A stretch of DNA of 64,000 nucleotides from an uncultured Rhodopila sp. (GTDB taxonomy: Bacteria > Pseudomonadota > Alphaproteobacteria > Acetobacterales > Acetobacteraceae): contig NZ_CAJATU010000123.1 in assembly GCF_903944925.1 (NCBI RefSeq), positions 1 through 64,000 on the forward strand, in the 5' to 3' direction. Made by a program: the position numbers and the translations under genes. The notes beneath the pieces were generated by a model. That model was given only the letters and a program-made list of their open reading frames with translations, did no database searches and was not told the DNA's origin. The stretch's first letter is position 1. Each line of letters starts with the position of its first letter. Below are positions 1 to 64,000 of the stretch, one piece after another.

Positions 1-143
1 GGCTATCGCCGATTGCGCCTCAACCAGGGGTTGTTCACCCTGCGGGTGAACGGGGATGATCTGCTTTTGCGTTTCCATCCCGGCAGATTCCGCCGATTCG
101 GCCGCGACGGGCAATTAAACAACTGCCGGATTTAGGTTCAAGA
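1..143 (-). mobile_element. IS4/IS1380-like insertion sequence, 5' end remnant at window edge
   Basis: This segment aligns base for base, with scattered mismatches, to about 53141-53285, which lies just upstream of and inside a transposase remnant. Read on the minus strand, the last bases at the edge encode VEAQSAIA, matching the AEARSAIA transposase N-terminus at 53 kb. The transposase therefore runs off the left edge and 1-143 holds its start plus the IS leader. Homology stops after a CAAG near 143, which is probably the IS end. A hairpin with an 8-bp stem (33-40 with 44-51) sits just ahead of the coding start. The family name comes from the fuller copy at 53 kb. Whether the element is intact beyond the edge cannot be seen. 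Confidence 0.6.
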
Positions 144-602
144 GCCATCCGCTCATTCCGATCGAGGACTGGGAGATTCCCGGTGCCAAGGATGGTGGTT
201 CGAACGAGGAAGTGATTCAGCAGGCTCGTTCTGGATCGGCGTAGAAGGCCGAAATCAATTACAGCGACTGTGACATGCCTTCTGCAAATTGTGACGACCG
301 AAAGATCCACCGTTTCAGCTGTTTGCTGCGTGGGTCACGGCTTCTGCAAACTTTGCGAGATGATCGGCGGGCGCCACGGTGGCTGCTCGGGACCGTACGC
401 GTCTCGGGCCGCTACGGGCACGTCCACCGTCCTGTCGCTGAGCAGCCCCGGCTCTCATCGCATCGCCGGGCTAGGTCGCACGCTTCGGAGAACCCGCCAC
501 GACAGAATATCTGGTAGGCCGCCTGGGCCGTTTTCCCGACCCGAACGCAGATGCCTGCCCGGGTGCGGGCTTTTATCGATGCGTTCCGTGCGCACACGAT
601 GC
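144..602. other. Gene-free stretch between IS remnant and glycosyltransferase gene
   Basis: No convincing gene is seen on either strand. The short open frames are rich in Arg, Ser and Cys and look like GC-driven shadows. The segment is downstream of the GT2 gene and may contain eroded mobile-element sequence, but nothing could be assigned. Confidence 0.5.
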
Positions 603-1292
603 TCAACGCGTCGAGGCTGCTACCCGACAGAAGGTCGCGGCGATACGGCTGCCTGCTCGGAGCGTACCGCGCAATGAACCCGCGACCTTCGAAATGCCCC
701 CACCGCGACGCCGGTAGGGCAGCGGCACTTCCCGGATACGCAGGCCGGCCCGCGCCGCCTTCATCTGCATCTCGATATTCCAGCCATAGGTCATTTCCTT
801 CATTCCCAGACGGTGGAGTGCGTCGCTGCTGATCGCCCGAAAAGCGCACATATCGCTGTACTTCACGCCGTAGAGTGCCCCGATGCCGAATCCCGCGACC
901 CGGCCGGCAAAGACCTGATGCCACAGCATGGCGCCAGGCTCGCGCTCGCCGCGCGTGCGGGATCCCAGGACAAAATCATGCGTGCCGTCGAGGACCGGCC
1001 GCGCGATCTCGCCGATCAAATCACCCCGATCGGCGCCGTCGCCGTCCATGAAGACGATGGCCCTGCTCGCGGTGTGCGCGGCCGCCGCGCCGAGCGCGCA
1101 GGCCCGGCCATAGCCACGCCCCGCATCGATCACCCGAGCGCCGGCCGCCCGGGCAACCGCCTGCGTGCCGTCGGTGCTGCCGCCGTCTGCGACGATGATG
1201 TCGAGGCGATAAGCCGCCGGAATCTCTCGGATCACGCCGCCGATGGTCTCCGCCTCGTTGAAGGTCGGAATGACGAGGCTCAGAGGCTCCAT
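603..1292 (-). CDS. Family 2 glycosyltransferase (dolichol-phosphate-mannose-synthase-like)
   Basis: The 229-aa protein is a soluble GT-A enzyme expected to transfer a sugar from a nucleotide donor to a lipid or glycan acceptor at the inner face of the membrane. Seen: PTFNEAETIG at 9-18, the donor-binding DGGSTDGT at 36-43 and the metal-binding DGDGAD at 83-88. There is no C-terminal membrane domain, so it resembles short DPM1/TIGR04283-type proteins. An upstream extension is open, but the ATG at 1292 sits immediately before the conserved PLSLVIPTFNE strand and overlaps the end of the radical SAM gene by 13 nt, which argues for coupled translation. It is the last gene of a four-gene glycan cluster. 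The sugar and acceptor are unknown. Confidence 0.88.
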   Translation of the reverse strand: MEPLSLVIPTFNEAETIGGVIREIPAAYRLDIIVADGGSTDGTQAVARAAGARVIDAGRGYGRACALGAAAAHTASRAIVFMDGDGADRGDLIGEIARPVLDGTHDFVLGSRTRGEREPGAMLWHQVFAGRVAGFGIGALYGVKYSDMCAFRAISSDALHRLGMKEMTYGWNIEMQMKAARAGLRIREVPLPYRRRGGGISKVAGSLRGTLRAGSRIAATFCRVAASTR

Positions 1293-2332
1293 CGCATTCC
1301 GCAATTCTGGCACGGCGCCGGCGGCGCATCCGACAGCAGGCTGGTCCGAAAGTCCCGATAAGCCGGACTGTTCCATATTTCCCTCAGATCCTGCTGTGTT
1401 GCGTCGCCAAGCGTGTAGTTGCTGTATCCGCGAACGGAGAACGGCGCGATGCAGCAGGGGAGAGCGCGTCCGTGCGCGGTGAAATACATGAGCGACCACG
1501 GGCGCCGGCAGGCAGCCCAGGCGCGATCATCATGCCGCTTGAGGCTGAGCCCCGGCTCCGTCGCGCCGGAGGCGTCAAGCGTCACCCCGAGCGGGCGAGC
1601 CATGTCCTGTGCTGCCGCGATCGCCTGCCGCTCGGCTTCCCGGGTGCTTTCAAACAGCGAATTGCCCGCCGTGGCCTTGCCGTAGCCGATCTCGTCGAAC
1701 ACGAGGCGCTGCAGATGCACCTCCGTGACGCCCATCTGCGCGGCCAGTCTGACGAATTCCGGCAACTGGTCGACTGTTTCCTTAAGGCCGGTCAGCCAGA
1801 GCGAGACGCGGGGTGTGGTCGCTCCCACCTGCTTCTGATAGGCGATGAACCTGCCGACGTCGCGCACGATGCGGTTGAAAAAATCCTTGCCACGGATTTT
1901 CGCGTAGGACTCGCGGTCCGCCGCGTCGAGCGAGACACGGAGTTCGTCGAGTCCGGTGTCGATGAGTTCCTGGAACCGTTTTGGCTGCATCAGCGTCCCG
2001 TTGGTGTTGAACAGGACATAGGTGCCGCGCGCCTTGAGGTAGCGGATCATGTCCGGCAGGTTTTTCACGAGCATGGGCTCCCCCACGCCGTGCATCACCA
2101 CGCGCGCGACGTTCGGCACCTGGTCGACGATCTTCGTGAACAGGTCCCAGCTCATATCCGCGGGGGGCTCGAGTTCCTCGAACGTGCGCGGGCAGGTCTC
2201 GCAGAGCAGGTTGCAGCGATTGGTGACCTCAAGATAGAGGCAGACCGGGGGTTGTTCGGCGACCGCGGAGCGATCGGCGCCGATTTCCTCGAAGTAGCGG
2301 CGCGGGTCCTTCAGTGCAGTCGCAGTGGACAC
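1280..2332 (-). CDS. Radical SAM/SPASM domain protein
   Basis: The 350-aa protein has the radical SAM cluster motif CNLLCETC with Cys40, Cys44 and Cys47, which holds the [4Fe-4S] cluster that cleaves S-adenosylmethionine. A GEP motif and a TIM-barrel-like middle follow. The C-terminus is Cys-rich (CRRPW, PCC, CQNC), as in SPASM domains that bind auxiliary Fe-S clusters. The GTG start at 2332 is chosen because a GGAG lies 6 nt upstream; this gives a 104-nt overlap with the preceding glycosyltransferase, unusually long. SPASM enzymes modify peptides or small molecules. The neighbours are glycosyltransferases and a DUF2064 protein, a set reminiscent of the rSAM-associated TIGR04282/TIGR04283 families. 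The substrate is unknown. Confidence 0.85.
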   Translation of the reverse strand: MSTATALKDPRRYFEEIGADRSAVAEQPPVCLYLEVTNRCNLLCETCPRTFEELEPPADMSWDLFTKIVDQVPNVARVVMHGVGEPMLVKNLPDMIRYLKARGTYVLFNTNGTLMQPKRFQELIDTGLDELRVSLDAADRESYAKIRGKDFFNRIVRDVGRFIAYQKQVGATTPRVSLWLTGLKETVDQLPEFVRLAAQMGVTEVHLQRLVFDEIGYGKATAGNSLFESTREAERQAIAAAQDMARPLGVTLDASGATEPGLSLKRHDDRAWAACRRPWSLMYFTAHGRALPCCIAPFSVRGYSNYTLGDATQQDLREIWNSPAYRDFRTSLLSDAPPAPCQNCGMRWSL

Positions 2333-3680
2333 GGTGTTCTCCAGTTTCAGCGCCACGCCGGAGCTTGATTGCAATCCAAGGGCGTAGGTCAGCCAGCAGC
2401 AGCAGGATGGCGGGAACGTAGATGAGCGAGGGCCAGAAGAAGCGGTCCCCGGGGACAGGCTCCTGGATGAGCAGCAGCGGTGCGGTCGCGAGCCAGAGCA
2501 GGGCGCGCGAGGGGGCCACGACGGCTGGCAGCGCCAGCCAGGCGAAATACCAGTGGTAATGCGGGCTGGTGGCGGCCATGGCGGCGGCGGCCAGAAGGCC
2601 GGTGTCGCGACACAGCGCCTGCGCGTCGTTCGCCGGCGTCGGTTGCCACAGGATCCAGACCGCAAGGGCAAGGAGGGCTACGGCCACGACGGCGGCGTAG
2701 AGCAGCACGGCGCTCGACGGCAGCGCTACCAGCGTCGCCAGACCGGCCAGCGCCCAGAAGCCGGTTCCGCTGCCGAAACCTTCCTCTTGCCCGTAGGATG
2801 GCAGGAAGCCGAGCACGCGCAGGCCGGCGCCGCTATAGAGTCCGTAGCCGCAGCCGACGACCAGAAGGCCGGCAAGCGCGGGGCGCCAGAATCGTCCGCC
2901 TCGGAGGAACGCCGGCACGGCCACCAGAGGGAAGAACTTGGTGAGGACCGCTCCGGCGAGGGCCGCACCGGCCCAGCCGTCATTGTGTCGAGCCCGCAGC
3001 AGCAGTGCCAGGCCGAGCAGGCCGACAGCAATCGCATCCACGTGGCCGTCATTGGCGAAGGACCACAGGGCAAGCGGGTTCCAGGCATAGATGAGGATCC
3101 GTTCTCGCGGCAGTCCAGCGAGGGGCAGCAACCGCAGCAGGCAGATGATGCCGACGGCCTCGAAGCCGAGCATCATAAGGCGCATGCCACTGACGCTGTC
3201 CGAGACCCTGCCGGTCACCGCGAACACGACCTCTGCGACGGGCGGGTAGATCGTCCGTGCGTAGTCCGCGCGGTTGATCCGCGGGTAGACGACTGGATCG
3301 CGCAAGGATGCCAGCGCGGGGTCCGCGGGCACGTATCGATACGGATTGATGCCCGCCGCCTGCACGCGGCCGTCCCACACGTAGCGATAGATGTCGGAAG
3401 ACAGGATCGGGGGCGTGGCGAGCAGGAGCAGGCGGAGCGCGATCGCGACGCCAAGCACGATCCACACCGTGCCGCGCGGCCACGCGCAGCGCAGGATAAG
3501 GTGGACGGCGGCAAAATAGACGGAAGCGGCGACCACCAGCAGCCCGAGCAGCATGCTGAGACTAACGACGCGCATATCGCTCGCGGCCGACGGCACATCG
3601 AGCAGCAAACCGAAGAATGTCAGTGCCAGCAGCGCTGCTCCGAGACAGACCACCCAGCGCACAGGCTTTCTTGCCGTCAT
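2229..3680 (-). CDS. Polytopic membrane glycosyltransferase (GT-C fold, mannosyltransferase-like)
   Basis: The 483-aa protein has roughly ten to twelve hydrophobic helices and resembles polyprenyl-phosphate-sugar-dependent transferases of the GT87/MptA-B type. After the first helices there is a periplasmic loop with SSDIYRYVWDGRVQ, the acidic catalytic-loop pattern of GT-C enzymes, followed by NPYRYVP and a TIYPP motif typical of this family. It should move a sugar from a lipid carrier to an acceptor outside the membrane. The ATG at 3680 overlaps the stop of the upstream gene as ATGA. The last about 35 residues are hydrophilic and overlap the radical SAM gene, so the true end of the fold is near residue 445. 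A late frameshift that lengthened the tail is possible. Confidence 0.8.
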   Translation of the reverse strand: MTARKPVRWVVCLGAALLALTFFGLLLDVPSAASDMRVVSLSMLLGLLVVAASVYFAAVHLILRCAWPRGTVWIVLGVAIALRLLLLATPPILSSDIYRYVWDGRVQAAGINPYRYVPADPALASLRDPVVYPRINRADYARTIYPPVAEVVFAVTGRVSDSVSGMRLMMLGFEAVGIICLLRLLPLAGLPRERILIYAWNPLALWSFANDGHVDAIAVGLLGLALLLRARHNDGWAGAALAGAVLTKFFPLVAVPAFLRGGRFWRPALAGLLVVGCGYGLYSGAGLRVLGFLPSYGQEEGFGSGTGFWALAGLATLVALPSSAVLLYAAVVAVALLALAVWILWQPTPANDAQALCRDTGLLAAAAMAATSPHYHWYFAWLALPAVVAPSRALLWLATAPLLLIQEPVPGDRFFWPSLIYVPAILLLLADLRPWIAIKLRRGAETGEHRVHCDCTEGPAPLLRGNRRRSLRGRRTTPGLPLS

Positions 3681-4522
3681 GTGGAGCATTGGAAGCGAGC
3701 GAACGTTTCGAGCCCAAGCATTTGGATGGCATGGCGGGTCCATAGCGCATCATAACCCGCGCTCTCTTGCACCAGCCGCTCCAATGCCGCGGCATCGTCG
3801 ATATCGTACCAAGGCGGCAATTCCACGAGATCAAGACCAAGCTCCGCTGCCCGGGTGCGCGTGGTTGCGGCCACCGAGCCGGTGCTCCAGGCGATATCGG
3901 CGAACAGCCGTGCGTGAGGAGAGCGCATCCCGAGGAGGTAATATCCGCCGTCATCGCAAGCTCCCAACACCACACGCCGATGATTGCCGGAGAGGAGAGC
4001 CGTGACCGCGGTCTCGAGAACCCGGGTCGGGAGCGTCGGGATGTCGGAACTTAGTACGCACGCGGCGGTGTGTCCCGCTGCAAACATTTGCTGCATTGCA
4101 TGGAGTAGGCAGCGTCCGAACCCCTCCACCCCTGGAGGCATCGTTGCGGAGCCGTCAGCCAGAACGCAGACGGTTCCTTGCGCCAAGTGAGAGATGAGCG
4201 CCTCTTCCGTTCCGGACGGCGCATAGGCGGCATACCCGGTGACAGGCACCGAAAGCGCGGCACGGGCGATGTTTGTGGTGGTGTCCCGCAAGAAAGCAGC
4301 GCTCAGCGCTGCCGCCTGAGCAGGGCTGAGGGGGGGGCACAGCCGCGTCTTGGAAAAACCGGGACGCGGGGTCTTTGCCATGACGCCGATGGCGCAGCTC
4401 CCGTTGGACGCGGCCATCAACCCGTTGGATACAAATGCCTGGCCGTTCATCGAAGAGATCACGCCGTGTCCTTCCATTTGCTGCCAAAAAGCTGCCCATG
4501 GCCTTGGTGTCACCGAAGCCAT
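3677..4522 (-). CDS. DUF2064 / TIGR04282-type glycosyltransferase-A-like protein
   Basis: The 281-aa protein contains MAKTPRPGFSKTRLCPPLS, the signature start of the DUF2064 (TIGR04282) family, a GT-A-like fold related to nucleotidyltransferases. Further conserved pieces are SSDIPTLP and GACDDGGYYLLG, the latter a metal/nucleotide-binding stretch. The family commonly sits beside radical SAM proteins and GT2 enzymes and has been linked to sugar-nucleotide or arsenosugar metabolism; here the partner enzymes are present but the sugar is not evident. About 45 residues precede the usual start, so translation may begin at an internal ATG (4450 or the one before MAKTP). It is the first gene of the cluster and overlaps the next by ATGA. 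Confidence 0.82.
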   Translation of the reverse strand: MASVTPRPWAAFWQQMEGHGVISSMNGQAFVSNGLMAASNGSCAIGVMAKTPRPGFSKTRLCPPLSPAQAAALSAAFLRDTTTNIARAALSVPVTGYAAYAPSGTEEALISHLAQGTVCVLADGSATMPPGVEGFGRCLLHAMQQMFAAGHTAACVLSSDIPTLPTRVLETAVTALLSGNHRRVVLGACDDGGYYLLGMRSPHARLFADIAWSTGSVAATTRTRAAELGLDLVELPPWYDIDDAAALERLVQESAGYDALWTRHAIQMLGLETFARFQCST

Positions 4523-4669
4523 GGGCTAAGCGCATCCGCGCAATCCTTGTTCTATGAGGATCGAATAAGGTTACAGGTCGTGGCACTTTTTGTAGCGACA
4601 GTTGGATGACAAGACCACCACGTTACACCAGCGGCCGTTGAAACTGACCTATGACGTTGTCGCCACCGC

Positions 4670-4752
4670 CGTCATGCCGACGCAGGTCGGCATCCACGCC
4701 TTGGGCCGGGCGCGCGAAAAGCGCGGATGCGCCGACCAGCGTCGGCATGACG
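4670..4752. repeat. REP-like palindromic element
   Basis: A 14-bp perfect inverted repeat, CGTCATGCCGACGC at 4670-4683 and its complement at 4739-4752, flanks a core of about 55 bp that itself contains GC-rich partial palindromes. The outer arm resembles the GTCATGCC-type extragenic palindromes common in alphaproteobacterial chromosomes. It lies between the glycan cluster and the molybdoenzyme cluster. It may act as mRNA stabiliser or terminator, or be a mobile REP. Confidence 0.6.
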
Positions 4753-4806
4753 AGGTAGCGCGGCCGGAGGGTCGATATCAGCGGCGGCTGGTATTCCTGG
4801 AAGCGG

Positions 4807-5280
4807 TCAGTGCGACGGCTTGGCGAGGCCCACCTTGATAATCGTGTCGTCAGCAACGTCCGTCGTGCCCGAAGGTGAGAATGTGGGGAAGTGCCGAAGC
4901 TGGTCCGGCGTGAAGGCAACGATCTCCATGTCCTGACCGAGCAGCACCATGGCGTCGACAGGAACGGCAATCGGCCGGGCGCCAATGCCCAGGAAACCGC
5001 CGAAATCCACCACAACCATGATCCGGCCGTCGCGGTCTCGAACCAGTCCGCGAACCCGGCCGAGAATGTCCTGACTCTCGACCGGGCGGAGGACCTCCCT
5101 GCCGAGAAGATCGCCGACACGAACCGGTTGCGGGAACCGCATCGCGGTCGAATTGGCCAGGCTCATGCCCGGCGGAGGCGGCATGCCTCCCGGCGTGGTG
5201 CTCTGCGCATGAACTAGGTTCACCGCCGCGGCCAGGAAACACGACCCGACCAGGATACGCTTTGATACGGAATGCATCAT
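4807..5280 (-). CDS. Exported PRC-barrel domain protein
   Basis: The 157-aa protein begins with a Sec-type signal (MMHSVSKRILVGSC, hydrophobic stretch, VHAQS cleavage region). The mature part has a PRC-barrel-like segment: RVGDLLGREVL, then GRVRGLVRDRDGRIMVVVDFGGFLGIG and a final strand. PRC barrels are small beta domains found in the photosynthetic reaction centre H subunit and RimM; exported versions are thought to be surface or binding modules. The ATG at 5280 overlaps the stop of the molybdoenzyme gene (ATGA), so it is the third gene of the cytochrome b/molybdoenzyme operon. That suggests a structural or quinone-side role for the redox pair, which is inference only. Confidence 0.72.
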   Translation of the reverse strand: MMHSVSKRILVGSCFLAAAVNLVHAQSTTPGGMPPPPGMSLANSTAMRFPQPVRVGDLLGREVLRPVESQDILGRVRGLVRDRDGRIMVVVDFGGFLGIGARPIAVPVDAMVLLGQDMEIVAFTPDQLRHFPTFSPSGTTDVADDTIIKVGLAKPSH

Positions 5281-6050
5281 AGGCCGGCAAACCAAGGGAA
5301 GCCTTTCTCTTCCCAATATCCGCCGGGATACGTGTTCGTGACCTCGATGGCCGTGATCCACTTCGGGTTTTTGTATCCGAGCTTGGTTGCCATGCGCAGG
5401 CGCACCGGATACCCGAACGGATCGGCCAAAGTGTCGCCGCCGTACTGGATCGCCAGCAATGTCTGCGGATGCAGTGCCGTCGCCATGTCGATACTGCTCG
5501 GATAGTCATCGGCCGTCTTGAAGGCTACGTATTTGGCGCTGAGATCCGCGCCGATACGCTCCAGGAAGATGCGCAATGTCGGCCCGCTCCAGCCACCGAT
5601 ATAGCTCCAGCCTTCGACGCAGATGTGCTTGATAACCATTGAGGTCTGTGGCATCGCCCGCAAATCCTGCAGTGTCCAGGGTCGCTTGTCGGCGACGCGG
5701 CCGGACACCTCCAGTCGCCATGTCGCGCCATCCACCGGCTTCACGTCCATCACGTCGTAATAGGCGTTGAACTTGGGCGGTCTCAGGATCATCGAGGCGG
5801 GATAAGTCGGTGCCAGCCTGTTCGGGTTGAACAGCAGCGCCTGCACGCCATCGTTGAGTCGGGAGATCGCCAGCAGAGCGGACTCGACGGCTTCCGGACG
5901 CTTGACGTCGCATCCGGTCAACAAGACGAGCGCGCCGAGGGAGAGGCTCCCGCGAATCACTCCGCGCCGCTCAAGCGAGCGGATCAGCGGTTTATGATTG
6001 TCGAGGATGGCGGTGTCCGGCACGATGTCCGGTCGAAACGGTGATCTCAT
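5277..6050 (-). CDS. Molybdopterin-dependent oxidoreductase, sulfite-oxidase fold (YedY/MsrP-like)
   Basis: The 257-aa protein has the SUOX-fold core with HICVEGWSYIGGWSG, where Cys144 is the predicted Mo ligand, and the C-terminal KNPKWITAIEV/GYWEEKGFPWF end typical of YedY-like enzymes. The N-terminus has an arginine pair at 28-29, a hydrophobic stretch and LTGC at 44-47. This suggests Tat export of a folded cofactor-bearing protein with possible lipidation at Cys47. The ATG at 6050 overlaps the cytochrome b gene (ATGA), so the pair probably forms a quinone-linked periplasmic oxidoreductase. Candidate substrates are oxidised methionine or other S/N-oxides, or sulfite in the reverse sense. 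The exact reaction cannot be read from sequence. Confidence 0.85.
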   Translation of the reverse strand: MRSPFRPDIVPDTAILDNHKPLIRSLERRGVIRGSLSLGALVLLTGCDVKRPEAVESALLAISRLNDGVQALLFNPNRLAPTYPASMILRPPKFNAYYDVMDVKPVDGATWRLEVSGRVADKRPWTLQDLRAMPQTSMVIKHICVEGWSYIGGWSGPTLRIFLERIGADLSAKYVAFKTADDYPSSIDMATALHPQTLLAIQYGGDTLADPFGYPVRLRMATKLGYKNPKWITAIEVTNTYPGGYWEEKGFPWFAGL

Positions 6051-6748
6051 GCTGTGTGACCTCGCCGCACGAGGTGTGCCTGAACCTGGCTGTCGGCACT
6101 GACACGCGGGCCGCCGGCGAGCATCGCCCACACGGTCTTGGGCACAAGAAGCGCAAGCGCCACATGCACGATCAAGAAGCCGACGATCACCGCCATCCCT
6201 GCGAAATGCAGCATCCGCGTAGTCTGAAAGCCGCCAAGTAATGAGACCAGGCCGGAGAATTGCACGGGCTTCCAGATGGCGAGCCCGGTGATGACCTGCG
6301 AGATACCGGCCAGTATGACAATGATGTAGAGGAGTTTCTGGACAGCATTGTAGACGGTGATGTCCTCGTGGGCGATTTTGAAGTGCAGAGTGTCGACAAC
6401 GGTCTGCACCACATCGGCTGGACGGATCGGCAGCAGTTTCTGTCTGAAACGTCCGGTGACGAAGCCGTAGGTGAGATAAATCAGACCGTTGATGACAAGG
6501 AACCACATGCCGGCGAAGTGCCAGTTGAGGCTCCAGGCCGCCCAGTCACCGAGGCGCCAGAAGGAGCTGAAGCTGAAGCCGCGAATGATCACGTCGTCGT
6601 CGTAGATACCCCAACCTGATGTGATCATGACGAGCATGACCACGGCATTGACCCAATGCATGATCCTGAGTGGCCAGGGATGAAGCCGGCGGCCGGCACC
6701 CGGCGGCGGCCCGGGAAGGTCGGATATCGGGTTTCCAGTTTGAGTCAT
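6047..6748 (-). CDS. Membrane cytochrome b (cytochrome b561/thiosulfate-reductase cyt b-like)
   Basis: The 233-aa protein has about four membrane helices with histidines placed for two b-type haems: MHWVNAV in helix 1, NWHFAGMWF in helix 2, and RMLHFAGM with VGFLIVHVAL toward the C-terminus. It should exchange electrons between the quinone pool and the exported molybdoenzyme encoded immediately downstream (ATGA overlap at 6047-6050). The N-terminus is Pro/Gly-rich and cytoplasmic. The arrangement matches MsrQ or formate-dehydrogenase gamma roles in other molybdoenzyme systems, although MsrQ itself belongs to a different family. Confidence 0.85.
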   Translation of the reverse strand: MTQTGNPISDLPGPPPGAGRRLHPWPLRIMHWVNAVVMLVMITSGWGIYDDDVIIRGFSFSSFWRLGDWAAWSLNWHFAGMWFLVINGLIYLTYGFVTGRFRQKLLPIRPADVVQTVVDTLHFKIAHEDITVYNAVQKLLYIIVILAGISQVITGLAIWKPVQFSGLVSLLGGFQTTRMLHFAGMAVIVGFLIVHVALALLVPKTVWAMLAGGPRVSADSQVQAHLVRRGHTA

Positions 6749-6942
6749 GGCCGACAGAACCCCTTTTCAAATGAAGCCGACTCACATGCTGCGTATGCGC
6801 GACACCTGTGCGTCCTGCTGGCTTCGCACTTCATGTTCGGCGCCGAGCCGAGGCGGGTTACACAAGTGGCCGACACGATGTCCAAAATCCGGCATGCGTG
6901 AAGTCATCGGCCCGCCATGCGGGCCGCCCCGAGTGCAATGGC

Positions 6943-9075
6943 TCAGGCATCCATCGTGTTTCCGGTGATTAACCGGGTTCCCCGCCTGTAAGTGAAGTAG
7001 GCCCAGAGCCAGTTCAGCACGACGGTGGCGCGGTTGCGGCCGCCCGTCAGGAGCAACACATGGGCAAGTCCCCAGAGCCACCAGGCCGGGGCGCCCCACA
7101 ACCGAAGCCGGCGCACTTCGACAACGGCGGCGAGTCGTCCGATGGTGGCGAGATTGCCATAGTGGTGGTATTCGAAGGCGCGGGGCGACGGATGCCCCTT
7201 GATAGCGGCGCGGATCACGTCGGCGGAATGGCGTCCCTGCTGCTTAGCCGCGGGGGCCAACCCGGGTACTCCCGCGCCGGCCCACCCGTCCGAGGCCGCC
7301 GTGTCGCCGATCGCGAATACGCCGGGGCAACCGCGAACCGCAAGATTGCTGTCGACGACGACGCGGCCGGACTTGTCTCCGGCCAGTCCGAGCCACTTCG
7401 CGGCCGGTGACGCAGCCACCCCGGCGGCCCAGAAGGCAGTGCGGGCCGCAATGCGTACGCCGTTGACTTCCACGCCATCCTGGTCGATTCGGGTTACCTT
7501 GGCTTCCGTACGGACGTCTACGCCGAGATCACGCAGCGAGCGCTCGGCGTGCGCCGACAGGACCGGCGAGAAGGCAGGCAGAACCCGGGGAGCAGACTGG
7601 ACCAGAACGACCCGCGCTGTGGCCGGATCAATCGCCCGGTACTCTTTATCGAGGCCGGTGCGCGCCAGTTCGGCCAGTGCTCCGGCCAGTTCGACCCCGG
7701 TCGGTCCGCCGCCAACCACCACGAAGGTGAGCCAGGCTTCGCGTTTGGCAGCGTCTTCCTCGCTTTCCGCTTGCTCAAAGGCCAGCAGCATACGGCTGCG
7801 CATCGCCGTCGCGTCCTCGATGCTTTTTAGTCCTGGAGCGTATGCCGCCCATTCGTCTTTGCCGAAGTAACTATGCTGCGCGCCGGTGGCGAGAATGAGA
7901 TAGTCGAACCCAATGCGGTCCGCGGGCAGCAAGACTTCACGGGCAACGTGGTCCACGCCGACAACCTCACCCAGGCGCACGGTCACGTTGCGCTGATCGC
8001 GCAGGACACTGCGGATAGGCTGCGCGATATCGGCCGGTGACAAGGCCGCGGTTGCGACCTGGTAGAGGAGCGGCTGGAACACATGGTGGTTCCGCCGGTC
8101 GATAAGCGTGATCCGGCATGACGTCCGCCGCAGTCCCCGCACGGCAGCGATCCCACCAAAACCGCCACCTACGACGACCACATGCGGGACCTTTGCGTCC
8201 CTCCGGTCCGGTATCCGCAGACGGCAACCAGCCCACCAGGAAGCCAGAGCATCGAACGACACCCTTCCCGCCCCCGTCGCCGCGATCAGCAGCAGGAGCA
8301 GACTGATTTCGAACTGATCGGAGGTATTGGCGGACAGGACGATTGGGACGGCAAAAGCACACAAAATCAGCGCCACCGGCCTTGTCCCAAGGCCGAACAG
8401 AAGGGCCCAGCACAGCACAAGCGTCCACCAAGGCGCCGTGACCAACTCGCCGGTGAAGGGGACCGGCCACATGGCGAAACCGGTTCCCGCGGCGATTGCG
8501 ATCGCGAGGATGACACGCGCCCCGAGCGGAAGTACGCGTTCGCCCAAGGCGTCACTCGCCGCGTACAGCCGGTTGATGGACCTCACCGCCCGGATCGGCA
8601 CGCGCGCCAAGCCCGCTCGCAGCAGGAAGTCGAGGGACAGCGGGCCCGCGCCGCCGATCAACAGCCAGACCAGGAGCAGGGCCTGTGGACCGGCCAGATG
8701 CGCCTCGGAGACGTCCCGGCCGACGCCAAGGAGGAGCAGCAACGCCACCGGCCGTGTTGCCAAGCCGCTCGCAAGCAAAAGCGGCGCTACGCTCTGGATC
8801 AGCGTGGATCCGACCGATGGTGCCTCCGAAAAACCTGTGGCACGCATCATCGCCATGATCTGGTGGACGAAGATCGCCTGGCTGAGCCAGATCCGCGCCA
8901 TCAGGAGAATGCCAACCCGAACGACACCACCGGTGAAGACGGCCCAACGCCCGACTGCTTCCCAACCCTCGAGGACCGCCGAGACGCGCTCCTGGCGAAC
9001 CGACCGGGCCGCGGGGGCCGCAGTCTCTGCGACCCCCAACTCCGGGTGATCGGGACGCGATGGGTCTTCGCTCAT
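6943..9075 (-). CDS. DoxX-DoxX-NADH:quinone oxidoreductase (type II NDH) fusion
   Basis: This 710-aa fusion starts with two DoxX-like membrane modules (about 40-155 and 165-280), each ending with a TRPVAL helix and a soluble turn. From about 296 it is a type II NADH dehydrogenase. The FAD-binding GGGFGG is at 303-308, the NAD-binding GGGPTG at 455-460 and the C-terminal FAD motif GDTA at 590-593; a membrane-associating tail ends at 700. NDH-2 oxidises NADH and reduces quinone without pumping protons. DoxX proteins were first known as subunits of thiosulfate:quinone oxidoreductase, so the fusion may feed quinone electrons from two sources. The ATG abuts the stop of the small DoxX-like gene (TAG then ATG). 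Confidence 0.88.
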   Translation of the reverse strand: MSEDPSRPDHPELGVAETAAPAARSVRQERVSAVLEGWEAVGRWAVFTGGVVRVGILLMARIWLSQAIFVHQIMAMMRATGFSEAPSVGSTLIQSVAPLLLASGLATRPVALLLLLGVGRDVSEAHLAGPQALLLVWLLIGGAGPLSLDFLLRAGLARVPIRAVRSINRLYAASDALGERVLPLGARVILAIAIAAGTGFAMWPVPFTGELVTAPWWTLVLCWALLFGLGTRPVALILCAFAVPIVLSANTSDQFEISLLLLLIAATGAGRVSFDALASWWAGCRLRIPDRRDAKVPHVVVVGGGFGGIAAVRGLRRTSCRITLIDRRNHHVFQPLLYQVATAALSPADIAQPIRSVLRDQRNVTVRLGEVVGVDHVAREVLLPADRIGFDYLILATGAQHSYFGKDEWAAYAPGLKSIEDATAMRSRMLLAFEQAESEEDAAKREAWLTFVVVGGGPTGVELAGALAELARTGLDKEYRAIDPATARVVLVQSAPRVLPAFSPVLSAHAERSLRDLGVDVRTEAKVTRIDQDGVEVNGVRIAARTAFWAAGVAASPAAKWLGLAGDKSGRVVVDSNLAVRGCPGVFAIGDTAASDGWAGAGVPGLAPAAKQQGRHSADVIRAAIKGHPSPRAFEYHHYGNLATIGRLAAVVEVRRLRLWGAPAWWLWGLAHVLLLTGGRNRATVVLNWLWAYFTYRRGTRLITGNTMDA

Positions 9076-9351
9076 CTACGTTGCGACCGGAATCGCGCGT
9101 GTAACGGCCTTCCACTGGGTGCCCGGGTACCCCACGCCGGCGCTGACCAACCGCATGGCGTAGATGCTGAGATAGGTGGCGGTGCGCCGGGTTGAATCAA
9201 GGCACCAGTTCAGATAGGCGATCGCGAGACCTCCGATCAGAAGCGCCCAATAGGGCACGGCCTCGAACCGGCGGAACCCGCCCGGGCTGAGTTGGTCAGG
9301 GATGTTGCCCCCCAGAACCTGGAAGACGGCGTGGATTGGATTGTCGTGCAT
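9076..9351 (-). CDS. Small DoxX-like membrane protein, probably C-terminally truncated
   Basis: The 91-aa product has one clear hydrophobic helix (YWALLIGGLAIAYLNW) and then MRLVSAGVGYPGTQWK, the run that opens the DoxX domain in related proteins. After GTQWK the family would continue with three more helices, but here the frame ends 10 residues later, directly before the fusion gene. It is therefore probably a truncated DoxX gene left by a deletion, still co-transcribed with the fusion. It may alternatively be a genuine small partner. Confidence 0.5.
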   Translation of the reverse strand: MHDNPIHAVFQVLGGNIPDQLSPGGFRRFEAVPYWALLIGGLAIAYLNWCLDSTRRTATYLSIYAMRLVSAGVGYPGTQWKAVTRAIPVAT

Positions 9352-9585
9352 GACGATTGCCTGACAGGGTTCATGAGAACGATGCCCGGTCTTCGGGAAA
9401 TTTCAGGAATCGGTTACGACCTGCCGGTTCGTCAGTGCGAAATAAATTGCGGCTTCACGAATCTGTCGTCCCGCGCACTGTAACCGAAGAGCCGATTTCC
9501 TCGAAAGAGGACGCCAGGAAGCGGTGGCCGGAGAGTTCGGTCCAGTATTGTCCATCGTGGGGCGCCGCTCGTTCGGGAGCTTGAC
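9352..9585. promoter_or_regulatory. Divergent intergenic region (DoxX-NDH2 / DUF1223)
   Basis: These 234 bp separate divergent starts, so promoters for both the DoxX-NDH2 transcript and the DUF1223 gene should lie here. No clear -35/-10 pair or operator could be picked with confidence. Confidence 0.4.
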
Positions 9586-10293
9586 ATGCGTTCATTGCTG
9601 CTTGCTGCGATTGGACTTCTGGCACCGGCCCTCGCGACCGCACAACCAGCCCAGCGGCCGGTCGTGGGCGAACTTTTCACCTCCGAGGGCTGTTCATCCT
9701 GTCCACCCGCCGATGCCAAAATCGCCGAATTGGCGCGAACGCGTCCGGACCTGTTGCTGTTGACCTTCCACGTTACCTACTGGAACGGTCTCGGTTGGCG
9801 CGATCCCTATTCGTTTGAGGCAGCAACGCAGAGGCAGCGGCGCTACGTCGCGCTCGGCGTCAGCCCCGATGTCTATACCCCGGCTCTCATTGTCGACGGC
9901 AAGCTCGACGCGGTGGGGTCAGATAGCGCGGCCGTCGACCACACGTTGCGAGAGGCGGCACGCGCCCGGGAAACCTCCGCGCAAGTTGAAGTCCAACGCA
10001 GCGCGGGAGGGCTGACCGTCTCGGTCGGAGCCGGCGCCGGCTCCGGGACGCTCCTCCTCATTGCATTTGACCGCGTGCATCAAACGCCTGTCGGTCGCGG
10101 AGAAAACGGCGGACGCACGCTGACGGAAGCGAATATCGTCCGCTCAATGTCGGTGCTGGCTGCCTGGTCGGGCAAGCCCGTTCTCCTGCAGGTCGCCTAT
10201 CCGGCCGGGCAGGAAGTCGCTGTCCTGCTGCAGCGTGACGACGGACACATCGTTGGCGCTGGAGTTGCTCGCCCGGCGACTAACTCATCGTGA
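9586..10293 (+). CDS. Exported DUF1223 thioredoxin-like protein
   Basis: The 235-aa protein has a signal peptide (about 1-20, cleavage near ATAQ-PA). It then opens with the DUF1223 hallmark VVGELFTSEGCSSCPPAD, including a CxxC pair at Cys36/Cys39, as in thioredoxin-fold proteins. HVTYWNGLGWRDPYS and DVYTPALIVDG are further family blocks. The function is unproven; a periplasmic thiol-redox role is plausible from the CxxC. It is transcribed away from the DoxX-NDH2 operon and precedes a decayed nucleoside phosphorylase gene. Confidence 0.85.
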   Translation: MRSLLLAAIGLLAPALATAQPAQRPVVGELFTSEGCSSCPPADAKIAELARTRPDLLLLTFHVTYWNGLGWRDPYSFEAATQRQRRYVALGVSPDVYTPALIVDGKLDAVGSDSAAVDHTLREAARARETSAQVEVQRSAGGLTVSVGAGAGSGTLLLIAFDRVHQTPVGRGENGGRTLTEANIVRSMSVLAAWSGKPVLLQVAYPAGQEVAVLLQRDDGHIVGAGVARPATNSS

Positions 10294-10410
10294 TTCACGA
10301 GATCTCGTCGCGGTTTCTCTGCCGTTCGGTGGCTGCACGCGTGCACCGCGACGGATGTCCGCATCTCCCGTCGATCCCATCGACTGCTTTTTTACCGGAC
10401 CGTCTGAATC

Positions 10411-11131
10411 ATGCGAATGGATCACCGAAATCTGCCGGTTCTGCCGCCGATCGTGCGAAACAAGCATCACGCCGCGGCCTCGGCCTTCGCGCCGGAGAGC
10501 TTGTTGCGTGAGGCCCGCCGTCAGAAGGCCCTCCCGAACACTCCGGTCCGGAGATCTGTGTCCTCGACCCGGACGGCGATATTGTGCGCTATCTCCGCGC
10601 CGCGAAGCGAGCACAGCCGGTTACAGGATGGGCATGCTATCACAGCGTGATGGACTAATTTGACCAGGGCGGCCGAGCTCGTCGGGCCGGGTCACCGCCC
10701 TGGGTTCGCCACCCTACTTCATCTTGATCGAGCGGGCGCTGCGTGACGAGGGCACGAGCTACCACTACTTGCCCTCCGATTCCGAGTACGCAGCGGCAGA
10801 TCCGGTTCTACTGGTGATTGCCGAGACTGCGCTTACCAACGTGGGTGATCCGGTCGAACGCGGCGCGACCTGGACGACGGATGCGCCCTATCGGGAGACT
10901 CTCCACGCAATCGATGCGGCACGGGCAGAAGGGATTTGGGCTGTCGAGATGGAGGCGGCCGCCCGCTACGCCTTTGCGCAGGCACGACAAAACGCGATGC
11001 TTTGTTTCGCGCACGTGACCAAGCAGATGGGCCGCTCCGGGGATTTCGAGAAGGGCGAGACCAATGGTGCGACGGCGTCGCTCGCGCTCATTCACGCAGT
11101 CGCAGAGGCTTACCTTCCTGCCCAGTCCTGA
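10411..11131 (+). pseudogene. Nucleoside (uridine/purine) phosphorylase, frameshifted with internal deletion
   Basis: The 3' part (10724-11131) encodes a clean PNP/UDP phosphorylase C-terminus: GIWAVEMEAAARYAFA carries the nucleoside-binding Glu-Met-Glu, followed by VTKQMG. The N-terminal part begins ESLLREARRQK in one frame. A one-base shift near 10549 moves to a second frame reading CVLDPDGDI, then YLRAAKRAQP and WACYH. Between about 10660 and 10700 the phosphate-binding segment of roughly 40-50 residues is missing before ALGSPPYFILIERALRDEG. The enzyme would have cleaved nucleosides with phosphate to base plus ribose-1-phosphate. Two independent lesions mark it as dead. Confidence 0.8.
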
Positions 11132-11271
11132 CCTGCACTCTCGGTGCGAGGGTGCCCTATCGCGACGCAACGCGAAACGCCGCTTCCAGAGGGCGACGGT
11201 CGTTGCGTCGGCGTGCTGCTGGAGCGACCCGAACGCCGAGGTGACCGACACTTCGCAGGGCCGCCCCCCTC

Positions 11272-12006
11272 TCACACCGGCAACAAATCCTCCAGTTTCC
11301 ACTCCTTCGCCGACGCGCCCGCCAGCGCCTGGATGCGGGCCTCGTCGCCGCGTAGGGCCTCGGCCGATCCGGAATAGACGACCTGGCCGTTCTCCAGCAC
11401 GTAGACGTCATCGGAAATCTCCAGGCCAATTCTTACGTTTTGCTCGACCAGCAGCACCGAAATCCCCTCGTCCCGCATCCGCGCGACGATGCGGAAGACC
11501 TCCTTGACGATCAGAGGCGCCAAACCCTGCGACGGCTCGTCCAGGATCAGCAGCCGAGGATTCAACAGCAACGCCCGTCCGATCGACAGCATCTCCTGCT
11601 CGCCGCCCGACAATTGCCGCCCCGAATTTCCGGATCGCTCACGCAACCGCGGAAACAACTGATAAATCCGCTCGATCGTATAAGGGCCCGGCCGTTCGAT
11701 CGGCACTCGCAGGTTCTCATCAACCGTCAAGTTGGCGAACACGCGCCGGCCTTCGGGGACATAGCCGACGCCGGAGGCGGCGATGCGATACGGCGGCATC
11801 CCGGTGATATCCTGTCCGAACAACGTTACCCGCCCGGAGCGGGGCGGCGTCAGCCCCACCAGGCTGCGCAAGGTGGTGCTCTTGCCGGCACCGTTTCGTC
11901 CCAACACCGTCGTGATGCGGCCCTCGGCCACGGTCAGGGAGACGTCGTGTAAAATATGGCTCTTGCCGTAGTAGGTGTTCAGCCGTTCGGCCGTCAGGGC
12001 GCTCAT
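11272..12006 (-). CDS. livF: ABC transporter ATP-binding protein, LivF type
   Basis: This is the 244-aa second ATPase of a branched-chain amino-acid (HAAT) importer. It has Walker A GRNGAGKST, the ABC signature LSGGEQEM, Walker B LLILDEP and the switch His region LLVEQNV, all in LivF order. Its start overlaps the livG stop by 4 nt, and it is the last gene of the SBP-livH-livM-livG-livF operon. HAAT systems also carry amides, urea and aromatic acids, so the name marks family rather than proven substrate. Confidence 0.93.
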   Translation of the reverse strand: MSALTAERLNTYYGKSHILHDVSLTVAEGRITTVLGRNGAGKSTTLRSLVGLTPPRSGRVTLFGQDITGMPPYRIAASGVGYVPEGRRVFANLTVDENLRVPIERPGPYTIERIYQLFPRLRERSGNSGRQLSGGEQEMLSIGRALLLNPRLLILDEPSQGLAPLIVKEVFRIVARMRDEGISVLLVEQNVRIGLEISDDVYVLENGQVVYSGSAEALRGDEARIQALAGASAKEWKLEDLLPV

Positions 12007-12752
12007 TCCGCTTTCCCTAGATACGCTTCCTGCACCGCCGGGTTCTCCGCGATCTCCGCCGGAGTGCCTTCCGCCAGCATCCGGCCTTCCGCCAGCACGG
12101 TGATCTTGTCGGCGAGGTTGAAAACCACCCGCATATCGTGCTCGATCAGGACGATCGTATAGGCACTGTTCTTGTGCAGCCGACGAATCAGGTTGGCGAC
12201 AGCATAGGTTTCATGCTCGCCCATCCCGGCGGTGGGTTCATCCAGCAGCAGCAACCGAGGTTTTAATGTTAGCGCGGTCGCGATCTCCGCCGCGCGCTGA
12301 TCACCGTGCGACAACTCGCCGACGAGACGGTCTGCCTTGCTGGTCAGGCCCGCCTGGGTCACAGCCTCATCAATGCCGCGTCGGACAACCGCCAGATCGC
12401 GTGCGCGCAGCCAAAAGCGCTGGCGCAGCCCGAGGGAACTTTCGACGCCGATACGGATATTTTCCCGCACCGTCAACTCGGGAAAGATCTCGGTGATCTG
12501 AAAGGTGCGGGCCATCCCCATGGCGACGCGCGCCGCCACCGGCAATTTCGTGACCGTAACGCCATCGAACACGATATCCCCGGTCGTCGGCGCAAAGAAA
12601 CCGGAAATCATGTTGAAGAATGTCGTTTTGCCGGCGCCATTCGGGCCGATGATCGCCCGCAACTCCCCGGGTGCGACCTGCATCGAGATCTCGCTGACGG
12701 CGGCAAGCCTGCCAAAGTGCTTGCTCACGTTGCGGACGTCCAGCATGGTCAT
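12003..12752 (-). CDS. livG: ABC transporter ATP-binding protein, LivG type
   Basis: The 249-aa first ATPase of the HAAT importer has Walker A GPNGAGKTT, the signature LSHGDQRA with the His variant usual in LivG, and Walker B LLLLDEPTAGM followed by the long LivG C-terminus ending EAYLGK. It overlaps livM and livF by ATGA junctions, consistent with coupled production of the two ATPases. Confidence 0.93.
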   Translation of the reverse strand: MTMLDVRNVSKHFGRLAAVSEISMQVAPGELRAIIGPNGAGKTTFFNMISGFFAPTTGDIVFDGVTVTKLPVAARVAMGMARTFQITEIFPELTVRENIRIGVESSLGLRQRFWLRARDLAVVRRGIDEAVTQAGLTSKADRLVGELSHGDQRAAEIATALTLKPRLLLLDEPTAGMGEHETYAVANLIRRLHKNSAYTIVLIEHDMRVVFNLADKITVLAEGRMLAEGTPAEIAENPAVQEAYLGKAE

Positions 12753-13729
12753 CGCCCGCCTCTCCCTTGCAGCATCCCGAGTAAACCCCTCGGGAAGAAC
12801 AACACCACGAGGACGAAAATCAGCCCGACGAACGACATCCAGTTCACTGTAATCGAGGAAATGTAGTCCTGCGCCACGACGAACAACGTGGCGCCCACCA
12901 GCGGCCCCCAGAAGGCGCGCATGCCGCCCATCACCGCCATGATGACGATCTCGCCGGACAGCGTGTAATGCAGTCCCATCGGATCGGCGAAATTGTTCAG
13001 CAGCGCATACAAGGCCCCCGCCAGCGCGGTAAAGGCGCAGGAAATTGAGAACGACATCCAGATATGCCGCTCGATCGGAATGCCCAGGAACCGCGCCCGC
13101 CGCTCGTTCTCGCGGATCGCCAGCAGGGTACGCCCGAACGGCGAGGCTAGCAGCAGCCCCTGGAGGCCGGTGGCGACGGCGAACACCGCGAGCAGGAAAT
13201 AGTAGAACGCGATATCGTTATTGGCGATGTCTATGGTGGCGAACCCGAGATCGAGCGGCGCCCGGGTGAACCCGCGCAGCCCGTCATAGCCGCCGGTCAG
13301 ATCGTTCCAGCTATAGGCGATGTAGAACGCGATCTGCCCGAACGCGACGGTGACCATGGCGAAATAGACGCCCCGCCGGCGCACGATCAGCAGCCCGAAC
13401 AGCGTGCCTGCCACGCCGCCGAGCAGCACGCCCATGAGCATCGCCAGCGGCGTGCTGGCCGCGAGATATTTCAGTGTCAGCCCGGCCCCGTACGCGCCCA
13501 GGCCAAAATACGCCGCGTGGCCAAAGCTCATGACCCCGGTGAAGCCGAGCAGCAGGTTGAATGACATCGCCGCGAGGCCCAGCACCAGTACGCGGGCCGC
13601 CAGGGCGGTATAGCCACCCAGCATCGGCAGCCAGGCCGGCACGCTCAGCAGCAGCGCCCAGACAATTGCCGCGGTGAGCCACCGGCGGCCCGGCAATGGC
13701 CTCACCGCATCGGCGGTGGTGACGCTCAT
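12749..13729 (-). CDS. livM: Branched-chain amino-acid-type ABC permease, LivM type
   Basis: The 326-aa permease has about nine to ten helices. NLLLGFTGVMSFGHAAYFGLGAY is the family's substrate-channel block, and SFSISCAFTALAGALYALL precedes the EAA-like cytoplasmic loop. An open extension exists upstream, but the ATG at 13729 overlaps the livH stop as ATGA and fits the family start. It pairs with LivH to form the membrane pore. Confidence 0.92.
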   Translation of the reverse strand: MSVTTADAVRPLPGRRWLTAAIVWALLLSVPAWLPMLGGYTALAARVLVLGLAAMSFNLLLGFTGVMSFGHAAYFGLGAYGAGLTLKYLAASTPLAMLMGVLLGGVAGTLFGLLIVRRRGVYFAMVTVAFGQIAFYIAYSWNDLTGGYDGLRGFTRAPLDLGFATIDIANNDIAFYYFLLAVFAVATGLQGLLLASPFGRTLLAIRENERRARFLGIPIERHIWMSFSISCAFTALAGALYALLNNFADPMGLHYTLSGEIVIMAVMGGMRAFWGPLVGATLFVVAQDYISSITVNWMSFVGLIFVLVVLFFPRGLLGMLQGRGGR

Positions 13730-14595
13730 GTCAGCATGCCTTCCTCGCCCAGCAGGCCGCGCGGGCGGACCACCAGGACGACCAGCATGATGACGTAGAT
13801 CACTGCCTCGCTGGCCGCCGGCCAAACAACCGTCGTCAGCGCGGCGGCGACGCCGATGAGCAGGCCGCCGAGCAAAGTGCCTGTCAGGCTGCCGACGCCG
13901 CCGACGATAATGGCTATGAAGCTGGGCATCAGCAGGTCATCGCCCATGTTCGGGTTCAGGCCGATCTGCCCGGCTGCGAGGACACCCGCGAGGCCCGCCA
14001 GCAGCGAGCCGACGGCGAAGTTGAGCGACCGCAGCATGCCCACGTTGACGCCGAGCGCGTTGACCGTGTCGAGGTCCAGCGTCCCAGCGCGGATTCGGAT
14101 GCCAACACGGGTGTAGCGGAGGAAGGCGAACAACCCGGCGACCGCGACAATAACGATCGCCACCATGAAGATGCGGTACCACGTGATGAAGAACAGATCG
14201 GCGGTCAAAGGTTGGGCCAGCAGGTCCGGCACGTTCATCGGCAGTCCGTTCGGCCCCCAGATATAGCGGCAGGCGTCCTGCATGATGAACGCCAGGCCGA
14301 AGGTCAGCAGCAGGCTGTAGACCGGATCGCGTCCATACACCCGCCGGATCATCAGCCGCTCGATGACGAAGCCGAACAGCGCCGTCAGTAGCGGCGAGAC
14401 GAGCAGCGCCCCCCAGAACCCGATGTACGGCGTCAGCACGAACGCCATGTAGCCGCCGAGCGCCAGGAAGTTGCCGTGCGCGAAGTTGATGACGTTCGAC
14501 AGGTTCAGGATCAGCGACAGGCCCAGCGCCATCAGCACGTAGAATGCGCCGATGATAAGCCCGTTCGTGACATTGAACAGGACAAGTTGGAACAT
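13726..14595 (-). CDS. livH: Branched-chain amino-acid-type ABC permease, LivH type
   Basis: The 289-aa permease begins MFQLVLFNVTNGLIIGAFY and continues with LSLILNLSNVINFAHGNFLALGGY, the diagnostic LivH block, and ends with the VRPRGLLG motif. It starts 25 nt after the binding-protein stop. The long open extension upstream of the ATG at 14595 belongs to the binding-protein C-terminus in another frame and is not part of the gene. Confidence 0.92.
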   Translation of the reverse strand: MFQLVLFNVTNGLIIGAFYVLMALGLSLILNLSNVINFAHGNFLALGGYMAFVLTPYIGFWGALLVSPLLTALFGFVIERLMIRRVYGRDPVYSLLLTFGLAFIMQDACRYIWGPNGLPMNVPDLLAQPLTADLFFITWYRIFMVAIVIVAVAGLFAFLRYTRVGIRIRAGTLDLDTVNALGVNVGMLRSLNFAVGSLLAGLAGVLAAGQIGLNPNMGDDLLMPSFIAIIVGGVGSLTGTLLGGLLIGVAAALTTVVWPAASEAVIYVIMLVVLVVRPRGLLGEEGMLT

Positions 14596-14620
14596 TGGTG
14601 GCCCTTCCGGAGACCGGGGT

Positions 14621-15862
14621 TCAGGCCGGATGGACCATCTTGCAGCCGGTATCGGCCACCGGGCCGGCGGCTTTCTCGCCGGGCACCACCGACGTGACGG
14701 TGAAAACCGCATCCGGGTTGTTGCCCGCCGGTGGGTGCGCGTCGCCGACGAAGATGTTGGCCATCAATTCGTGGTCGCCGGCGCGGTAGAAAATGCGGCC
14801 GGGCTGCAAGGCGACCTCCGGCGGCAGCGCCATGTCCTCCATCGCCAGCGATAGCTTCGGTCCGTCGAGCGAACCGGCCTTCTCCGCTGCGAGGCGGACG
14901 GATTCCACCGCGACCATGCCGAACCAGTGGCGCGCGCTGGGCGTTTTGCCGGTCGCCTTGCGGAAGTCGGCAACGAAGGCGCCGACCTCCGGGACGTCCG
15001 GCTGCTCCCACCACCACTCCATCGCCCAGGTTCCCGCCTGGGCTTCGCGCGGAACTGCCCGGATGGTCTCCAGCTCGAACAGCGCCCCGCCGAGATGCAT
15101 CTCCCGCTCCATGCCGAACTGGGTGAACTGCTTCATACAGTTGATTTGCGCCAACCCGCCCATGTTGTTCAGCAGCACGTTCGGCTTATAGGCCTTCGCC
15201 TTGATCAGCGTGGCGGAGAAATCCGCCGTGTTGATCGGCAACTGTTCGGCCTCGTACTCGCCGCCCAGCGCCTTCAGGCGTTTGATGAAAGCGTCCTGCA
15301 GCGTGTGGCCGTAGGCATAGTCGGGGGTGATGAAGAAGAACTTCTTGCCGAAGCGCCGCACCAGTTCGCCGGTGGTCGCGGCGGCGTCCATCGAGGTCGT
15401 GTTGCAGATGCGGAACACGTTCCACTTGCAGTCCGTGCCGGTGATCGGGTCGGTGTGGCCGCCGGGGACGATGTGGAAGACCTTCGCCTCGTTGGTCACC
15501 TGCGACATGGCATAGGCAATGCCGGAGTTCACATCGCCGAAGATGACATCGACCTTATCGCGCTCGATCAGTTTGTGGGTCTTCTGCACTCCTGTGCCGA
15601 CATCGTTCGCTGAGTCCTCCACCAGCAGTTCGATCTGCCGCCCGAGGATGCCGTTTTTCTTGTTCAACCGTCCGACCGCATAGCGTGCCCCTTCGACTTC
15701 GCTGGCGGCGAGGGCGGAAAGGATCCCGGTCAGCGGATCGACCATCCCGATGCGCACCGGCGTCTCACCGCGGGCCGAGATGATCGGCGGCGCGGCCAGC
15801 ACGAGCGCGGTTTGCAGCATGGTTCGGCGGCCGAGGCCGTGCGTTGTGGCGGTCTGCGTCAT
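14621..15862 (-). CDS. ABC transporter periplasmic substrate-binding protein (HAAT family)
   Basis: The 413-aa protein is the first gene of the importer operon. The N-terminus LGRRTMLQTALVLAAPPII-SARG carries paired arginines ahead of a hydrophobic stretch, suggesting Tat export. The mature part opens VRIGMVDPLTGILSALAASEVEGA, the usual start of a LivK/AmiC-like periplasmic fold, and DVIFGDVNSGIAYAMSQV fits the ligand cleft. The ligand is uncertain: this branch is often assigned to amides, urea or short organic acids. The ATG at 15862 is preferred over the earlier one because it starts right before the signal. Confidence 0.87.
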   Translation of the reverse strand: MTQTATTHGLGRRTMLQTALVLAAPPIISARGETPVRIGMVDPLTGILSALAASEVEGARYAVGRLNKKNGILGRQIELLVEDSANDVGTGVQKTHKLIERDKVDVIFGDVNSGIAYAMSQVTNEAKVFHIVPGGHTDPITGTDCKWNVFRICNTTSMDAAATTGELVRRFGKKFFFITPDYAYGHTLQDAFIKRLKALGGEYEAEQLPINTADFSATLIKAKAYKPNVLLNNMGGLAQINCMKQFTQFGMEREMHLGGALFELETIRAVPREAQAGTWAMEWWWEQPDVPEVGAFVADFRKATGKTPSARHWFGMVAVESVRLAAEKAGSLDGPKLSLAMEDMALPPEVALQPGRIFYRAGDHELMANIFVGDAHPPAGNNPDAVFTVTSVVPGEKAAGPVADTGCKMVHPA

Positions 15863-16149
15863 GGAGGTCTCCTGTGCCGGGCTATTTTGCCCGTTAGCTC
15901 CCTGTGGCCGCCCCAAAGGAGTGGCCTGCATTGATATCTTCGCGGACGGGTCCCCGTCGAGACGTCATGCCCGTGGCCGTCTAGCAACCGCCAAAGCCGG
16001 CGCGTCGAAAACATCAAGTCCAGAAATGCCTCGATTCAATCGTTCCGCCCGGTAGTAGCCTGGATCGAGACGGCGGTGCCGCGGGGAGGGTGGTTGGATC
16101 GCGCAATTTTGTTGTCGGGATAAGCAACTTTACACCTCGCGAGCGCCAT

Positions 16150-16370
16150 GGCTTTGCGCGCCGTCGGCGGCTTGGCGCCGTCCAACCGTATCGCCTACAC
16201 ATCCAGCGGCAGCGCATAGGTCTGCGCCACCTCCGGCATGCTGGGATGGAACGATGAATCAAAACAGGCAACCTGAGGCAGGCCCGGGAAAGCCTCGGCG
16301 AAAGCCCGCGCCCCGCGCAGGTTGAACGCCGGCATCGGCGAGAACTCGGCACCGCTGCGCGCGGCGCTGT
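16150..16370 (-). pseudogene. Acetate kinase fragment
   Basis: Minus-strand codons include FAEAFPGLPQVACFDSSFHPSMPEVAQTYALPLDV, which matches the internal acetate kinase block around the substrate-binding FDTAFH motif (usually FHxTMPEVA). An in-frame stop follows PLDV. A one-base shift restores RRYGW, resembling the next family motif YGxHG. Neither the N-terminal NAGSSS phosphate motif nor the C-terminal half is present. AckA makes acetyl phosphate from acetate and ATP. Only about 70 residues survive, so this is a remnant. Confidence 0.55.
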
Positions 16371-16535
16371 GCGCCAGGATGGCGTGGCTCGGCGTCAAGC
16401 TGGACGCGGCGGCAAACGCTTCCAACGGACCACGCATCTTCACTCCGGACAGCAAAGTGTCGGTCTGGGTCATCCCCACCAACGAGCAACTGATGATTGC
16501 CCAGCACACGCTGGCGATCATCCGGCGCTAGCGGC

Positions 16536-17285
16536 CTACAAGATCCAGCGGAAGGCCCGCCGCAGCTCGGCGGTGCCGTTCGCCTCGTAGCAGCGCCCGT
16601 GCGACAGGATGATCCTTTCCGGCGTCCAGGCGATCATGCGATCCGCCGCTTTGCGGAGCTCGCGCCGATGGCCCCGGAAACTCATTTGCATGTCGATCGG
16701 AGCCTTTCCATCCGGGTCGGCGGCCCCAGCCATCCGTATCAGCCATCGCAGCAAGACGTTTCGTACGCGTTGCGGCTCGAAGTTCTCTATAAGGTCGGTG
16801 ATGATCAGGGTCCTGCTGGCGCGGTGCAGGAAGTCGACCTCCGTCAGGAGGCTCCCCGGCACGAGGCACTGGTCGAAAGCGTCCTCCCACACATCCGGCG
16901 CGCGATCGCCGAGGGTCTCGTCGAGGACCAGAGGACGCCTGGCGGTTTGCGAAAGACCAGGAGCGCCATAAGTGCGAGCCGTCGGGAACCGGTCTCGCCA
17001 GTCGGGTAGATACCAGTAGTGCAGCGTATTAGGCGCTACGAGGTGCCGTACCCGCCCGAGATCAGCTAGCGAGGCGGCGAGCCGGTCGCTCCACGCTATG
17101 GGCGAATGGACCCAAAGATCGCCGCTCGGCAACCGAACGACCGTCATCCTGGTCGGGAAGGGAAGGGTCAGGCCGAGGTAGTGCATGCCGATCTCCGGAC
17201 CGTCGACGATCCAGACCTGGTCCGCGAAGGGCTTCAGGGTATTGAGCGGATCGTATGGCGCGTAAGCATTCGGCTTCATCGGCAA
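16536..17285 (-). CDS. DUF4336 domain-containing protein
   Basis: The 249-aa protein fits DUF4336: an N-terminal strand set (VWIVDGPEIGMHYLGLTLPFPTRMTVVRL), SGDLWVHSPI, then HLVAPNTLHYWYLPDW, and a late metallo-hydrolase-like IILSHGRCYEANG. The layout resembles a metallo-beta-lactamase fold without the full HxHxDH motif, so catalysis is doubtful. No partner gene is evident: it lies between an acetate kinase remnant and a divergent antiporter gene. Confidence 0.78.
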   Translation of the reverse strand: MPMKPNAYAPYDPLNTLKPFADQVWIVDGPEIGMHYLGLTLPFPTRMTVVRLPSGDLWVHSPIAWSDRLAASLADLGRVRHLVAPNTLHYWYLPDWRDRFPTARTYGAPGLSQTARRPLVLDETLGDRAPDVWEDAFDQCLVPGSLLTEVDFLHRASRTLIITDLIENFEPQRVRNVLLRWLIRMAGAADPDGKAPIDMQMSFRGHRRELRKAADRMIAWTPERIILSHGRCYEANGTAELRRAFRWIL

Positions 17286-17494
17286 GCCAGCACCCGGCAG
17301 AGTCCAACCCGGCGATCATGTCAGCGAGAGCGCCCGGGCGGAAGTCCGCAGGAGGCACGCGCCCCGTCAAATTTGCCGCGGGCGTCACGACCGGCGAACC
17401 GGTCCCGGTTCTCTGAAATCGCACCGGGACTTACCGGCAGGCGCGGACGACGGCTATACAGCGGCTCAATCCGCTTCTCGACGAGACATGACAC
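17286..17494. other. Divergent intergenic region
   Basis: These 209 bp separate the DUF4336 and CPA1 antiporter starts. They should carry both promoters; no clear motif was identified. Confidence 0.35.
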
Positions 17495-18766
17495 GTGCAT
17501 TCGCCCTTCGATCTGCTCGCCCTCCTGCTCGTCCTATCGGCTGGTCTCGCCTATCTGAACTGCCGGTTCATGAAGCTGCCCATGACCGTGGGCCTGCTGG
17601 TGGGCGCTGCCGCCGGCACCTTGATCCTGATCGCGCTGGATGCCCTGCTGCCGGGCCTCGGCCTTAAGCCGGCGATCCGCGATCTCATCATCCGCATCGA
17701 TTTCCCGGCGGCCCTGCTCGACGGCTTCCTTGCCTTTCTGCTGTTTGCCGGCGCCCTCCAGGTCAATTCCGCGGATCTGTTGGCGCGAAAATGGACGATC
17801 CTGGCATTGGCGATCCTGGCGACGGTTCTGTCGGCAGGACTGACAGCCGCGGCGATGTTCGCCGCATCGCGCTGGCTCGGGCTTGGGGTATCCTTCCCGT
17901 GGTGCCTCGTCTTCGGCGCCCTGATCTCCCCAACCGATCCGGTCTCGGTCCTCGACGTCCTCAAGCGCATCGGCATTCCCCGCGGCCTTCAGGCAACCGT
18001 CGCGGGCGAAAGCCTGTTCAACGACGGTATCGGCGTGGTCCTGTTCACGCTGGCCCTGTCGCTGGCGACCGGAGATCCGATCGACCGCTTCGGTCCGGCC
18101 ACAATCGCGAGCCTGTTCCTGCTGCAAGCGGTCGGGGGCGGTCTGCTCGGCCTGGGATTCGGCTATCTGACGCACCTGCTGGTTCGCCGTGTCGATGACT
18201 ACAATGTCGAACTCATCATCTCGCTGGCGCTTGCGTCGGGCACTTACAGCGCGGCCGGACTGCTCGGGGTTTCCGGGCCAATCGCCGTCGTCGTCGCCGG
18301 CATCATCATCGGCAATCAGGGGATGGACGGCGCGATGGGCGAGACGACGCGGCAGCATCTGATGACGTTCTGGCGCCTGGTGGAGGAAATCCTGAATGCG
18401 CTGCTGTTCCTGACCATCGGTCTCGAAATCGCATCGATCGACCTGGATGTGCGGAGCATCATCGCAGCGGTGGCGATGATCCCGGTGGCGCTGGTCATCC
18501 GCTGGTTCAGCGTGGCCGTGTCGGCGCTGCCGCTCAATCTGCGTCTTCCGCACCGCTACGGCGGCTTGTTGGTCCTGACCTGGGGTGGTTTGCGTGGAGG
18601 GCTCTCGGTAGCCATGGCGCTGTCATTGCCGGACGGTCCGAACAAGGGTCCGATCCTGACTGTAGCTTATGGAATCGTCGTCTTTTCGATCGTGGTGCAG
18701 GGCCTGACCCTGGAGCGAGTCGCGCGGGGTGCGCTGTCGGGAGGAGTTGATGCGTTGTCACGGTAG
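17495..18766 (+). CDS. Cation:proton antiporter, CPA1 family (NhaP-like)
   Basis: The 423-aa protein has about twelve helices. LVFGALISPTDPVSVLDVLK is the CPA1 ion-binding block and GESLFNDGIGVVLFTLAL contains the transport ND pair; LTWGGLRGGLSVAMALSLP is the conserved late helix. It exchanges Na+ or K+ for H+ across the inner membrane for pH and salt homeostasis. The long hydrophilic C-terminal regulatory domain of some NhaP proteins is absent. The start is a GTG at 17495. The gene faces the CaCA antiporter tail-to-tail. Confidence 0.92.
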   Translation: MHSPFDLLALLLVLSAGLAYLNCRFMKLPMTVGLLVGAAAGTLILIALDALLPGLGLKPAIRDLIIRIDFPAALLDGFLAFLLFAGALQVNSADLLARKWTILALAILATVLSAGLTAAAMFAASRWLGLGVSFPWCLVFGALISPTDPVSVLDVLKRIGIPRGLQATVAGESLFNDGIGVVLFTLALSLATGDPIDRFGPATIASLFLLQAVGGGLLGLGFGYLTHLLVRRVDDYNVELIISLALASGTYSAAGLLGVSGPIAVVVAGIIIGNQGMDGAMGETTRQHLMTFWRLVEEILNALLFLTIGLEIASIDLDVRSIIAAVAMIPVALVIRWFSVAVSALPLNLRLPHRYGGLLVLTWGGLRGGLSVAMALSLPDGPNKGPILTVAYGIVVFSIVVQGLTLERVARGALSGGVDALSR

Positions 18767-18857
18767 ATATTTCCGCGTCTGTGACGCTTCGCCTTAACCG
18801 GTTCCTGCAACGGTTCCGCCCGGGCGGCCGGCAGGATTTCGAATACAGTAACGGAAT

Positions 18858-19922
18858 TTATCCTGCAAAGAAGAAGGCAATGCCCAATACGACATAAACG
18901 CCGATCAGCAGGACGCCCTCGAACCAGGTCGTCTCGCCATCGCCAGTGATGGCATTGACGATGAACGCCGCGGCGGCGATGGCGAAGAGATCCAACGGGT
19001 CCTGAAAAACCAGCGTCATCGGACCGCCGATAAGCCAGGACAGGATCACCAGCAGCGGAGCCACGACCAGGGCGACCTGGATTGCCGATCCGATGCAGAT
19101 GCTCATCACCAGTCCCATCCGGTCCTGCCGCGCGAACCACACGGCCGAAAACAGGTCGGCTATCGTCCCTATCAGTGCGAGCACAATCACACCGAGGAAC
19201 CTTGACGAGAGGTGCAACGTGCTCGCCGCATCGGTGAGCGCGTCCGAGACCAGTTCGCTTTCGAGTGCCGCGAGAGCAGTCGCGCCGCCCAACACGGCCA
19301 GGCATTGCCAGAGTGCCCACTCACTGGTCGTTTCCTCGGCTTCGCCGGTCGAGAACACATCCCGATGAGTCACCAGCGTGTAGGCGAGATTGCCGAGGTA
19401 GAGCAGGAGCAGCACGCCCGACACCATCAGGCTGAGCGTCTCGTCGCTGACTGCAACATTGTTGGCGTGGGTAATGTTGCGCGCCGTGAAATCAAACACC
19501 GCCGGCAGCAGAAGCGCGATCACGACGAGGATCAGCAGGCTGGACAACAGCCCGGCCCGTTCCCGCTTGAACGTTTGCCGCTCCCGCCGTGCGCCACCCA
19601 CCACGATGGCCAGACCCAGCCCGAGCAGGCTGGTGCCAATAATCGAGCCTGTGATCTGGGCATGCACCACCTCGGCTTGGCCACGCGCCAGCACAAAGAG
19701 TGCCAGCAGCAATTCCGCGACGCTGCCCAGGCTCACCTGGAGCAGTCCGCCGACAGCCGGGCCGGTGTGTTGGGCGAGTTGTTCCGTCGCGGCCCGGATC
19801 CAGTCAGCCAGGACGCCTATGCCCAGAATGCCCGCCAGGAAGACCCAGATCGGCGGCAGACCCGAAACGTAGTGCATAACCGGCGCGGCCGGCACGATGA
19901 TCAGAAGACCGAGCCGAATCAA
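18858..19922 (-). CDS. Calcium/cation:proton antiporter, CaCA superfamily (CAX-like)
   Basis: The 354-aa protein has the two inverted alpha repeats of CaCA exchangers: GGLLQVSLGSVAELLLALFVL in the first half and FLGVIVLALIGTIADLFSAVW in the second. Their central acidic residues form the ion-binding site. The length and TM pattern (about eleven helices) fit bacterial CAX/ChaA proteins. The usual second-repeat asparagine is replaced in IGTIADL (commonly GNxxE), so ion specificity may differ. It would expel Ca2+ or Na+/K+ in exchange for protons. Confidence 0.87.
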   Translation of the reverse strand: MIRLGLLIIVPAAPVMHYVSGLPPIWVFLAGILGIGVLADWIRAATEQLAQHTGPAVGGLLQVSLGSVAELLLALFVLARGQAEVVHAQITGSIIGTSLLGLGLAIVVGGARRERQTFKRERAGLLSSLLILVVIALLLPAVFDFTARNITHANNVAVSDETLSLMVSGVLLLLYLGNLAYTLVTHRDVFSTGEAEETTSEWALWQCLAVLGGATALAALESELVSDALTDAASTLHLSSRFLGVIVLALIGTIADLFSAVWFARQDRMGLVMSICIGSAIQVALVVAPLLVILSWLIGGPMTLVFQDPLDLFAIAAAAFIVNAITGDGETTWFEGVLLIGVYVVLGIAFFFAG

Positions 19923-20079
19923 GGCGCCTGCCTACCTTCGGGGCGGTCGCCAAGCCGGGCAGTGACCATGCGCCACATCGGGTCCACGACGGTCATGTAA
20001 AACGCCGGTAGCGCGTGAGCGTCCGGCGCAAAGAAACATCACATCGTGGCGATGGCCGGGCCTTCTGCTCTGACAAACG

Positions 20080-21495
20080 TTGAACAATCTCGGCGTTATT
20101 GAAGAAGAGTCGGATGTCAATCAAACGCCGTGTCCTGGCCGCGGGTTGTCCCCGGCGACCATAGAAGTTGCGTTGCGTCTGATTGGAATCCGGTTGAAAG
20201 CCAAGTTCCGCAAGTTTCTGTCGGATCTGAATGAGACCTTTTGGGTGCTGCCCGCCGCGATGGTCGTGGCCGGCATCTTCCTTGCCGTCGGCCTCATCAG
20301 TCTCGACCGAAGCGGCATGGTGCCCGGTTGGCTGATCAACAGTCCCTGGCTCTATAATGGCGGCGGCACAGGTGCCCGCACCTTGCTCGGGCCCATAGCC
20401 TCGTCCACGATCGGTGTCGCCGGCACAGTGTTTTCTATCACCGTCGCGGCACTGTCGCTGGCCGCCGGACAGATGGGACCGCGCCTGCTGCGCAACTTTA
20501 CCCGCGACCGCGGCAACCAGTTCACCCTCGGTGTCTTTCTCGGCAGCTTCACCTACGCGCTGATGGTGCTCCGAAGCGTCCGAACCGAAAGCGAGGGTGC
20601 GTTCGTCCCGCATCTCGCCCTCAGCGTGGGGATCATGCTGGCCTTGGTGAGCGTCGGCACGCTGGTGTTCTTTGTCGGCCACATGGCGGGTCGTATAAAT
20701 GTGGATACGGTTATCGAGCTGGTCAGCGAGGACATCTGGTTGGCAATCCAGCGGTTGACCAGCCGCGAGCCGCAGCCGGCCGCTCCGCACCCGGCGATGT
20801 TTCAGGACGCCGCGCCAGTCCTGGACACGCGGCGTGGCTACTTGCAGCAACTGCATGCGGAGGGGTTGGCGGACTGGGCAGCGGAGAGGGGAACGGTGTT
20901 GCGGTTGCTGGTGCGACCGGGCGATTACGTGTTCCCCGGCGCCCCGATCGCCGTGATGATCCCGGCTGTCGAGGGGGCCAACGCAGCGATTACCGCCGCT
21001 ACCGCGCTGGGTCCGGCGCGGGTGAGTTCAGCCGACATCGAATTTGCCGTCCGCCAGCTTGTCGAGGTTGCCGTCCGAGCCCTGTCGCCTGGCATCAACG
21101 ACCCGCATACGGCCATCGCAGTGCTGGACCGCCTCGGTGCAGCGCTGTGTGACGTCGTGCCGGTCCATCTGAACTCCGGCGTCTGGTTCAGCGACAAACG
21201 CGTTACGCTCGTGGTCCCGACCGTGGACTACGACGGGCTGACGGACGGGATGTTTCACCTGATCCGGCAGAACGCCGCGGGCGTCCCATCGGTCCTCATA
21301 CGACTGCTGGAGGTGCTGACCGCTGTGGCGACCTGCGAACATGACCCGGCGCGAATCGAAACGATCCGGCGTCATCCCGGACTGGTGCTGGCTGACGCTG
21401 AGCGTAGCGTCGCCAATCCAGCCGACCTGGCTGACATCCGCGATTGCCATGCTGCCGTCGCCCGTGTGATAGCATCGCAGAGGCCGCCCCGCTGA
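20080..21495 (+). CDS. DUF2254 membrane protein
   Basis: The 471-aa protein has four N-terminal helices followed by a large soluble domain, the DUF2254 layout. Recognisable pieces are GVAGTVFSITVAALSLAAGQMGPRLLRNF, then LGVFLGSFTYALMVLRSVR and SPGINDPHTAIAVLDRLGAAL. Function is unknown. The stop overlaps the next start as TGATG, so it is probably co-translated with the PhoD-like enzyme. An internal ATG could shorten the first about 12 polar residues. A C-terminal SPGINDP motif suggests a conserved ligand or assembly surface. Confidence 0.85.
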   Translation: MNNLGVIEEESDVNQTPCPGRGLSPATIEVALRLIGIRLKAKFRKFLSDLNETFWVLPAAMVVAGIFLAVGLISLDRSGMVPGWLINSPWLYNGGGTGARTLLGPIASSTIGVAGTVFSITVAALSLAAGQMGPRLLRNFTRDRGNQFTLGVFLGSFTYALMVLRSVRTESEGAFVPHLALSVGIMLALVSVGTLVFFVGHMAGRINVDTVIELVSEDIWLAIQRLTSREPQPAAPHPAMFQDAAPVLDTRRGYLQQLHAEGLADWAAERGTVLRLLVRPGDYVFPGAPIAVMIPAVEGANAAITAATALGPARVSSADIEFAVRQLVEVAVRALSPGINDPHTAIAVLDRLGAALCDVVPVHLNSGVWFSDKRVTLVVPTVDYDGLTDGMFHLIRQNAAGVPSVLIRLLEVLTAVATCEHDPARIETIRRHPGLVLADAERSVANPADLADIRDCHAAVARVIASQRPPR

Positions 21496-23057
21496 TGCTC
21501 GGCCCCATCGTCGGCCACACGACGGACACCACAACGCGGATCTGGATCGCTGCGGACGGCGGTGAGCATCGTCTCGAGCTGGAGGGCGGCCCCACGGTGG
21601 CGTTCCGGCCCACCGAGGCGGGCGTCCCCGAATTCGGCACCGCGATTGCCGACGCAACGGGCCTCATGGCGGACACATGCTATCGCTATACGATACGCGC
21701 GGCGGATGGAGCGGTGGCCGCACGTGGCGCGCTGCGCACCTTCCCGCCGCCGCGGGATCGCACCGGACTGATCTTCGCTTCAGCGTCATGCGACAGCCTG
21801 GATGTCGCTGGCGACCGTCCGAACCGGGGCGCGTGGGACCTGCTGGCCGAGCGGGTGCGCCGAGGCGAACTGCGCTTCCTCGTCCTGCTCGGCGACCAGG
21901 TCTATATGGACGAGGTCGAAAACATCTGGAACCTGCCGCTGGACATCGATCGGCGCGAGCGGCGCCGCCGCATGGCCCGGGTCTATCACCGTTTCTGGTC
22001 ACGCGCTCCCGTGGCTGAAATCCTTGCCAACGTGCCGACCTACATGATCTGGGACGACCATGAGATCCGCAACGGATGGGGTTCGGACCCCGGCGACAGC
22101 CCGACCCTCGCCCGCCGCTACCCGCGCGGCCGGCCGATCGGCGCTCGGTACGAAGCGTTCTTCGAGGATGCGCGGCAGGTCTATTGGCACTTCCAGCACG
22201 TCCGCAACCCCGCAACCCCGGGCATCGATGCCGCCGCCTTCCAGGAGGCGGGAACGCGCCGGGCGCAGCCGTTCGTGTTCGCGTGCGGAAGCACGGCGCT
22301 CTTGATGCTGGACAACCGCGGCGCCCGCGATGTCTGGCGTGACCGGTTGCCGGTGTTGGGCGAGGTGCAGTGGAACGCCTTGCGCCGCATGCTGGACGAT
22401 CTCGATGCGAGCACCGACTCGCTCGTGGTTGTCGTGCCGCTGCCGGTAGTCTCGATGCCGAACCGGGGCCTCGTCCAGATCATGTTCGGCCGGCGGCGGG
22501 ACGATGTCCGCCTGTTCCGGCGAGGCCAGGCCGCCAAGCTGAAAGTGTTTCCGGAACAGGGCGATCCCACCTCGGGCGGCAGCAAACTGCTGGTCTACCT
22601 GCGGGCGGTGGTCGATGTCGCCGGCGCCCTCATGTTCGGGCTGTGCAGCACCGGACGGTTCCATCTCAAGGATTTAACCGATGTCCGCGACAACTGGTCC
22701 CACCACTTGGTGCGTCGGGAGCGTGACGCGCTGCTGCGCGCCGTGCTGGCTGTCCGCCAGGACGGGCGAGCGGTCAGCTTCATTGGTGGTGACCTGCATG
22801 TCGGCGCGCGAATAGACATCGTGGAACGCGGCGGCGCCCCGGTGCCGACCCTGATCACCTCCGGTATCGGGCAGGCGCCCTCGGGCGGCCCGGCGGTGCA
22901 CACCGTCCTCGGACGGCATTTCCGAATCGCGCACGGGCTGCGCGCTCGGCTGATTGAGCACTGCGTTGCTCATAACTTCGGCCTGACGCGGATTCGTCGC
23001 ACCCGGGGCGCACCAGAGATCACGCACGAACTGGTCCGCGCTAAGTCGGACGAATGA
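21495..23057 (+). CDS. PhoD-like metallophosphoesterase (alkaline phosphatase D family)
   Basis: The 520-aa protein has a short N-terminal beta domain (LGPIVGHTTDTTTRIWI) and then the PhoD-like catalytic domain. SASCDS, LLGDQVYMDEV, MIWDDHEIRNGWGSD and SFIGGDLHVGARID carry the Asp, Asp-Asp-His-Glu and His ligands for the Fe/Ca or Mn centre. No signal peptide is present, so a cytoplasmic phosphodiesterase role is possible, unlike secreted PhoD. The ATG at 21495 shares a base with the DUF2254 stop (TGATG). The substrate is unknown. The pairing with DUF2254 suggests a membrane-coupled function. Confidence 0.85.
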   Translation: MLGPIVGHTTDTTTRIWIAADGGEHRLELEGGPTVAFRPTEAGVPEFGTAIADATGLMADTCYRYTIRAADGAVAARGALRTFPPPRDRTGLIFASASCDSLDVAGDRPNRGAWDLLAERVRRGELRFLVLLGDQVYMDEVENIWNLPLDIDRRERRRRMARVYHRFWSRAPVAEILANVPTYMIWDDHEIRNGWGSDPGDSPTLARRYPRGRPIGARYEAFFEDARQVYWHFQHVRNPATPGIDAAAFQEAGTRRAQPFVFACGSTALLMLDNRGARDVWRDRLPVLGEVQWNALRRMLDDLDASTDSLVVVVPLPVVSMPNRGLVQIMFGRRRDDVRLFRRGQAAKLKVFPEQGDPTSGGSKLLVYLRAVVDVAGALMFGLCSTGRFHLKDLTDVRDNWSHHLVRRERDALLRAVLAVRQDGRAVSFIGGDLHVGARIDIVERGGAPVPTLITSGIGQAPSGGPAVHTVLGRHFRIAHGLRARLIEHCVAHNFGLTRIRRTRGAPEITHELVRAKSDE

Positions 23058-23197
23058 TCGCCTGGACCTCGTGATCGCCGTTGGCGGTCGGGACGTTCCC
23101 TTGGCGGGCGTCCAAGCCGGTTTGCCGTTTCGATCCTGACGCATCGAGAGTTCGATACCGCCGCGAACGCGGTGGCCGTTGCGGCGGTTATGTGCGC

Positions 23198-23740
23198 ATG
23201 CACACACGTCTTGCGCCCAGCGTCTCGAAGCCTCAAGCCCGGTCTGCAATCCGGGCGCTGGGCAAGGAGGTTCTGCCCCCGCTGCTCATTACCGTCGTAC
23301 TCGGCGGCATCGGCGCGTTCAGCCTGTGGGTTCAGCAGCCGTTGCTGATCCCAAGCCTTGGTTCGGCAATCTTTCTCCAGACGCTGACACCGGAAGAACC
23401 AAGCGCCCGCGCCTGGAACACCGGCATGGGCCAGCTTATCGGCGCCGCCGCAGGGTTCGGGGCGGTATTCCTGGCGACCGCGGAGTGGACGCCTCATTTC
23501 ATGGGAAACAACCCGCTCACCATCGCTCGCGTCGCCGCCGCCGCGATGGCAGTGCTCGTCACCTGCGTCCTGCAACGGATCTTGCGAGCCACCAGCGCCG
23601 CCGGAGGTGCCACCGCCCTGGTGGTGGCTCTCGGTGCCGAGACCGCGACCGAGGACGGTGCCATCCGGCTCGTCGCGGGGATTCTGCTGGTCACTGCGCT
23701 GGGTGAGGCGGCGCGATGGCTGATCCTCCGGCTTCGATGA
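23198..23740 (+). CDS. HPP-family membrane protein
   Basis: The 180-aa protein has four to five helices and the HPP-family order: LLIPSLGSAIFLQTLTPEEPSARAWNTGMGQLIGAAAGF, then a late TSAAGGATALVVALG. The namesake His-Pro-Pro in that last block is replaced by Ser-Ala-Ala, so it is a divergent member. Some HPP proteins take part in nitrite transport in plastids; bacterial roles are unclear. The ATG at 23198 is chosen because upstream codons are hydrophilic and Arg-rich. It may be transcribed with the DUF2254/PhoD genes. Confidence 0.75.
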   Translation: MHTRLAPSVSKPQARSAIRALGKEVLPPLLITVVLGGIGAFSLWVQQPLLIPSLGSAIFLQTLTPEEPSARAWNTGMGQLIGAAAGFGAVFLATAEWTPHFMGNNPLTIARVAAAAMAVLVTCVLQRILRATSAAGGATALVVALGAETATEDGAIRLVAGILLVTALGEAARWLILRLR

Positions 23741-24164
23741 TGCCGCTGGATTGCATCGCCCCGAGTGTCGGCCGGACGGCGGCCGTATAGGCAAACGCCA
23801 ACGCGACCGCCGCCAGGCCGCCGCCGAATCCGCCGGTGTCTTCTCCGGCTTTGCTTTCACATCGCCGAGTGCCGCTGCGGTGTTGCCAGCGTGGACGGGC
23901 GTCTGCATCCGGTCCGGATTTTCGGTGGCAGTTTCGTGCCGCGTCCGCGCCGATAAAAGAACGCCAAAGTAAAGAGCGCCGTGCCGCAGGCGAAGCAGGC
24001 GAATATCGTCAACAGCCTGACGATTGCCTATTGCCCGATCGTCGAGGCGGACGCCCGGGTCCCGGCGGGCATGAAAGTCTGCGTCATGGCGCGGCAAAAG
24101 CCCGCCCATCCACGCCTTGCGGTGCCGGTCCCGGCGCAAAACCATCCCCACGCGCGGCCCGGTA
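23741..24164. other. Intergenic stretch with possible gene debris
   Basis: No intact gene is seen. On the minus strand near 23760-23830 there is a short hydrophobic frame (LAAVALAFAYTAAV) and near 23990-24030 another (LLTIFACFACGTALF), separated by stops and frame changes. This fits a decayed membrane protein but is not assignable. Confidence 0.3.
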
Positions 24165-24605
24165 TCAACTCAGCGCCATCAGGTCGCCCCGCAACCTGTC
24201 CGGGCTGGACTCCCCGAGCCTCGCTTCGATCGCCGCATGCGTCCGCACCCAGATCGGTGTTGCCGCCGCCACCAGCGCGCGTCCGGAAGGCGTCAGCCGC
24301 ACCGCCCGGCGCCTCTTGTCGCTCTCGCCCGCCAGCACATCAAGCAATCCCCGGCGCTCCAGCGGCTTCAGATTAGCCGTCAGCGTCGTCCGATCCATCG
24401 CCAGCAACGCCGAAACCTGCCCGATACCGGGAGGCTCCGGACGGTTCAACGACATCAACAAAGAAAATTGACCGCTGGTGATCCCGAGCGGTCGAAACGC
24501 TTCATCGTACCGTCGCGCCAGCGCCCGAGCCGCCCTTTGCACGTGCAAGCACAGGCACGTGTCGCGAACCAGCAGCGTCGTCGCAAAGGAAACCGCATCA
24601 TCCAT
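24165..24605 (-). CDS. MarR-family transcriptional regulator
   Basis: The 146-aa protein has the MarR winged helix: LGITSGQFSLLMSLN, ISALLAMDRTTLTANLKPLERRGLL as recognition helix region and ESDKRRRAVRLTPSGRAL as the wing. A Cys pair lies near the N-terminus (DTCLCLHV), so thiol-based sensing is possible. It is divergent from the Asp-box/MoaD pair. A perfect 7-bp inverted repeat with a 2-bp spacer lies 11 nt upstream of its ATG (24616-24631). It most likely represses itself and the divergent genes. Confidence 0.9.
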   Translation of the reverse strand: MDDAVSFATTLLVRDTCLCLHVQRAARALARRYDEAFRPLGITSGQFSLLMSLNRPEPPGIGQVSALLAMDRTTLTANLKPLERRGLLDVLAGESDKRRRAVRLTPSGRALVAAATPIWVRTHAAIEARLGESSPDRLRGDLMALS

Positions 24606-24615
24606 GTCACCATTA

Positions 24616-24631
24616 AGGTTGACATCAACCT
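24616..24631. promoter_or_regulatory. Palindromic operator, probable MarR site
   Basis: The sequence AGGTTGACATCAACCT is a perfect 7-bp inverted repeat around CA, centred between marR and the divergent Asp-box gene. Size and TTGA/TCAA arms fit MarR-family operators. Binding is inferred from position and symmetry. Confidence 0.7.
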
Positions 24632-24671
24632 AATTGTCCAGGAACCTCGTCGCGTTGAGGGAGAGAAAGTC

Positions 24672-25751
24672 ATGGCAACACGCGTTTTCGTGCTGCTGGG
24701 GACGAAGAAAGGTGCCTTCACCCTGGAAAGCGATGCATCCCGCCGCGATTGGTCGTTGCGCGGACCCTTCTGTGAAACCTGGCCGATGAACCACGTCATC
24801 GCCGAACCCGGCACCGGCACGATCTATGCCGGAGGCGGCAACGAATGGTTCGGCCCCGCGATCTGGAAATCCACCGACCTCGGCGAAACCTGGAGCCATT
24901 CGAGTAACGGCCTCGCCTACAAGGAAGGCGAAGATCCGATCTCCTCGGTCTGGAGCCTCGCCGCGGGAGGCCGCCTCTACGCCGGCGTCCAACCCGCCGG
25001 CCTGTTCGCCAGCGATGACGGCGGCCAATCGTGGACCCATGTCGCCGGCCTGCGCGACCACCCGACCCGGCCGAAGTGGAACCCGGGCGGAGCCGGCCTG
25101 ATCCTGCATTCCATCGTACCCGATCCCCGCGACGACCAGCGGATCTGGATCGGCATCTCCGCCGCCGGCGTGTTCTACACCGCGGATGGCGGAATGACCT
25201 GGGAGCCTCGCAACACCGGCACGCGCTGCGACTATCTCCCCGAGGACCAGCGCTATCCGGAGTTCGGCCAGTGCGTACACTGCATCGTCGCCGCGCCCGA
25301 ACAGTCCGGCCGTCTTTATCAGCAGAATCACTGCGGCATGTATCGCAGTGAAGACGGCGGCCAACACTGGGAGAGCATCGAAGCCGGCCTCCCCTCCAGC
25401 TTCGGCTTCCCCGCCGTCGCACACCCGCGCGATCCATCCACGCTGTTTCTGCTGCCGTTGAACGGCGACATCGCCGGCCGCTACGTGCCGGACGGCAAAG
25501 CGGCCGTCTGGCGCACTCGCGACAGCGGGGCGCATTGGGCGGCATTGCGCGAAGGCCTGCCACAGCAAAACGCCTTCTTCGGCGTTCTGCGCCAGGCGAT
25601 GGCAGCCGATCGGCTGGAACCCGCCGGGATTTACGCGGGCACGAACACCGGAACGCTGTTTGCAAGCGCCAACGAGGGTGAGCAATGGACCAGCATAGCG
25701 CACCACCTGCCGCCGATCTTATCAGTGGAGACCTTGGTCATCGACGGATAG
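24672..25751 (+). CDS. Six-Asp-box beta-propeller protein (BNR/sialidase/VPS10-like)
   Basis: The 359-aa protein contains at least six Asp-box turns of the S/TxDxGxTW kind: STDLGETW, SDDGGQSW, TADGGMTW, SEDGGQHW, TRDSGAHW and SANEGEQW. These mark the blades of a beta-propeller like sialidases, glucanases or VPS10/photosystem II assembly factors. No signal peptide is present (MATRVFVLLGTKKGAF), so it is probably cytoplasmic, and sialidase catalytic residues were not recognised. A strong GAGGGAGAG site precedes the ATG. The MoaD-like ORF overlaps its 3' end, and a MarR gene is divergent. Function is unknown; a scaffold or binding role is likely. Confidence 0.83.
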   Translation: MATRVFVLLGTKKGAFTLESDASRRDWSLRGPFCETWPMNHVIAEPGTGTIYAGGGNEWFGPAIWKSTDLGETWSHSSNGLAYKEGEDPISSVWSLAAGGRLYAGVQPAGLFASDDGGQSWTHVAGLRDHPTRPKWNPGGAGLILHSIVPDPRDDQRIWIGISAAGVFYTADGGMTWEPRNTGTRCDYLPEDQRYPEFGQCVHCIVAAPEQSGRLYQQNHCGMYRSEDGGQHWESIEAGLPSSFGFPAVAHPRDPSTLFLLPLNGDIAGRYVPDGKAAVWRTRDSGAHWAALREGLPQQNAFFGVLRQAMAADRLEPAGIYAGTNTGTLFASANEGEQWTSIAHHLPPILSVETLVIDG

Positions 25752-26017
25752 ACCCGGTCGTCGTCGCCTTGCCCCCGGCACTCTGCCGCCTGTTCCCCGG
25801 CTGCGATCCCGAGCTGTCGGTCCGCGCCGCCACCGTCGGACAGGCGATCGAGGCTCTGGATCAGCGCTGGCCCGGCATGCGCGATCGACTGTGCGACTCC
25901 ACGCCGAAACTCCGCCGTCACATCAACGTCTTTGTGGACGGAGAGCGCACCACGCTTGAAACACATCTTGCCCCGGGTTCCGAGGTGTTCATCATGACGG
26001 CGATCAGCGGCGGTTAG
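25685..26017 (+). CDS. MoaD/ThiS-family sulfur carrier-like protein
   Basis: The 110-aa product has a ubiquitin-like C-terminal half: LRRHINVFVDGERTTLETHLAPGSEVFIMTAISGG. It ends with the Gly-Gly that MoaD/ThiS proteins need for thiocarboxylate activation by an E1-like enzyme. The ATG at 25685 overlaps the preceding gene by 67 nt and has GAGGGTGAG just upstream, supporting this start, although the first about 25 residues lie outside the usual domain. No MoaE, ThiG or ThiF gene is nearby. Its activating enzyme and target are not visible here. Co-expression with the Asp-box protein is likely. Confidence 0.8.
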   Translation: MDQHSAPPAADLISGDLGHRRIDPVVVALPPALCRLFPGCDPELSVRAATVGQAIEALDQRWPGMRDRLCDSTPKLRRHINVFVDGERTTLETHLAPGSEVFIMTAISGG

Positions 26018-26177
26018 TCGACTGGCACTGTGCTTGCGATGCGGTCTGCACAAACGTCTCTCGCAATGCATGCGGACACCATCGGCCGAGGTCGCCTATG
26101 CGTTCAAGGATACGTTGAACGCCAAGCCGGCGCGGGCGGCGTTCGTCGCGGCCTATCGCGGGGTGCATCGCTACAGT

Positions 26178-26216
26178 TAGCTAACTTGACTAATCTATCG
26201 ATAGTTAGCTAACTTG
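26178..26216. promoter_or_regulatory. Direct repeats upstream of the toxin-antitoxin pair
   Basis: TAGCTAACTTG occurs twice (about 26178 and 26205), separated by a short AT-rich stretch, 24 nt before the antitoxin ATG. AT-rich direct repeats at this spot are typical of autoregulated Phd-type promoters. Confidence 0.5.
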
Positions 26217-26239
26217 GTTCTGTTGCAGGGAGCATCAGG

Positions 26240-26473
26240 ATGCAGCAGGTCACCATTCATGCCGCGAAAACCAATCTGTCCAAACTCATCGAGGCGGCGT
26301 TGGACGGAGAGGAGATCGTCATCGCCAAGGGCCGCAAGCCGGTCGTCCGGCTCGTGCCGGTCACGCGCGGCTCATTCCGGATTGGTCCGCTCGCGGGCCA
26401 ACTCGGCGCACCCCCCGACTTTTTCGAGCCGATGGACGCGGGCGATCTCGACCTGTGGGAAGGCGGTCGGTGA
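26240..26473 (+). CDS. Type II antitoxin, Phd/YefM family
   Basis: The 77-aa protein begins QVTIHAAKTNLSKLIEAALDGEEIVIAKGRKPVVRLVP, the Phd/YefM DNA-binding and dimerisation half, followed by a short acidic tail that wraps the toxin. The stop overlaps the PIN toxin start as GTGA at 26470-26473. It would neutralise the toxin and repress its own promoter. Upstream at about 26178-26215 two copies of TAGCTAACTTG flank ACTAATCTATCGA, a plausible operator. Confidence 0.88.
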   Translation: MQQVTIHAAKTNLSKLIEAALDGEEIVIAKGRKPVVRLVPVTRGSFRIGPLAGQLGAPPDFFEPMDAGDLDLWEGGR

Positions 26474-26853
26474 CGACGGTTTTGCTCGACACCCACACCT
26501 GGGCCTGGAGCTTGTCCGGCGACGCACGGCTTTCGAAGCCGGCCCTTGCCGCCATCAGTGCGGCGGATACGGTGCTGGTCAGTCCCATCAGCTTTTTCGA
26601 GATTGCACAGAAGGTCCGGCTCGGAAAATGGCCGGAGATGGAGCCGTTCGTTGGCCGGTTGGCCGCCCTGCTGGGCGAACAGGGCGGTTCGGTCGCGGGC
26701 TTTGATCCCTCGATCTGCATCGCCGCCGGCGTGATGGCCTGGACTCATCGCGATCCGTTCGACCGGCTGCTGGCCGCTACGGCGATGCACTACAACTTGC
26801 CTCTCGTGTCGGCAGATACCGCGTTCGACGGCATTGTGACCCGGTTGTGGTGA
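26470..26853 (+). CDS. PIN-domain toxin (type II TA)
   Basis: The 127-aa protein carries PIN-domain acidic residues: LLDTHTWAWSL with Asp7, VSPISFFEIAQK with the conserved Glu, HRDPFDRLLAATA and LPLVSADTAFD. Such proteins are Mg-dependent endoribonucleases that cut tRNA or mRNA when freed from the antitoxin. The GTG at 26470 overlaps the antitoxin stop, which gives the family's VTTVLLDTHTW start. It lies immediately upstream of a 5'-truncated arsC. Confidence 0.88.
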   Translation: MTTVLLDTHTWAWSLSGDARLSKPALAAISAADTVLVSPISFFEIAQKVRLGKWPEMEPFVGRLAALLGEQGGSVAGFDPSICIAAGVMAWTHRDPFDRLLAATAMHYNLPLVSADTAFDGIVTRLW

Positions 26854-26887
26854 CGATCGGGGGTGCCGCTCTGCGCCTGCGTGAGGG

Positions 26888-27259
26888 GTGACGACAAGAA
26901 CCGTGCGTAGCCGCGGCGGCGGCGGTTTTGCCATCAACCGGGGAACACGCCGCATCCGGTGTCGCAGGCGTGCCGCCGTTCCGTTGCGCGACGTGCTGCG
27001 CCGGAAGGGCACGCCTTACGATGCACTCGGCCTCGACAATCCGTCGCTGACAGATGACGCGCTGATCGACGCCATGATGGCGCACCCCATTCTCATTAAT
27101 CGTCCTATTGTCGTAACCGATAAGGACGTGAAGCTCTGCGGTCCGTCCGAGGCGGTGCTGGACATTCTTCCTCAACCGCAGCATGGCTCGTTCGCCAAAG
27201 AAGACGGCGAAGCGGTCATCGACGCGCACGGCAACGGTATAACAAGGGTAACGTTATGA
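26888..27259 (+). pseudogene. 5'-truncated arsenate reductase (glutaredoxin-type ArsC)
   Basis: From about 26969 the frame reads VPLRDVLRRKGTPYDALGLD, then MAHPILINRPIVVTDK and LCGPSEAVLDILP, the C-terminal two thirds of glutaredoxin-linked arsenate reductase. The N-terminal strand with the catalytic Cys in the CGTSRN motif is missing; the bases before it encode unrelated Arg-rich residues. The protein cannot reduce arsenate. The stop overlaps acr3 (ATGA), so this was an arsC-acr3 operon whose 5' end was replaced by the DNA carrying the toxin-antitoxin pair. Confidence 0.78.
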
Positions 27260-28341
27260 GTGATGCTGCAATCGTTGCGCCGGGCAAAGCCCCTTCAATG
27301 GGGATGTTCGAGCGTTTCCTGACGCTTTGGGTTGCGCTCTGCATCGTCGTCGGTATTGTCCTTGGGCAGACGGTGCCGGGTGTGTTTCATGCGCTCGGCG
27401 CGGCAACCGTCGCGCAAGTCAACCTGCCAGTAGCATTTCTGGTCTGGCTGATGATTATCCCCATGCTGCTGAAGATCGACCTCGCTGCCATTGCTCAGGT
27501 GACGGAGCATTGGCGCGGCATCGCCGCAACAGTCGGCATTAACTGGCTGGTCAAGCCGTTCTCGATGGCACTCCTCGGCTGGCTGTTCATCGCGCATCTG
27601 TTCCGGCCTTATCTGCCTGCCGATCAGATTGAGGGCTACGTCGCCGGCCTGATCCTGCTGGCGGCGGCTCCCTGCACGGCCATGGTGTTCGTCTGGTCCA
27701 ACCTTGTCGATGGCGAGCCGCATTTTACGCTGTCGCAAGTGGCGCTAAACGACACGATCATGGTTTTTGCCTTCGCGCCGCTTGTGGCGCTGCTGCTTGG
27801 CCTGTCCTCAATCACCGTGCCATGGGACACGCTTATCTTGTCCGTGGTGCTCTACATCGTCGTGCCGGTGATCGTGGCGCAGCTCTGGCGGCGGGCGCTG
27901 TTGGCAAAGGGCGGACAGGCGGCACTCGGGCGGACACTGCGCACGCTTGGGCCGCTGTCGCTTTCGGCGTTGCTGCTTACGCTCGTGCTGCTGTTCGGCC
28001 TGCAAGGCGAACAGATTATGCGTCAGCCGGTCGTCATTGCGCTGCTCGCTGTGCCGATCCTGATACAAGTTTATTTCAACGCAGGGTTGGCCTACTGGCT
28101 GAACCGCAAGCTCGGCGTCGAGTGGTGCGTTGCCGGGCCTTCGGCGCTGATCGGGGCCAGCAACTTCTTCGAGCTGGCTGTGGCAACTGCGATTGCCCTG
28201 TTTGGATTTCAGTCAGGCGCGGCACTCTCAACGGTCGTCGGCGTTCTGGTCGAAGTGCCGGTGATGCTATCGGTCGTCCAGATCGTTCGCCGCTCGAAAG
28301 GCTGGTATGAACGAGGCAGCTCGGTGACAAAAACCACATAA
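27256..28341 (+). CDS. acr3: Arsenite efflux permease, ACR3 family
   Basis: The 361-aa protein has ten helices and ACR3 blocks: VAFLVWLMIIPMLLKID, then NWLVKPFSMALLGWLF, AAPCTAMVFVWSNLVDGEPHFTLSQVALND with the arsenite-binding Cys, and SALIGASNFFELAVA with the conserved Glu. It expels As(OH)3 or antimonite using the proton gradient. The upstream arsC lacks its active site, so only arsenite supplied by another reductase could be exported. No ArsR is adjacent. Transcription may come from the toxin-antitoxin promoter upstream. Confidence 0.93.
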   Translation: MSDAAIVAPGKAPSMGMFERFLTLWVALCIVVGIVLGQTVPGVFHALGAATVAQVNLPVAFLVWLMIIPMLLKIDLAAIAQVTEHWRGIAATVGINWLVKPFSMALLGWLFIAHLFRPYLPADQIEGYVAGLILLAAAPCTAMVFVWSNLVDGEPHFTLSQVALNDTIMVFAFAPLVALLLGLSSITVPWDTLILSVVLYIVVPVIVAQLWRRALLAKGGQAALGRTLRTLGPLSLSALLLTLVLLFGLQGEQIMRQPVVIALLAVPILIQVYFNAGLAYWLNRKLGVEWCVAGPSALIGASNFFELAVATAIALFGFQSGAALSTVVGVLVEVPVMLSVVQIVRRSKGWYERGSSVTKTT

Positions 28342-28343
28342 CG

Positions 28344-28433
28344 TAAAGCGTTTTTTCCTTACCGGCGAGGACTCCAAATTCGCGGCATCGCGGAGAGACC
28401 AGTGCGCCGCGCCGCCAAGCAAAAAACGCTTTA
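28344..28433. mobile_element. MITE-like element with 13-bp terminal inverted repeats
   Basis: TAAAGCGTTTTTT at 28344-28356 is the exact reverse complement of AAAAAACGCTTTA at 28421-28433, leaving 64 bp with no coding content. If the outer TA pairs are target duplications, the arms are 11 bp, as in Tc1/mariner- or IS630-type miniature elements. It lies 3 nt after the acr3 stop and could also fold as a long terminator stem. Confidence 0.5.
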
Positions 28434-28884
28434 ATGTCCGTTTTCAAGTTTTCAATAGGCTTGCGCGAAAATTCGCGTCCAGTGTTTTTTCGTTCCGGTT
28501 GATGATGCCGATGCGGGCATGCGCGGTGGAGGGCAGCCACTGAGCGACGGTTGATCATGCTGTGATGCGCGGGTTGGTTACCGCGCGACCATGGTGCGTC
28601 GCGGGCCTGCCTTTGTTCTATACGCCGGAAGTCGCGTTCCAGCGTTTTGTCGAGGAGTGCCCTGACCGGTTTTCGCCCTCCGCCGTGCATGCCGGATGAT
28701 GATCCGACTGGTCGGTCAGCCGGTGGAATGATGCTGCGCGATTATCCCGTCCGCCTCCGTTCGGCCGATCCCGCCGTTTGCCCGGGTTTGCCGGCGCGGC
28801 GCGCGCCTACGCGGGAGGCAGTCCGTGCCAGGAGTCATCTGTCGCTCTCAACAGGAACTGATGTGATGCAGGAGTGGACCAGAC
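28434..28884. other. Gene-free stretch between MITE-like element and IS110 debris
   Basis: No supported gene was found. The frames are broken and Arg/His-rich. A further GTTTTTTCG run lies near 28485. Probably eroded mobile-element DNA, unassigned. Confidence 0.4.
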
Positions 28885-29125
28885 GAACCCCCGCCAACTC
28901 GCGTCCGATCGCGGTCACCACGACTTGCGTCCTTGCCACCATGTGACGATAGCGCTGGCACAGTCGGGTTTGCGCCTTCCAGGCAATGTCGCGCACCTTA
29001 TCGGGCACCGCATCGACGGCTGCCAACTTGTGACAGCCGACGCGGGCCGGGTAGCGGTAGCTATGCGCGGCCTCGATCAGCAGGGTGCGGGCGTGAACGT
29101 CGCCGGCTTTGGTAATGGGGCCGGA
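28885..29125 (-). pseudogene. IS110-family transposase C-terminal fragment
   Basis: Minus-strand codons read GPITKAGDVHARTLLIEAAHSYR, then DIAWKAQTRLCQRYRHM and VVTAIGRELAG. This is the C-terminal (IS116/IS110/IS902) domain of DEDD-type transposases, where PITKxGdxxaRxLLvEAA is diagnostic. The catalytic N-terminal domain is absent and the frame runs into unrelated sequence at both ends. About 80 residues remain. Confidence 0.75.
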
Positions 29126-29153
29126 AGGCCCATCCGCGCGGAAACGTACGTTA

Positions 29154-29286
29154 GCGTATTGCACGCAATGTAAGACGGGTAGGTGGCAGCCGATCTGTGA
29201 GGTCACATCCAGCACGTCGTCGGCTGTATGTATGCACGCAATGTGATCCCCCACGTTAGACCCCGGGTTTATTGCGTGCAATACGC
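29154..29286. repeat. 16-bp perfect inverted repeat pair
   Basis: GCGTATTGCACGCAAT (29154-29169) and its exact complement (29271-29286) bracket 101 bp. A partial third copy, TGCACGCAATGTG, lies at about 29233. The pair sits directly upstream of the IS110 fragment. It may be the ends of a small non-autonomous element or a recombination target. Confidence 0.5.
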
Positions 29287-29722
29287 CGTCTCGATAACCG
29301 ATGCTGCGTGCAAGCCAACACGCGGCTGCGTGCCGTCATGTCCTCGGTCTGCGCCCGCACGGTGGTCAGACCACTGGCCGTCACCAAAGCCAGCACCACC
29401 GCAATATCGATCTTCGCCGCTTATTGCCTCGTATTCAGCGCCAATCTTTTGCTCGCGCCAAAGGATAGATCGCACGAACTAATCACAAACACAATAACGA
29501 ATAGCGGACGCAGCGGTCGGGCGATGAATTTAGTTGAAAAATATGCCAACTCAGCACAATGGATGGTCCAATCCGGATGAAGCCGCCTCAATTAGTCGAA
29601 TCAAGGGGAACTTCCATGGCCTCGAAGTTCGCCCAAGTCCGATGCTAATAAATAACGTAAAGTGGCAGTCGATGGTAGAGTAGGGGGAAGCGCTGCGAAG
29701 CGTCCGGACGGAACCCTCCACT
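29287..29722. other. AT-richer stretch without assignable gene
   Basis: Base composition drops between about 29460 and 29690. A minus-strand frame holds a signal-like IAVVLALVTASGLTTVRAQ, but it is interrupted and leads into the inverted repeat, so it is not called as a gene. Confidence 0.35.
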
Positions 29723-30955
29723 TCATGCCCTCGCTTCCTGGTAGCGTTGCACCCGGAGCCACGCCACCGCCATGACCGCCACCAGGATCAGCCCGATCGA
29801 GGCACGGTTGAGCGGGAACCAGCCCAATTGTTCCTGAAGGAACCCTGCCAGGAAGCTGGCGGTCGCGGTTGTGCCGAAAACCAGGAAATCGTTCAGGGCC
29901 TGCGCCTTGCCACGCTCGGACGGCTCATAGCACGTGGTCACCAGGGTCGTCGCGCCGATGAACAGAAAGTTCCATCCGATACCATTCAGGGTGAGGGCAA
30001 TGCGGAAATGCCATTCGGTCGTGCCCGTCAGGGCCACCGAAACGCCGGCCAGGAGCACAGCGGCGCCCCAAAACATGACGTTGAACACGCCGAAACGGTT
30101 GATCAGACTCCCGGTGAAGAAGGACGGGATGAACATTCCCATGACATGGAGAAAGATCACCTAATGCGCTTCAGAGTGCGGCAGCCCGCAGCCGACGATC
30201 GCCAAGGGTGAGGCGCTCATCAGGAACGACATCGTGCCGAATGCGATCATCCCGGCGATGACGGCGGCTGCGTAACGAGGCTGCCGCGCGATTTCCAGCA
30301 GACTGCGTGGCGGAGCACCGGACGGCATGGTCCCGCCCGCCGACGTCGATTCCTGCATCGGCGGAAAATCGATAAACGACATGATCGTGAAAACTGCGAT
30401 GTGGACTGCGACCATCGTCAGATAGGTCCCAACGTAGATCGGCATCAGCGTGTCATACGACCACTGCACCATGGCCGGCCCGATGATGCCCGCCACGACG
30501 CCTCCCGCTGTCACCCAGGAGATTGACCGCGATCGATAATCCAGCGGCACCAATTCCACCGCGGCGAACCGGTACATCTGCAGGCTGGCGACGGCATAGC
30601 CCAAGATGATGCCGCCCAGGCACATGACCGGCAGACTGGCGCAATAAAGTCCCGCCGCGCAGGTCGATGCGCCGGCCATGCCGAAAACCGAGCCGACACG
30701 GAACCCGAACCGGCGCCCCTGCCTTTGCATTAGCAGAGCCGCCGGAAACACCCACAGCATGACGCCGAGGTGCTGCATCGTCATCGGCAAGGTCGCCAGG
30801 CCGCGGTTCGAAAAGAACGTGATGACCGAAAGACCGGTCGCGGTGAACATCATTGTGTTTGCCGACTGACCGATCGCTTGGCAGCAGATCAGAAGCGCAA
30901 GATTTCTCTTTGCCGCGCTCTTCAGGCGCAATTCATTCTCCCGACCCGTCTCCAT
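29723..30955 (-). pseudogene. MFS transporter split by an in-frame amber codon
   Basis: Two minus-strand frames in the same phase form one major facilitator protein of about 411 residues. The first part (265 aa from the ATG at 30955) has six to eight helices, including FGFRVGSVFGMAG and DYRSRSISWVTAGGVVAGIIGP. It ends GCGLPHSEAH at a TAG (30161-30163), and the frame continues VIFLHVMGMFIPSFFTGSLINRFG. A Trp or similar codon most likely became amber. The export substrate is unknown. Truncation removes about four helices, so it is probably inactive unless read through. Confidence 0.78.
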
Positions 30956-31040
30956 GGAGAAGACTTTACCGGCAGCGCTCCCGGACGCCATAGGCAGGGG
31001 CCACAAATCAGCCATGCAGCCCCTGAATCAGCGATTCGTG

Positions 31041-31421
31041 TCAGGCCGGCTCGACCGGCCAGCCGCTCTCGGCCAACTCCTTGAACCCACCCAGATTCCG
31101 CACATCCGTGAAACCCATATCGAGCAGCGTCTTTCCGGCCAGAGCCGACCGGCCGCCGGACGCGCAATACAGCAAAACCGGACGATCCTTGCGTAACGCC
31201 GGATCATAAGTCGGAACCGCCGGATCGGCGCGGAACTCCAGCATCCCGCGCGAAATCGCGAGCGCACCCTTGAGCTTGCCGCTGGCAGCCACCTCCGTCC
31301 CGTCACGCACATCCAGCACCAGCGCGCCGGCGTTCCTGACCAGTTCCTCAGCCGCCGCGGGCGCTATTGCCGGAACCGCGGCCCGAGCCGTCGACATCAG
31401 ATCTTTTACAGTCATGGACAT
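31041..31421 (-). CDS. Single-domain rhodanese-like sulfurtransferase
   Basis: The 126-aa protein has the rhodanese fold: GALVLDVRDGTEVAASGKLKGA, then PVLLYCASGGRSALAGKTL with active Cys86 in a six-residue loop (CASGGR), and GFTDVRNLGGF. It would carry a persulfide and pass sulfane sulfur to cyanide or thiols. It is cytoplasmic and lies downstream of the RND pump gene in the same direction. With the rhodanese at the other end of the pump cluster it brackets the transporter. Confidence 0.88.
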   Translation of the reverse strand: MSMTVKDLMSTARAAVPAIAPAAAEELVRNAGALVLDVRDGTEVAASGKLKGALAISRGMLEFRADPAVPTYDPALRKDRPVLLYCASGGRSALAGKTLLDMGFTDVRNLGGFKELAESGWPVEPA

Positions 31422-31460
31422 GGTTTTTTCCTTTCAAAACGAAATACGACGCAAGCAAGT

Positions 31461-34400
31461 CTAGGCCCCGGCCTGCAATCCATCGGGATCGCGCAGCACC
31501 ACGTAAATCGCCGGGATGACCAGCACGGTCAGCAACGTCGAAGACGCCAACCCGAACAGCAGCGAAATCGCCAGCCCCTGGAAGATCGGATCGGTCAGGA
31601 TCGTCGCCGCCCCGATCATCGCCGACAGCGCGGTCAGCAGTATCGGCTTGAACCGCACCGCACCGGCCGCCAGCACCGCCTCCCGCAAGGTCACGCCCGC
31701 CCGCGGCATGTGCCGGATAAAGTCGATCAGCAGGATCGAGTTCCGCACGATGATCCCGGCCAGCGCTATAAAGCCGATCATGGAGGTCGCCGTGAACGGC
31801 GCGTTGAACAGCCAATGGCCAAACACAATGCCGATCATCGTCAGCGGCACCGGCACCAGGACGAGCAGCGGTAGTTTGAAGCTGCCGAACTGCGCCACCA
31901 CCAGGATGTAGATCCCGAGCAGCGCCACGCCGAACGCGGCGCCCATGTCGCGGAAGGTGACGTAGGTGATCTCCCACTCGCCGTCCCACAGCACCGAGGG
32001 TTTCGACTCATCCTCCGGCTGGCCGCGCAACGAGATCTCCGGCCGCCCGAGCTTGCCCCAGTCATGCTCCGCCACCGCCCGGTTGACCGCGAGCATGCCG
32101 TATATCGGCGCCTCGAACCGACCCGCGAGTTCGGCCATCACCATGTCGGTAAAATGCCCGTCGCGGCGGAACAGCATGCGGCTGCCGGTCTCGGGTTTCG
32201 CCTGCACGACCTCGCCCAGTTCGACCACGCCGCGATTGCCGGGCAAGGCGTTGGCGGGCACCGGTGTGGAGGCCAACCGCTCGCTCCAGCTCAGGTCGCG
32301 CTTCGGGATCCCCACCGTGATGTTGAGCGGAAACCGGTCCTCGCCGCGATAGGAGTAGCCGACGGGCACGCCGCCGAACAACGCCTGCACCGTGTCGTAG
32401 ACGTCGTTCTGTTCGACGCCGAAGAATTCCAGACGATCCTGGTCGATGGCGATGCGCAGGCGCGGCCGGGCGTGGCCGTAGCTGTCATCGACATCGACGA
32501 TGAACGGCACACTGCGGAACACGGTTTTCAGTTCCTCCGCGGTCGCCCGGCGGCCGGCCGCATCGGGACCGTAGACCTCGGCCAGCAGCGTGGCCATCAC
32601 GGGCGGGCCGGGGGGCACTTCCACCACCTTCAGCACCGTGCCCTCGGGCAGCCTCAGAGCCAACAGCCGCTGCCGCAGATCGAGCGCGATGGCGTGGCTG
32701 CTGCGGCTGCGCACGTTCTTCGGCTGCAATTCCAGATGCAGCTCGCCCAGCTCCGGCGACTGGCGCAGGTAGTAGTGACGCACCAGTCCGTTGAAGTCGA
32801 ACGGCTGCGGCGTTCCGGCATAGGCCTGGACGGCGGTCACCTCCGGCAGTTCGCCGGCGATGCGGTTGGCCGCGAACAAGGCCTGCTCGGTTGCCTCCAA
32901 ACTGCCGCCTTCGGGCAGGTTGGCCAGCACGGTCAGTTCCGACTTGTTGTCGAACGGCAGCAGCTTGACCGTCACGGCCTCAAAATAGAATGCCGAGCAT
33001 GCGGCCAGCGTGGTACCCCCCACCAGCAGCAGGAACACCCACGCCGTCCTGCGGCGGCGGACCAGCGGCGTAGCGACGGCGCGATACAGTCGGCCGAGCG
33101 CGCCTTCGTCGTGGCCGCCGCCACCGGCATGCGTATCCGGCCGGCGCGGCGCCAGCTTCAGCATCAGCCAGGGCGCCACCACCATCGCCACCACGAAAGA
33201 GATCAGCATCGCCGCCGAGGCGTTCGCCGGTATCGGCGCCATGTACGGCCCCATCAGCCCGGAGACGAACAGCATCGGCAGCAACGCCGCGACCACGGTC
33301 AGCGTGGCGATGACTGTCGGATTGCCGACCTCGGCCACCGCCTCGATCACCGCCGTGGCGCGCGGACGGCCGTCGCGCATCGCCCAATGGCGGGCGATGT
33401 TCTCGACCACCACGATGGCGTCGTCCACCTGGATGCCGATGGAAAAGATCAGCGCGAACAGGCTGACCCGGTTGATCGTGTAGCCCATCGTCTTGGAGGC
33501 GAACATCGTCAGCAGGATCGTTGTCGGGATGACCACCAGCGTGACCAGCCCCTCGCGCCAGCCGATAGCCACAGCGATCAGCACCACGATGGATACCGTG
33601 GCGAGACCCAGATGGAACAGCAGCTCGTTGGCCTTGTCGTTGGCCGTGGTGCCGTAGTCGCGCGTCACCCGCACTGTGATGTCCTCCGGCAGCAGCTTGC
33701 CTTGCAGCGCCGTCAGCCGTTCATGCACCGCCTGCGACATCACCACCGCATTGGCGCCCGGACGCTTTGCCAGCGCCAGGCTGACCGCCGGCGTGCGCTG
33801 CCAGGCGCCGTCCGCGTCGCGGGTGATATTCCAGACCCGCGCATCCACCGGACTTGCGCCGACGACGACGTTCGCCACGTCGCGCACATAGACCGGGCGG
33901 CCGTCGCGCGTGCCAATCAGCAACAGGCCGAGATCGGGCACCCCGAGCAACGTCTGGCCGGCTGCGACGGTGCGCATTGTGCCTGCGTCCCGCACATTTC
34001 CCGCGACGAAGGAGCGGTTGGCATCGCGCACCTTGCCGACAAGCTGCTGCAACGTGACGCCGAACAGCGCGAGCTTCTCGGGATCGGGCTGCACCCGGAT
34101 CTCCTGCGGATCGCTGCCGGCGATATAGGTGATTCCCATGTCGGGAATCTTGACCAACTCGGTTTGCAGCTTCTGCGCCAACTGATCCAAATCCGCCTGC
34201 GTCCAGCGATCGGCCGCGGCCGGCACGGGCGACAGCGTCAGCACCATCGCCGCCACGTCGTTGAGGCCGCGCCCCACGACCAGCGGCGGGGCGATGCCGA
34301 CGGGGATCCGGTCGAGGTTGCCACTGATCTTGTTGTTGACCCGCAGGACGGCGTCGTCCTCGTTGGTGCCGACGACGAAGCGCGCTGTCACCATCACATG

Positions 34401-34676
34401 GTCGTCCTGCGTCTGGCTGTAGACGTGCTCGACGCCCGGAATCGCGGTCAGGATGGTTTCCAGCGGCTTGGTCACCAGTTCCGCCGCGTCGGCGGCGCGC
34501 AATCCGTTGGCGGAAATCATCACGTCCACCGTGGAGACGTGGATCTGCGGATCCTCCTCACGCGGGATGGTCACCAGCGCGATCATGCCGACGGCCAGCG
34601 CCGCGAGCAGAAACAACAGCGTCAGCGGCGAGCGAAGCGTCGCGCGGGTCAGCCAGCCGGAGAGACCGAGTTTCAT
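31461..34676 (-). CDS. RND-family efflux permease (AcrB/HAE-like)
   Basis: The 1071-aa inner-membrane pump has the RND layout of twelve helices with two large periplasmic loops (after TM1 and TM7). TM4 reads FALIFSIGIQVDDAIVVVENIARH with the paired Asp residues of the proton relay. PREEDPQIHVSTVDVMI at the start and FIALAGIIVRNSILLIDFI near TM10 are typical. It overlaps the adaptor gene by 4 nt. No outer-membrane channel gene is nearby, so it must borrow a TolC-like protein. Its place beside BigR and rhodaneses suggests export of thiol or sulfur-linked compounds, which is inference. Confidence 0.93.
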   Translation of the reverse strand: MKLGLSGWLTRATLRSPLTLLFLLAALAVGMIALVTIPREEDPQIHVSTVDVMISANGLRAADAAELVTKPLETILTAIPGVEHVYSQTQDDHVMVTARFVVGTNEDDAVLRVNNKISGNLDRIPVGIAPPLVVGRGLNDVAAMVLTLSPVPAAADRWTQADLDQLAQKLQTELVKIPDMGITYIAGSDPQEIRVQPDPEKLALFGVTLQQLVGKVRDANRSFVAGNVRDAGTMRTVAAGQTLLGVPDLGLLLIGTRDGRPVYVRDVANVVVGASPVDARVWNITRDADGAWQRTPAVSLALAKRPGANAVVMSQAVHERLTALQGKLLPEDITVRVTRDYGTTANDKANELLFHLGLATVSIVVLIAVAIGWREGLVTLVVIPTTILLTMFASKTMGYTINRVSLFALIFSIGIQVDDAIVVVENIARHWAMRDGRPRATAVIEAVAEVGNPTVIATLTVVAALLPMLFVSGLMGPYMAPIPANASAAMLISFVVAMVVAPWLMLKLAPRRPDTHAGGGGHDEGALGRLYRAVATPLVRRRRTAWVFLLLVGGTTLAACSAFYFEAVTVKLLPFDNKSELTVLANLPEGGSLEATEQALFAANRIAGELPEVTAVQAYAGTPQPFDFNGLVRHYYLRQSPELGELHLELQPKNVRSRSSHAIALDLRQRLLALRLPEGTVLKVVEVPPGPPVMATLLAEVYGPDAAGRRATAEELKTVFRSVPFIVDVDDSYGHARPRLRIAIDQDRLEFFGVEQNDVYDTVQALFGGVPVGYSYRGEDRFPLNITVGIPKRDLSWSERLASTPVPANALPGNRGVVELGEVVQAKPETGSRMLFRRDGHFTDMVMAELAGRFEAPIYGMLAVNRAVAEHDWGKLGRPEISLRGQPEDESKPSVLWDGEWEITYVTFRDMGAAFGVALLGIYILVVAQFGSFKLPLLVLVPVPLTMIGIVFGHWLFNAPFTATSMIGFIALAGIIVRNSILLIDFIRHMPRAGVTLREAVLAAGAVRFKPILLTALSAMIGAATILTDPIFQGLAISLLFGLASSTLLTVLVIPAIYVVLRDPDGLQAGA

Positions 34677-35659
34677 GACGCGGTCAGCACATCGCCGGAC
34701 TGCAGCCCGGACAGGATCTCGACCCCATCCGGCATGTCCGGTGTCGGCATGTCGCGGCCGCGCTGCACCGGGATTTCCAGCGTTACGCCATCGGCGGAGC
34801 GGCGGTTCACGTAACTCAGGCCAAACCGGCTGTGCACCAGGGCGGCGGGGATGACGTAGCTCGGTCTGTCATCGGCGCCGATCCAGACCCGGATGCGCTG
34901 GCCGACGAAATAGTGGCCGACGCCGGGGACCGTGGCATCGGCCAGCACGCGGCCGTCCTGGATCTGCGGATAGACCAGCACCACCGTGCCGAACACCGCT
35001 CCGCTCGCGCCCACATCGGCACCATCCAGACGCACCTTGTCGTTGACCCGCAGGAACCGGGCGTGACGCTCCGGCAGGCGCAGGCGCATGACGTAGTCGG
35101 CCTCGGCGACGCTGGCGATGACATCACCCGGCAGCACCACGCTGCCCTTGGTCACCGGCACTTGCAGAATCCGCCCGGCCCGCGGCGCCAGCACCGCCCC
35201 TTCGGTGACCTGCTGGACCACCACGCCGCGTTCGGCGATGCGGGCGGCGAGGGCACTGCTCGCCACATCCACCGCGGTGCGCGCCTGGTCGAGTTGCTGG
35301 CGCGAGGCGGCACCGGAGCGAGCCAGCGTTTCCGCCCGCCCAAGGTCGACCTGTCCCTGCGCGAGTTGCGCCCGCAGCCCGGCGATCTGCGCATCGAGCG
35401 AACGGATCTGGATTTGCAGCTTGTCGTCGCCGACGAGTGCCAACACCTGGCCCTGCGTGACTTCGTCTCCGTCTTGCACGTTCAGGTCCACGATAGTGCC
35501 CCCGATGCGGGCGCGCGCCGGCACGACGTTGCGGCTCTCAACGGTGGCGAACACGGCCTTCTCATCCGCCAGCGGACGCAGCGCGACGGTGAAGGACGTT
35601 TGCGCGCACGCCGGCGCGGTTGCCGCGGCGAGCGCGGCAACGAACCAGATCTTGTGCAT
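34673..35659 (-). CDS. RND periplasmic adaptor (membrane fusion) protein
   Basis: The 328-aa protein has a signal peptide (MHKIWFVAALAAATAPACAQT). A lipoyl half (ARIGGTIVDLNVQDGDEVTQGQVLALVGD), an alpha hairpin (about 90-160, LDAQIAGLRAQLAQGQVDLGRAETL), and a second lipoyl half (AGRILQVPVTKGSVVLPGD) follow, and then beta-barrel and membrane-proximal domains. It links the RND pump to an outer-membrane channel. The ATG at 35659 is chosen as the codon immediately before the signal. It overlaps the pump gene by ATGA. Confidence 0.92.
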   Translation of the reverse strand: MHKIWFVAALAAATAPACAQTSFTVALRPLADEKAVFATVESRNVVPARARIGGTIVDLNVQDGDEVTQGQVLALVGDDKLQIQIRSLDAQIAGLRAQLAQGQVDLGRAETLARSGAASRQQLDQARTAVDVASSALAARIAERGVVVQQVTEGAVLAPRAGRILQVPVTKGSVVLPGDVIASVAEADYVMRLRLPERHARFLRVNDKVRLDGADVGASGAVFGTVVLVYPQIQDGRVLADATVPGVGHYFVGQRIRVWIGADDRPSYVIPAALVHSRFGLSYVNRRSADGVTLEIPVQRGRDMPTPDMPDGVEILSGLQSGDVLTAS

Positions 35660-35670
35660 GGAGGTCTCCG

Positions 35671-36006
35671 TTAGCGGGTCGTCGGCAATCCCGCGGCTTT
35701 CCAGGCCATAAGTCCGCCGCGCATGTGCGACGTGACAGGCACCCCGGCCTGACGGCACTTCGCCAATGCCATGCCGGAGCGTTTGCCGCTGAGGCAGGAC
35801 AACACCACCTCGCCCTTCGGCAGCGCCGCCGGATCGAACTGCGACAGCGGCATGGAGACAGCGCCCGGTATGCGTTCGGCCGCGATCTCGTTCGGCTCGC
35901 GCACATCCACCAGGACGATCTCGCCACGGCTCATGCGGGCGCTGACCTCGGCCGGGTCGAGTTCAACCGGGCCGGACTGGGTTGCGGCCGTCTTTTTCCA
36001 GAACAC
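35671..36006 (-). CDS. Single-domain rhodanese-like protein
   Basis: The 111-aa protein has EIVLVDVREPNEIAAERIPGAVSMPLSQFD and VVLSCLSGKRSGMA with active Cys71 in the loop CLSGKR. It is cytoplasmic. Its start abuts the end of the BigR-type regulator gene (a shared base at 36006), and the RND adaptor follows after 11 nt, so regulator, rhodanese, adaptor and pump look like one operon. It would bind sulfane sulfur released by sulfide oxidation. Confidence 0.9.
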   Translation of the reverse strand: MFWKKTAATQSGPVELDPAEVSARMSRGEIVLVDVREPNEIAAERIPGAVSMPLSQFDPAALPKGEVVLSCLSGKRSGMALAKCRQAGVPVTSHMRGGLMAWKAAGLPTTR

Positions 36007-36374
36007 TATAGGTCTCCCTCAGAGTTTGCTTCAGTCTGCGGTTTCGTCCTGGCCGGATCGCCGCAGATCGGGTCGGGCGAGCAGTAGATCGCGAACAGCG
36101 TCTCCAGCACCTGCTGCGCCGGGCACGAGGCGATCGAGTAGTAGATCGTCTGGGCGTCCCGCCGCGCCTGCACCAGACCATCCTTGCGCAGCAGCGCAAG
36201 GTGCTGGGAGACGGTCGAATCGCGCACCTTGAGGAACGCGGCAAGGTCGCCGACGGAGCGCTCGCCATCGACGAGTTGGCACAGAATCAGCAGGCGGTTG
36301 CGGTTGGCGAGCGACTTGAGAAGCTCGCTCGCCTGATCCGCTGCCGCCTCCATAACGTCAGGCTTTATTTTCAT
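36006..36374 (-). CDS. ArsR-family persulfide-sensing repressor (BigR/SqrR type)
   Basis: This 122-aa winged-helix protein has LLKSLANRNRLLILCQLVDGERSVGDLAAFL, recognition segment VSQHLALLRKDGLVQARRDAQTIYYSI. Cys32 and Cys98 are spaced exactly 66 residues apart, as Cys42/Cys108 of BigR and Cys41/Cys107 of SqrR. Those cysteines form a polysulfide link that releases DNA. The ATG at 36374 is preferred over the earlier one because the family begins just before the first helix. It sits between the pump operon and a divergent sqr fragment, so it probably controls both. Confidence 0.88.
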   Translation of the reverse strand: MKIKPDVMEAAADQASELLKSLANRNRLLILCQLVDGERSVGDLAAFLKVRDSTVSQHLALLRKDGLVQARRDAQTIYYSIASCPAQQVLETLFAIYCSPDPICGDPARTKPQTEANSEGDL

Positions 36375-36483
36375 ACTTGCGAAGATACACAATCCCGCAT
36401 ATGTAGTCAAGCCAATACCGAACCGAGGAAACCGGCCGAAGGGCGGCCGGCATGCCCCGGCAAGATTTCAAGGGAGAGACGAT
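36375..36483. promoter_or_regulatory. Divergent promoter region of the sulfur island
   Basis: These 109 bp separate the BigR-type gene from sqr. The first about 45 bp are AT-rich with ATAC...GATACA...CATATG patches that could form the repressor site. A GGGAGA ribosome site precedes the sqr ATG. The operator is inferred from position only. Confidence 0.5.
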
Positions 36484-36960
36484 ATGGCGGACGTGGTGGT
36501 TTTAGGGGCTGGTCTGGGCGGCACGCTGATGGCTTACGAACTGATGCCCCAGCTTCATGACGGCGACACGCTCACTTTGATCAGCGAAGGCACCCGCTAC
36601 CATTTCGTGCCATCTAACCCGTGGGTCGCCATCGGCTGGCGCAAACGGGAAGAAATTGAGATCGACCTCGAGTCGGTCATGCGCCGCAAGAACATCCGCC
36701 TGCTGGCGCAGGGAGCGGCGCGGGTTGTTCCGGAGCAGAACTGTGTTACGATGAAGGACGGCACCTGGGTGCCGTACGACTATCTCGCCACCGGCCCGGA
36801 CCTGGCGTTCGATGAGATCGAAGGGTTCGGGCCGAAAGGTCATACACAGTCGATCTGCAATGTCGATTGCGCCGAGCACGCTTGGCATGCATTCGAGGAT
36901 TTCTGCAAGAAACCGGGGCCGATCGTTCTCGCCGCCCCGCCGACATCAAGACAGTCATGA
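36484..36960 (+). pseudogene. Sulfide:quinone oxidoreductase, N-terminal fragment
   Basis: The 158 codons encode the N-terminal third of an SQR: VVVLGAGLGGTLMAYEL is the FAD-binding motif, RYHFVPSNPWVAIGWRKREEI and LATGPDLAFDEIEG are SQR blocks. After CKKPGPIVLAAP the sequence departs from the family and a stop follows. About 270 residues with the catalytic cysteines and the C-terminal membrane helices are missing. The stop overlaps the next ATG (ATGA). A deletion joining sqr to the region before the DUF2892 gene explains this. A functional SQR would oxidise sulfide to polysulfide. Confidence 0.82.
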
Positions 36961-37160
36961 CCATCGACAATGCGGTGCTGAGCTTCGCCGGAGCGGTCGT
37001 TCTGACCAGCCTTGCGCTCGGCTGGTTCGTCAGTCCGTGGTGGCTGCTGCTGACCGCCTTCGCCAGCCTGAATATGCTACAAGCGGGTTTCACCGGGTTC
37101 TGCCCGGCGGCGAAGATTTTCCGGCGGCTCGGGCTGAAGCCCGGCCGCGCCTTCATCTGA
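36957..37160 (+). CDS. DUF2892 (YgaP-type) membrane protein
   Basis: The 67-aa protein begins MTIDNAVLSFAGAVVLTSLALGW and has a helical hairpin with FTGFCPAAKIFRRLGLK at the end. This is the transmembrane tail seen fused to rhodanese in YgaP and as separate ORFs in sulfur operons. The conserved FCP cysteine is present. It overlaps the truncated sqr by ATGA. Confidence 0.85.
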   Translation: MTIDNAVLSFAGAVVLTSLALGWFVSPWWLLLTAFASLNMLQAGFTGFCPAAKIFRRLGLKPGRAFI

Positions 37161-37179
37161 TCCAACCAGGAGATTCCAC

Positions 37180-37353
37180 ATGACAAAGAACATCGGCCTG
37201 ATCGACCGGGTGGTGCGCGCCGCCATCGGCATCGCTCTCATCGCCTGGGCACTCCTCGGCGGCCCTGTCTGGGCCTGGATCGGCCTTGTGCCGCTGCTGA
37301 CCGCGGGATTCTCGTTCTGCCCGGCCTATTCGCTGCTGCGCTTTCACACCTGA
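37180..37353 (+). CDS. Second DUF2892 membrane protein
   Basis: The 57-aa protein starts MTKNIGLIDRVVRAAIGIALI and contains a short hairpin ending LTAGFSFCPAYSLLRF, the compact DUF2892 form with the same FCP cysteine as its neighbour. AGGAGA lies 6 nt before the ATG. It follows the first DUF2892 gene by 19 nt and precedes the AhpD-like gene by 14 nt, all in one transcript. Confidence 0.85.
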   Translation: MTKNIGLIDRVVRAAIGIALIAWALLGGPVWAWIGLVPLLTAGFSFCPAYSLLRFHT

Positions 37354-37367
37354 CAGGAGACCGTTTC

Positions 37368-37724
37368 ATGTTGAACGACTGGAGCGCGATGACGCGCGAT
37401 TTCTCGGCCGGGCTACGCGACGTGCGCGCCGGGATTCCCGATGTGATGAAGGGCTTCTCGGCGACCGCGCAGGCGGCGCTGAAAGCCAACGCGCTGGATA
37501 CGAAGACGAAGGAACTGCTGGCGCTGGGCATCGCCGTGGCAACCCGCTGCGACCCGTGCATCGCCTTCCATGCGGAAGCCGCGGTCAAACACGGCGCATC
37601 GCGTGAGGAGATTCTCGAAACAGTCGGCATCGCGATCTACATGGGTGCCGGCCCGAGCGTGATGTACGCGGCAAAGGCTTTGGAAGCGTTCGACCAATTC
37701 GCGCCGCCGTCAAAGGCAGCGTGA
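37368..37724 (+). CDS. Carboxymuconolactone decarboxylase/AhpD-like protein
   Basis: The 118-aa protein has the AhpD core: LDTKTKELLALGIAVATRCDPCIAFHAEAAVKHGAS, with Cys61-x-x-Cys64 and His68 as the thiol redox triad. AhpD-like proteins reduce peroxiredoxins or lipoyl/persulfide thiols. It sits in the BigR-side operon with DUF2892 genes and a rhodanese, so a role in clearing reactive sulfur is plausible. The stop overlaps the next ATG (TGATG). Confidence 0.88.
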   Translation: MLNDWSAMTRDFSAGLRDVRAGIPDVMKGFSATAQAALKANALDTKTKELLALGIAVATRCDPCIAFHAEAAVKHGASREEILETVGIAIYMGAGPSVMYAAKALEAFDQFAPPSKAA

Positions 37725-38617
37725 TGAGCCAAAGAGTCCAGCGCGCGGCGCACCTCCCCGGGTGCGCCATCGCAACCTCTCTCGCCCTCGCGTTCGCAAG
37801 CTTCAGCGAATCCGCGTTCGCTGCGGATCCCCTGGTGGACGCAACCCGGATCGCCGCCAGGGCCGGCAACCCGCATGTGGCGGTGATCGACCTGCGCCCG
37901 GCCGCAGCATTCCAGGCGGCCCACATTCCCGGGGCGATTTCGGCCGACTATCGCACCGCGGGATGGACGGTTCCCGGCCAGGGCGGCGCGACCGCGGCCC
38001 TGCCACCGGTGGAACGGATTGCCGCCGCCATCGGCGCGCTTGGAGTAGGCGACGGCGATGAAGTCGAAATCGTCGCCGACGAGTTCCCGGCCGCGGCGAG
38101 GGTCTACTGGACTTTCAAAGTGCTCGGGCACACGGAGGTTTCCATTCTGGACGGCGGCTGGAAGACATGGAGCGGCGCGGTTGAAAGCGGTGCGGCAACG
38201 CGCGGTCCGGCGGTGTTCACGCCGCACTACAACGCCTCGCTGCGAGCGGAGCTGCCGGAGGTCGCCGCCGCGGTTACCCAGGGCAGCGCCACGCTGGTGG
38301 ACGCACGTCCGGCTTCGCAATGGAGCGGCTCCGTCCTGTCGCCCCTGGTGCATGCCGGAGGTCATATCCCGGGTGCGGTTTCGTTGGATGAGAGCGCCAT
38401 CCAGACAGCCGACGGCCGCCTTAAATCGCGCGACGCGCTGGCGCTGCTGTTCGCGCCCGCGGGCGGCAAACCGGCGATCGTCTATTGCAATGCCGGCTAC
38501 CTCTCGGCGGCCGACTGGTTCGTGCTGTCCGAGGTTCTGCATCGGCCGGATGCGAAGCTGTACGAAGGTTCAATGTCGGAATGGACCTCGGATGCGTCGC
38601 GCCCCGTCGTGAGGTGA
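37724..38617 (+). CDS. Exported tandem-rhodanese sulfurtransferase (TST-like)
   Basis: The 297-aa protein has a signal peptide (cleaved near AFA-AD, residue 34). It has two rhodanese domains: an N-terminal one (VAVIDLRPAAAFQAAHIPGAI) without an active Cys (IVADEFPAAA instead), and a C-terminal one with IVYCNAGYLSA, active Cys255. This is the thiosulfate/3-mercaptopyruvate sulfurtransferase plan, with the Cys domain second. Export would place it in the periplasm, where it could act on thiosulfate. It is the last gene of the plus-strand sulfur operon and faces the LysR remnant. Confidence 0.88.
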   Translation: MSQRVQRAAHLPGCAIATSLALAFASFSESAFAADPLVDATRIAARAGNPHVAVIDLRPAAAFQAAHIPGAISADYRTAGWTVPGQGGATAALPPVERIAAAIGALGVGDGDEVEIVADEFPAAARVYWTFKVLGHTEVSILDGGWKTWSGAVESGAATRGPAVFTPHYNASLRAELPEVAAAVTQGSATLVDARPASQWSGSVLSPLVHAGGHIPGAVSLDESAIQTADGRLKSRDALALLFAPAGGKPAIVYCNAGYLSAADWFVLSEVLHRPDAKLYEGSMSEWTSDASRPVVR

Positions 38618-38636
38618 GCGGCGGGGTCGAGACGGG

Positions 38637-39170
38637 CTAAGCCGCAGCCCGGCGAATCACCTCCAGCAGCGCCGCCGCCGCGCGCCCGTGGTGGCGGTCG
38701 CCGTGCCGCAGCGCCAGGAAGCGGCGTTCCCGGAAAGCAAACGGCAGCTCCACCAGCGATCCCGACGCCAGGCCCGCATGTGCCACCAGCGACGAAATCG
38801 CCGTCGCGCCGGCCCCCCGCCTCCACGGCCGCGCGGACCGCCTCGTTCGACGGCAGTTCCAGGCCCTCATGGAGTTTCTCCGGATCGACGCCGAACCCCG
38901 TCATCGCGTCCTCGAACACCTGGCGGGTGCCCGATCCGCGCTCGCGCAACATCCGGCATGCCCCGGCCAGATCATCGGCCGCCACCTGCGTCTTCGACGC
39001 CCACGCATGCCCCCCCCACCACAAGCACCAGCCGATCGGCTGCGACTGGGATCTGCACCGGCCAGGGCAATCGGCCGACGGCGACAGGACAATGGGAGCG
39101 AATCGCGCGACGCACCCTTGCGGCGCATTCGGCGGCGCGGCAGCGGTCCCGGCGCGGCAGCACTGATGCC
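38637..39170 (-). pseudogene. LysR-type regulator, C-terminal half with frameshifts
   Basis: Minus-strand pieces assemble into a LysR effector-binding domain: LVLVVGG, HAWASKTQVAADDLAGACRMLRERGSGTRQVFEDAM, then LPSNEAVRAAVEAG, and after a frame change ATAISSLVAHAGL, ELPFAFRERRFLALRHGDRH. One shift lies at the homopolymer C tract near 39010, another near 38815. The HTH half is missing. Regulators of this kind often control sulfur or CO2 genes. It is clearly inactive unless the shifts are sequencing errors. Confidence 0.75.
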
Positions 39171-39275
39171 CGATGTGCTCCGGCCCGAATGTCAGGCGGT
39201 GGGCGGCAAGGTTACTGACTGTTGTTATCCGTTCTTATATAAGGTAGGTCCATCTCCAATGCTGGAAAGGCCGTC

Positions 39276-39542
39276 ATGACCACCGTGACCATATCGCTGC
39301 CCGACTCGCTGAAGGCTTTCGTTGATACACAGGTTTCCACCAAGGGTTTCGGCAATGTCAGCGAGTACTTCCGTACCCTGCTTCGGGACGCGCAGGCGAA
39401 GGAGGAGGATGCCCGGCTCGAGGCGCTACTGCTGGAAGGGCTGGCCTCGCAGCGCCTGCCGCTGGACGACGCGTTCTTGAAGGGTCTGGAGACCAAAACG
39501 GCGGCGATACTGGATAAGTATAAGGACCGCCAACGGCCGTGA
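39276..39542 (+). CDS. parD: ParD-type antitoxin
   Basis: The 88-aa protein starts TTVTISLPDSLKAFVDTQVSTKGFGNVSEYFRTLLRDAQ, the ribbon-helix-helix of ParD/CC2985 antitoxins, followed by a helical toxin-binding tail. It would repress its promoter and bind ParE. The stop overlaps the parE GTG (GTGA). Its partner is truncated, so it is an orphan antitoxin. Confidence 0.9.
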   Translation: MTTVTISLPDSLKAFVDTQVSTKGFGNVSEYFRTLLRDAQAKEEDARLEALLLEGLASQRLPLDDAFLKGLETKTAAILDKYKDRQRP

Positions 39543-39625
39543 ATCTGTTCGTTCAGGAAGCCGCCGAACGGGATATTTTGGGTCAGATCGAGTGGTATGC
39601 GGAGAAGGGAGTGCCGGCCATCGGG
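39539..39625 (+). pseudogene. ParE toxin, N-terminal stub
   Basis: The GTG at 39539 opens MNLFVQEAAERDILGQIEWYAEKG, the first helices of a ParE/RelE toxin. After about 27 residues the sequence diverges into non-family residues leading to the desulfhydrase gene. The toxin core with its basic active-site residues is lost. Confidence 0.78.
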
Positions 39626-39710
39626 TCGGACGATCTGCCAGCTCGCCCTACCAAGCCAGATAGTTGTGATCTGAGCCTCGTTTTCACGCCCAGTTCCCCA
39701 GGAGAAAGCC

Positions 39711-40715
39711 ATGCACCTTGCCCGATTTCCGCGGGTCCGCCTCTTTCCGGCGCCGACCCCACTCGAACGGCTGCACAATCTCACGCATAGGTTGGGTGGG
39801 CCGCAAATTTGGGTCAAGCGGGATGATTGCACTGTTGTTGCCACCGGCGGGAACAAGGTCCGCAAATTGGAATGGCTCATCGGCGAGGCTCTTGCACAGG
39901 GCGCCTCTCACATCGTCACTCAGGGTGCCATCCAGTCGAACCATGTCCGTCAGACCGCTGCGATAGCTCGAAAGTTCGGCATGACCTGCACCGCATTGCT
40001 GGAGCACCGCTTTGACACCGACGACCGCGACTATCTGTCCAGTGGCAACGTTCTACTCGATCGGCTTTTCGGCTGCCGGATCGAATACCGGCCAGCCGGG
40101 CTAGATATGAACGCCGAGGCCGAAAAGCGAGGCAGCGAACTGCGTGCGGATGGCGAAACCGTCTACGTCATCCCAGGCGGAGGCTCTAATAGCGTCGGCG
40201 CCCTGGGGTATGTATCTTGCGCGCAGGAACTTATGCAGCAAGCTGATGAAATTGGGCTGCGCATCGACCGGATCGTTACCGCGACCGGAAGCGCCGGCAC
40301 TCAGGCCGGATTGGTGGTCGGCCTGGAGGGCACGAATGCCAACGTTCCGGTCCTGGGTATCGGCGTCCGACTCCCACGGGAGCCGCAGGAAGAAAAAGTC
40401 TACCTCCTGACCGTCGCGACCGCGTCGCGGCTGGGCATCAAAGCCAGCATCGCACGGGAGGCCGTGGTTGCCAATTGCGATTATGTGGGTGCCGGCTATG
40501 GAGTCCCGACCAAAGGCATGGGCGAAGCCGTGCGCATGATGGCGGAAGAGGAGGGGATCCTCCTCGATCCGGTCTACTCCGGGAAGGCGATGGCCGGATT
40601 GATTGATCTGATCCGCAAGGGCACATTTGCGAGGGACGAAACTATCGTCTTCCTGCACACCGGCGGAGCGGCCGGGCTATTTGGTTACAATACGTTCTTC
40701 GACCGTGCGGAGTGA
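39711..40715 (+). CDS. PLP-dependent D-cysteine desulfhydrase / L-cysteate sulfo-lyase family
   Basis: The 334-aa fold-type II PLP enzyme begins [21 protein letters not shown], with PLP Lys49 in [10 protein letters not shown], then [15 protein letters not shown] and a phosphate-binding [10 protein letters not shown]. It belongs to the DcyD/ACC deaminase group. The MHLARFPR start and [14 protein letters not shown] block are also the style of CuyA, which releases sulfite from L-cysteate. D-cysteine desulfhydrase would make pyruvate, ammonia and H2S. Both fit the sulfur setting; the choice needs active-site comparison. Base composition is milder than in neighbours, a hint of transfer. It is convergent with pdxA. 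Confidence 0.85.
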
Positions 40716-40736
40716 TAACCATATCGATCAATCTGT

Positions 40737-41732
40737 TCAAGGGTGCCCGAGCCGACCGGCCAGCACGGTGGCAAGCTTGATTGCGGCGATCAGGCTGGTC
40801 GGATCGGCGACGCCTTTTCCGGCTATATCGAAGGCAGTGCCATGGTCGGGGGATGTGCGTACGATCGGGAGGCCGAGCGTCACGTTTACACCGTGATCCA
40901 TGTCCAGCGTCTTCAACGGAATCAACGCCTGATCATGATACATGCAAATCGCTACGTCGTAACGGCCGCGCGACTTGACCGTGAACATAGTGTCCGGTGG
41001 CCAAGGTCCGGAGACATTGATACCCTCGGCACGCAACATGTCTATCGCCGGCTGGATCAATGTGGTTTCCTCCGAGCCCAACGCGCCCTTCTCCCCAGCG
41101 TGTGGATTGAGCCCGGCTATGGCCAGCCGCGGTATTGCTATGCCAAATTCCCGGCGCAGGGCTATTGCCGCAGTTCGAGAGGCAGCAGCTATCATCTCTG
41201 TCGTTAGCATAGCGATGGAAGCTTGCAGCGATGCATGCACGGTCACCGGGACCACCCGGAGAACAGGACTGGCAAGCATCATGATCTGCTGTCCGGTTGC
41301 ACCGGTCAGTGCGGCGATAAATTCGGTGTGCCCAGGATAAGCGAAGCCGGCTTGGTAGAGCGCCGCCTTATTGATCGGATTGGTCACGACCCCGGCTGCT
41401 TGACCGTCCAGCGCAAGTCTCGTAGCCAATTCGATCGAGCTGACGACGGCCTTTGCGTTATCCAGACTTGACCGACCGGGAACTTCAATGGAATGAAGCG
41501 GAACCGCCAAGACTGGTAGCGCGCACGGAAACACATCGACAGCCTCGGCAATATCGGAGATCGCGTGGATCGGGATTTTCAAGCCCAACGCGAGCGCTAT
41601 TCGGTTAAGCCGACCTGGGTCATCGAGAGCGACGAAGGGGCGTTCGGTTCCGTGCAAGGCCCGCCAAGCGCGGAGGGTCAACTCACCGCCAATGCCAGCG
41701 GGATCACCCATCGTTAAAGCGAGTGGTTTCAT
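40737..41732 (-). CDS. pdxA: 4-hydroxythreonine-4-phosphate dehydrogenase
   Basis: The 331-aa protein has the PdxA fold: [39 protein letters not shown] with a metal His, [15 protein letters not shown] with the second His, and the late [12 protein letters not shown] with the third. PdxA oxidises 4-phosphohydroxy-threonine toward the precursor condensed by PdxJ to pyridoxine phosphate. The ATG is 3 nt after the lpd stop. It therefore appears to be the last gene of the 2-oxoglutarate dehydrogenase operon, an unexpected place. The AAGG near the start is very close, so translation may be coupled. PdxA2-like catabolic roles are an alternative. Confidence 0.9.
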
Positions 41733-41735
41733 TCC

Positions 41736-43127
41736 TTAGATATGCAATGCACGTCCGTCAACGGCTAGAGCAGCCTCCTTCACCGCCTCGCTCAAAGTCG
41801 GATGTGCATGACAGATGCGCGCCACATCCTCGGCCGATGCGCCAAATTCGATCGCGATCGTTAGTTCGGCAATCAGTGTCCCTGCATCCGGCCCGAGTAC
41901 ATGCGCGCCGAGCAGCCGATCGGTTGCATGGTCCGCCAAAATCTTCACGAACCCGTCGGTATCGCCCATCGCCCGCGCCCGGCCATTGGCGGTGAAGGGG
42001 AATTTACCGACGGTGTAAGCGATGCCGCCAGCCTTCAATTCTTCCTCGGTCTGGCCGACGGAGGCGACTTCCGGCCACGTATAAACCACGCCAGGAATGG
42101 CGTTATAGTTCACGTGCCCGGCCTGCCCGGCGAGTATTTCCGCCACAGCGACACCCTCCTCCTCGCCCTTGTGGGCCAGCATCGGACCGGGGATGACATC
42201 GCCGATGGCGTAAATGCCCGGGATATTCGTGGCGTAGTGCGGATTCACTTTGACCCGCTTGCGATCATCGAGTTCCACGCCGGCCTCTTCCAGGCCAAGA
42301 CCCTCGGTATAGGGGCGGCGGCCGATGGACAGCAGCACGACATCCGCCGCGATCGTCTCCGCGGGGCCCCCCTTTACCGACTCCACGGTCAAGGTCACGC
42401 CGGTTTCGCCAACCGTCGCGCCGGTTACCTTCGTGCTCAGCCGAAACTTGATCCCCTGCTTTTGCAGGATGCGCTGGAATGCGGTGGCGATCTCGGTATC
42501 CATTCCGGGGACAATCCGGTCGAGGAATTCGACCACCGTCACCTCGGCGCCCAGCCGGCGCCACACACTGCCGAGTTCAAGCCCGATGACACCGCCGCCG
42601 ATGACGACCAGATGGCTGGGAACCTTCTCCAGCTCCAGCGCGCCGGTCGAGGTGACGATCCGGGTTTCGTCCACCGTCACCCCCGCCAGTCGCACGCTTT
42701 CGCTGCCGGTGGCGATGACGATGTTCTTCGTGCTGTAGCTCTTGCCGGCGACATCCACGCTGCCCGGGCCGGTGATGCGGCCGGTGCCCTTCAGCCAGGT
42801 GACCTTGTTCTTGCGGAACAGGAACTCGACCCCCTTGGTGTTGGCGCTGACCACTTCCACCTTGCGGGCCTGCATCCGCGCCAAGTCGAGCTTGACGCCA
42901 TCCACCAGCACGCCGTGATCCGCCAGCGCGTGCTTGGTCTTTTCGAACTCCTCGGACGATTGCAGCAGCGCCTTGGACGGGATGCAGCCGATATTCAGGC
43001 AGGTGCCGCCCAGGGTCGGGCGCTTTTCGACGCAGGCGACCTTCAGGCCGAGCTGCGCCGCGCGGATGGCGCAGACATAGCCGCCAGGGCCGGAGCCGAT
43101 GACGATAACGTCGAACGAGTCACTCAT
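41736..43127 (-). CDS. lpdA: Dihydrolipoyl dehydrogenase (E3)
   Basis: The 463-aa flavoprotein has FAD motif [21 protein letters not shown], the redox pair Cys43/Cys48 in [18 protein letters not shown] motif [19 protein letters not shown], and C-terminal HAHPTLSEA with the catalytic His-Glu. It reoxidises the dihydrolipoyl arm of SucB with NAD+. It is the third gene of sucA-sucB-lpd, starting 13 nt after sucB, so it is most likely dedicated to the 2-oxoglutarate complex. Confidence 0.95.
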
Positions 43128-43140
43128 TGTCGGCCTGCTC

Positions 43141-44358
43141 CTAAAGGTCCAGTAGCAGCCGGCGCGGGTCCTCGACGCCTTCCTTGACGCGCACCAGGAA
43201 GGATACCGCCTCCTTCCCGTCGACGATCCGGTGATCGTACGACAGCGCCAGGTACATCATCGGCCGGATCTCAATCTTGCCGCCGACGACCATCGGCCGG
43301 TCCTGGATCTTGTGCATCCCCAGGATGGCGGACTGCGGCGGGTTCAGAATCGGGGTGGACATCAACGAGCCGTAGATGCCGCCATTGGTGATGCTGAAGG
43401 TGCCGCCGGTCAGATCGTCCAGCTTCAACCCGCCGTCGCGGGCCCGCTTGCCGAAATCGGCGATGGCGCCCTCGATCCCGGCAAAGCCCAACTGGTCCGC
43501 ATCGCGGATCACCGGCACGACCAGGCCGGAGGGCCCGCCCACGGCGATGCCCATGTGGACGAAGTTCTTGTAGACCACGTCGTCGCCGTCGATCTCGGAG
43601 TTGACCGCCGGAAACTCCTTCAGCGCGACGCAGCAGGCGCGGACGAAGACGCTCATGAAGCCGAGGCGGACGCCCTTATGCTTCTTTTCGAACGCATCGC
43701 GGTATTCGCTGCGCAGCGCCATGATCGCGCTCATGTCCACCTCGTTGAAGGTGGTCAGCATCGCGGCGTTGTTCTGCGCTTCCTTCAGCCGTTGGGCGAT
43801 GGTGCGGCGAAGCCGGGTCATCTTGACCCGCTGTTCGCGCGGCTCATCCTGGCGCGGCGCTTTCGCTACCGGAGCCTGCGCGGGCGCCGCGGCCGGACGG
43901 TTCAGGAAGTCCAGCACGTCGCCCTTGGTGATGCGTCCGTCCTTGCCGGTTCCGGTGCCGACATCGGCCGCATCGACCTTGTTGTCGGCCAGCATCTTCG
44001 ATGCGGCCGGCAGCGGCGCATGAGTCGGTTCAGAAGCGGCAGGGCGGGAGACCGGACCGGGCGCCCGCTTCGGTGGATTGACACCAACGGGCGGGTCTTC
44101 GGTGGGTTTGGCCGCGGCGGCGGCGCCATCAAGGAAGCCGAGCAGGGAGCCGACCTCCACTTCGGTACCTTCCGGCACGGCGATCGAGGAGAGCACGCCG
44201 GCTGACGGGGCATTGACCTCCACCGTCACCTTGTCGGTTTCCAGCTCGACCAGCGGCTCGTCCGCCGCGACGCTTTCGCCTTGTTGCTTTATCCAGCGGG
44301 CAACCGTCGCGGTTGTAACGCTCTCGCCCAGAGTGGGCACCAGGATCTCGGTCGCCAC
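43141..44358 (-). CDS. sucB: Dihydrolipoyl succinyltransferase (2-oxoglutarate dehydrogenase E2)
   Basis: The 405-aa protein has one N-terminal lipoyl domain ([18 protein letters not shown], lipoyl Lys in [11 protein letters not shown]), a Pro/Ala linker, an E3-binding segment ([33 protein letters not shown]) and a catalytic core ending [15 protein letters not shown], with the active His-Asp. The GTG at 44358 has AGAGG about 7 nt upstream. It transfers succinyl groups to CoA in the TCA cycle. Confidence 0.95.
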
Positions 44359-44406
44359 GGCTGTACCTCTCAAGTCAAAGCGGGAATCAAACGTCCGGGG
44401 AGCGGT

Positions 44407-47268
44407 CTAGCCGATACCCAGCACGCTGGCCACCAGTTGCGCCTGCTGGGCCAGATGCGTCCGGGCGAGCCCGGTCGCCGGACTGGCCGCGGCTTCGCGC
44501 CCGACATAGACCGGCCGCCGGACCCGCATATCCAGGGTACTCAGCACTTTCTCGATGCGCCGATCGACGAACGTCCACGCGCCCATGTTTTCGGGCTCCT
44601 CCTGGCACCAGACGACATCGGCATTCAGGTAGGGCGCCAGGGCGCGGCCGAGCGAGAGTTCCGGGAACGGATACATCTGCTCCAGCCGGATGATGGCGAT
44701 GTCCTTGATCTCCTGGATGCGGCGCGCCGCCAGCAGATCGTAATAGACTTTGCCGGAGCAGATCGCCACGCGGCGCACCTGCTCGGGCGGCAGGAGTTCG
44801 TCGATCTCCGGGATCACGTATTGGAACCGCGTGCCCTCGGCCATGTCATCCAGCGGCGATACCGCCAGCTTGTGGCGTAGCAGCGACTTCGGCTCGAAGA
44901 CGATCAGCGGCTTGCGGAAGTTCCGGTGCAACTGGCGGCGAAGGGCGTGAAAGTAGTTCGCCGGGGTCGTGATATTGCACACGTACATGTTGCGCTCGGC
45001 GCAAAGCTGCAAATAGCGCTCGATCCGGGCGGACGAATGTTCCGGCCCCTGGCCCTCGAAGCCGTGCGGCAGCAGCAGCACAAGGCCGGACATACGCAGC
45101 CATTTGGTTTCGCCGCTGGCCAGGAATTGGTCGATGATAACCTGAGCGCCGTTGGCGAAGTCGCCGAACTGAGCCTCCCACAGCACCAGCGTCCGCGGAT
45201 CCGCCACTGAATACCCGTATTCGAAGCCGAGCACGCCCGCTTCAGACAACAGCGAGTTGAAGATCTCGATGCGCGCCTGCTCATGCGTGATGTTGTTCAG
45301 CGGCGTGTATTCGTTCTGATTGAGTTGGTCGATCAGCACCGCATGCCGCTGGCTGAACGTGCCGCGCTGGGTGTCCTCGCCGGACAGGCGGACGCGCCGC
45401 TTTTCCAGCAGCAGGCTGCCAAAAGCCAGGGCCTCGCCGGTCGACCAGTCGATGCCCTGGCCGGTTTCAAACGCTTCCGCCTTCGCTTCAAGCTGGCGGG
45501 CGATCTTCGAGTTGACGTTGAACCCGTCCGGCACCCGCGCCAGGGCGGCGCCAATCAGCTTCAGCGTGGCGACCGGGACCGCGGTGGGTTCCTCGGTGAG
45601 TTCAATTTCCTTCTGGTCCACCGGCGTGAAGCCCGACCAATGGCCTTCCAGCCAATCCGCCTTGTTCGGCTTGTAGGACTTCGCCGCCTCGTTGGCGTCT
45701 TCCAGGGTCTTGGTGAACGCGTCCCACATCGCCTTGGAATCGTCAGCGGAGACGGTGCCTTCCCTGGCGAGCTTTTCCGCATACAGCGTGCGGGTCGTCT
45801 TCATCCGGCTGATGGCTTTGTACATCAGCGGCTGCGTGAATGCCGGCTCATCGGTTTCGTTGTGGCCGTGGCGGCGATAGCAGACGATGTCCAGGATGAT
45901 GTCGCTGTGGAATTTCATCCGGAATTCCGCCGCCATGCGCGAGCAGAAGATCACCGCCTCCGGGTCGTCGCCGTTGACGTGCAGGATCGGCGCCTGGATC
46001 GACTTGGCGATGTCGGTGCAATACAGGCCCGAGTAGGCGTGCGCCGGGACGGTGGTAAAGCCGATCTGATTGTTGACGATCAGGTGGATGGTGCCGCCGG
46101 TGCGGTAGCCGATCAACTGGCTCATCGCCAGGGTTTCGTAAACCAGGCCCTGGCCGGCGAAGGCGGCGTCGCCATGCATCAGGATCGCCATGACCGTGGT
46201 GCGCGTCTTGGTGTCGCCCGCCCAATCCTGGCGGGCGCGAACCTTGCCGATAACGACGGGATCGACGGCTTCAAGATGCGACGGGTTCGGCTGCAGCGAG
46301 ACGTGGACGCTGTGACCGCCGATATCGAGGTCGGTGGAGGTTCCCAGGTGGTATTTCACGTCGCCGGAGCCTTGCACGTCGTCCGGCTTGAAGCTTTCGC
46401 CGCCGAATTCGCTGAACAGCGCGGTTAGCGGCTTCTTGACGATGTTCACCAGGGTATTCAGCCGGCCGCGATGCGGCATGCCGATGGCGACCTCGACCAC
46501 ACCGGCCGCCGCGGCGACCTCGATGATGGCGTGCAAGGCCGGGATCGTGACTTCGCCGCCTTCCAGGCCGAAGCGCTTGGTGGTGACATAACGCTTTTGG
46601 CAGAACGCCTCGAACCCCTCGGCTTCCGTCAGATGCTGCAGGATCTGCCGCTTTTCGCCGGCGTCCAGCGCCGTATGCCAAGGGGCGCCTTCGACGCGCC
46701 GTTGCACCCACGACTTCTGGTCAGGGTCCTGGATATGCATGAACTCGACGCCGATGGGCCCGCAATAGGTGGCGCGGAGGATCTTGAGGATCTGACGCAG
46801 GGTGGCGGTTTCAAGCCCCAGCACGTAGTCGATGAAGATCGGCTTATCGAGATCGGCTTCGGTGAAGCCATAGGTCTTGGGGTCCAGTTCCGGATGCGAC
46901 GCCGGGATCTGCAAGCCGAGCGGGTCGAGCCGCGCTTCAAGATGGCCGCGAACCCGGTACGACCGGATTAGCATCAGCGCGCGCAGCGAGGCGATCGTGG
47001 CCGAACGAATCTCGCCAGCGGAAACCCCGCCGGATGGTTTCGCCGCCGCCACAGGCTCGTCGCTGGTGGTGAAGCTTTCGCGGGGCGCCCAGGATGCGCC
47101 GCTGGCGTCCTCGAGGACGGCGCGCGCCTCGTCGTTCAGGGCGGAGAACAAGTCGGCGAAGCTGGGATCGACGGAGGATGGGTTGGCCGCCCATCGGGCG
47201 TAGAGATCGGCGAGAAATGCAGCATTGGCGCCGCTGAAGGCTGACGCCAGGATGTCCATACCCGCCAT
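44407..47268 (-). CDS. sucA: 2-oxoglutarate dehydrogenase E1
   Basis: The 953-residue protein from the ATG at 47268 is the thiamine-diphosphate E1 of the TCA cycle. Seen: N-terminal LADLYARWAANPSSVDPSFADLF, GMPHRGRLNTLVNIVKKPLTALFSEFGG, the TPP motif HGDAAFAGQGLVYETL and ILVxLPHGFEGQGPEHSSARIERYLQLCA. It decarboxylates 2-oxoglutarate and passes the succinyl group to SucB. A TTG two codons earlier is also possible. First gene of the operon. Confidence 0.95.
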   Translation of the reverse strand: MAGMDILASAFSGANAAFLADLYARWAANPSSVDPSFADLFSALNDEARAVLEDASGASWAPRESFTTSDEPVAAAKPSGGVSAGEIRSATIASLRALMLIRSYRVRGHLEARLDPLGLQIPASHPELDPKTYGFTEADLDKPIFIDYVLGLETATLRQILKILRATYCGPIGVEFMHIQDPDQKSWVQRRVEGAPWHTALDAGEKRQILQHLTEAEGFEAFCQKRYVTTKRFGLEGGEVTIPALHAIIEVAAAAGVVEVAIGMPHRGRLNTLVNIVKKPLTALFSEFGGESFKPDDVQGSGDVKYHLGTSTDLDIGGHSVHVSLQPNPSHLEAVDPVVIGKVRARQDWAGDTKTRTTVMAILMHGDAAFAGQGLVYETLAMSQLIGYRTGGTIHLIVNNQIGFTTVPAHAYSGLYCTDIAKSIQAPILHVNGDDPEAVIFCSRMAAEFRMKFHSDIILDIVCYRRHGHNETDEPAFTQPLMYKAISRMKTTRTLYAEKLAREGTVSADDSKAMWDAFTKTLEDANEAAKSYKPNKADWLEGHWSGFTPVDQKEIELTEEPTAVPVATLKLIGAALARVPDGFNVNSKIARQLEAKAEAFETGQGIDWSTGEALAFGSLLLEKRRVRLSGEDTQRGTFSQRHAVLIDQLNQNEYTPLNNITHEQARIEIFNSLLSEAGVLGFEYGYSVADPRTLVLWEAQFGDFANGAQVIIDQFLASGETKWLRMSGLVLLLPHGFEGQGPEHSSARIERYLQLCAERNMYVCNITTPANYFHALRRQLHRNFRKPLIVFEPKSLLRHKLAVSPLDDMAEGTRFQYVIPEIDELLPPEQVRRVAICSGKVYYDLLAARRIQEIKDIAIIRLEQMYPFPELSLGRALAPYLNADVVWCQEEPENMGAWTFVDRRIEKVLSTLDMRVRRPVYVGREAAASPATGLARTHLAQQAQLVASVLGIG

Positions 47269-47623
47269 TGACAACGTTCCTCTGAATTGTAGTAGGTTCC
47301 GCGCCTCTTAGAGAAGCGTGTCCGATACGGAAAGTCTGATTCGGCACGCGCAGGGTTGCTTCCGCCGCATGACCCGTGCGCTGTATCAGCAACACCGCCG
47401 TAAGGTTTGACCCGTGTACGGGGCGCTCTCACGGTCACGGCGGACGAAGGCACTGTCGCCGGTTGGTATTACCTGGCACAGCGCACCGTGGCCTCGGAAA
47501 AGAAAGCTGGGGTTATTTCCCGACCGTGGCGTCGATAATCGATTGACAGGTAAGTGAGCGGCTAGGCGCAATAGTAACGGGTTTTGGGTTCCGTTGAAAG
47601 TCCGCTCCGGTCATCCTGTGCCT
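47269..47623. other. Leader region upstream of sucA
   Basis: No gene is seen. The sucA promoter should lie here; CAGAGGAACG just before the ATG supplies the ribosome site. Short open frames are Arg/Pro-rich shadows. Confidence 0.4.
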
Positions 47624-47699
47624 CGGGCTGTAGCTCAGCGCCAGAGCACACGCTTGACAAGTGTGAGGTCGGACGGTTCAATTTCTCCTCGGTCGACCA
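47624..47699 (+). tRNA. tRNA-Val (anticodon GAC), possibly degenerate
   Basis: The 76-nt segment has a good D arm (GCTC/GAGC), an anticodon arm with loop TTGACAA (anticodon GAC, valine) and an encoded CCA at 47697-47699. The T arm (GGACG/TCTCC) has a mismatch and a wobble, and the acceptor stem CGGGCTG/TCGGTCG pairs poorly. It is either a diverged tRNA or a pseudo-tRNA. Confidence 0.55.
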
Positions 47700-47711
47700 A
47701 ATGGGAAACCG

Positions 47712-48806
47712 CTACACGTTGAAGCGGAACAGCAAAACGTCGCCGTCCTTGACGACATAGCTCTTACCCTCGATCCGCATTTTGCCGGCTTCTTTCGCAC
47801 CTTGCTCACCCCGGCCGGTCACGAAGTCCTCGTAGGCTATCGTCTCACATGCGATAAAGCCACGCTCGAAGTCCTTATGGATGACCGCGGCGGCCTGCGG
47901 AGCACGAGTCCCCTTGGTGATCGTCCAGGCATGCGTCTCTTTCGGGCCACAAGTGAAATAGGTAACCAGTTCAAGCAAGTCGTAGCCGGCACGGATCACC
48001 TTATCCAGCCCGCTTTGCGACAGTCCCAGCCCTTCCAGGAACTCAGTTCTATCTCCAGCCGGAAGCTGCGAAACCTCCGCCTCAATCGCGGCGGAGACCA
48101 CGATCGACGGCGCGCCCTGCGTCGCCGCCCAGGCGCGCACCCGTTCTGAAAACGCATTGCCCGTAGCGGCGCTGGCCTCCTCGACGTTGCAGACATAGAG
48201 CACGGGCTTGGAGGTCAGCAGTTGTAGCCGCCGGACAGCTTCTTCCTCTCCAGGCGGAATCGCGGTCCGGGCCGGCTTGCCCTCCTGCAAGGCAGCCACC
48301 AGAGGCTCCATGATGGCAACCCCGGCGATGCTTTCCTTATCACCGCCACGAGCGCGCTTTTGCGCCTGAACCAGCCGGCGTTCCAGGCTGTCCAGGTCAG
48401 ACAACATCAGTTCCGTTTCGACGACCTCGATGTCCCGCAGCGGATCGATCGAGCCTTCGACATGGGTGATGTCGCTATCCTCGAAGCACCGCAGCACGTG
48501 GATTATCGCGTCCACCTCACGGATGTTGGCCAGGAACTGGTTGCCCAGACCCTCGCCTTTCGACGCCCCACGCACCAGGCCGGCGATATCGACGAATTCC
48601 AGCGTCGTTGGCACCACCTTGATCGACTTGCCGATCTCGGCGAGGACGTCCATGCGCGGGTCGGGGACGCCGACGCGGCCGACATTCGGCTCGATCGTGC
48701 AGAACGGGTAGTTCGCCGCCTGCGCCGCGGCGGTGGCGGTCAGCGCGTTGAACAGGGTGGACTTTCCCACATTGGGAAGCCCGACAATGCCGCAGTTGAA
48801 ACCCAT
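47712..48806 (-). CDS. ychF: Redox-regulated ATPase/GTPase YchF
   Basis: The 364-aa Obg-related P-loop protein has [38 protein letters not shown] (G3) and a C-terminal TGS domain ending [17 protein letters not shown]. YchF hydrolyses ATP, binds ribosomes and damps the oxidative stress response. Its ATG shares a base with the pth stop, within rplY-pth-ychF. Confidence 0.95.
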
Positions 48807-49387
48807 CAGCGTGTATCCTGTGTGCGCAATGCGACGTTGGTCATGAAATCAGCCGACTTGCCCTGCGCCAGGAACCCGGCGGCGTCCGCCACCGCGTCCA
48901 GCAACGGGACCAGCCAAGGCTTGTCGTCCTTATCGAAGTTCCCGAGCACATAGCCGAGCACCCGCTCCTTCGACCCCGGATGCCCGATGCCGAGGCGGAC
49001 GCGCCAGTAGTTCTGCGAGCCCAGCATTTTGTCCATGCTGCGCAGCCCGTTATGCCCGGCCGCGCTGCCGCCCTGCTTGACCCGCATTTTCCCAGGCGCC
49101 AGATCAAGCTCATCATGGAACGCCGTGATCGCTTCGATCGGCAGTTTGTAGAAAGCCGCGGCTTCCTGCACCGACTCGCCGGAGTTGTTCATATAGGTCA
49201 GCGGCTTCAGCGCGAGGATCTTCTCGCCGGCAATGGTGCCCTCGGCGGTCAGGCCCTTGAAGCGGCGCCGCCACGGCGAGAAACCGTGGCGGGTCGCAAT
49301 CACATCGATCGCCATGAAGCCGATGTTGTGGCGGTTGGCCGCCATCCCGGACTCCGGATTGCCGAGGCCGACCCAGAGCAGGGTCAC
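48806..49387 (-). CDS. pth: Peptidyl-tRNA hydrolase
   Basis: The 193-aa protein has [26 protein letters not shown] with the catalytic His, [12 protein letters not shown], and [29 protein letters not shown]. It recycles peptidyl-tRNA released during translation. The Tyr usually two residues before RHN is replaced by Ala-Asn, a mild deviation. It starts 5 nt after rplY. Confidence 0.95.
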
Positions 49388-49392
49388 GATGA

Positions 49393-50073
49393 CTAGCCCT
49401 TCTTGGGCGGCGCCTTGGCGGGCGCTTTGCCAGGAGCCTTTGAGCCGCCCTTGGCCGGAGGGGCCGTCGGCGCGCCCGCCACGGCGTTCGGGTCGACGAC
49501 GATCTCGATCTTCGTCGGCGGTACCACAGTTGCCACCACGAAGTCGCGGTCGATCACCGGCTTGACGTTCTCGGCGCCCTTCAGATCATGCCAACGAACA
49601 TTGTCGTTGAAGTCCAGCGGTCCGAGATCGGCCGTAAACTGGTCGGGGATATTATCCGCGTCGCAATACACCTCGACTGTGTGGCGCACGACGTTCAATA
49701 CGGCGCCACGCTTGATCCCGGGGCTGATGCCGTCGTTCTCGAAGTGGACGGGCACCGCCACCTTGATACGCTGTCCTGCGACGAGGCGCTGAAAGTCCAC
49801 GTGTTCCGGCGCGTCGGAGACCGGATGATATTGCACGCCGCGGATCAAGGCGCGGATGGGGTTCGCGCCGGAATTGATCTCATATAGCCGGGACTGCCAG
49901 CCTGCTCGGCTGAGCTCGCGGATAACGACCCGCGGGTCGAGCGAGATCAGGTTAGGTTCCTGTTTGCCGCCATAGATAACCGCAGGCACCTTGCCTGCAC
50001 GCCGAGTAGCCCGCGCCGCCCCCTTACCGCTTCGCGCGCGTACCTCGGCCTCGATTGTAACGACGTTGGCCAT
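49393..50073 (-). CDS. rplY: 50S ribosomal protein L25 (CTC form)
   Basis: The 226-aa protein begins [33 protein letters not shown], the 5S rRNA-binding L25 domain, followed by the CTC beta domain ([25 protein letters not shown]). A Lys/Ala/Pro-rich tail ([15 protein letters not shown]) ends it. AGGAG lies 7 nt before the ATG at 50073. First gene of rplY-pth-ychF. Confidence 0.95.
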
Positions 50074-50396
50074 AGTATGCTCCTGAATGACAAACGCCGG
50101 CCTCCAGGGGTGCCGACGCGGTGGCGCGTGTAGCCTAAGGCTGGTTTGGGAGCAAGGCTTATGGCAATGCCGGGTGTGATCCAAAGTTGTGCGTTCATGC
50201 GATCCGCCTTCCCGCGCTTCGGGCAGGATTGTCTTCCGCCTACCTCCTGCGCCCTCGTGGCGACGGATAGTTTGCTCGAGCGACTTTTCCCACCTCAATG
50301 GCTCGGTAGAGCCGATCGGCGTCGCACCTGTAAAGGATTACCCGCTTCTGCGGACAGTGGAGCATCTGCTGGTCTGCTCCCGGAACGTTCATGCCA
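50074..50396. other. Intergenic region upstream of rplY
   Basis: These 323 bp contain no supported gene. The rplY promoter should be here. The GC-rich segment 50270-50380 has several complementary patches and could hold a small RNA, but no known RNA family was recognised. Confidence 0.35.
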
Positions 50397-51194
50397 TTAC
50401 GTCTCCGTCTCGGTTTCCAGCCGCCCCCTTTGCCGCCGCCCAATCGCCAATTCCGTGACTACTCCGTGCAGCGTCCGCAATTCCTGCTCCGTAACCTCGC
50501 CGCGTTGAAATAAGTGCTGAATGTTCCGTACCATCCCCGACCGCTTCGGTTGGTTGCGCAGGAACCCGCACGCATCGAGTTGATCCACCAGATGCGTCAG
50601 GAAGTTCTCAAGCCGCTCCTTCGTTGCCACCCGGCTCTCATTCGTCATCAGCGACCGCAACGGCGTGCCATCCTCCGCCGTCCACCACTCATACGCCATC
50701 ACCATCACTGCTTGCGCCAGATTCAGCGACATGAACCCAGGGTTCAACGGAAACCGAATCAAGACGTCCGCCTCCGCCATGTCGTCATTATTCAGCCCCG
50801 CCCGCTCCGGCCCGAACAACACACCCGCCCGCAGCCCGCGCTTGCAGATCTCCCGCATCTCCACCGCCCCACCGCGCGCAGTAAGAATCGGCTTGACAAT
50901 ATGCCGCGGCCGAGGGCACGTCGCAAACACATGTTGCAAATCCGCCACGGCCTCCGGTACCGTTGCATACACCGTCGCCGCATCGAGGATGCGATCAGCC
51001 CCGGAGGCCATCCGCCACGCCTTATCTTGCGGCCATCCGTCCCGAGGCGCCACCAGCCGCATATGGAACAGCCCGCCATTCGCCATCGCCCGCGCGCAGG
51101 CGCCGACATTGTCCGCCAACTGAGGCCGCACCAGCACCACCACCGGGCTGTTCCCCAGCGGCCGCAGGTCCGCTCCGCCATCCCGTCCCGTCAT
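50397..51194 (-). CDS. tRNA/rRNA 2'-O-methyltransferase TrmJ-like (SPOUT)
   Basis: The 265-aa SPOUT enzyme has VVVLVRPQLADNVGACARAMANGG, GVLFGPERAGLNNDDMAEADVLIRFPLNPGFMSLNLAQAV with the knot motifs, and a helical C-terminal extension. TrmJ methylates the ribose at tRNA position 32. The start shares a base with the cysS stop (TGATG), so the two tRNA-related genes are coupled. Confidence 0.9.
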   Translation of the reverse strand: MTGRDGGADLRPLGNSPVVVLVRPQLADNVGACARAMANGGLFHMRLVAPRDGWPQDKAWRMASGADRILDAATVYATVPEAVADLQHVFATCPRPRHIVKPILTARGGAVEMREICKRGLRAGVLFGPERAGLNNDDMAEADVLIRFPLNPGFMSLNLAQAVMVMAYEWWTAEDGTPLRSLMTNESRVATKERLENFLTHLVDQLDACGFLRNQPKRSGMVRNIQHLFQRGEVTEQELRTLHGVVTELAIGRRQRGRLETETET

Positions 51195-52540
51195 CAGTCG
51201 CGCCGCCAGGTCGTGCCCTTGGGGCCGTCCTCCAGCAGGATGCCGCGGGCCGCCAACTCCGCCCGGATCGCATCCGCCCGCGCGAAATCCCGAGCCGTGC
51301 GGGCGGCCAACCGCTCAGCGATCGCTGCCTCAATGTCCCCCGCATCACCCGTCCCGCTGCGGAACCAGGCGTCCGGTGCCTGCTGCAACAGCCCGAGCAC
51401 CGAACCCGCCGCGCGCAGCCCCGCCGCCGCACCCGCGTCGCCCGCCAGCGCCGCTCCCGCCAGACCGTGCATCGCCGAGATCGCCAGCGGCGTGTTCAGG
51501 TCGTCGCACAAAGCCTCCAGCACCGCCGCCGGCACCTCGCCCGCCGCAACCCCGGGGAAGGCGTCCAACGCGCGATAGAACCGGTTGAGGTCGCGCTTCG
51601 CCTCGGCGAGCCCCGCGTCGGCGAAATCCAGCACCGCGCGATAGTGGGTGCGCAGCAGCAGCAAACGGATCGCCTCGCCCGGCGCCTTCGCCAAGATGTC
51701 GCGGACGGTGAAGAAATTGCCCAGGCTTTTTGACATCTTCTGGCCGTTCACCTGCAGCATGCCGTTATGCATCCAGTAACGGGCGAAGCGGCTGCCGGGA
51801 AAGGCACACAGGCTCTGCGCCAGCTCGTTCTCATGGTGCGGGAAGATCAGGTCGCTGCCACCGCCGTGGATGTCGAACGTCTCGCCCAGATACCGCCAGG
51901 ACATCGCGGAGCACTCGATATGCCACCCCGGCCGCCCTCTGCCCCACGGGCTGTCCCAACCCGGCAGATCGTCGATGGACGGCTTCCACAGCACGAAATC
52001 GCCGGGGTCACGCTTATACGGCGCGACCTCTACCCGAGCGCCGGCGATCAGTTCGTCGTGGCTGCGGCCCGACAGCGCGCCGTACTCGGGGTCGGAGGCG
52101 ACCGCGAACAACACGTGCCCCTCCGCCGTATAGGCATGGCGGGAGGCGATCAGGCGTTCGACGACCATGATCATCTCGGCGATATGTGCAGTCGCGCGCG
52201 GCTCCTGGTCCGGCGGCAGCGTGACGAGCTCCGCCATGTCGGCATGAAAGTCGGCGGTTGTGCGGGCGGTGACCGCGCCGATGGACTCTCCGGAGGCCTT
52301 GGCCCGCGCGTTGATCTTGTCATCCACATCGGTGATGTTGCGGATATAGGTGACTGACGCGAACAACCGCCGCAGCAGCCGGGCGACGACATCGAACACC
52401 ACCACCGACCGCGCGTTGCCGAGATGCGCCAGATCATAGACCGTCGGGCCGCACACATACATCCGGACGTGGCCCGGTTCGGCCGGCTCGAATCGCTCCT
52501 TGCGGCGGGTCAGGGTGTTGTGCAGGTGAAACTCTGGCAT
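51194..52540 (-). CDS. cysS: Cysteinyl-tRNA synthetase
   Basis: The 448-aa class I synthetase has [24 protein letters not shown] (HIGH-type HLGN), the zinc ligands in [10 protein letters not shown] and [11 protein letters not shown], and [12 protein letters not shown]. It charges tRNA-Cys. The ATG at 52540 is used, directly before [14 protein letters not shown]; an ATG 15 nt earlier is possible. Confidence 0.95.
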
Positions 52541-52743
52541 CGTGCGGCGGTCCATCCTCAGTCTGCGCTTTGTCGGGGAAAGTCGCCGCGGATGCAACGC
52601 GCGAGTGCAGGCGAATCACGCTTTGAATTCGCTGGACCACGATAAAGAATGCTCGCACGCTTCGTTTTTGGCCTCTCGGGTGTCAAACCCGTGCGGGAGT
52701 GGGGGTGGCTACGTCCCGATCGGAAGCCCCAGTGCCTCGATAG

Positions 52744-53285
52744 CTAAAAGTCAAAAGGCTGGACCGAGGTGGCAATGTCGAGCATCCGCGACTCGCCCAG
52801 CAGCGGCGCGGTGCAATAGTCCAGGTGGGTTTTGCAGCCAGGGCAGGCCTTTCGCCTCGTCGATCTTCGCCAAGCCGCGGCGCACCGCATCCTCGCTGAG
52901 AACCTTGAGCATCCCGAGCAAGGACGGGTTCACCGCATCGCAGCGGAGCGCGGTGATGTGGGCATAGCGGCGATGGCCCGCCAGCACCGACAGCGGCATG
53001 GTCAGCGAGAGCGGGCAGTCAGCCACCCGGGCGTCGAACAGAACGGCCTGTTTCAGATAGTCGATGAAGAACGGCAACTGCCCGAATGGCATGACCGGGC
53101 CCGCCGCGTCCCATTCGACGTGGATCCGGTCGGCGAAGTGTCGGCGATCGCCGACCGTGCCTCAGCCATGGGTTGCTCACCAGGCGGGTGAACGAGGACA
53201 TCCCGTCTTTGCGTTTCCATCCCGGCGGACCCCGCCGATTGGCCCGCGACGGGCAACTACGCAACACAGCCGGATCTAGGATCAA
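52744..53285 (-). pseudogene. IS4/IS1380-like transposase remnant
   Basis: Minus-strand codons encode the transposase N-terminus: MAEARSAIAD, a one-base shift near 53144, then RIHVEWDAAGPVMPFGQLPFFIDYLKQAVLFDARVADCPLS and LAGHRRYAHITALRCDAVNP. A second shift near 52825 moves to HLDYCTAPLLGE before the copy stops at 52744. The catalytic DDE core is gone. The upstream 140 bp match the left edge of the window, so this element family has at least two copies here. Confidence 0.78.
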
Positions 53286-53379
53286 GCACATGGCAAACAA
53301 CCTGCTCAGGCGAGCCCCCTGGCAAAAACTCGTTGCGCGGCAGGCGCAAGGCGGAATGATGAGTGTCTCGCAAGCCTTT

Positions 53380-53402
53380 ATCGGGTGAAAGGTTCACCCG
53401 AT
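53380..53402. terminator. Hairpin downstream of secA
   Basis: ATCGGGTGA pairs with TCACCCGAT (9 bp) around a 5-nt loop, 130 nt past the secA stop. No T-run follows, so it is at best a Rho-independent-like pause or mRNA end stabiliser. Confidence 0.35.
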
Positions 53403-53533
53403 TCCCTGGTACTACAACCATCGCTATCGCGTGTGAGTCGTTTCTACCGGTGTGCGTGGCTTTGGCGAATACCAAGCAGCCATGCGCGCCGCGACATTCC
53501 GATTGCCCCGGCCTGGATGCCGGAGCTGGCCTG

Positions 53534-56251
<2,718 letters not shown>

Positions 56252-56366
56252 GCGAACCTTCCAAAAACGGCCGGGCTACAAAGAGCCGGCCGCACGGCGT
56301 TCAGATAAGACCCGGATGCCCCATGGTCAACGATGGCGAAGCGGAGGCCATCGCTTTGGCGTTGCG

Positions 56367-57362
56367 CTAGATGTAAACGGCGGACATGCCTCCCGCCGGA
56401 TAACGGGTTCCGGCGGCGGCGCCGGCGGGCACCGCGGCGGAGATCCGCTCGACCTCCACGGCCGTCAGAGCCACATCCAGCGCGCCGATGTTCTCGTCCA
56501 GGCGGTTGGCATGCCGGGTGCCGGGGATCGCCACCACATCCGGCCCTTGCGCCAGCAGCCATGCCAGCGTCACCTGGGACGGCGTGCAGCCCTTTTCCGC
56601 GGCGATCGTCTCGATTTTGGCAACCAGCGCCCGGTTGGTGTCGAAATTGGCTTCCTGGAAGCGCGGATGCGCGGCGCGGCGGCCGTCGATGTCGGCGAGG
56701 CTCTTGAGCGCCCCGGTCAGAAACCCGCGCCCCAACGGCGAATAGGCGACAAAGCCGATCCCGAGCTCGACGGTGGTTTTGCGGGTTTCCTCGGCCTCCT
56801 GACGGTACAGTAGCGAGTACTCGGTCTGCACCGCGGCGATCGGGTGCACGGCATGCGCCCGGCGGATGCGGTCCGGCGCGGCTTCGGACAGGCCGAGGAA
56901 GCGGACCTTGCCCTGCGCCACCAGCTTCGCCATCGCCCCGACCGTCTCCTCCACCGGCACCGCCGGATCTGCCCGGTGCTGATAATAAAGATCGATGACA
57001 TCGACGCCGAGCCGCTTCAGGCTGGCTTCGCAGGCCTCGATGACATACTCCGGGCGGCCGTTGACGCCGTTGGACTGGCCGGGGCGTTCGACCTGGCCGA
57101 ACTTGGTCGCCAGCACCACCTGATCGCGCCGGCCCTTCAGCGCCTTGCCGAGCACGCGTTCGTTATGGCCCCATCCATACATGTCCGATGAGTCGAAATG
57201 ATCGACGCCGCGGTCGATCGCATGGCGGATCAGGTCTTCGGACACCGCATCGTCGGCCGCACCGTAAATGCCCGATAGCGACATGCAGCCAAGGCCGATC
57301 GCCGATACCGACAGGCCGCCTTTGCCCAGTGGGCGGTGTTGAAGCTTCGGCTGAGCTGCCAT
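56367..57362 (-). CDS. Aldo/keto reductase
   Basis: The 331-aa TIM-barrel oxidoreductase has [51 protein letters not shown] (catalytic Asp/Tyr/Lys), YYQHRADP with the catalytic His, and [17 protein letters not shown] for NADPH. It reduces aldehydes or ketones. The substrate is not evident. It sits alone between secA and mobile-element debris. Confidence 0.92.
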
Positions 57363-57474
57363 GGCGATCTCCGGTCATGCAAGACCCTTCATTATGGTTG
57401 GCCGGAGCCGATGGCGCCAGGGGTTAGCCGGATGCCGGCTTGGCTCCGCCAGTTTTGCCCAAATGTCGGGTAGC

Positions 57475-57775
57475 TAAGCCATTGCTGTCTTTCGCCCCCA
57501 CAGATCCCATCGTGCGGCTTTCCCGCAATGGGCTCTTCCGGCGGGTCACCCGCGGTCGTGCTCGTGCACCGAACCAGCGTTGGCGGATAACCGGCTTCGG
57601 TAGGGGGGAAGACCGTCAGCGGCTGTTCGAACCATCCCCAGATTCGTTTCGACTTCTGACTTTGCCGCCGCAGCGCATGAAGCCACAATTTAACAACGAG
57701 ATGTCGGAACCGCTCCACGGAGCGGTAATTGAACGACGCCGTAATATCCGTAGTGAAGGCCCGGATCGTCGATCA
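57475..57775 (-). pseudogene. Group II intron reverse transcriptase/maturase C-terminal remnant
   Basis: Minus-strand pieces in shifting frames read GYYGV, NYRSVERFRHLVVKLWLHALRRQSQ, then PKPVIRQRWFGARARPRV and SPLRESRTMGSVGA. These match the end of a bacterial group II intron maturase (FRxxVxxLWxxALRRRSQK) and the typical REIRTxGSVGA-like trailing segment. At least two frameshifts are present and the RT palm is missing. Confidence 0.6.
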
Positions 57776-57844
57776 GGAAGTTCCAGGCCTGATCGCCTGT
57801 TTGGCCTGTTTCCGGATGCTCTCGTCCGCAACAACAAGCGTCGT

Positions 57845-58180
57845 CGGCTCGTCAAGCGTTTCCAGCGCCTCCTCAACTGCTTCGAGGCAGAACTCAACCT
57901 CCATGCTGATCGAAACCCGCCAGGCCAGAACACCTGAGCGCACCGGACAAAAAATCGTTCTCCAGGGTCAGCTCCCCGATCTTGGCGTGCAGCGTCTTCA
58001 CATCGATGGCCGGGGACGGGTGGGATGCCGCGCCGCCCGAGCCAAAGAGGCCCGAGGCGGCTTCGACGAGATGCGCCTTCCAGGCGGTGATCTGGTTCGG
58101 AAGCATCCTACTGCTGCGCCAATTCGGCCAGCGTCTACTCGCTCTCAGGCAGAAATTCCACTTATCGGGGCTGTCCGAAT
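57845..58180 (-). pseudogene. IS3-family transposase remnants (orfA and a piece of orfB)
   Basis: About 57925-58180 encodes TLAELAQQ, a stop and shift, then PNQITAWKAHLVEAASGLFGSGG and AIDVKTLHAKIGELTLENDFLSGAL, the C-terminal part of IS3 OrfA. Immediately after it ISMEVEFCLEAVEEALETL matches an internal OrfB (DDE) segment, so the bases between were deleted. It adjoins the group II intron remnant. Confidence 0.7.
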
Positions 58181-58303
58181 TTGACCGGCCAGCTCTTCCC
58201 AAGCCCTCGCCGGCGCGATGACGCGTCGCGCCGAGTGTTCCCATCCCGCGGGCCACGGTGATGATGACGTGACATTTTTGTCGGAACGCGTCACAGTCAG
58301 CTC

Positions 58304-58972
58304 GTGAACATCCTTACGCCACCGAAGGCCAGGCTGAAGATCGAGATCGTCCACGATCTCGTCTGTCCGTGGTGTTACCTCGGTGTCCGCCGTTTGCAGC
58401 GGACGCTGCGCCGCCGGCCGGATATAGCATTCGACCTTATTTGGCGGCCCTTCCTGCTGAACCCCGATATGCCGCGCCTGGGCATGGCGCGCCCCGACTA
58501 TGTTGTCCGGAAGTTCGGCGGCGAGGATCGCGCCCGTCGCCTGTATGCAACGATCACCGATGTCGGGCGGCAGGAAGGTCTGATCTTCCGCTTCGATCGC
58601 ATCCGCCGCACGCCGTCATCCATTGATGCCCACCGGCTGGTGCGCTTTGCCGCCGGATACGGCCTTGCAGATAATCTAGTGGAAGCCCTGTTCGCAGCGC
58701 ATTTCTCGAACGGCTGCGATATCGGCGAGCACGGCGTTCTAGCCGCCGTCGCCGCTTCCTGCGGAATGGACGCGCATCTGGTTCGCGGCTTCCTCGCCTC
58801 AGACGACGAAGCCGAGGCGGTGCATGCCGACAACCTGCGGGCGCACCGCCTGGGGATCAATGGCGTGCCTTGCTTCGTCGTGGACGGCATGCATGCCATC
58901 GCCGGTGCGCAGGAGCCCGAGGTGATCGAGCGGTTGCTGGACATCGCGACGGTGGATTCGATCCGCTTCTGA
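58304..58972 (+). CDS. DsbA-family oxidoreductase (FrnE-like)
   Basis: The 222-aa thioredoxin-fold protein has KIEIVHDLVCPWCYLGVRRL with CPWC at 21-24, a long helical insert and GINGVPCFVVDGMHAIAGAQ with the cis-Pro loop. FrnE-type DsbA proteins are cytoplasmic disulfide or 2-hydroxychromene-carboxylate-isomerase-like enzymes. No signal peptide is present. Start is GTG at 58304. It lies just beyond the IS debris and may begin a transcript with the next ORF. Confidence 0.9.
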   Translation: MNILTPPKARLKIEIVHDLVCPWCYLGVRRLQRTLRRRPDIAFDLIWRPFLLNPDMPRLGMARPDYVVRKFGGEDRARRLYATITDVGRQEGLIFRFDRIRRTPSSIDAHRLVRFAAGYGLADNLVEALFAAHFSNGCDIGEHGVLAAVAASCGMDAHLVRGFLASDDEAEAVHADNLRAHRLGINGVPCFVVDGMHAIAGAQEPEVIERLLDIATVDSIRF

Positions 58973-58989
58973 CCCGGGAGCCATCCCGC

Positions 58990-59229
58990 ATGCGTTTCCT
59001 GACGCTGGTTTCACTGTGTCTTACCGCAACGGTTCCCGCCGCGCCTTTTGTGGCGTCCGAGGCGCCGTCTGGCATCGCCGGCTCAACAAATCTGGGAGCC
59101 GCCCGCATGATCCCCGACGCTGGTCCGCTCGGCCGGCCTGGAATCCCGTTCGAGCAGTTCGTCGCGGAGAAGCTGGAAGCCCTGGCGGGATTAAGCCAGC
59201 AGTTCATGAATCCGGGCGTCGGACTGTAG
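58990..59229 (+). CDS. Small exported protein of unknown function
   Basis: The 79-aa product has a signal-like start (MRFLTLVSLCLTATVPAAPF) and a Gly/Ala/Pro-rich body ending FMNPGVGL. GGGAG lies 8 nt before the ATG, and the gene follows the DsbA-like gene by 17 nt. No family was recognised. The opposite strand has a competing frame, so the call is tentative. Confidence 0.4.
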   Translation: MRFLTLVSLCLTATVPAAPFVASEAPSGIAGSTNLGAARMIPDAGPLGRPGIPFEQFVAEKLEALAGLSQQFMNPGVGL

Positions 59230-59523
59230 CCGAACACCAGATCGTCCGGGCCGTTGGGTACGAAGTGATCTCCCGGATCGATCACGGTATCGGCGGCGGT
59301 GAAGGTAGAGTTCATGCTGGTCTGCGCATTGGGGCTGCCGTTCGTCGTGTGGGCGGCATAGACGGCCGACATTTCCCCGGGCTGACACGTTGTCGTCTGA
59401 CCGGTGGGCGGGGTGACGGTGCCCATGGAGTGCCACATCCCATAGCCGACGACGCTCGTCGGCGTGGTAGCCGCTGACGGCTGGCCGACAAGTTTGAGGT
59501 TGCCGCTTTCGACATCAACCTAC
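59230..59523 (-). other. Orphan coding-like fragment
   Basis: A minus-strand frame opening directly after a stop near 59524 reads VVGYGMWHSMGTVTPP, then CQPGEMSAVYAAH and DPGDHFVPNGPDDLVFGY. The composition looks protein-like, but there is no start and no recognised family. It is probably the remnant of a 5'-truncated gene. Confidence 0.35.
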
Positions 59524-59564
59524 AAAACGATAGTAGCGGGGGTCGGCGGCCTGGCTGCGAGGGG

Positions 59565-60212
59565 CTACGCCGCCGGTGTCGGCTTGCGCGCAGCCCACTC
59601 CTCCACGCTGATCCGCGGCAGGTCGAACCGGTCCGTCACCCGCGAATACCAGCCGCCGCCATGCATGCGGCCAATCAGGTCGAGCTTCGGCGTGTCGATA
59701 TAGCAGCGGTCCTTGTCCAGCACGCAGTCGTCGCGCACATAGACCGCCAGTACCTTGCCGAGGATCACCGAGCGGTCGATCCCGACATCGACGATCACGA
59801 GGCGCTCGCATTCCATCGAGACCGGGGCTTCGGCGATCCGCGGCGGCTTGACGTGCAGCGACGGCGCGGTGGTCAGGCCGGCTTCCTTGAGTTCGTTCAC
59901 GCCCTTGGGGAAATCAATGGCGGTGATGTTCATCGGCTCGGCCAATTCGAAGCTGACGAGGTTGACGACGAACTGCCCAGTGCGGCGGATATTGCCGCCG
60001 GTGTCTTTCGCATCGCCAGGCGCCCGGCCGCCGATGCCGATGGCGACGATTGGCGGGTCGCCGGAGACGGCGTTGAAAAAGGAGAACGGAGCGGCATTGA
60101 TCGTTCCGTCGGTATCTTGCGTCGTCACCCAGGCGATCGGGCGCGGGCCGATGGTGGCCACGAGCAGCTTGTACATGTCCTTGCTGGTGGAGGTGGCGAA
60201 ATCGAACAGCAT
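59565..60212 (-). CDS. Flavin reductase family protein (FMN-binding split barrel)
   Basis: The 215-aa protein has YKLLVATIGPRPIAWVTTQDTDGTINAAPFSFFNAVSGDPPIVAIGI, the FMN-binding start of the flavin reductase-like domain, then GQFVVNLVSFELAEPMN and a C-terminal GRMHGGGWYSR. It would bind FMN and reduce it, or act as an oxidoreductase on unknown substrates. The gene stands alone. Confidence 0.9.
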   Translation of the reverse strand: MLFDFATSTSKDMYKLLVATIGPRPIAWVTTQDTDGTINAAPFSFFNAVSGDPPIVAIGIGGRAPGDAKDTGGNIRRTGQFVVNLVSFELAEPMNITAIDFPKGVNELKEAGLTTAPSLHVKPPRIAEAPVSMECERLVIVDVGIDRSVILGKVLAVYVRDDCVLDKDRCYIDTPKLDLIGRMHGGGWYSRVTDRFDLPRISVEEWAARKPTPAA

Positions 60213-61161
60213 TTGTGTCCTCGGCGTTTATTTGACGTGAGCGTTACCCGCCGGTGCGATGGCTGTCCAGGTAATCGACGAATGTTGGTTGGGGCCGGAT
60301 CGAGCCTGATATACCCCCGTCACGATAAATCAACGGAATCGGCCGGAAGGGGTCATCGGCGCTGGCGGTGGCCCCCGCGGATTTCCAGCGATCAGAGACG
60401 TCTTCCTTACGCCGCCCTTTGCGTGACGATGAAGCCGGCGGCTGCGCTCCGCAGTGGTTGCACCGTTTCGAGGTCCTGCAACTCACCCGCGGTGGAACTC
60501 GCGTCTTCAGCTGCATTGCCGGCACCCGCAAAGTTATGGACCAGATAGAGGAACGGCTGTTCGCGGCGTCCCGCCGGCTTGGGCCGATTGATGTATGCCC
60601 GCCTGACAAGAGTCAGGACGACCGGGTGGCGCAGGAATATTGGCTAATCACCAAGACGATGAGTAGCAGCTTTACTTGGAATTTATGGCCGGAGCGAATC
60701 CCTGCTCCAGGGGCATGTTCCGGTTCCCGGCCCGGTGCGGCGTGCCGGCGGGAAACCCCGAGAAATCCGCCGCCCCTGGCGGAATCTCGAGAGTCTTCGT
60801 CAGGAATTGCGGAACGCCCCGCCGGCATCGCAACGCATTATTTGCGGCATCGCATTGAAGTGCATTTAGTTTCTATGGAAAAGCAATGTATTCAATGAAA
60901 ATATCGTCAATCTCAAATAACACCTCAGTGCGGGACTAGAAACGAATATGGGCGGCCTGAAGTCGGATTCGCCTGACAAGAGGCATTGGCTCACCGCCGG
61001 TTTCTAAAGTGAGGCGCAGGCATGGGCCATGGAGCGTGTCAAAACCGAGACCTGTCGGACGAAACGCATCCCCATCGCAAAATCCTCTCCAGTACGATGC
61101 TTTATCATATTATTTAGATTTCCCGCTTTGGCGATTCTATATCCAAAAATGCCAAATCATA
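60213..61161. other. Long stretch without supported gene
   Basis: On the minus strand at 60244-60340 a frame ends PLIYRDGG then PQPTFVDYLDSHR, which looks like the C-terminus of a lost gene. On the plus strand around 60440-60620 a frame with FEVLQLTRGGTRVF and QIEERLFAASRRLGP also looks coding. Neither has a start or a known family. From about 60890 the sequence becomes AT-rich toward the promoter at 61162. Confidence 0.4.
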
Positions 61162-61189
61162 TTGACATAGCTACGAACTAACTTATTAT
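61162..61189 (+). promoter_or_regulatory. Sigma70-like promoter of the surface-protein gene
   Basis: TTGACA (61162-61167), a 16-bp spacer and TATTAT (61184-61189) sit in an AT-rich region. The -10 box covers the ATG at 61188, so transcription should begin near 61196 and translation at the next in-frame ATG, 61215. Confidence 0.6.
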
Positions 61190-61214
61190 GACACCATATC
61201 GTGGAATAACGTCC

Positions 61215-64000
61215 ATGTACATTGCGTACACAAACAGTTGGGCCTCCGCAATCTCAGGGGATTGGATAACGGCAACCGACTGGACTGCCGGCGCCCCTCC
61301 GTCGGCAAGCGACAGAGTGCAGATCGCCGCGGACGGATCGTACACGCTCACGATCTCCTCGCTCGCCGTTGTCGACTCTCTGACGCTCGATGCGCCCGGC
61401 GCCACGATCGCCGATTACGGCACGCTGACTTTGGGCGGCGAGCTTTCCCTGCTCGCCGGTAGCTTTGACCTGAACGGCGCGGTCGCCGGCGGAGTGATCC
61501 GGGATCCCGGCTCCACGTTGATTTCGCAGGCGGGCACGCTCGAAGGTGTCACCTACCAGGGCGTGCTGACCCTCTCGGGTTGGTATCGGTCCCTGTTCGT
61601 TGAGGGCGGGCTGACGCTCCAGGCAGCCGATGGTAGCCCCGGCAGCATCGACCTGTCGGGAGCGACCTATAGCGGCATCTCGATATTGGACAGCGAGACG
61701 CTGGATAATGCGACCCTGAACTTCGGCGGCGGCTACGGTGACTCACTCACTTCCGGCACCGGCTACGACACCGGCCACACGCTGACGCTGGGCAGCGGCC
61801 TCACCGTCAACGTCAACGGTGGCAGCGATTATCTCGGCTACAACGACTGGACAACCTACATCTTCGATGGCGGCGACACGCTGACCAATGCCGGCGCGAT
61901 CAATGTCAGCGCCGGCTGGCTGTACGTATACTATGGTACCTTCAACAACACCGGCGGCATCGACATCAGCGGCGGCGGGCTGGACGTTCTTAGCGGAACC
62001 GCGTTCGACAACAGCGGCAGCATCACCGTCAACGGCGGCGCGCTGGACATCAATGGCGTGCTGAACAATGCCGGCGGGACTCTGACACTCGGCAACACGG
62101 CGGGCAGCGTCTCACTGAACGGCACGATCGCCGGCGGTGTGATCCAGGGCACGGGCGCGGCGCTCAGTGGTGGCACGCTGTCGGGGGTCACCTACCAGGG
62201 CGTGCTGGCGTTGGGGGGCGGATACCAGTCCCTGTTCATCGAGGATGGCCTGACGCTTCGGGCGGCGGACGGCGTCAACCCGGGCAGCATCGACCTGTCG
62301 GGAGCTTGGTACAGCGGCATCGCGGTATTGGACAGCGAGACGCTGGACAATGCGACGCTGAACTTCGGCGGCAGTTTCGCAAACTCCCTCGTCTCCGGCA
62401 CCGGCAACGACAGCGGCAACACGCTGACCCTGGGCAGCGGCTTCACCGTTAACGTCAACGGCGGCACCGACTTCCTCGGTTATCGGGACTGGTCGTACTA
62501 CACCAACGACGCCGGCGACACGCTGATCAACGCCGGGGCGATCAATATCAGCGCCGGCGGGCTGTATAACTACTACGGCACCTTCGACAACACCGGCAGC
62601 ATCGACATCACCGGCGGCGTGCTGGAGATCCTCAGCGGCACGACGTTCGACAACACCGGCAGCATCACCATCAGCGCCGGCGGGCTGTATAACTACTACG
62701 GCACCTTCGACAACACCGGCAGCATCGACATCACCGGCGGCGTGCTGGAGATCCTCAGCGGCACGACGTTCGACAACACCGGCGGCATCACCATCGGCGG
62801 CGGCGGGGCGCTGGTCATCGACAGCGGCGCGACGCTGCAAGGCCTCAACGGCATTAGCCTCAGCGGCGGCTCGCTGACGTTCAACGGCATTCTCGACAAC
62901 ACCGGCGAGACGTTGGATCTCGGCGCCGGCTCGGTCTGGAGCGGGCTGAACTTCAGCACGATCCTGGGCGGCACGATCACCGGCGCCGGCCTCGGCCTGA
63001 CGCATGGCAGTACCTTCGAAGGTGTCGCAGTGCTGGGCGGTCTGACATTGAACAACGCCTACCTGGCGCTGAGCAACGGCAGCACGGTGGAGGACCCCAC
63101 CGGCACGGCGCCCGGCAGCATCACGCTGAACAACAGCACGCTGGAACTCGACAACCCCGGGACCGTCGCCAACCGCATCACGCTGAACAACGGCAACCTG
63201 GATTTCGTCAGCGGGGCGGCGGCCTCGCAGCCGATCTTGGCCACCGGCGTCGATGCAAGCGGCACCGCGCTGGGTGGCGGTGCAAGCGATCCGAACTGGA
63301 GCGTCGATGTCACCGGCGCACCGGCTGTCGTGCTGAGCAACCTCTATTGGGGGTGGTTGCCCGACAACGCCAGTTCGGCCTGGATCGGGGCCTATGACGC
63401 CGTCTGGGGCGAGCCCCCGGCACCCTATACGTTCTCGGAGACGTTCAATCTCGGCACGCTCGATCCCGCCGCCGCCGTCATCTCGGGGTGGCTGCTGGCG
63501 GACGATAGCGGCTATGTCAGCGTCAACGGGCATCAGCTCAGCGGCATCGCCGGATTGTGGGGCGGCGGCACTCCGTTCACGCTGACCGACATCAACGGCT
63601 GGCTGAACCCCGGCGCCAACACGATCAGCATTACGCTGACCAGTTCCGACAATTACTTCGAGGGTGTCCGCGCCGCTTTCACGCTGCTGCAGCCGCAGGT
63701 CATCGCCGCGGGCACATTGATCAGCGGCTACGGCAACATCGGCGACAATCCCAATGGCCATGGGGTTGTGGTTATCGACAACCAGGGGACGATCGACGCC
63801 AACCAAAGCGGACAATCGCTTAACGTCAATCCGACCGTGTTCGTCAATGACGGCCTGATCGAGGCCGAGAACGGCGGCAACCTCTATGTCAACTGGGGCC
63901 AGTTGCAGGCCTGGACGAACGCGGCCGCCGGCACCGTTTCGGTGGTCAACGGAAACGCCTACCTGGGTGGTTACTTCAGCAATCAGGGTGTCATTCGCAC
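61215..64000 (+). CDS. Giant repetitive surface/adhesin-like protein, N-terminal part (runs off window)
   Basis: The frame is open from 61215 to the edge (928 codons). The N-terminus lacks a classical signal and contains WITATDWTAGAPPSASDRVQIAADGSYTLTISS, the opening of large beta-strand-repeat adhesins secreted by type I or two-partner systems. Most of the rest is Gly/Asn/Thr-rich strand repeats (DNTGSI, TLTLGSG, SGGVL) that should form a parallel beta-helix. A repeat of 213 residues begins at GVTYQGVL (first copy 61545, second 62184). A 41-residue unit is duplicated in tandem at 62549-62794. Near 63420-63680 a lectin-like segment has SGWLLADDSGYVSVNGHQL and WLNPGANTISI. The C-terminal secretion signal lies outside the window. 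Confidence 0.8.
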   Translation, partial: MYIAYTNSWASAISGDWITATDWTAGAPPSASDRVQIAADGSYTLTISSLAVVDSLTLDAPGATIADYGTLTLGGELSLLAGSFDLNGAVAGGVIRDPGSTLISQAGTLEGVTYQGVLTLSGWYRSLFVEGGLTLQAADGSPGSIDLSGATYSGISILDSETLDNATLNFGGGYGDSLTSGTGYDTGHTLTLGSGLTVNVNGGSDYLGYNDWTTYIFDGGDTLTNAGAINVSAGWLYVYYGTFNNTGGIDISGGGLDVLSGTAFDNSGSITVNGGALDINGVLNNAGGTLTLGNTAGSVSLNGTIAGGVIQGTGAALSGGTLSGVTYQGVLALGGGYQSLFIEDGLTLRAADGVNPGSIDLSGAWYSGIAVLDSETLDNATLNFGGSFANSLVSGTGNDSGNTLTLGSGFTVNVNGGTDFLGYRDWSYYTNDAGDTLINAGAINISAGGLYNYYGTFDNTGSIDITGGVLEILSGTTFDNTGSITISAGGLYNYYGTFDNTGSIDITGGVLEILSGTTFDNTGGITIGGGGALVIDSGATLQGLNGISLSGGSLTFNGILDNTGETLDLGAGSVWSGLNFSTILGGTITGAGLGLTHGSTFEGVAVLGGLTLNNAYLALSNGSTVEDPTGTAPGSITLNNSTLELDNPGTVANRITLNNGNLDFVSGAAASQPILATGVDASGTALGGGASDPNWSVDVTGAPAVVLSNLYWGWLPDNASSAWIGAYDAVWGEPPAPYTFSETFNLGTLDPAAAVISGWLLADDSGYVSVNGHQLSGIAGLWGGGTPFTLTDINGWLNPGANTISITLTSSDNYFEGVRAAFTLLQPQVIAAGTLISGYGNIGDNPNGHGVVVIDNQGTIDANQSGQSLNVNPTVFVNDGLIEAENGGNLYVNWGQLQAWTNAAAGTVSVVNGNAYLGGYFSNQGVIR
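61545..62794 (+). repeat. Long and tandem repeats in the surface-protein gene
   Basis: Two copies of a 639-bp module start at about 61545 and 62184 (GTC ACC TAC CAG GGC GTG in each). Within the second module a 123-bp unit is directly duplicated (from 62549 and 62672) with almost no differences, indicating recent slippage or unequal exchange. Confidence 0.8.

Follow-up and report, generated by a model that had tools for sequence, protein, structure and literature searches.

A distinct RND pump subfamily recurrently linked to sulfur genes and BigR-like repressors in proteobacteria

INTRODUCTION

The systems closest to the locus described here are built around ArsR repressors of the BigR/SqrR type. 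The Escherichia coli ygaVP genes resemble it in combining a BigR-type sensor with a rhodanese and the YgaP transmembrane (TM) domain. However, E. coli YgaP is a rhodanese fused to a TM domain, whereas our locus encodes the rhodanese and the TM protein in separate genes and carries an RND adaptor and pump in its operon. The promoter bound by E. coli YgaV, itself of the BigR type, is its own, and the site there is similar to the sequence deduced for SqrR, ATTC-N8-GAAT (PMC9774250). The Acinetobacter baumannii BigR operon comprises yeeE-yedE-pdo2, and the term "RND" is absent from the main text of that report (PMC7315123). The A. baumannii BigR regulon and Rhodobacter SqrR have in common with our locus a two-cysteine ArsR repressor placed over sulfur genes. 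A link between such regulators and RND pumps has been published before: Li et al. (2025), in a single sentence of their section 2.1, name RND pumps among the likely targets of sulfane-sulfur ArsR regulators (PMC12423496). That section shares with the present work the RND neighbors of these regulators, but it does so without a pump subfamily, an operator, a control set, or a cargo.

RESULTS

The window, i.e., the whole stretch of 64,000 nucleotides analyzed from an uncultured Rhodopila sp., contains two divergent gene sets. On the minus strand, the BigR/SqrR-like ArsR repressor (36006..36374, ATG at 36374) is followed by a single-domain rhodanese (35671..36006; PF00581; active loop CLSGKRS, read by eye), an RND periplasmic adaptor or membrane fusion protein (34673..35659; TIGR01730, above cut-off), an RND permease of the sulfur-linked subfamily (31461..34676; PF00873), and a second single-domain rhodanese (31041..31421; PF00581; active loop CASGGRS, by eye). 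The pump and adaptor genes overlap by 4 bases, the rhodanese domain of E. coli YgaP is among the PDB matches of the first rhodanese, and the second rhodanese is also present in the sister genome (L117). The plus strand encodes a 5' remnant of sulfide:quinone oxidoreductase (SQR), a pseudogene of 158 amino acids (36484..36960; match to the SQR of locus L118), two YgaP-like two-TM proteins (DUF2892, PF11127; 36957..37160 and 37180..37353), a carboxymuconolactone decarboxylase/AhpD-like protein (37368..37724; PF02627; TIGR00778, above cut-off), and a two-domain rhodanese (37721..38617; PF00581 in two stretches) with an N-terminal segment that by eye resembles an export signal. This arrangement, with a rhodanese-bracketed adaptor and pump behind the repressor and a cut-down SQR, two DUF2892 proteins, an AhpD-like protein, and a tandem rhodanese opposite, is the one given in a preliminary description of the locus. 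Fragments of LysR and MFS genes adjoin the SQR remnant, and an ACR3 arsenite transporter is encoded 2.7 kb away, outside the block aligned to the sister.

The preliminary description had also recognized in the repressor the 66-residue cysteine spacing of BigR/SqrR, and PDB alignments bear this out. C32 and C98, 66 residues apart, align with both cysteines of HlyU (4k2e, 3jth) and with the cysteine pair of the ArsR protein in 13ct/6o8k. We take the latter to be SqrR, with its cysteines numbered C41/C107; the repressor has the ArsR fold and carries its cysteine pair where SqrR does. It scored 83.2 bits against the NCBIfam ArsR/SmtB subfamily model (cut-off, 55). Its best match was the NCBIfam BigR model, and because the score of 86.9 bits lies below the curated equivalog cut-off of 155, we refer to the protein as BigR-like rather than BigR. 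Both cysteines were invariant in 16 sequences hand-picked from those of the cysteine type; at the family loci as a whole, the pair was present in 53 of 69 BigR-like matches, the 16 matches lacking it including several from sphingomonad loci. These alignments support the assignment of the repressor as a putative persulfide-type sensor.

A promoter of the bigR operon, TTGACT-17-TATCTT, is predicted on the minus strand at 36382..36410 (1 found, versus a mean of 0.1 in shuffled sequences). Comparison with relatives revealed a degenerate operator-like palindrome between its predicted -35 and -10 elements (36382..36403). The palindrome of the relatives reads TATATTCG-N6-CGTATATA, and the window copy, aligned by eye to that of the sister, matches 11 of the 16 fixed positions. 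Of 23 copies of the published SqrR site, ATTC-N8-GAAT, 14 fall at module promoters, which make up 4.75% of the sequence, and in six Rhodobacterales loci (L087, L091, L094, L095, L100, and L107) such a site directly precedes the adaptor gene. Candidate operators of this type are seen at the family promoters, the window's own copy being degenerate, and the enrichment supports predicted operators at the promoters of the pump family.

By sequence score, the window pump is a member of a distinct RND subfamily: the pumps of 100 close loci scored at least 1132 bits and those of 20 distant loci at least 948, versus at most 315 for 36 control pumps. In the tree, the smallest clade that contains every close member also takes in 15 of the 21 distant-set sequences (the 20 family members plus one paralogue of L199). 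After midpoint rooting, the smallest clade joining close and distant members was the whole tree, controls included, and we therefore base the subfamily on the score gap and not on the tree. The AlphaFold2 model of the pump has the RND fold and, with the proton relay, the features of an AcrB-type permease. The relay residues D, D, and R were present in 98/98 pumps and T in 97/98, with one gap, indicating an intact relay. The subfamily thus resembles AcrB/BpeF/OqxB-type tripartite pumps in fold (TM-score, about 0.8) and relay, but differs in sequence (18-24% identity in the 50 fold matches listed), in carrying R at the equivalent of AcrB K940 (R also occurs in 7 of 36 controls), and in having a sequence of its own, FNGLVRH, which did not vary in either of two alignments (13 and 31 members). 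The hairpin tip of the adaptor carries what we assume to be the docking motif for outer-membrane factors: R and L were found in 92/92 adaptors, with T, S, A, or P at the third position (R, L, and S in the window). Such a motif is expected of a tripartite system. There was no TolC match at the window locus, hence no outer-membrane channel in the operon, and 18 OEP domain matches were found elsewhere in the genome. With a trained HMM, TolC was detected within 6 kb at 12/99 close loci, 8/20 distant loci, and 4/30 controls.

A survey of the co-occurrence of BigR, rhodanese, and RND genes had been proposed in advance. We scored four markers (BigR, YgaP-like TM protein, rhodanese, and SQR) within 6 kb of the pump, using loci whose flanks extend 6 kb or more. 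At least one marker was found at 48 of 58 close relatives and 13 of 19 distant members, whereas among other RND pumps, drawn from the same and related genomes, the figure was 1 of 27 (3 of 27 with trained HMMs). None of the four was present within 6 kb at 10/58 well-flanked close relatives and 6/19 distant members. Loci L190, L197, and L203-L206 combine TolC, the pump, and the YgaP-like TM protein with rhodanese, SQR, or both. The survey shows that the pairing of the pump with the sulfide switch and sulfur-handling genes exceeds chance and recurs across many proteobacteria, a recurrence suggesting that sulfur detoxification is where the pump has its place.

DISCUSSION

The reading that we favor, with a probability of roughly one half, is a persulfide-responsive efflux module in which the repressor is released, the rhodaneses, YgaP-like TM proteins, and RND pump are made, and sulfane sulfur is expelled. 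Relief of the repressor by persulfide, inducing a pump that specifically serves sulfane-sulfur stress, is the most likely course. Bound at a site that covers the promoter, the BigR-like protein would keep its own operon silent until rising sulfane sulfur bridges C32 and C98 by sulfur and the repressor leaves the DNA. The rhodaneses, the YgaP-like membrane proteins, and a tripartite RND pump, consisting of adaptor, pump, and an outer-membrane channel encoded elsewhere, would then be produced. The rhodaneses and TM proteins would deal with sulfane sulfur within the inner membrane and in its passage to the other side, leaving the pump to drive the surplus, or low-molecular-weight carriers of it, out of the periplasm. 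In favor of this reading are the aligned sensor cysteines, the marker genes near family pumps, the SqrR-type sites at module promoters, the loci that include TolC, and the conserved proton relay. Weighing against it are the SQR that is broken here and missing in the sister, the degenerate window operator, the BigR-like matches without the cysteine pair, the loci with none of the four markers, the lack of a conserved cysteine in the pump, and a pump distribution that does not follow SoxB. The sensor type, predicted operators, and recurrent linkage support the preliminary description in part. With the export of sulfur species put forward there, the pump may expel excess reactive sulfur; the induction, the path of the sulfur, and the cargo we infer.

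A broader version is possible, although we consider the odds to be against it: the RND subfamily, phylum-wide, would be devoted to exporting zero-valent (sulfane) sulfur, forming with the YgaP-like TM proteins and rhodaneses a disposal line from the cytoplasm to the outside. To our knowledge, little has been described of the non-oxidative ways in which bacteria get rid of excess sulfane sulfur, and such a line would let cells lower reactive sulfur without oxidation. Among the papers listed by searches of the open-access literature, we recognized none showing by experiment that an RND pump exports sulfane sulfur; should the subfamily transport it, a new class would be added to the physiological cargoes of RND pumps. 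Named members, such as PDEN_RS23380 of Paracoccus denitrificans PD1222, make the cargo question testable.

Several routes to the cargo were discarded. A cysteine relay in the pump was rejected: none of the cysteines is conserved among the 98 members, and the sole column with Cys in at least 15% of them has it in 31/98. A role in sulfur oxidizers was dropped because the pump was not enriched in SoxB genomes (21/41, versus 146/299 overall; the phylum draw of 299 genomes was shared with the pump search, and the lists were compared by eye). Nor could the substrate be read from the fold, since drug and metal pumps both match the model well.

That same fold, which resembles drug pumps and metal pumps to about the same degree, would suit a broad-spectrum pump merely switched on by sulfane sulfur, with drugs or lipids as cargo. 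A precedent is reported for MexAB-OprM, switched on through MexR; a review states that sulfane sulfur derepresses this pump (PMC12918742). We regard this as rather unlikely, given the rarity of sulfur neighbors at other RND pumps in the survey and the extension of the YgaP-TM, rhodanese, and SQR linkage to distant members. It is unlikely, too, that the pump exports organic polysulfides or thiol adducts of electrophiles instead of inorganic sulfane sulfur. The cargo of tripartite pumps is usually amphiphilic and an AhpD-like protein occurs at 12/100 loci, both of which would fit, but SQR at 45/100 loci (window remnant counted) points to inorganic sulfide.

The SQR remnant raises the question of whether the island is decaying in this organism, its working sulfide response gone. 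The window SQR aligns at 70% identity with residues 11-165 of the 439-residue L118 SQR, which is full length, as in most relatives, and matches 3sz0; the rest of the L118 enzyme is unmatched, and no second match to it was found elsewhere in the genome at an E value of ≤1e-5. The remnant stops before GASC, presumably the site of the first catalytic cysteine, its position taken from the 3sz0 enzyme. In the nearest sister, the SQR gene is absent, and the aligned blocks on either side lie just 47 bases apart. The truncated SQR of the preliminary description is therefore present, but as a pseudogene, and the module here is independent of a local SQR because the gene is broken in the window and missing in the sister. 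Decay would account for the remnant, the adjoining LysR and MFS fragments, and the degenerate operator. It is nevertheless quite unlikely, as the BigR-like gene, both rhodaneses, the adaptor, and the pump are open frames with 90% DNA identity to the sister over 6.7 kb. Export of metal or metalloid thiolates is very improbable: although the ACR3 gene is near and CusA structures are among the fold matches listed, ACR3 lies outside the sister-aligned block and TM4 of the pump carries a two-aspartate motif, which we take to be the mark of drug-type RND pumps.

Gene content of the island and its regulator

All genes named in the preliminary description were found where it had placed them. The minus-strand operon comprises, in this order and with neighbors close or overlapping, bigR (36006-36374), rhodanese (35671-36006), adaptor (34673-35659), RND pump (31461-34676), and rhodanese (31041-31421) genes. 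The opposite strand encodes a sulfide:quinone oxidoreductase (SQR) remnant (36484-36960), two YgaP-like transmembrane (TM) proteins (36957-37160 and 37180-37353), an AhpD-like protein (37368-37724), and a two-domain rhodanese (37721-38617). The repressor (ATG at 36374) scored 86.9 bits against the NCBIfam BigR model, below its cut-off of 155, and we therefore refer to it as BigR-like. The 66-residue cysteine spacing reported initially was borne out, and both cysteines align with those of HlyU and of the 13ct/6o8k protein, which we take to be SqrR. At the loci of the pump family, 53 of 69 BigR-like hits retain the cysteine pair. In seven of the remaining 16 (L033, L051, L054, L059, L060, L076, and L098), the first cysteine is kept and another lies four residues ahead of the second position; in a few, a cysteine immediately precedes that position, so that sensing may differ among these hits.

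Co-occurrence with the pump family

The survey covered 99 close loci and the window, 20 distant loci hand-picked from the matches of the phylum draw, and 30 control loci with other RND pumps, hand-picked from the match list of 59 genomes, the window's included. The close loci came from genome contigs (80, the best 80 of 595 confirmed, so that more exist), plasmids (6, hand-picked from 52 records, among them the Vibrio locus L034 with only 42% identity), and relatives (13); L038 and L119 are probably one contig, being of the same length. The main count employed HMMs from seed sequences only, flanks of at least 6 kb on both sides, and a 6-kb limit. BigR was present in 40/58 close, 7/19 distant, and 0/27 control loci, YgaP-TM in 41/58, 13/19, and 0/27, a single rhodanese in 20/58, 8/19, and 1/27, and SQR in 27/58, 5/19, and 0/27, respectively. 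Any of the four was present in 48/58 close and 13/19 distant loci versus 1/27 control loci; p-values are only a guide, since many loci are related. HMMs trained on the close loci gave 48/58, 13/19, and 3/27 for any of the four and 27/58, 6/19, and 2/27 for SQR, and seed HMMs without the flank filter gave 80/99, 14/20, and 1/30 for any of the four.

TolC showed enrichment in the distant set (7/19 loci, or 8/19 against 4/27 control loci when trained HMMs were used, p ~0.05) and none in the close set (7/58 against 1/27). Three pump-family loci (L204, L205, and L206) contain compact clusters of BigR, TolC, adaptor, RND, YgaP-TM, and one to three rhodaneses, followed by SQR in L204 and L205. In a draw of 299 genomes across the phylum, 146 had a family member at E<=1e-180; genomes with SoxB were not enriched for the pump (21/41 versus 146/299 overall, lists compared by eye).

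Predicted operator and promoter

In close relatives, the predicted -35 and -10 elements of bigR flank a TATATTCG-N6-CGTATATA palindrome. At least 12 of its 16 fixed positions were matched in 21 of 68 bigR upstream regions versus 0.4% of shuffled ones, the motif having been derived from part of the set in which it was counted. The published SqrR site, given as ATTC-N8-GAAT in PMC9774250, served as an independent test. It occurred 23 times in 1609 kb (99 loci) versus 3 times in 543 kb of control loci, and 14 of the 23 occurrences were in module-gene promoter zones, which account for 4.75% of the sequence. The window's own predicted operator (36382-36403) is degenerate, with a predicted TTGACT-17-TATCTT promoter around it. 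The bigR mRNA may be nearly leaderless, because the predicted -10 ends, by eye, ~8 bases ahead of the ATG (36374-36387, minus strand).

The pump and its possible function

The pump reached the cut-off of none of the 16 NCBIfam models listed and shares 18-24% identity with solved pumps among 50 listed fold matches, with BpeF ranking first. The family HMM separated 100 close loci (at least 1132 bits) and 20 distant loci (at least 948) from 36 control pumps (at most 315). At the proton-relay positions (AcrB numbering), all 98 close members have D for D407, D for D408, and R for K940, and 97/98 have T for T978, with one gap; the 36 controls have K (22), R (7), or other residues (7) at position 940. 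The FNGLVRH segment (F628-H634) is invariant in both family alignments, of 13 and 31 members. In the AF2 model (mean pLDDT 81.8, pTM 0.75) it is part of a low-confidence loop joining two strands, presumably at the switch loop, judging from AcrB anatomy. The alignment of close members contained no conserved cysteine.

Cysteine-pair persulfide sensing is stated for SqrR, BigR, YgaV, HlyU, and SoxR relatives in Li et al. 2025 (PMC12423496), according to which such regulators also appear to act on RND pumps. From this published sensing and the island anatomy, we infer that sulfane-sulfur stress would derepress the pump, the rhodaneses, and the TM proteins. The main alternative is an efflux pump of general purpose that has come under the control of sulfur stress, as the review PMC12918742 reports for MexR and MexAB-OprM. 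By association, and in line with the original proposal, we favor the reading in which the pump would export sulfane sulfur or the molecules that carry it. The open-access literature searched yielded no earlier report of the pump subfamily, of its control-tested linkage or its occurrence in distant proteobacteria, of operators enriched at module promoters, or of the SQR loss in the window's lineage.

SQR remnant and surroundings of the island

The truncation of SQR noted initially was confirmed: in the relative L118 the frame has 439 residues, of which the window's 158-residue frame matches 11-165 (70% identity), and the remainder is missing. The L118 protein matches PDB 3sz0 (E 8e-144), which we take to be Acidithiobacillus ferrooxidans SQR. 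The majority of the 49 SQR hits, in 45 loci including the window, are full length; split or partial copies occur in L044, L053, and L066. Of the 59 genomes compared, the one most closely related to the window's (G007, locus L117; pump 96% identical) lacks SQR at the locus, where just 47 bases separate the flanking aligned blocks. The window's genome (200-contig assembly, 99.4% complete) contained no further match to the L118 SQR at E<=1e-5. With SQR broken in the window and absent from L117, the pump operon has therefore been retained without a local intact SQR.

A D-cysteate sulfo-lyase gene, cuyA (39711-40715, plus strand; above the NCBIfam cut-off), by name encoding a sulfite-releasing enzyme, lies 1.1 kb past the island. 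A LysR remnant (38497-39024, minus strand) has no helix-turn-helix match; in L117, the LysR gene (14675-15562) has both domains, and a gene for a PF03601 protein (15569-16609) comes after it. A ParD-like antitoxin (39276-39542, plus strand) is a weak match, slightly below the Pfam cut-off, and two adjoining MFS frames (29723-31015, minus strand) look like one split transporter gene.
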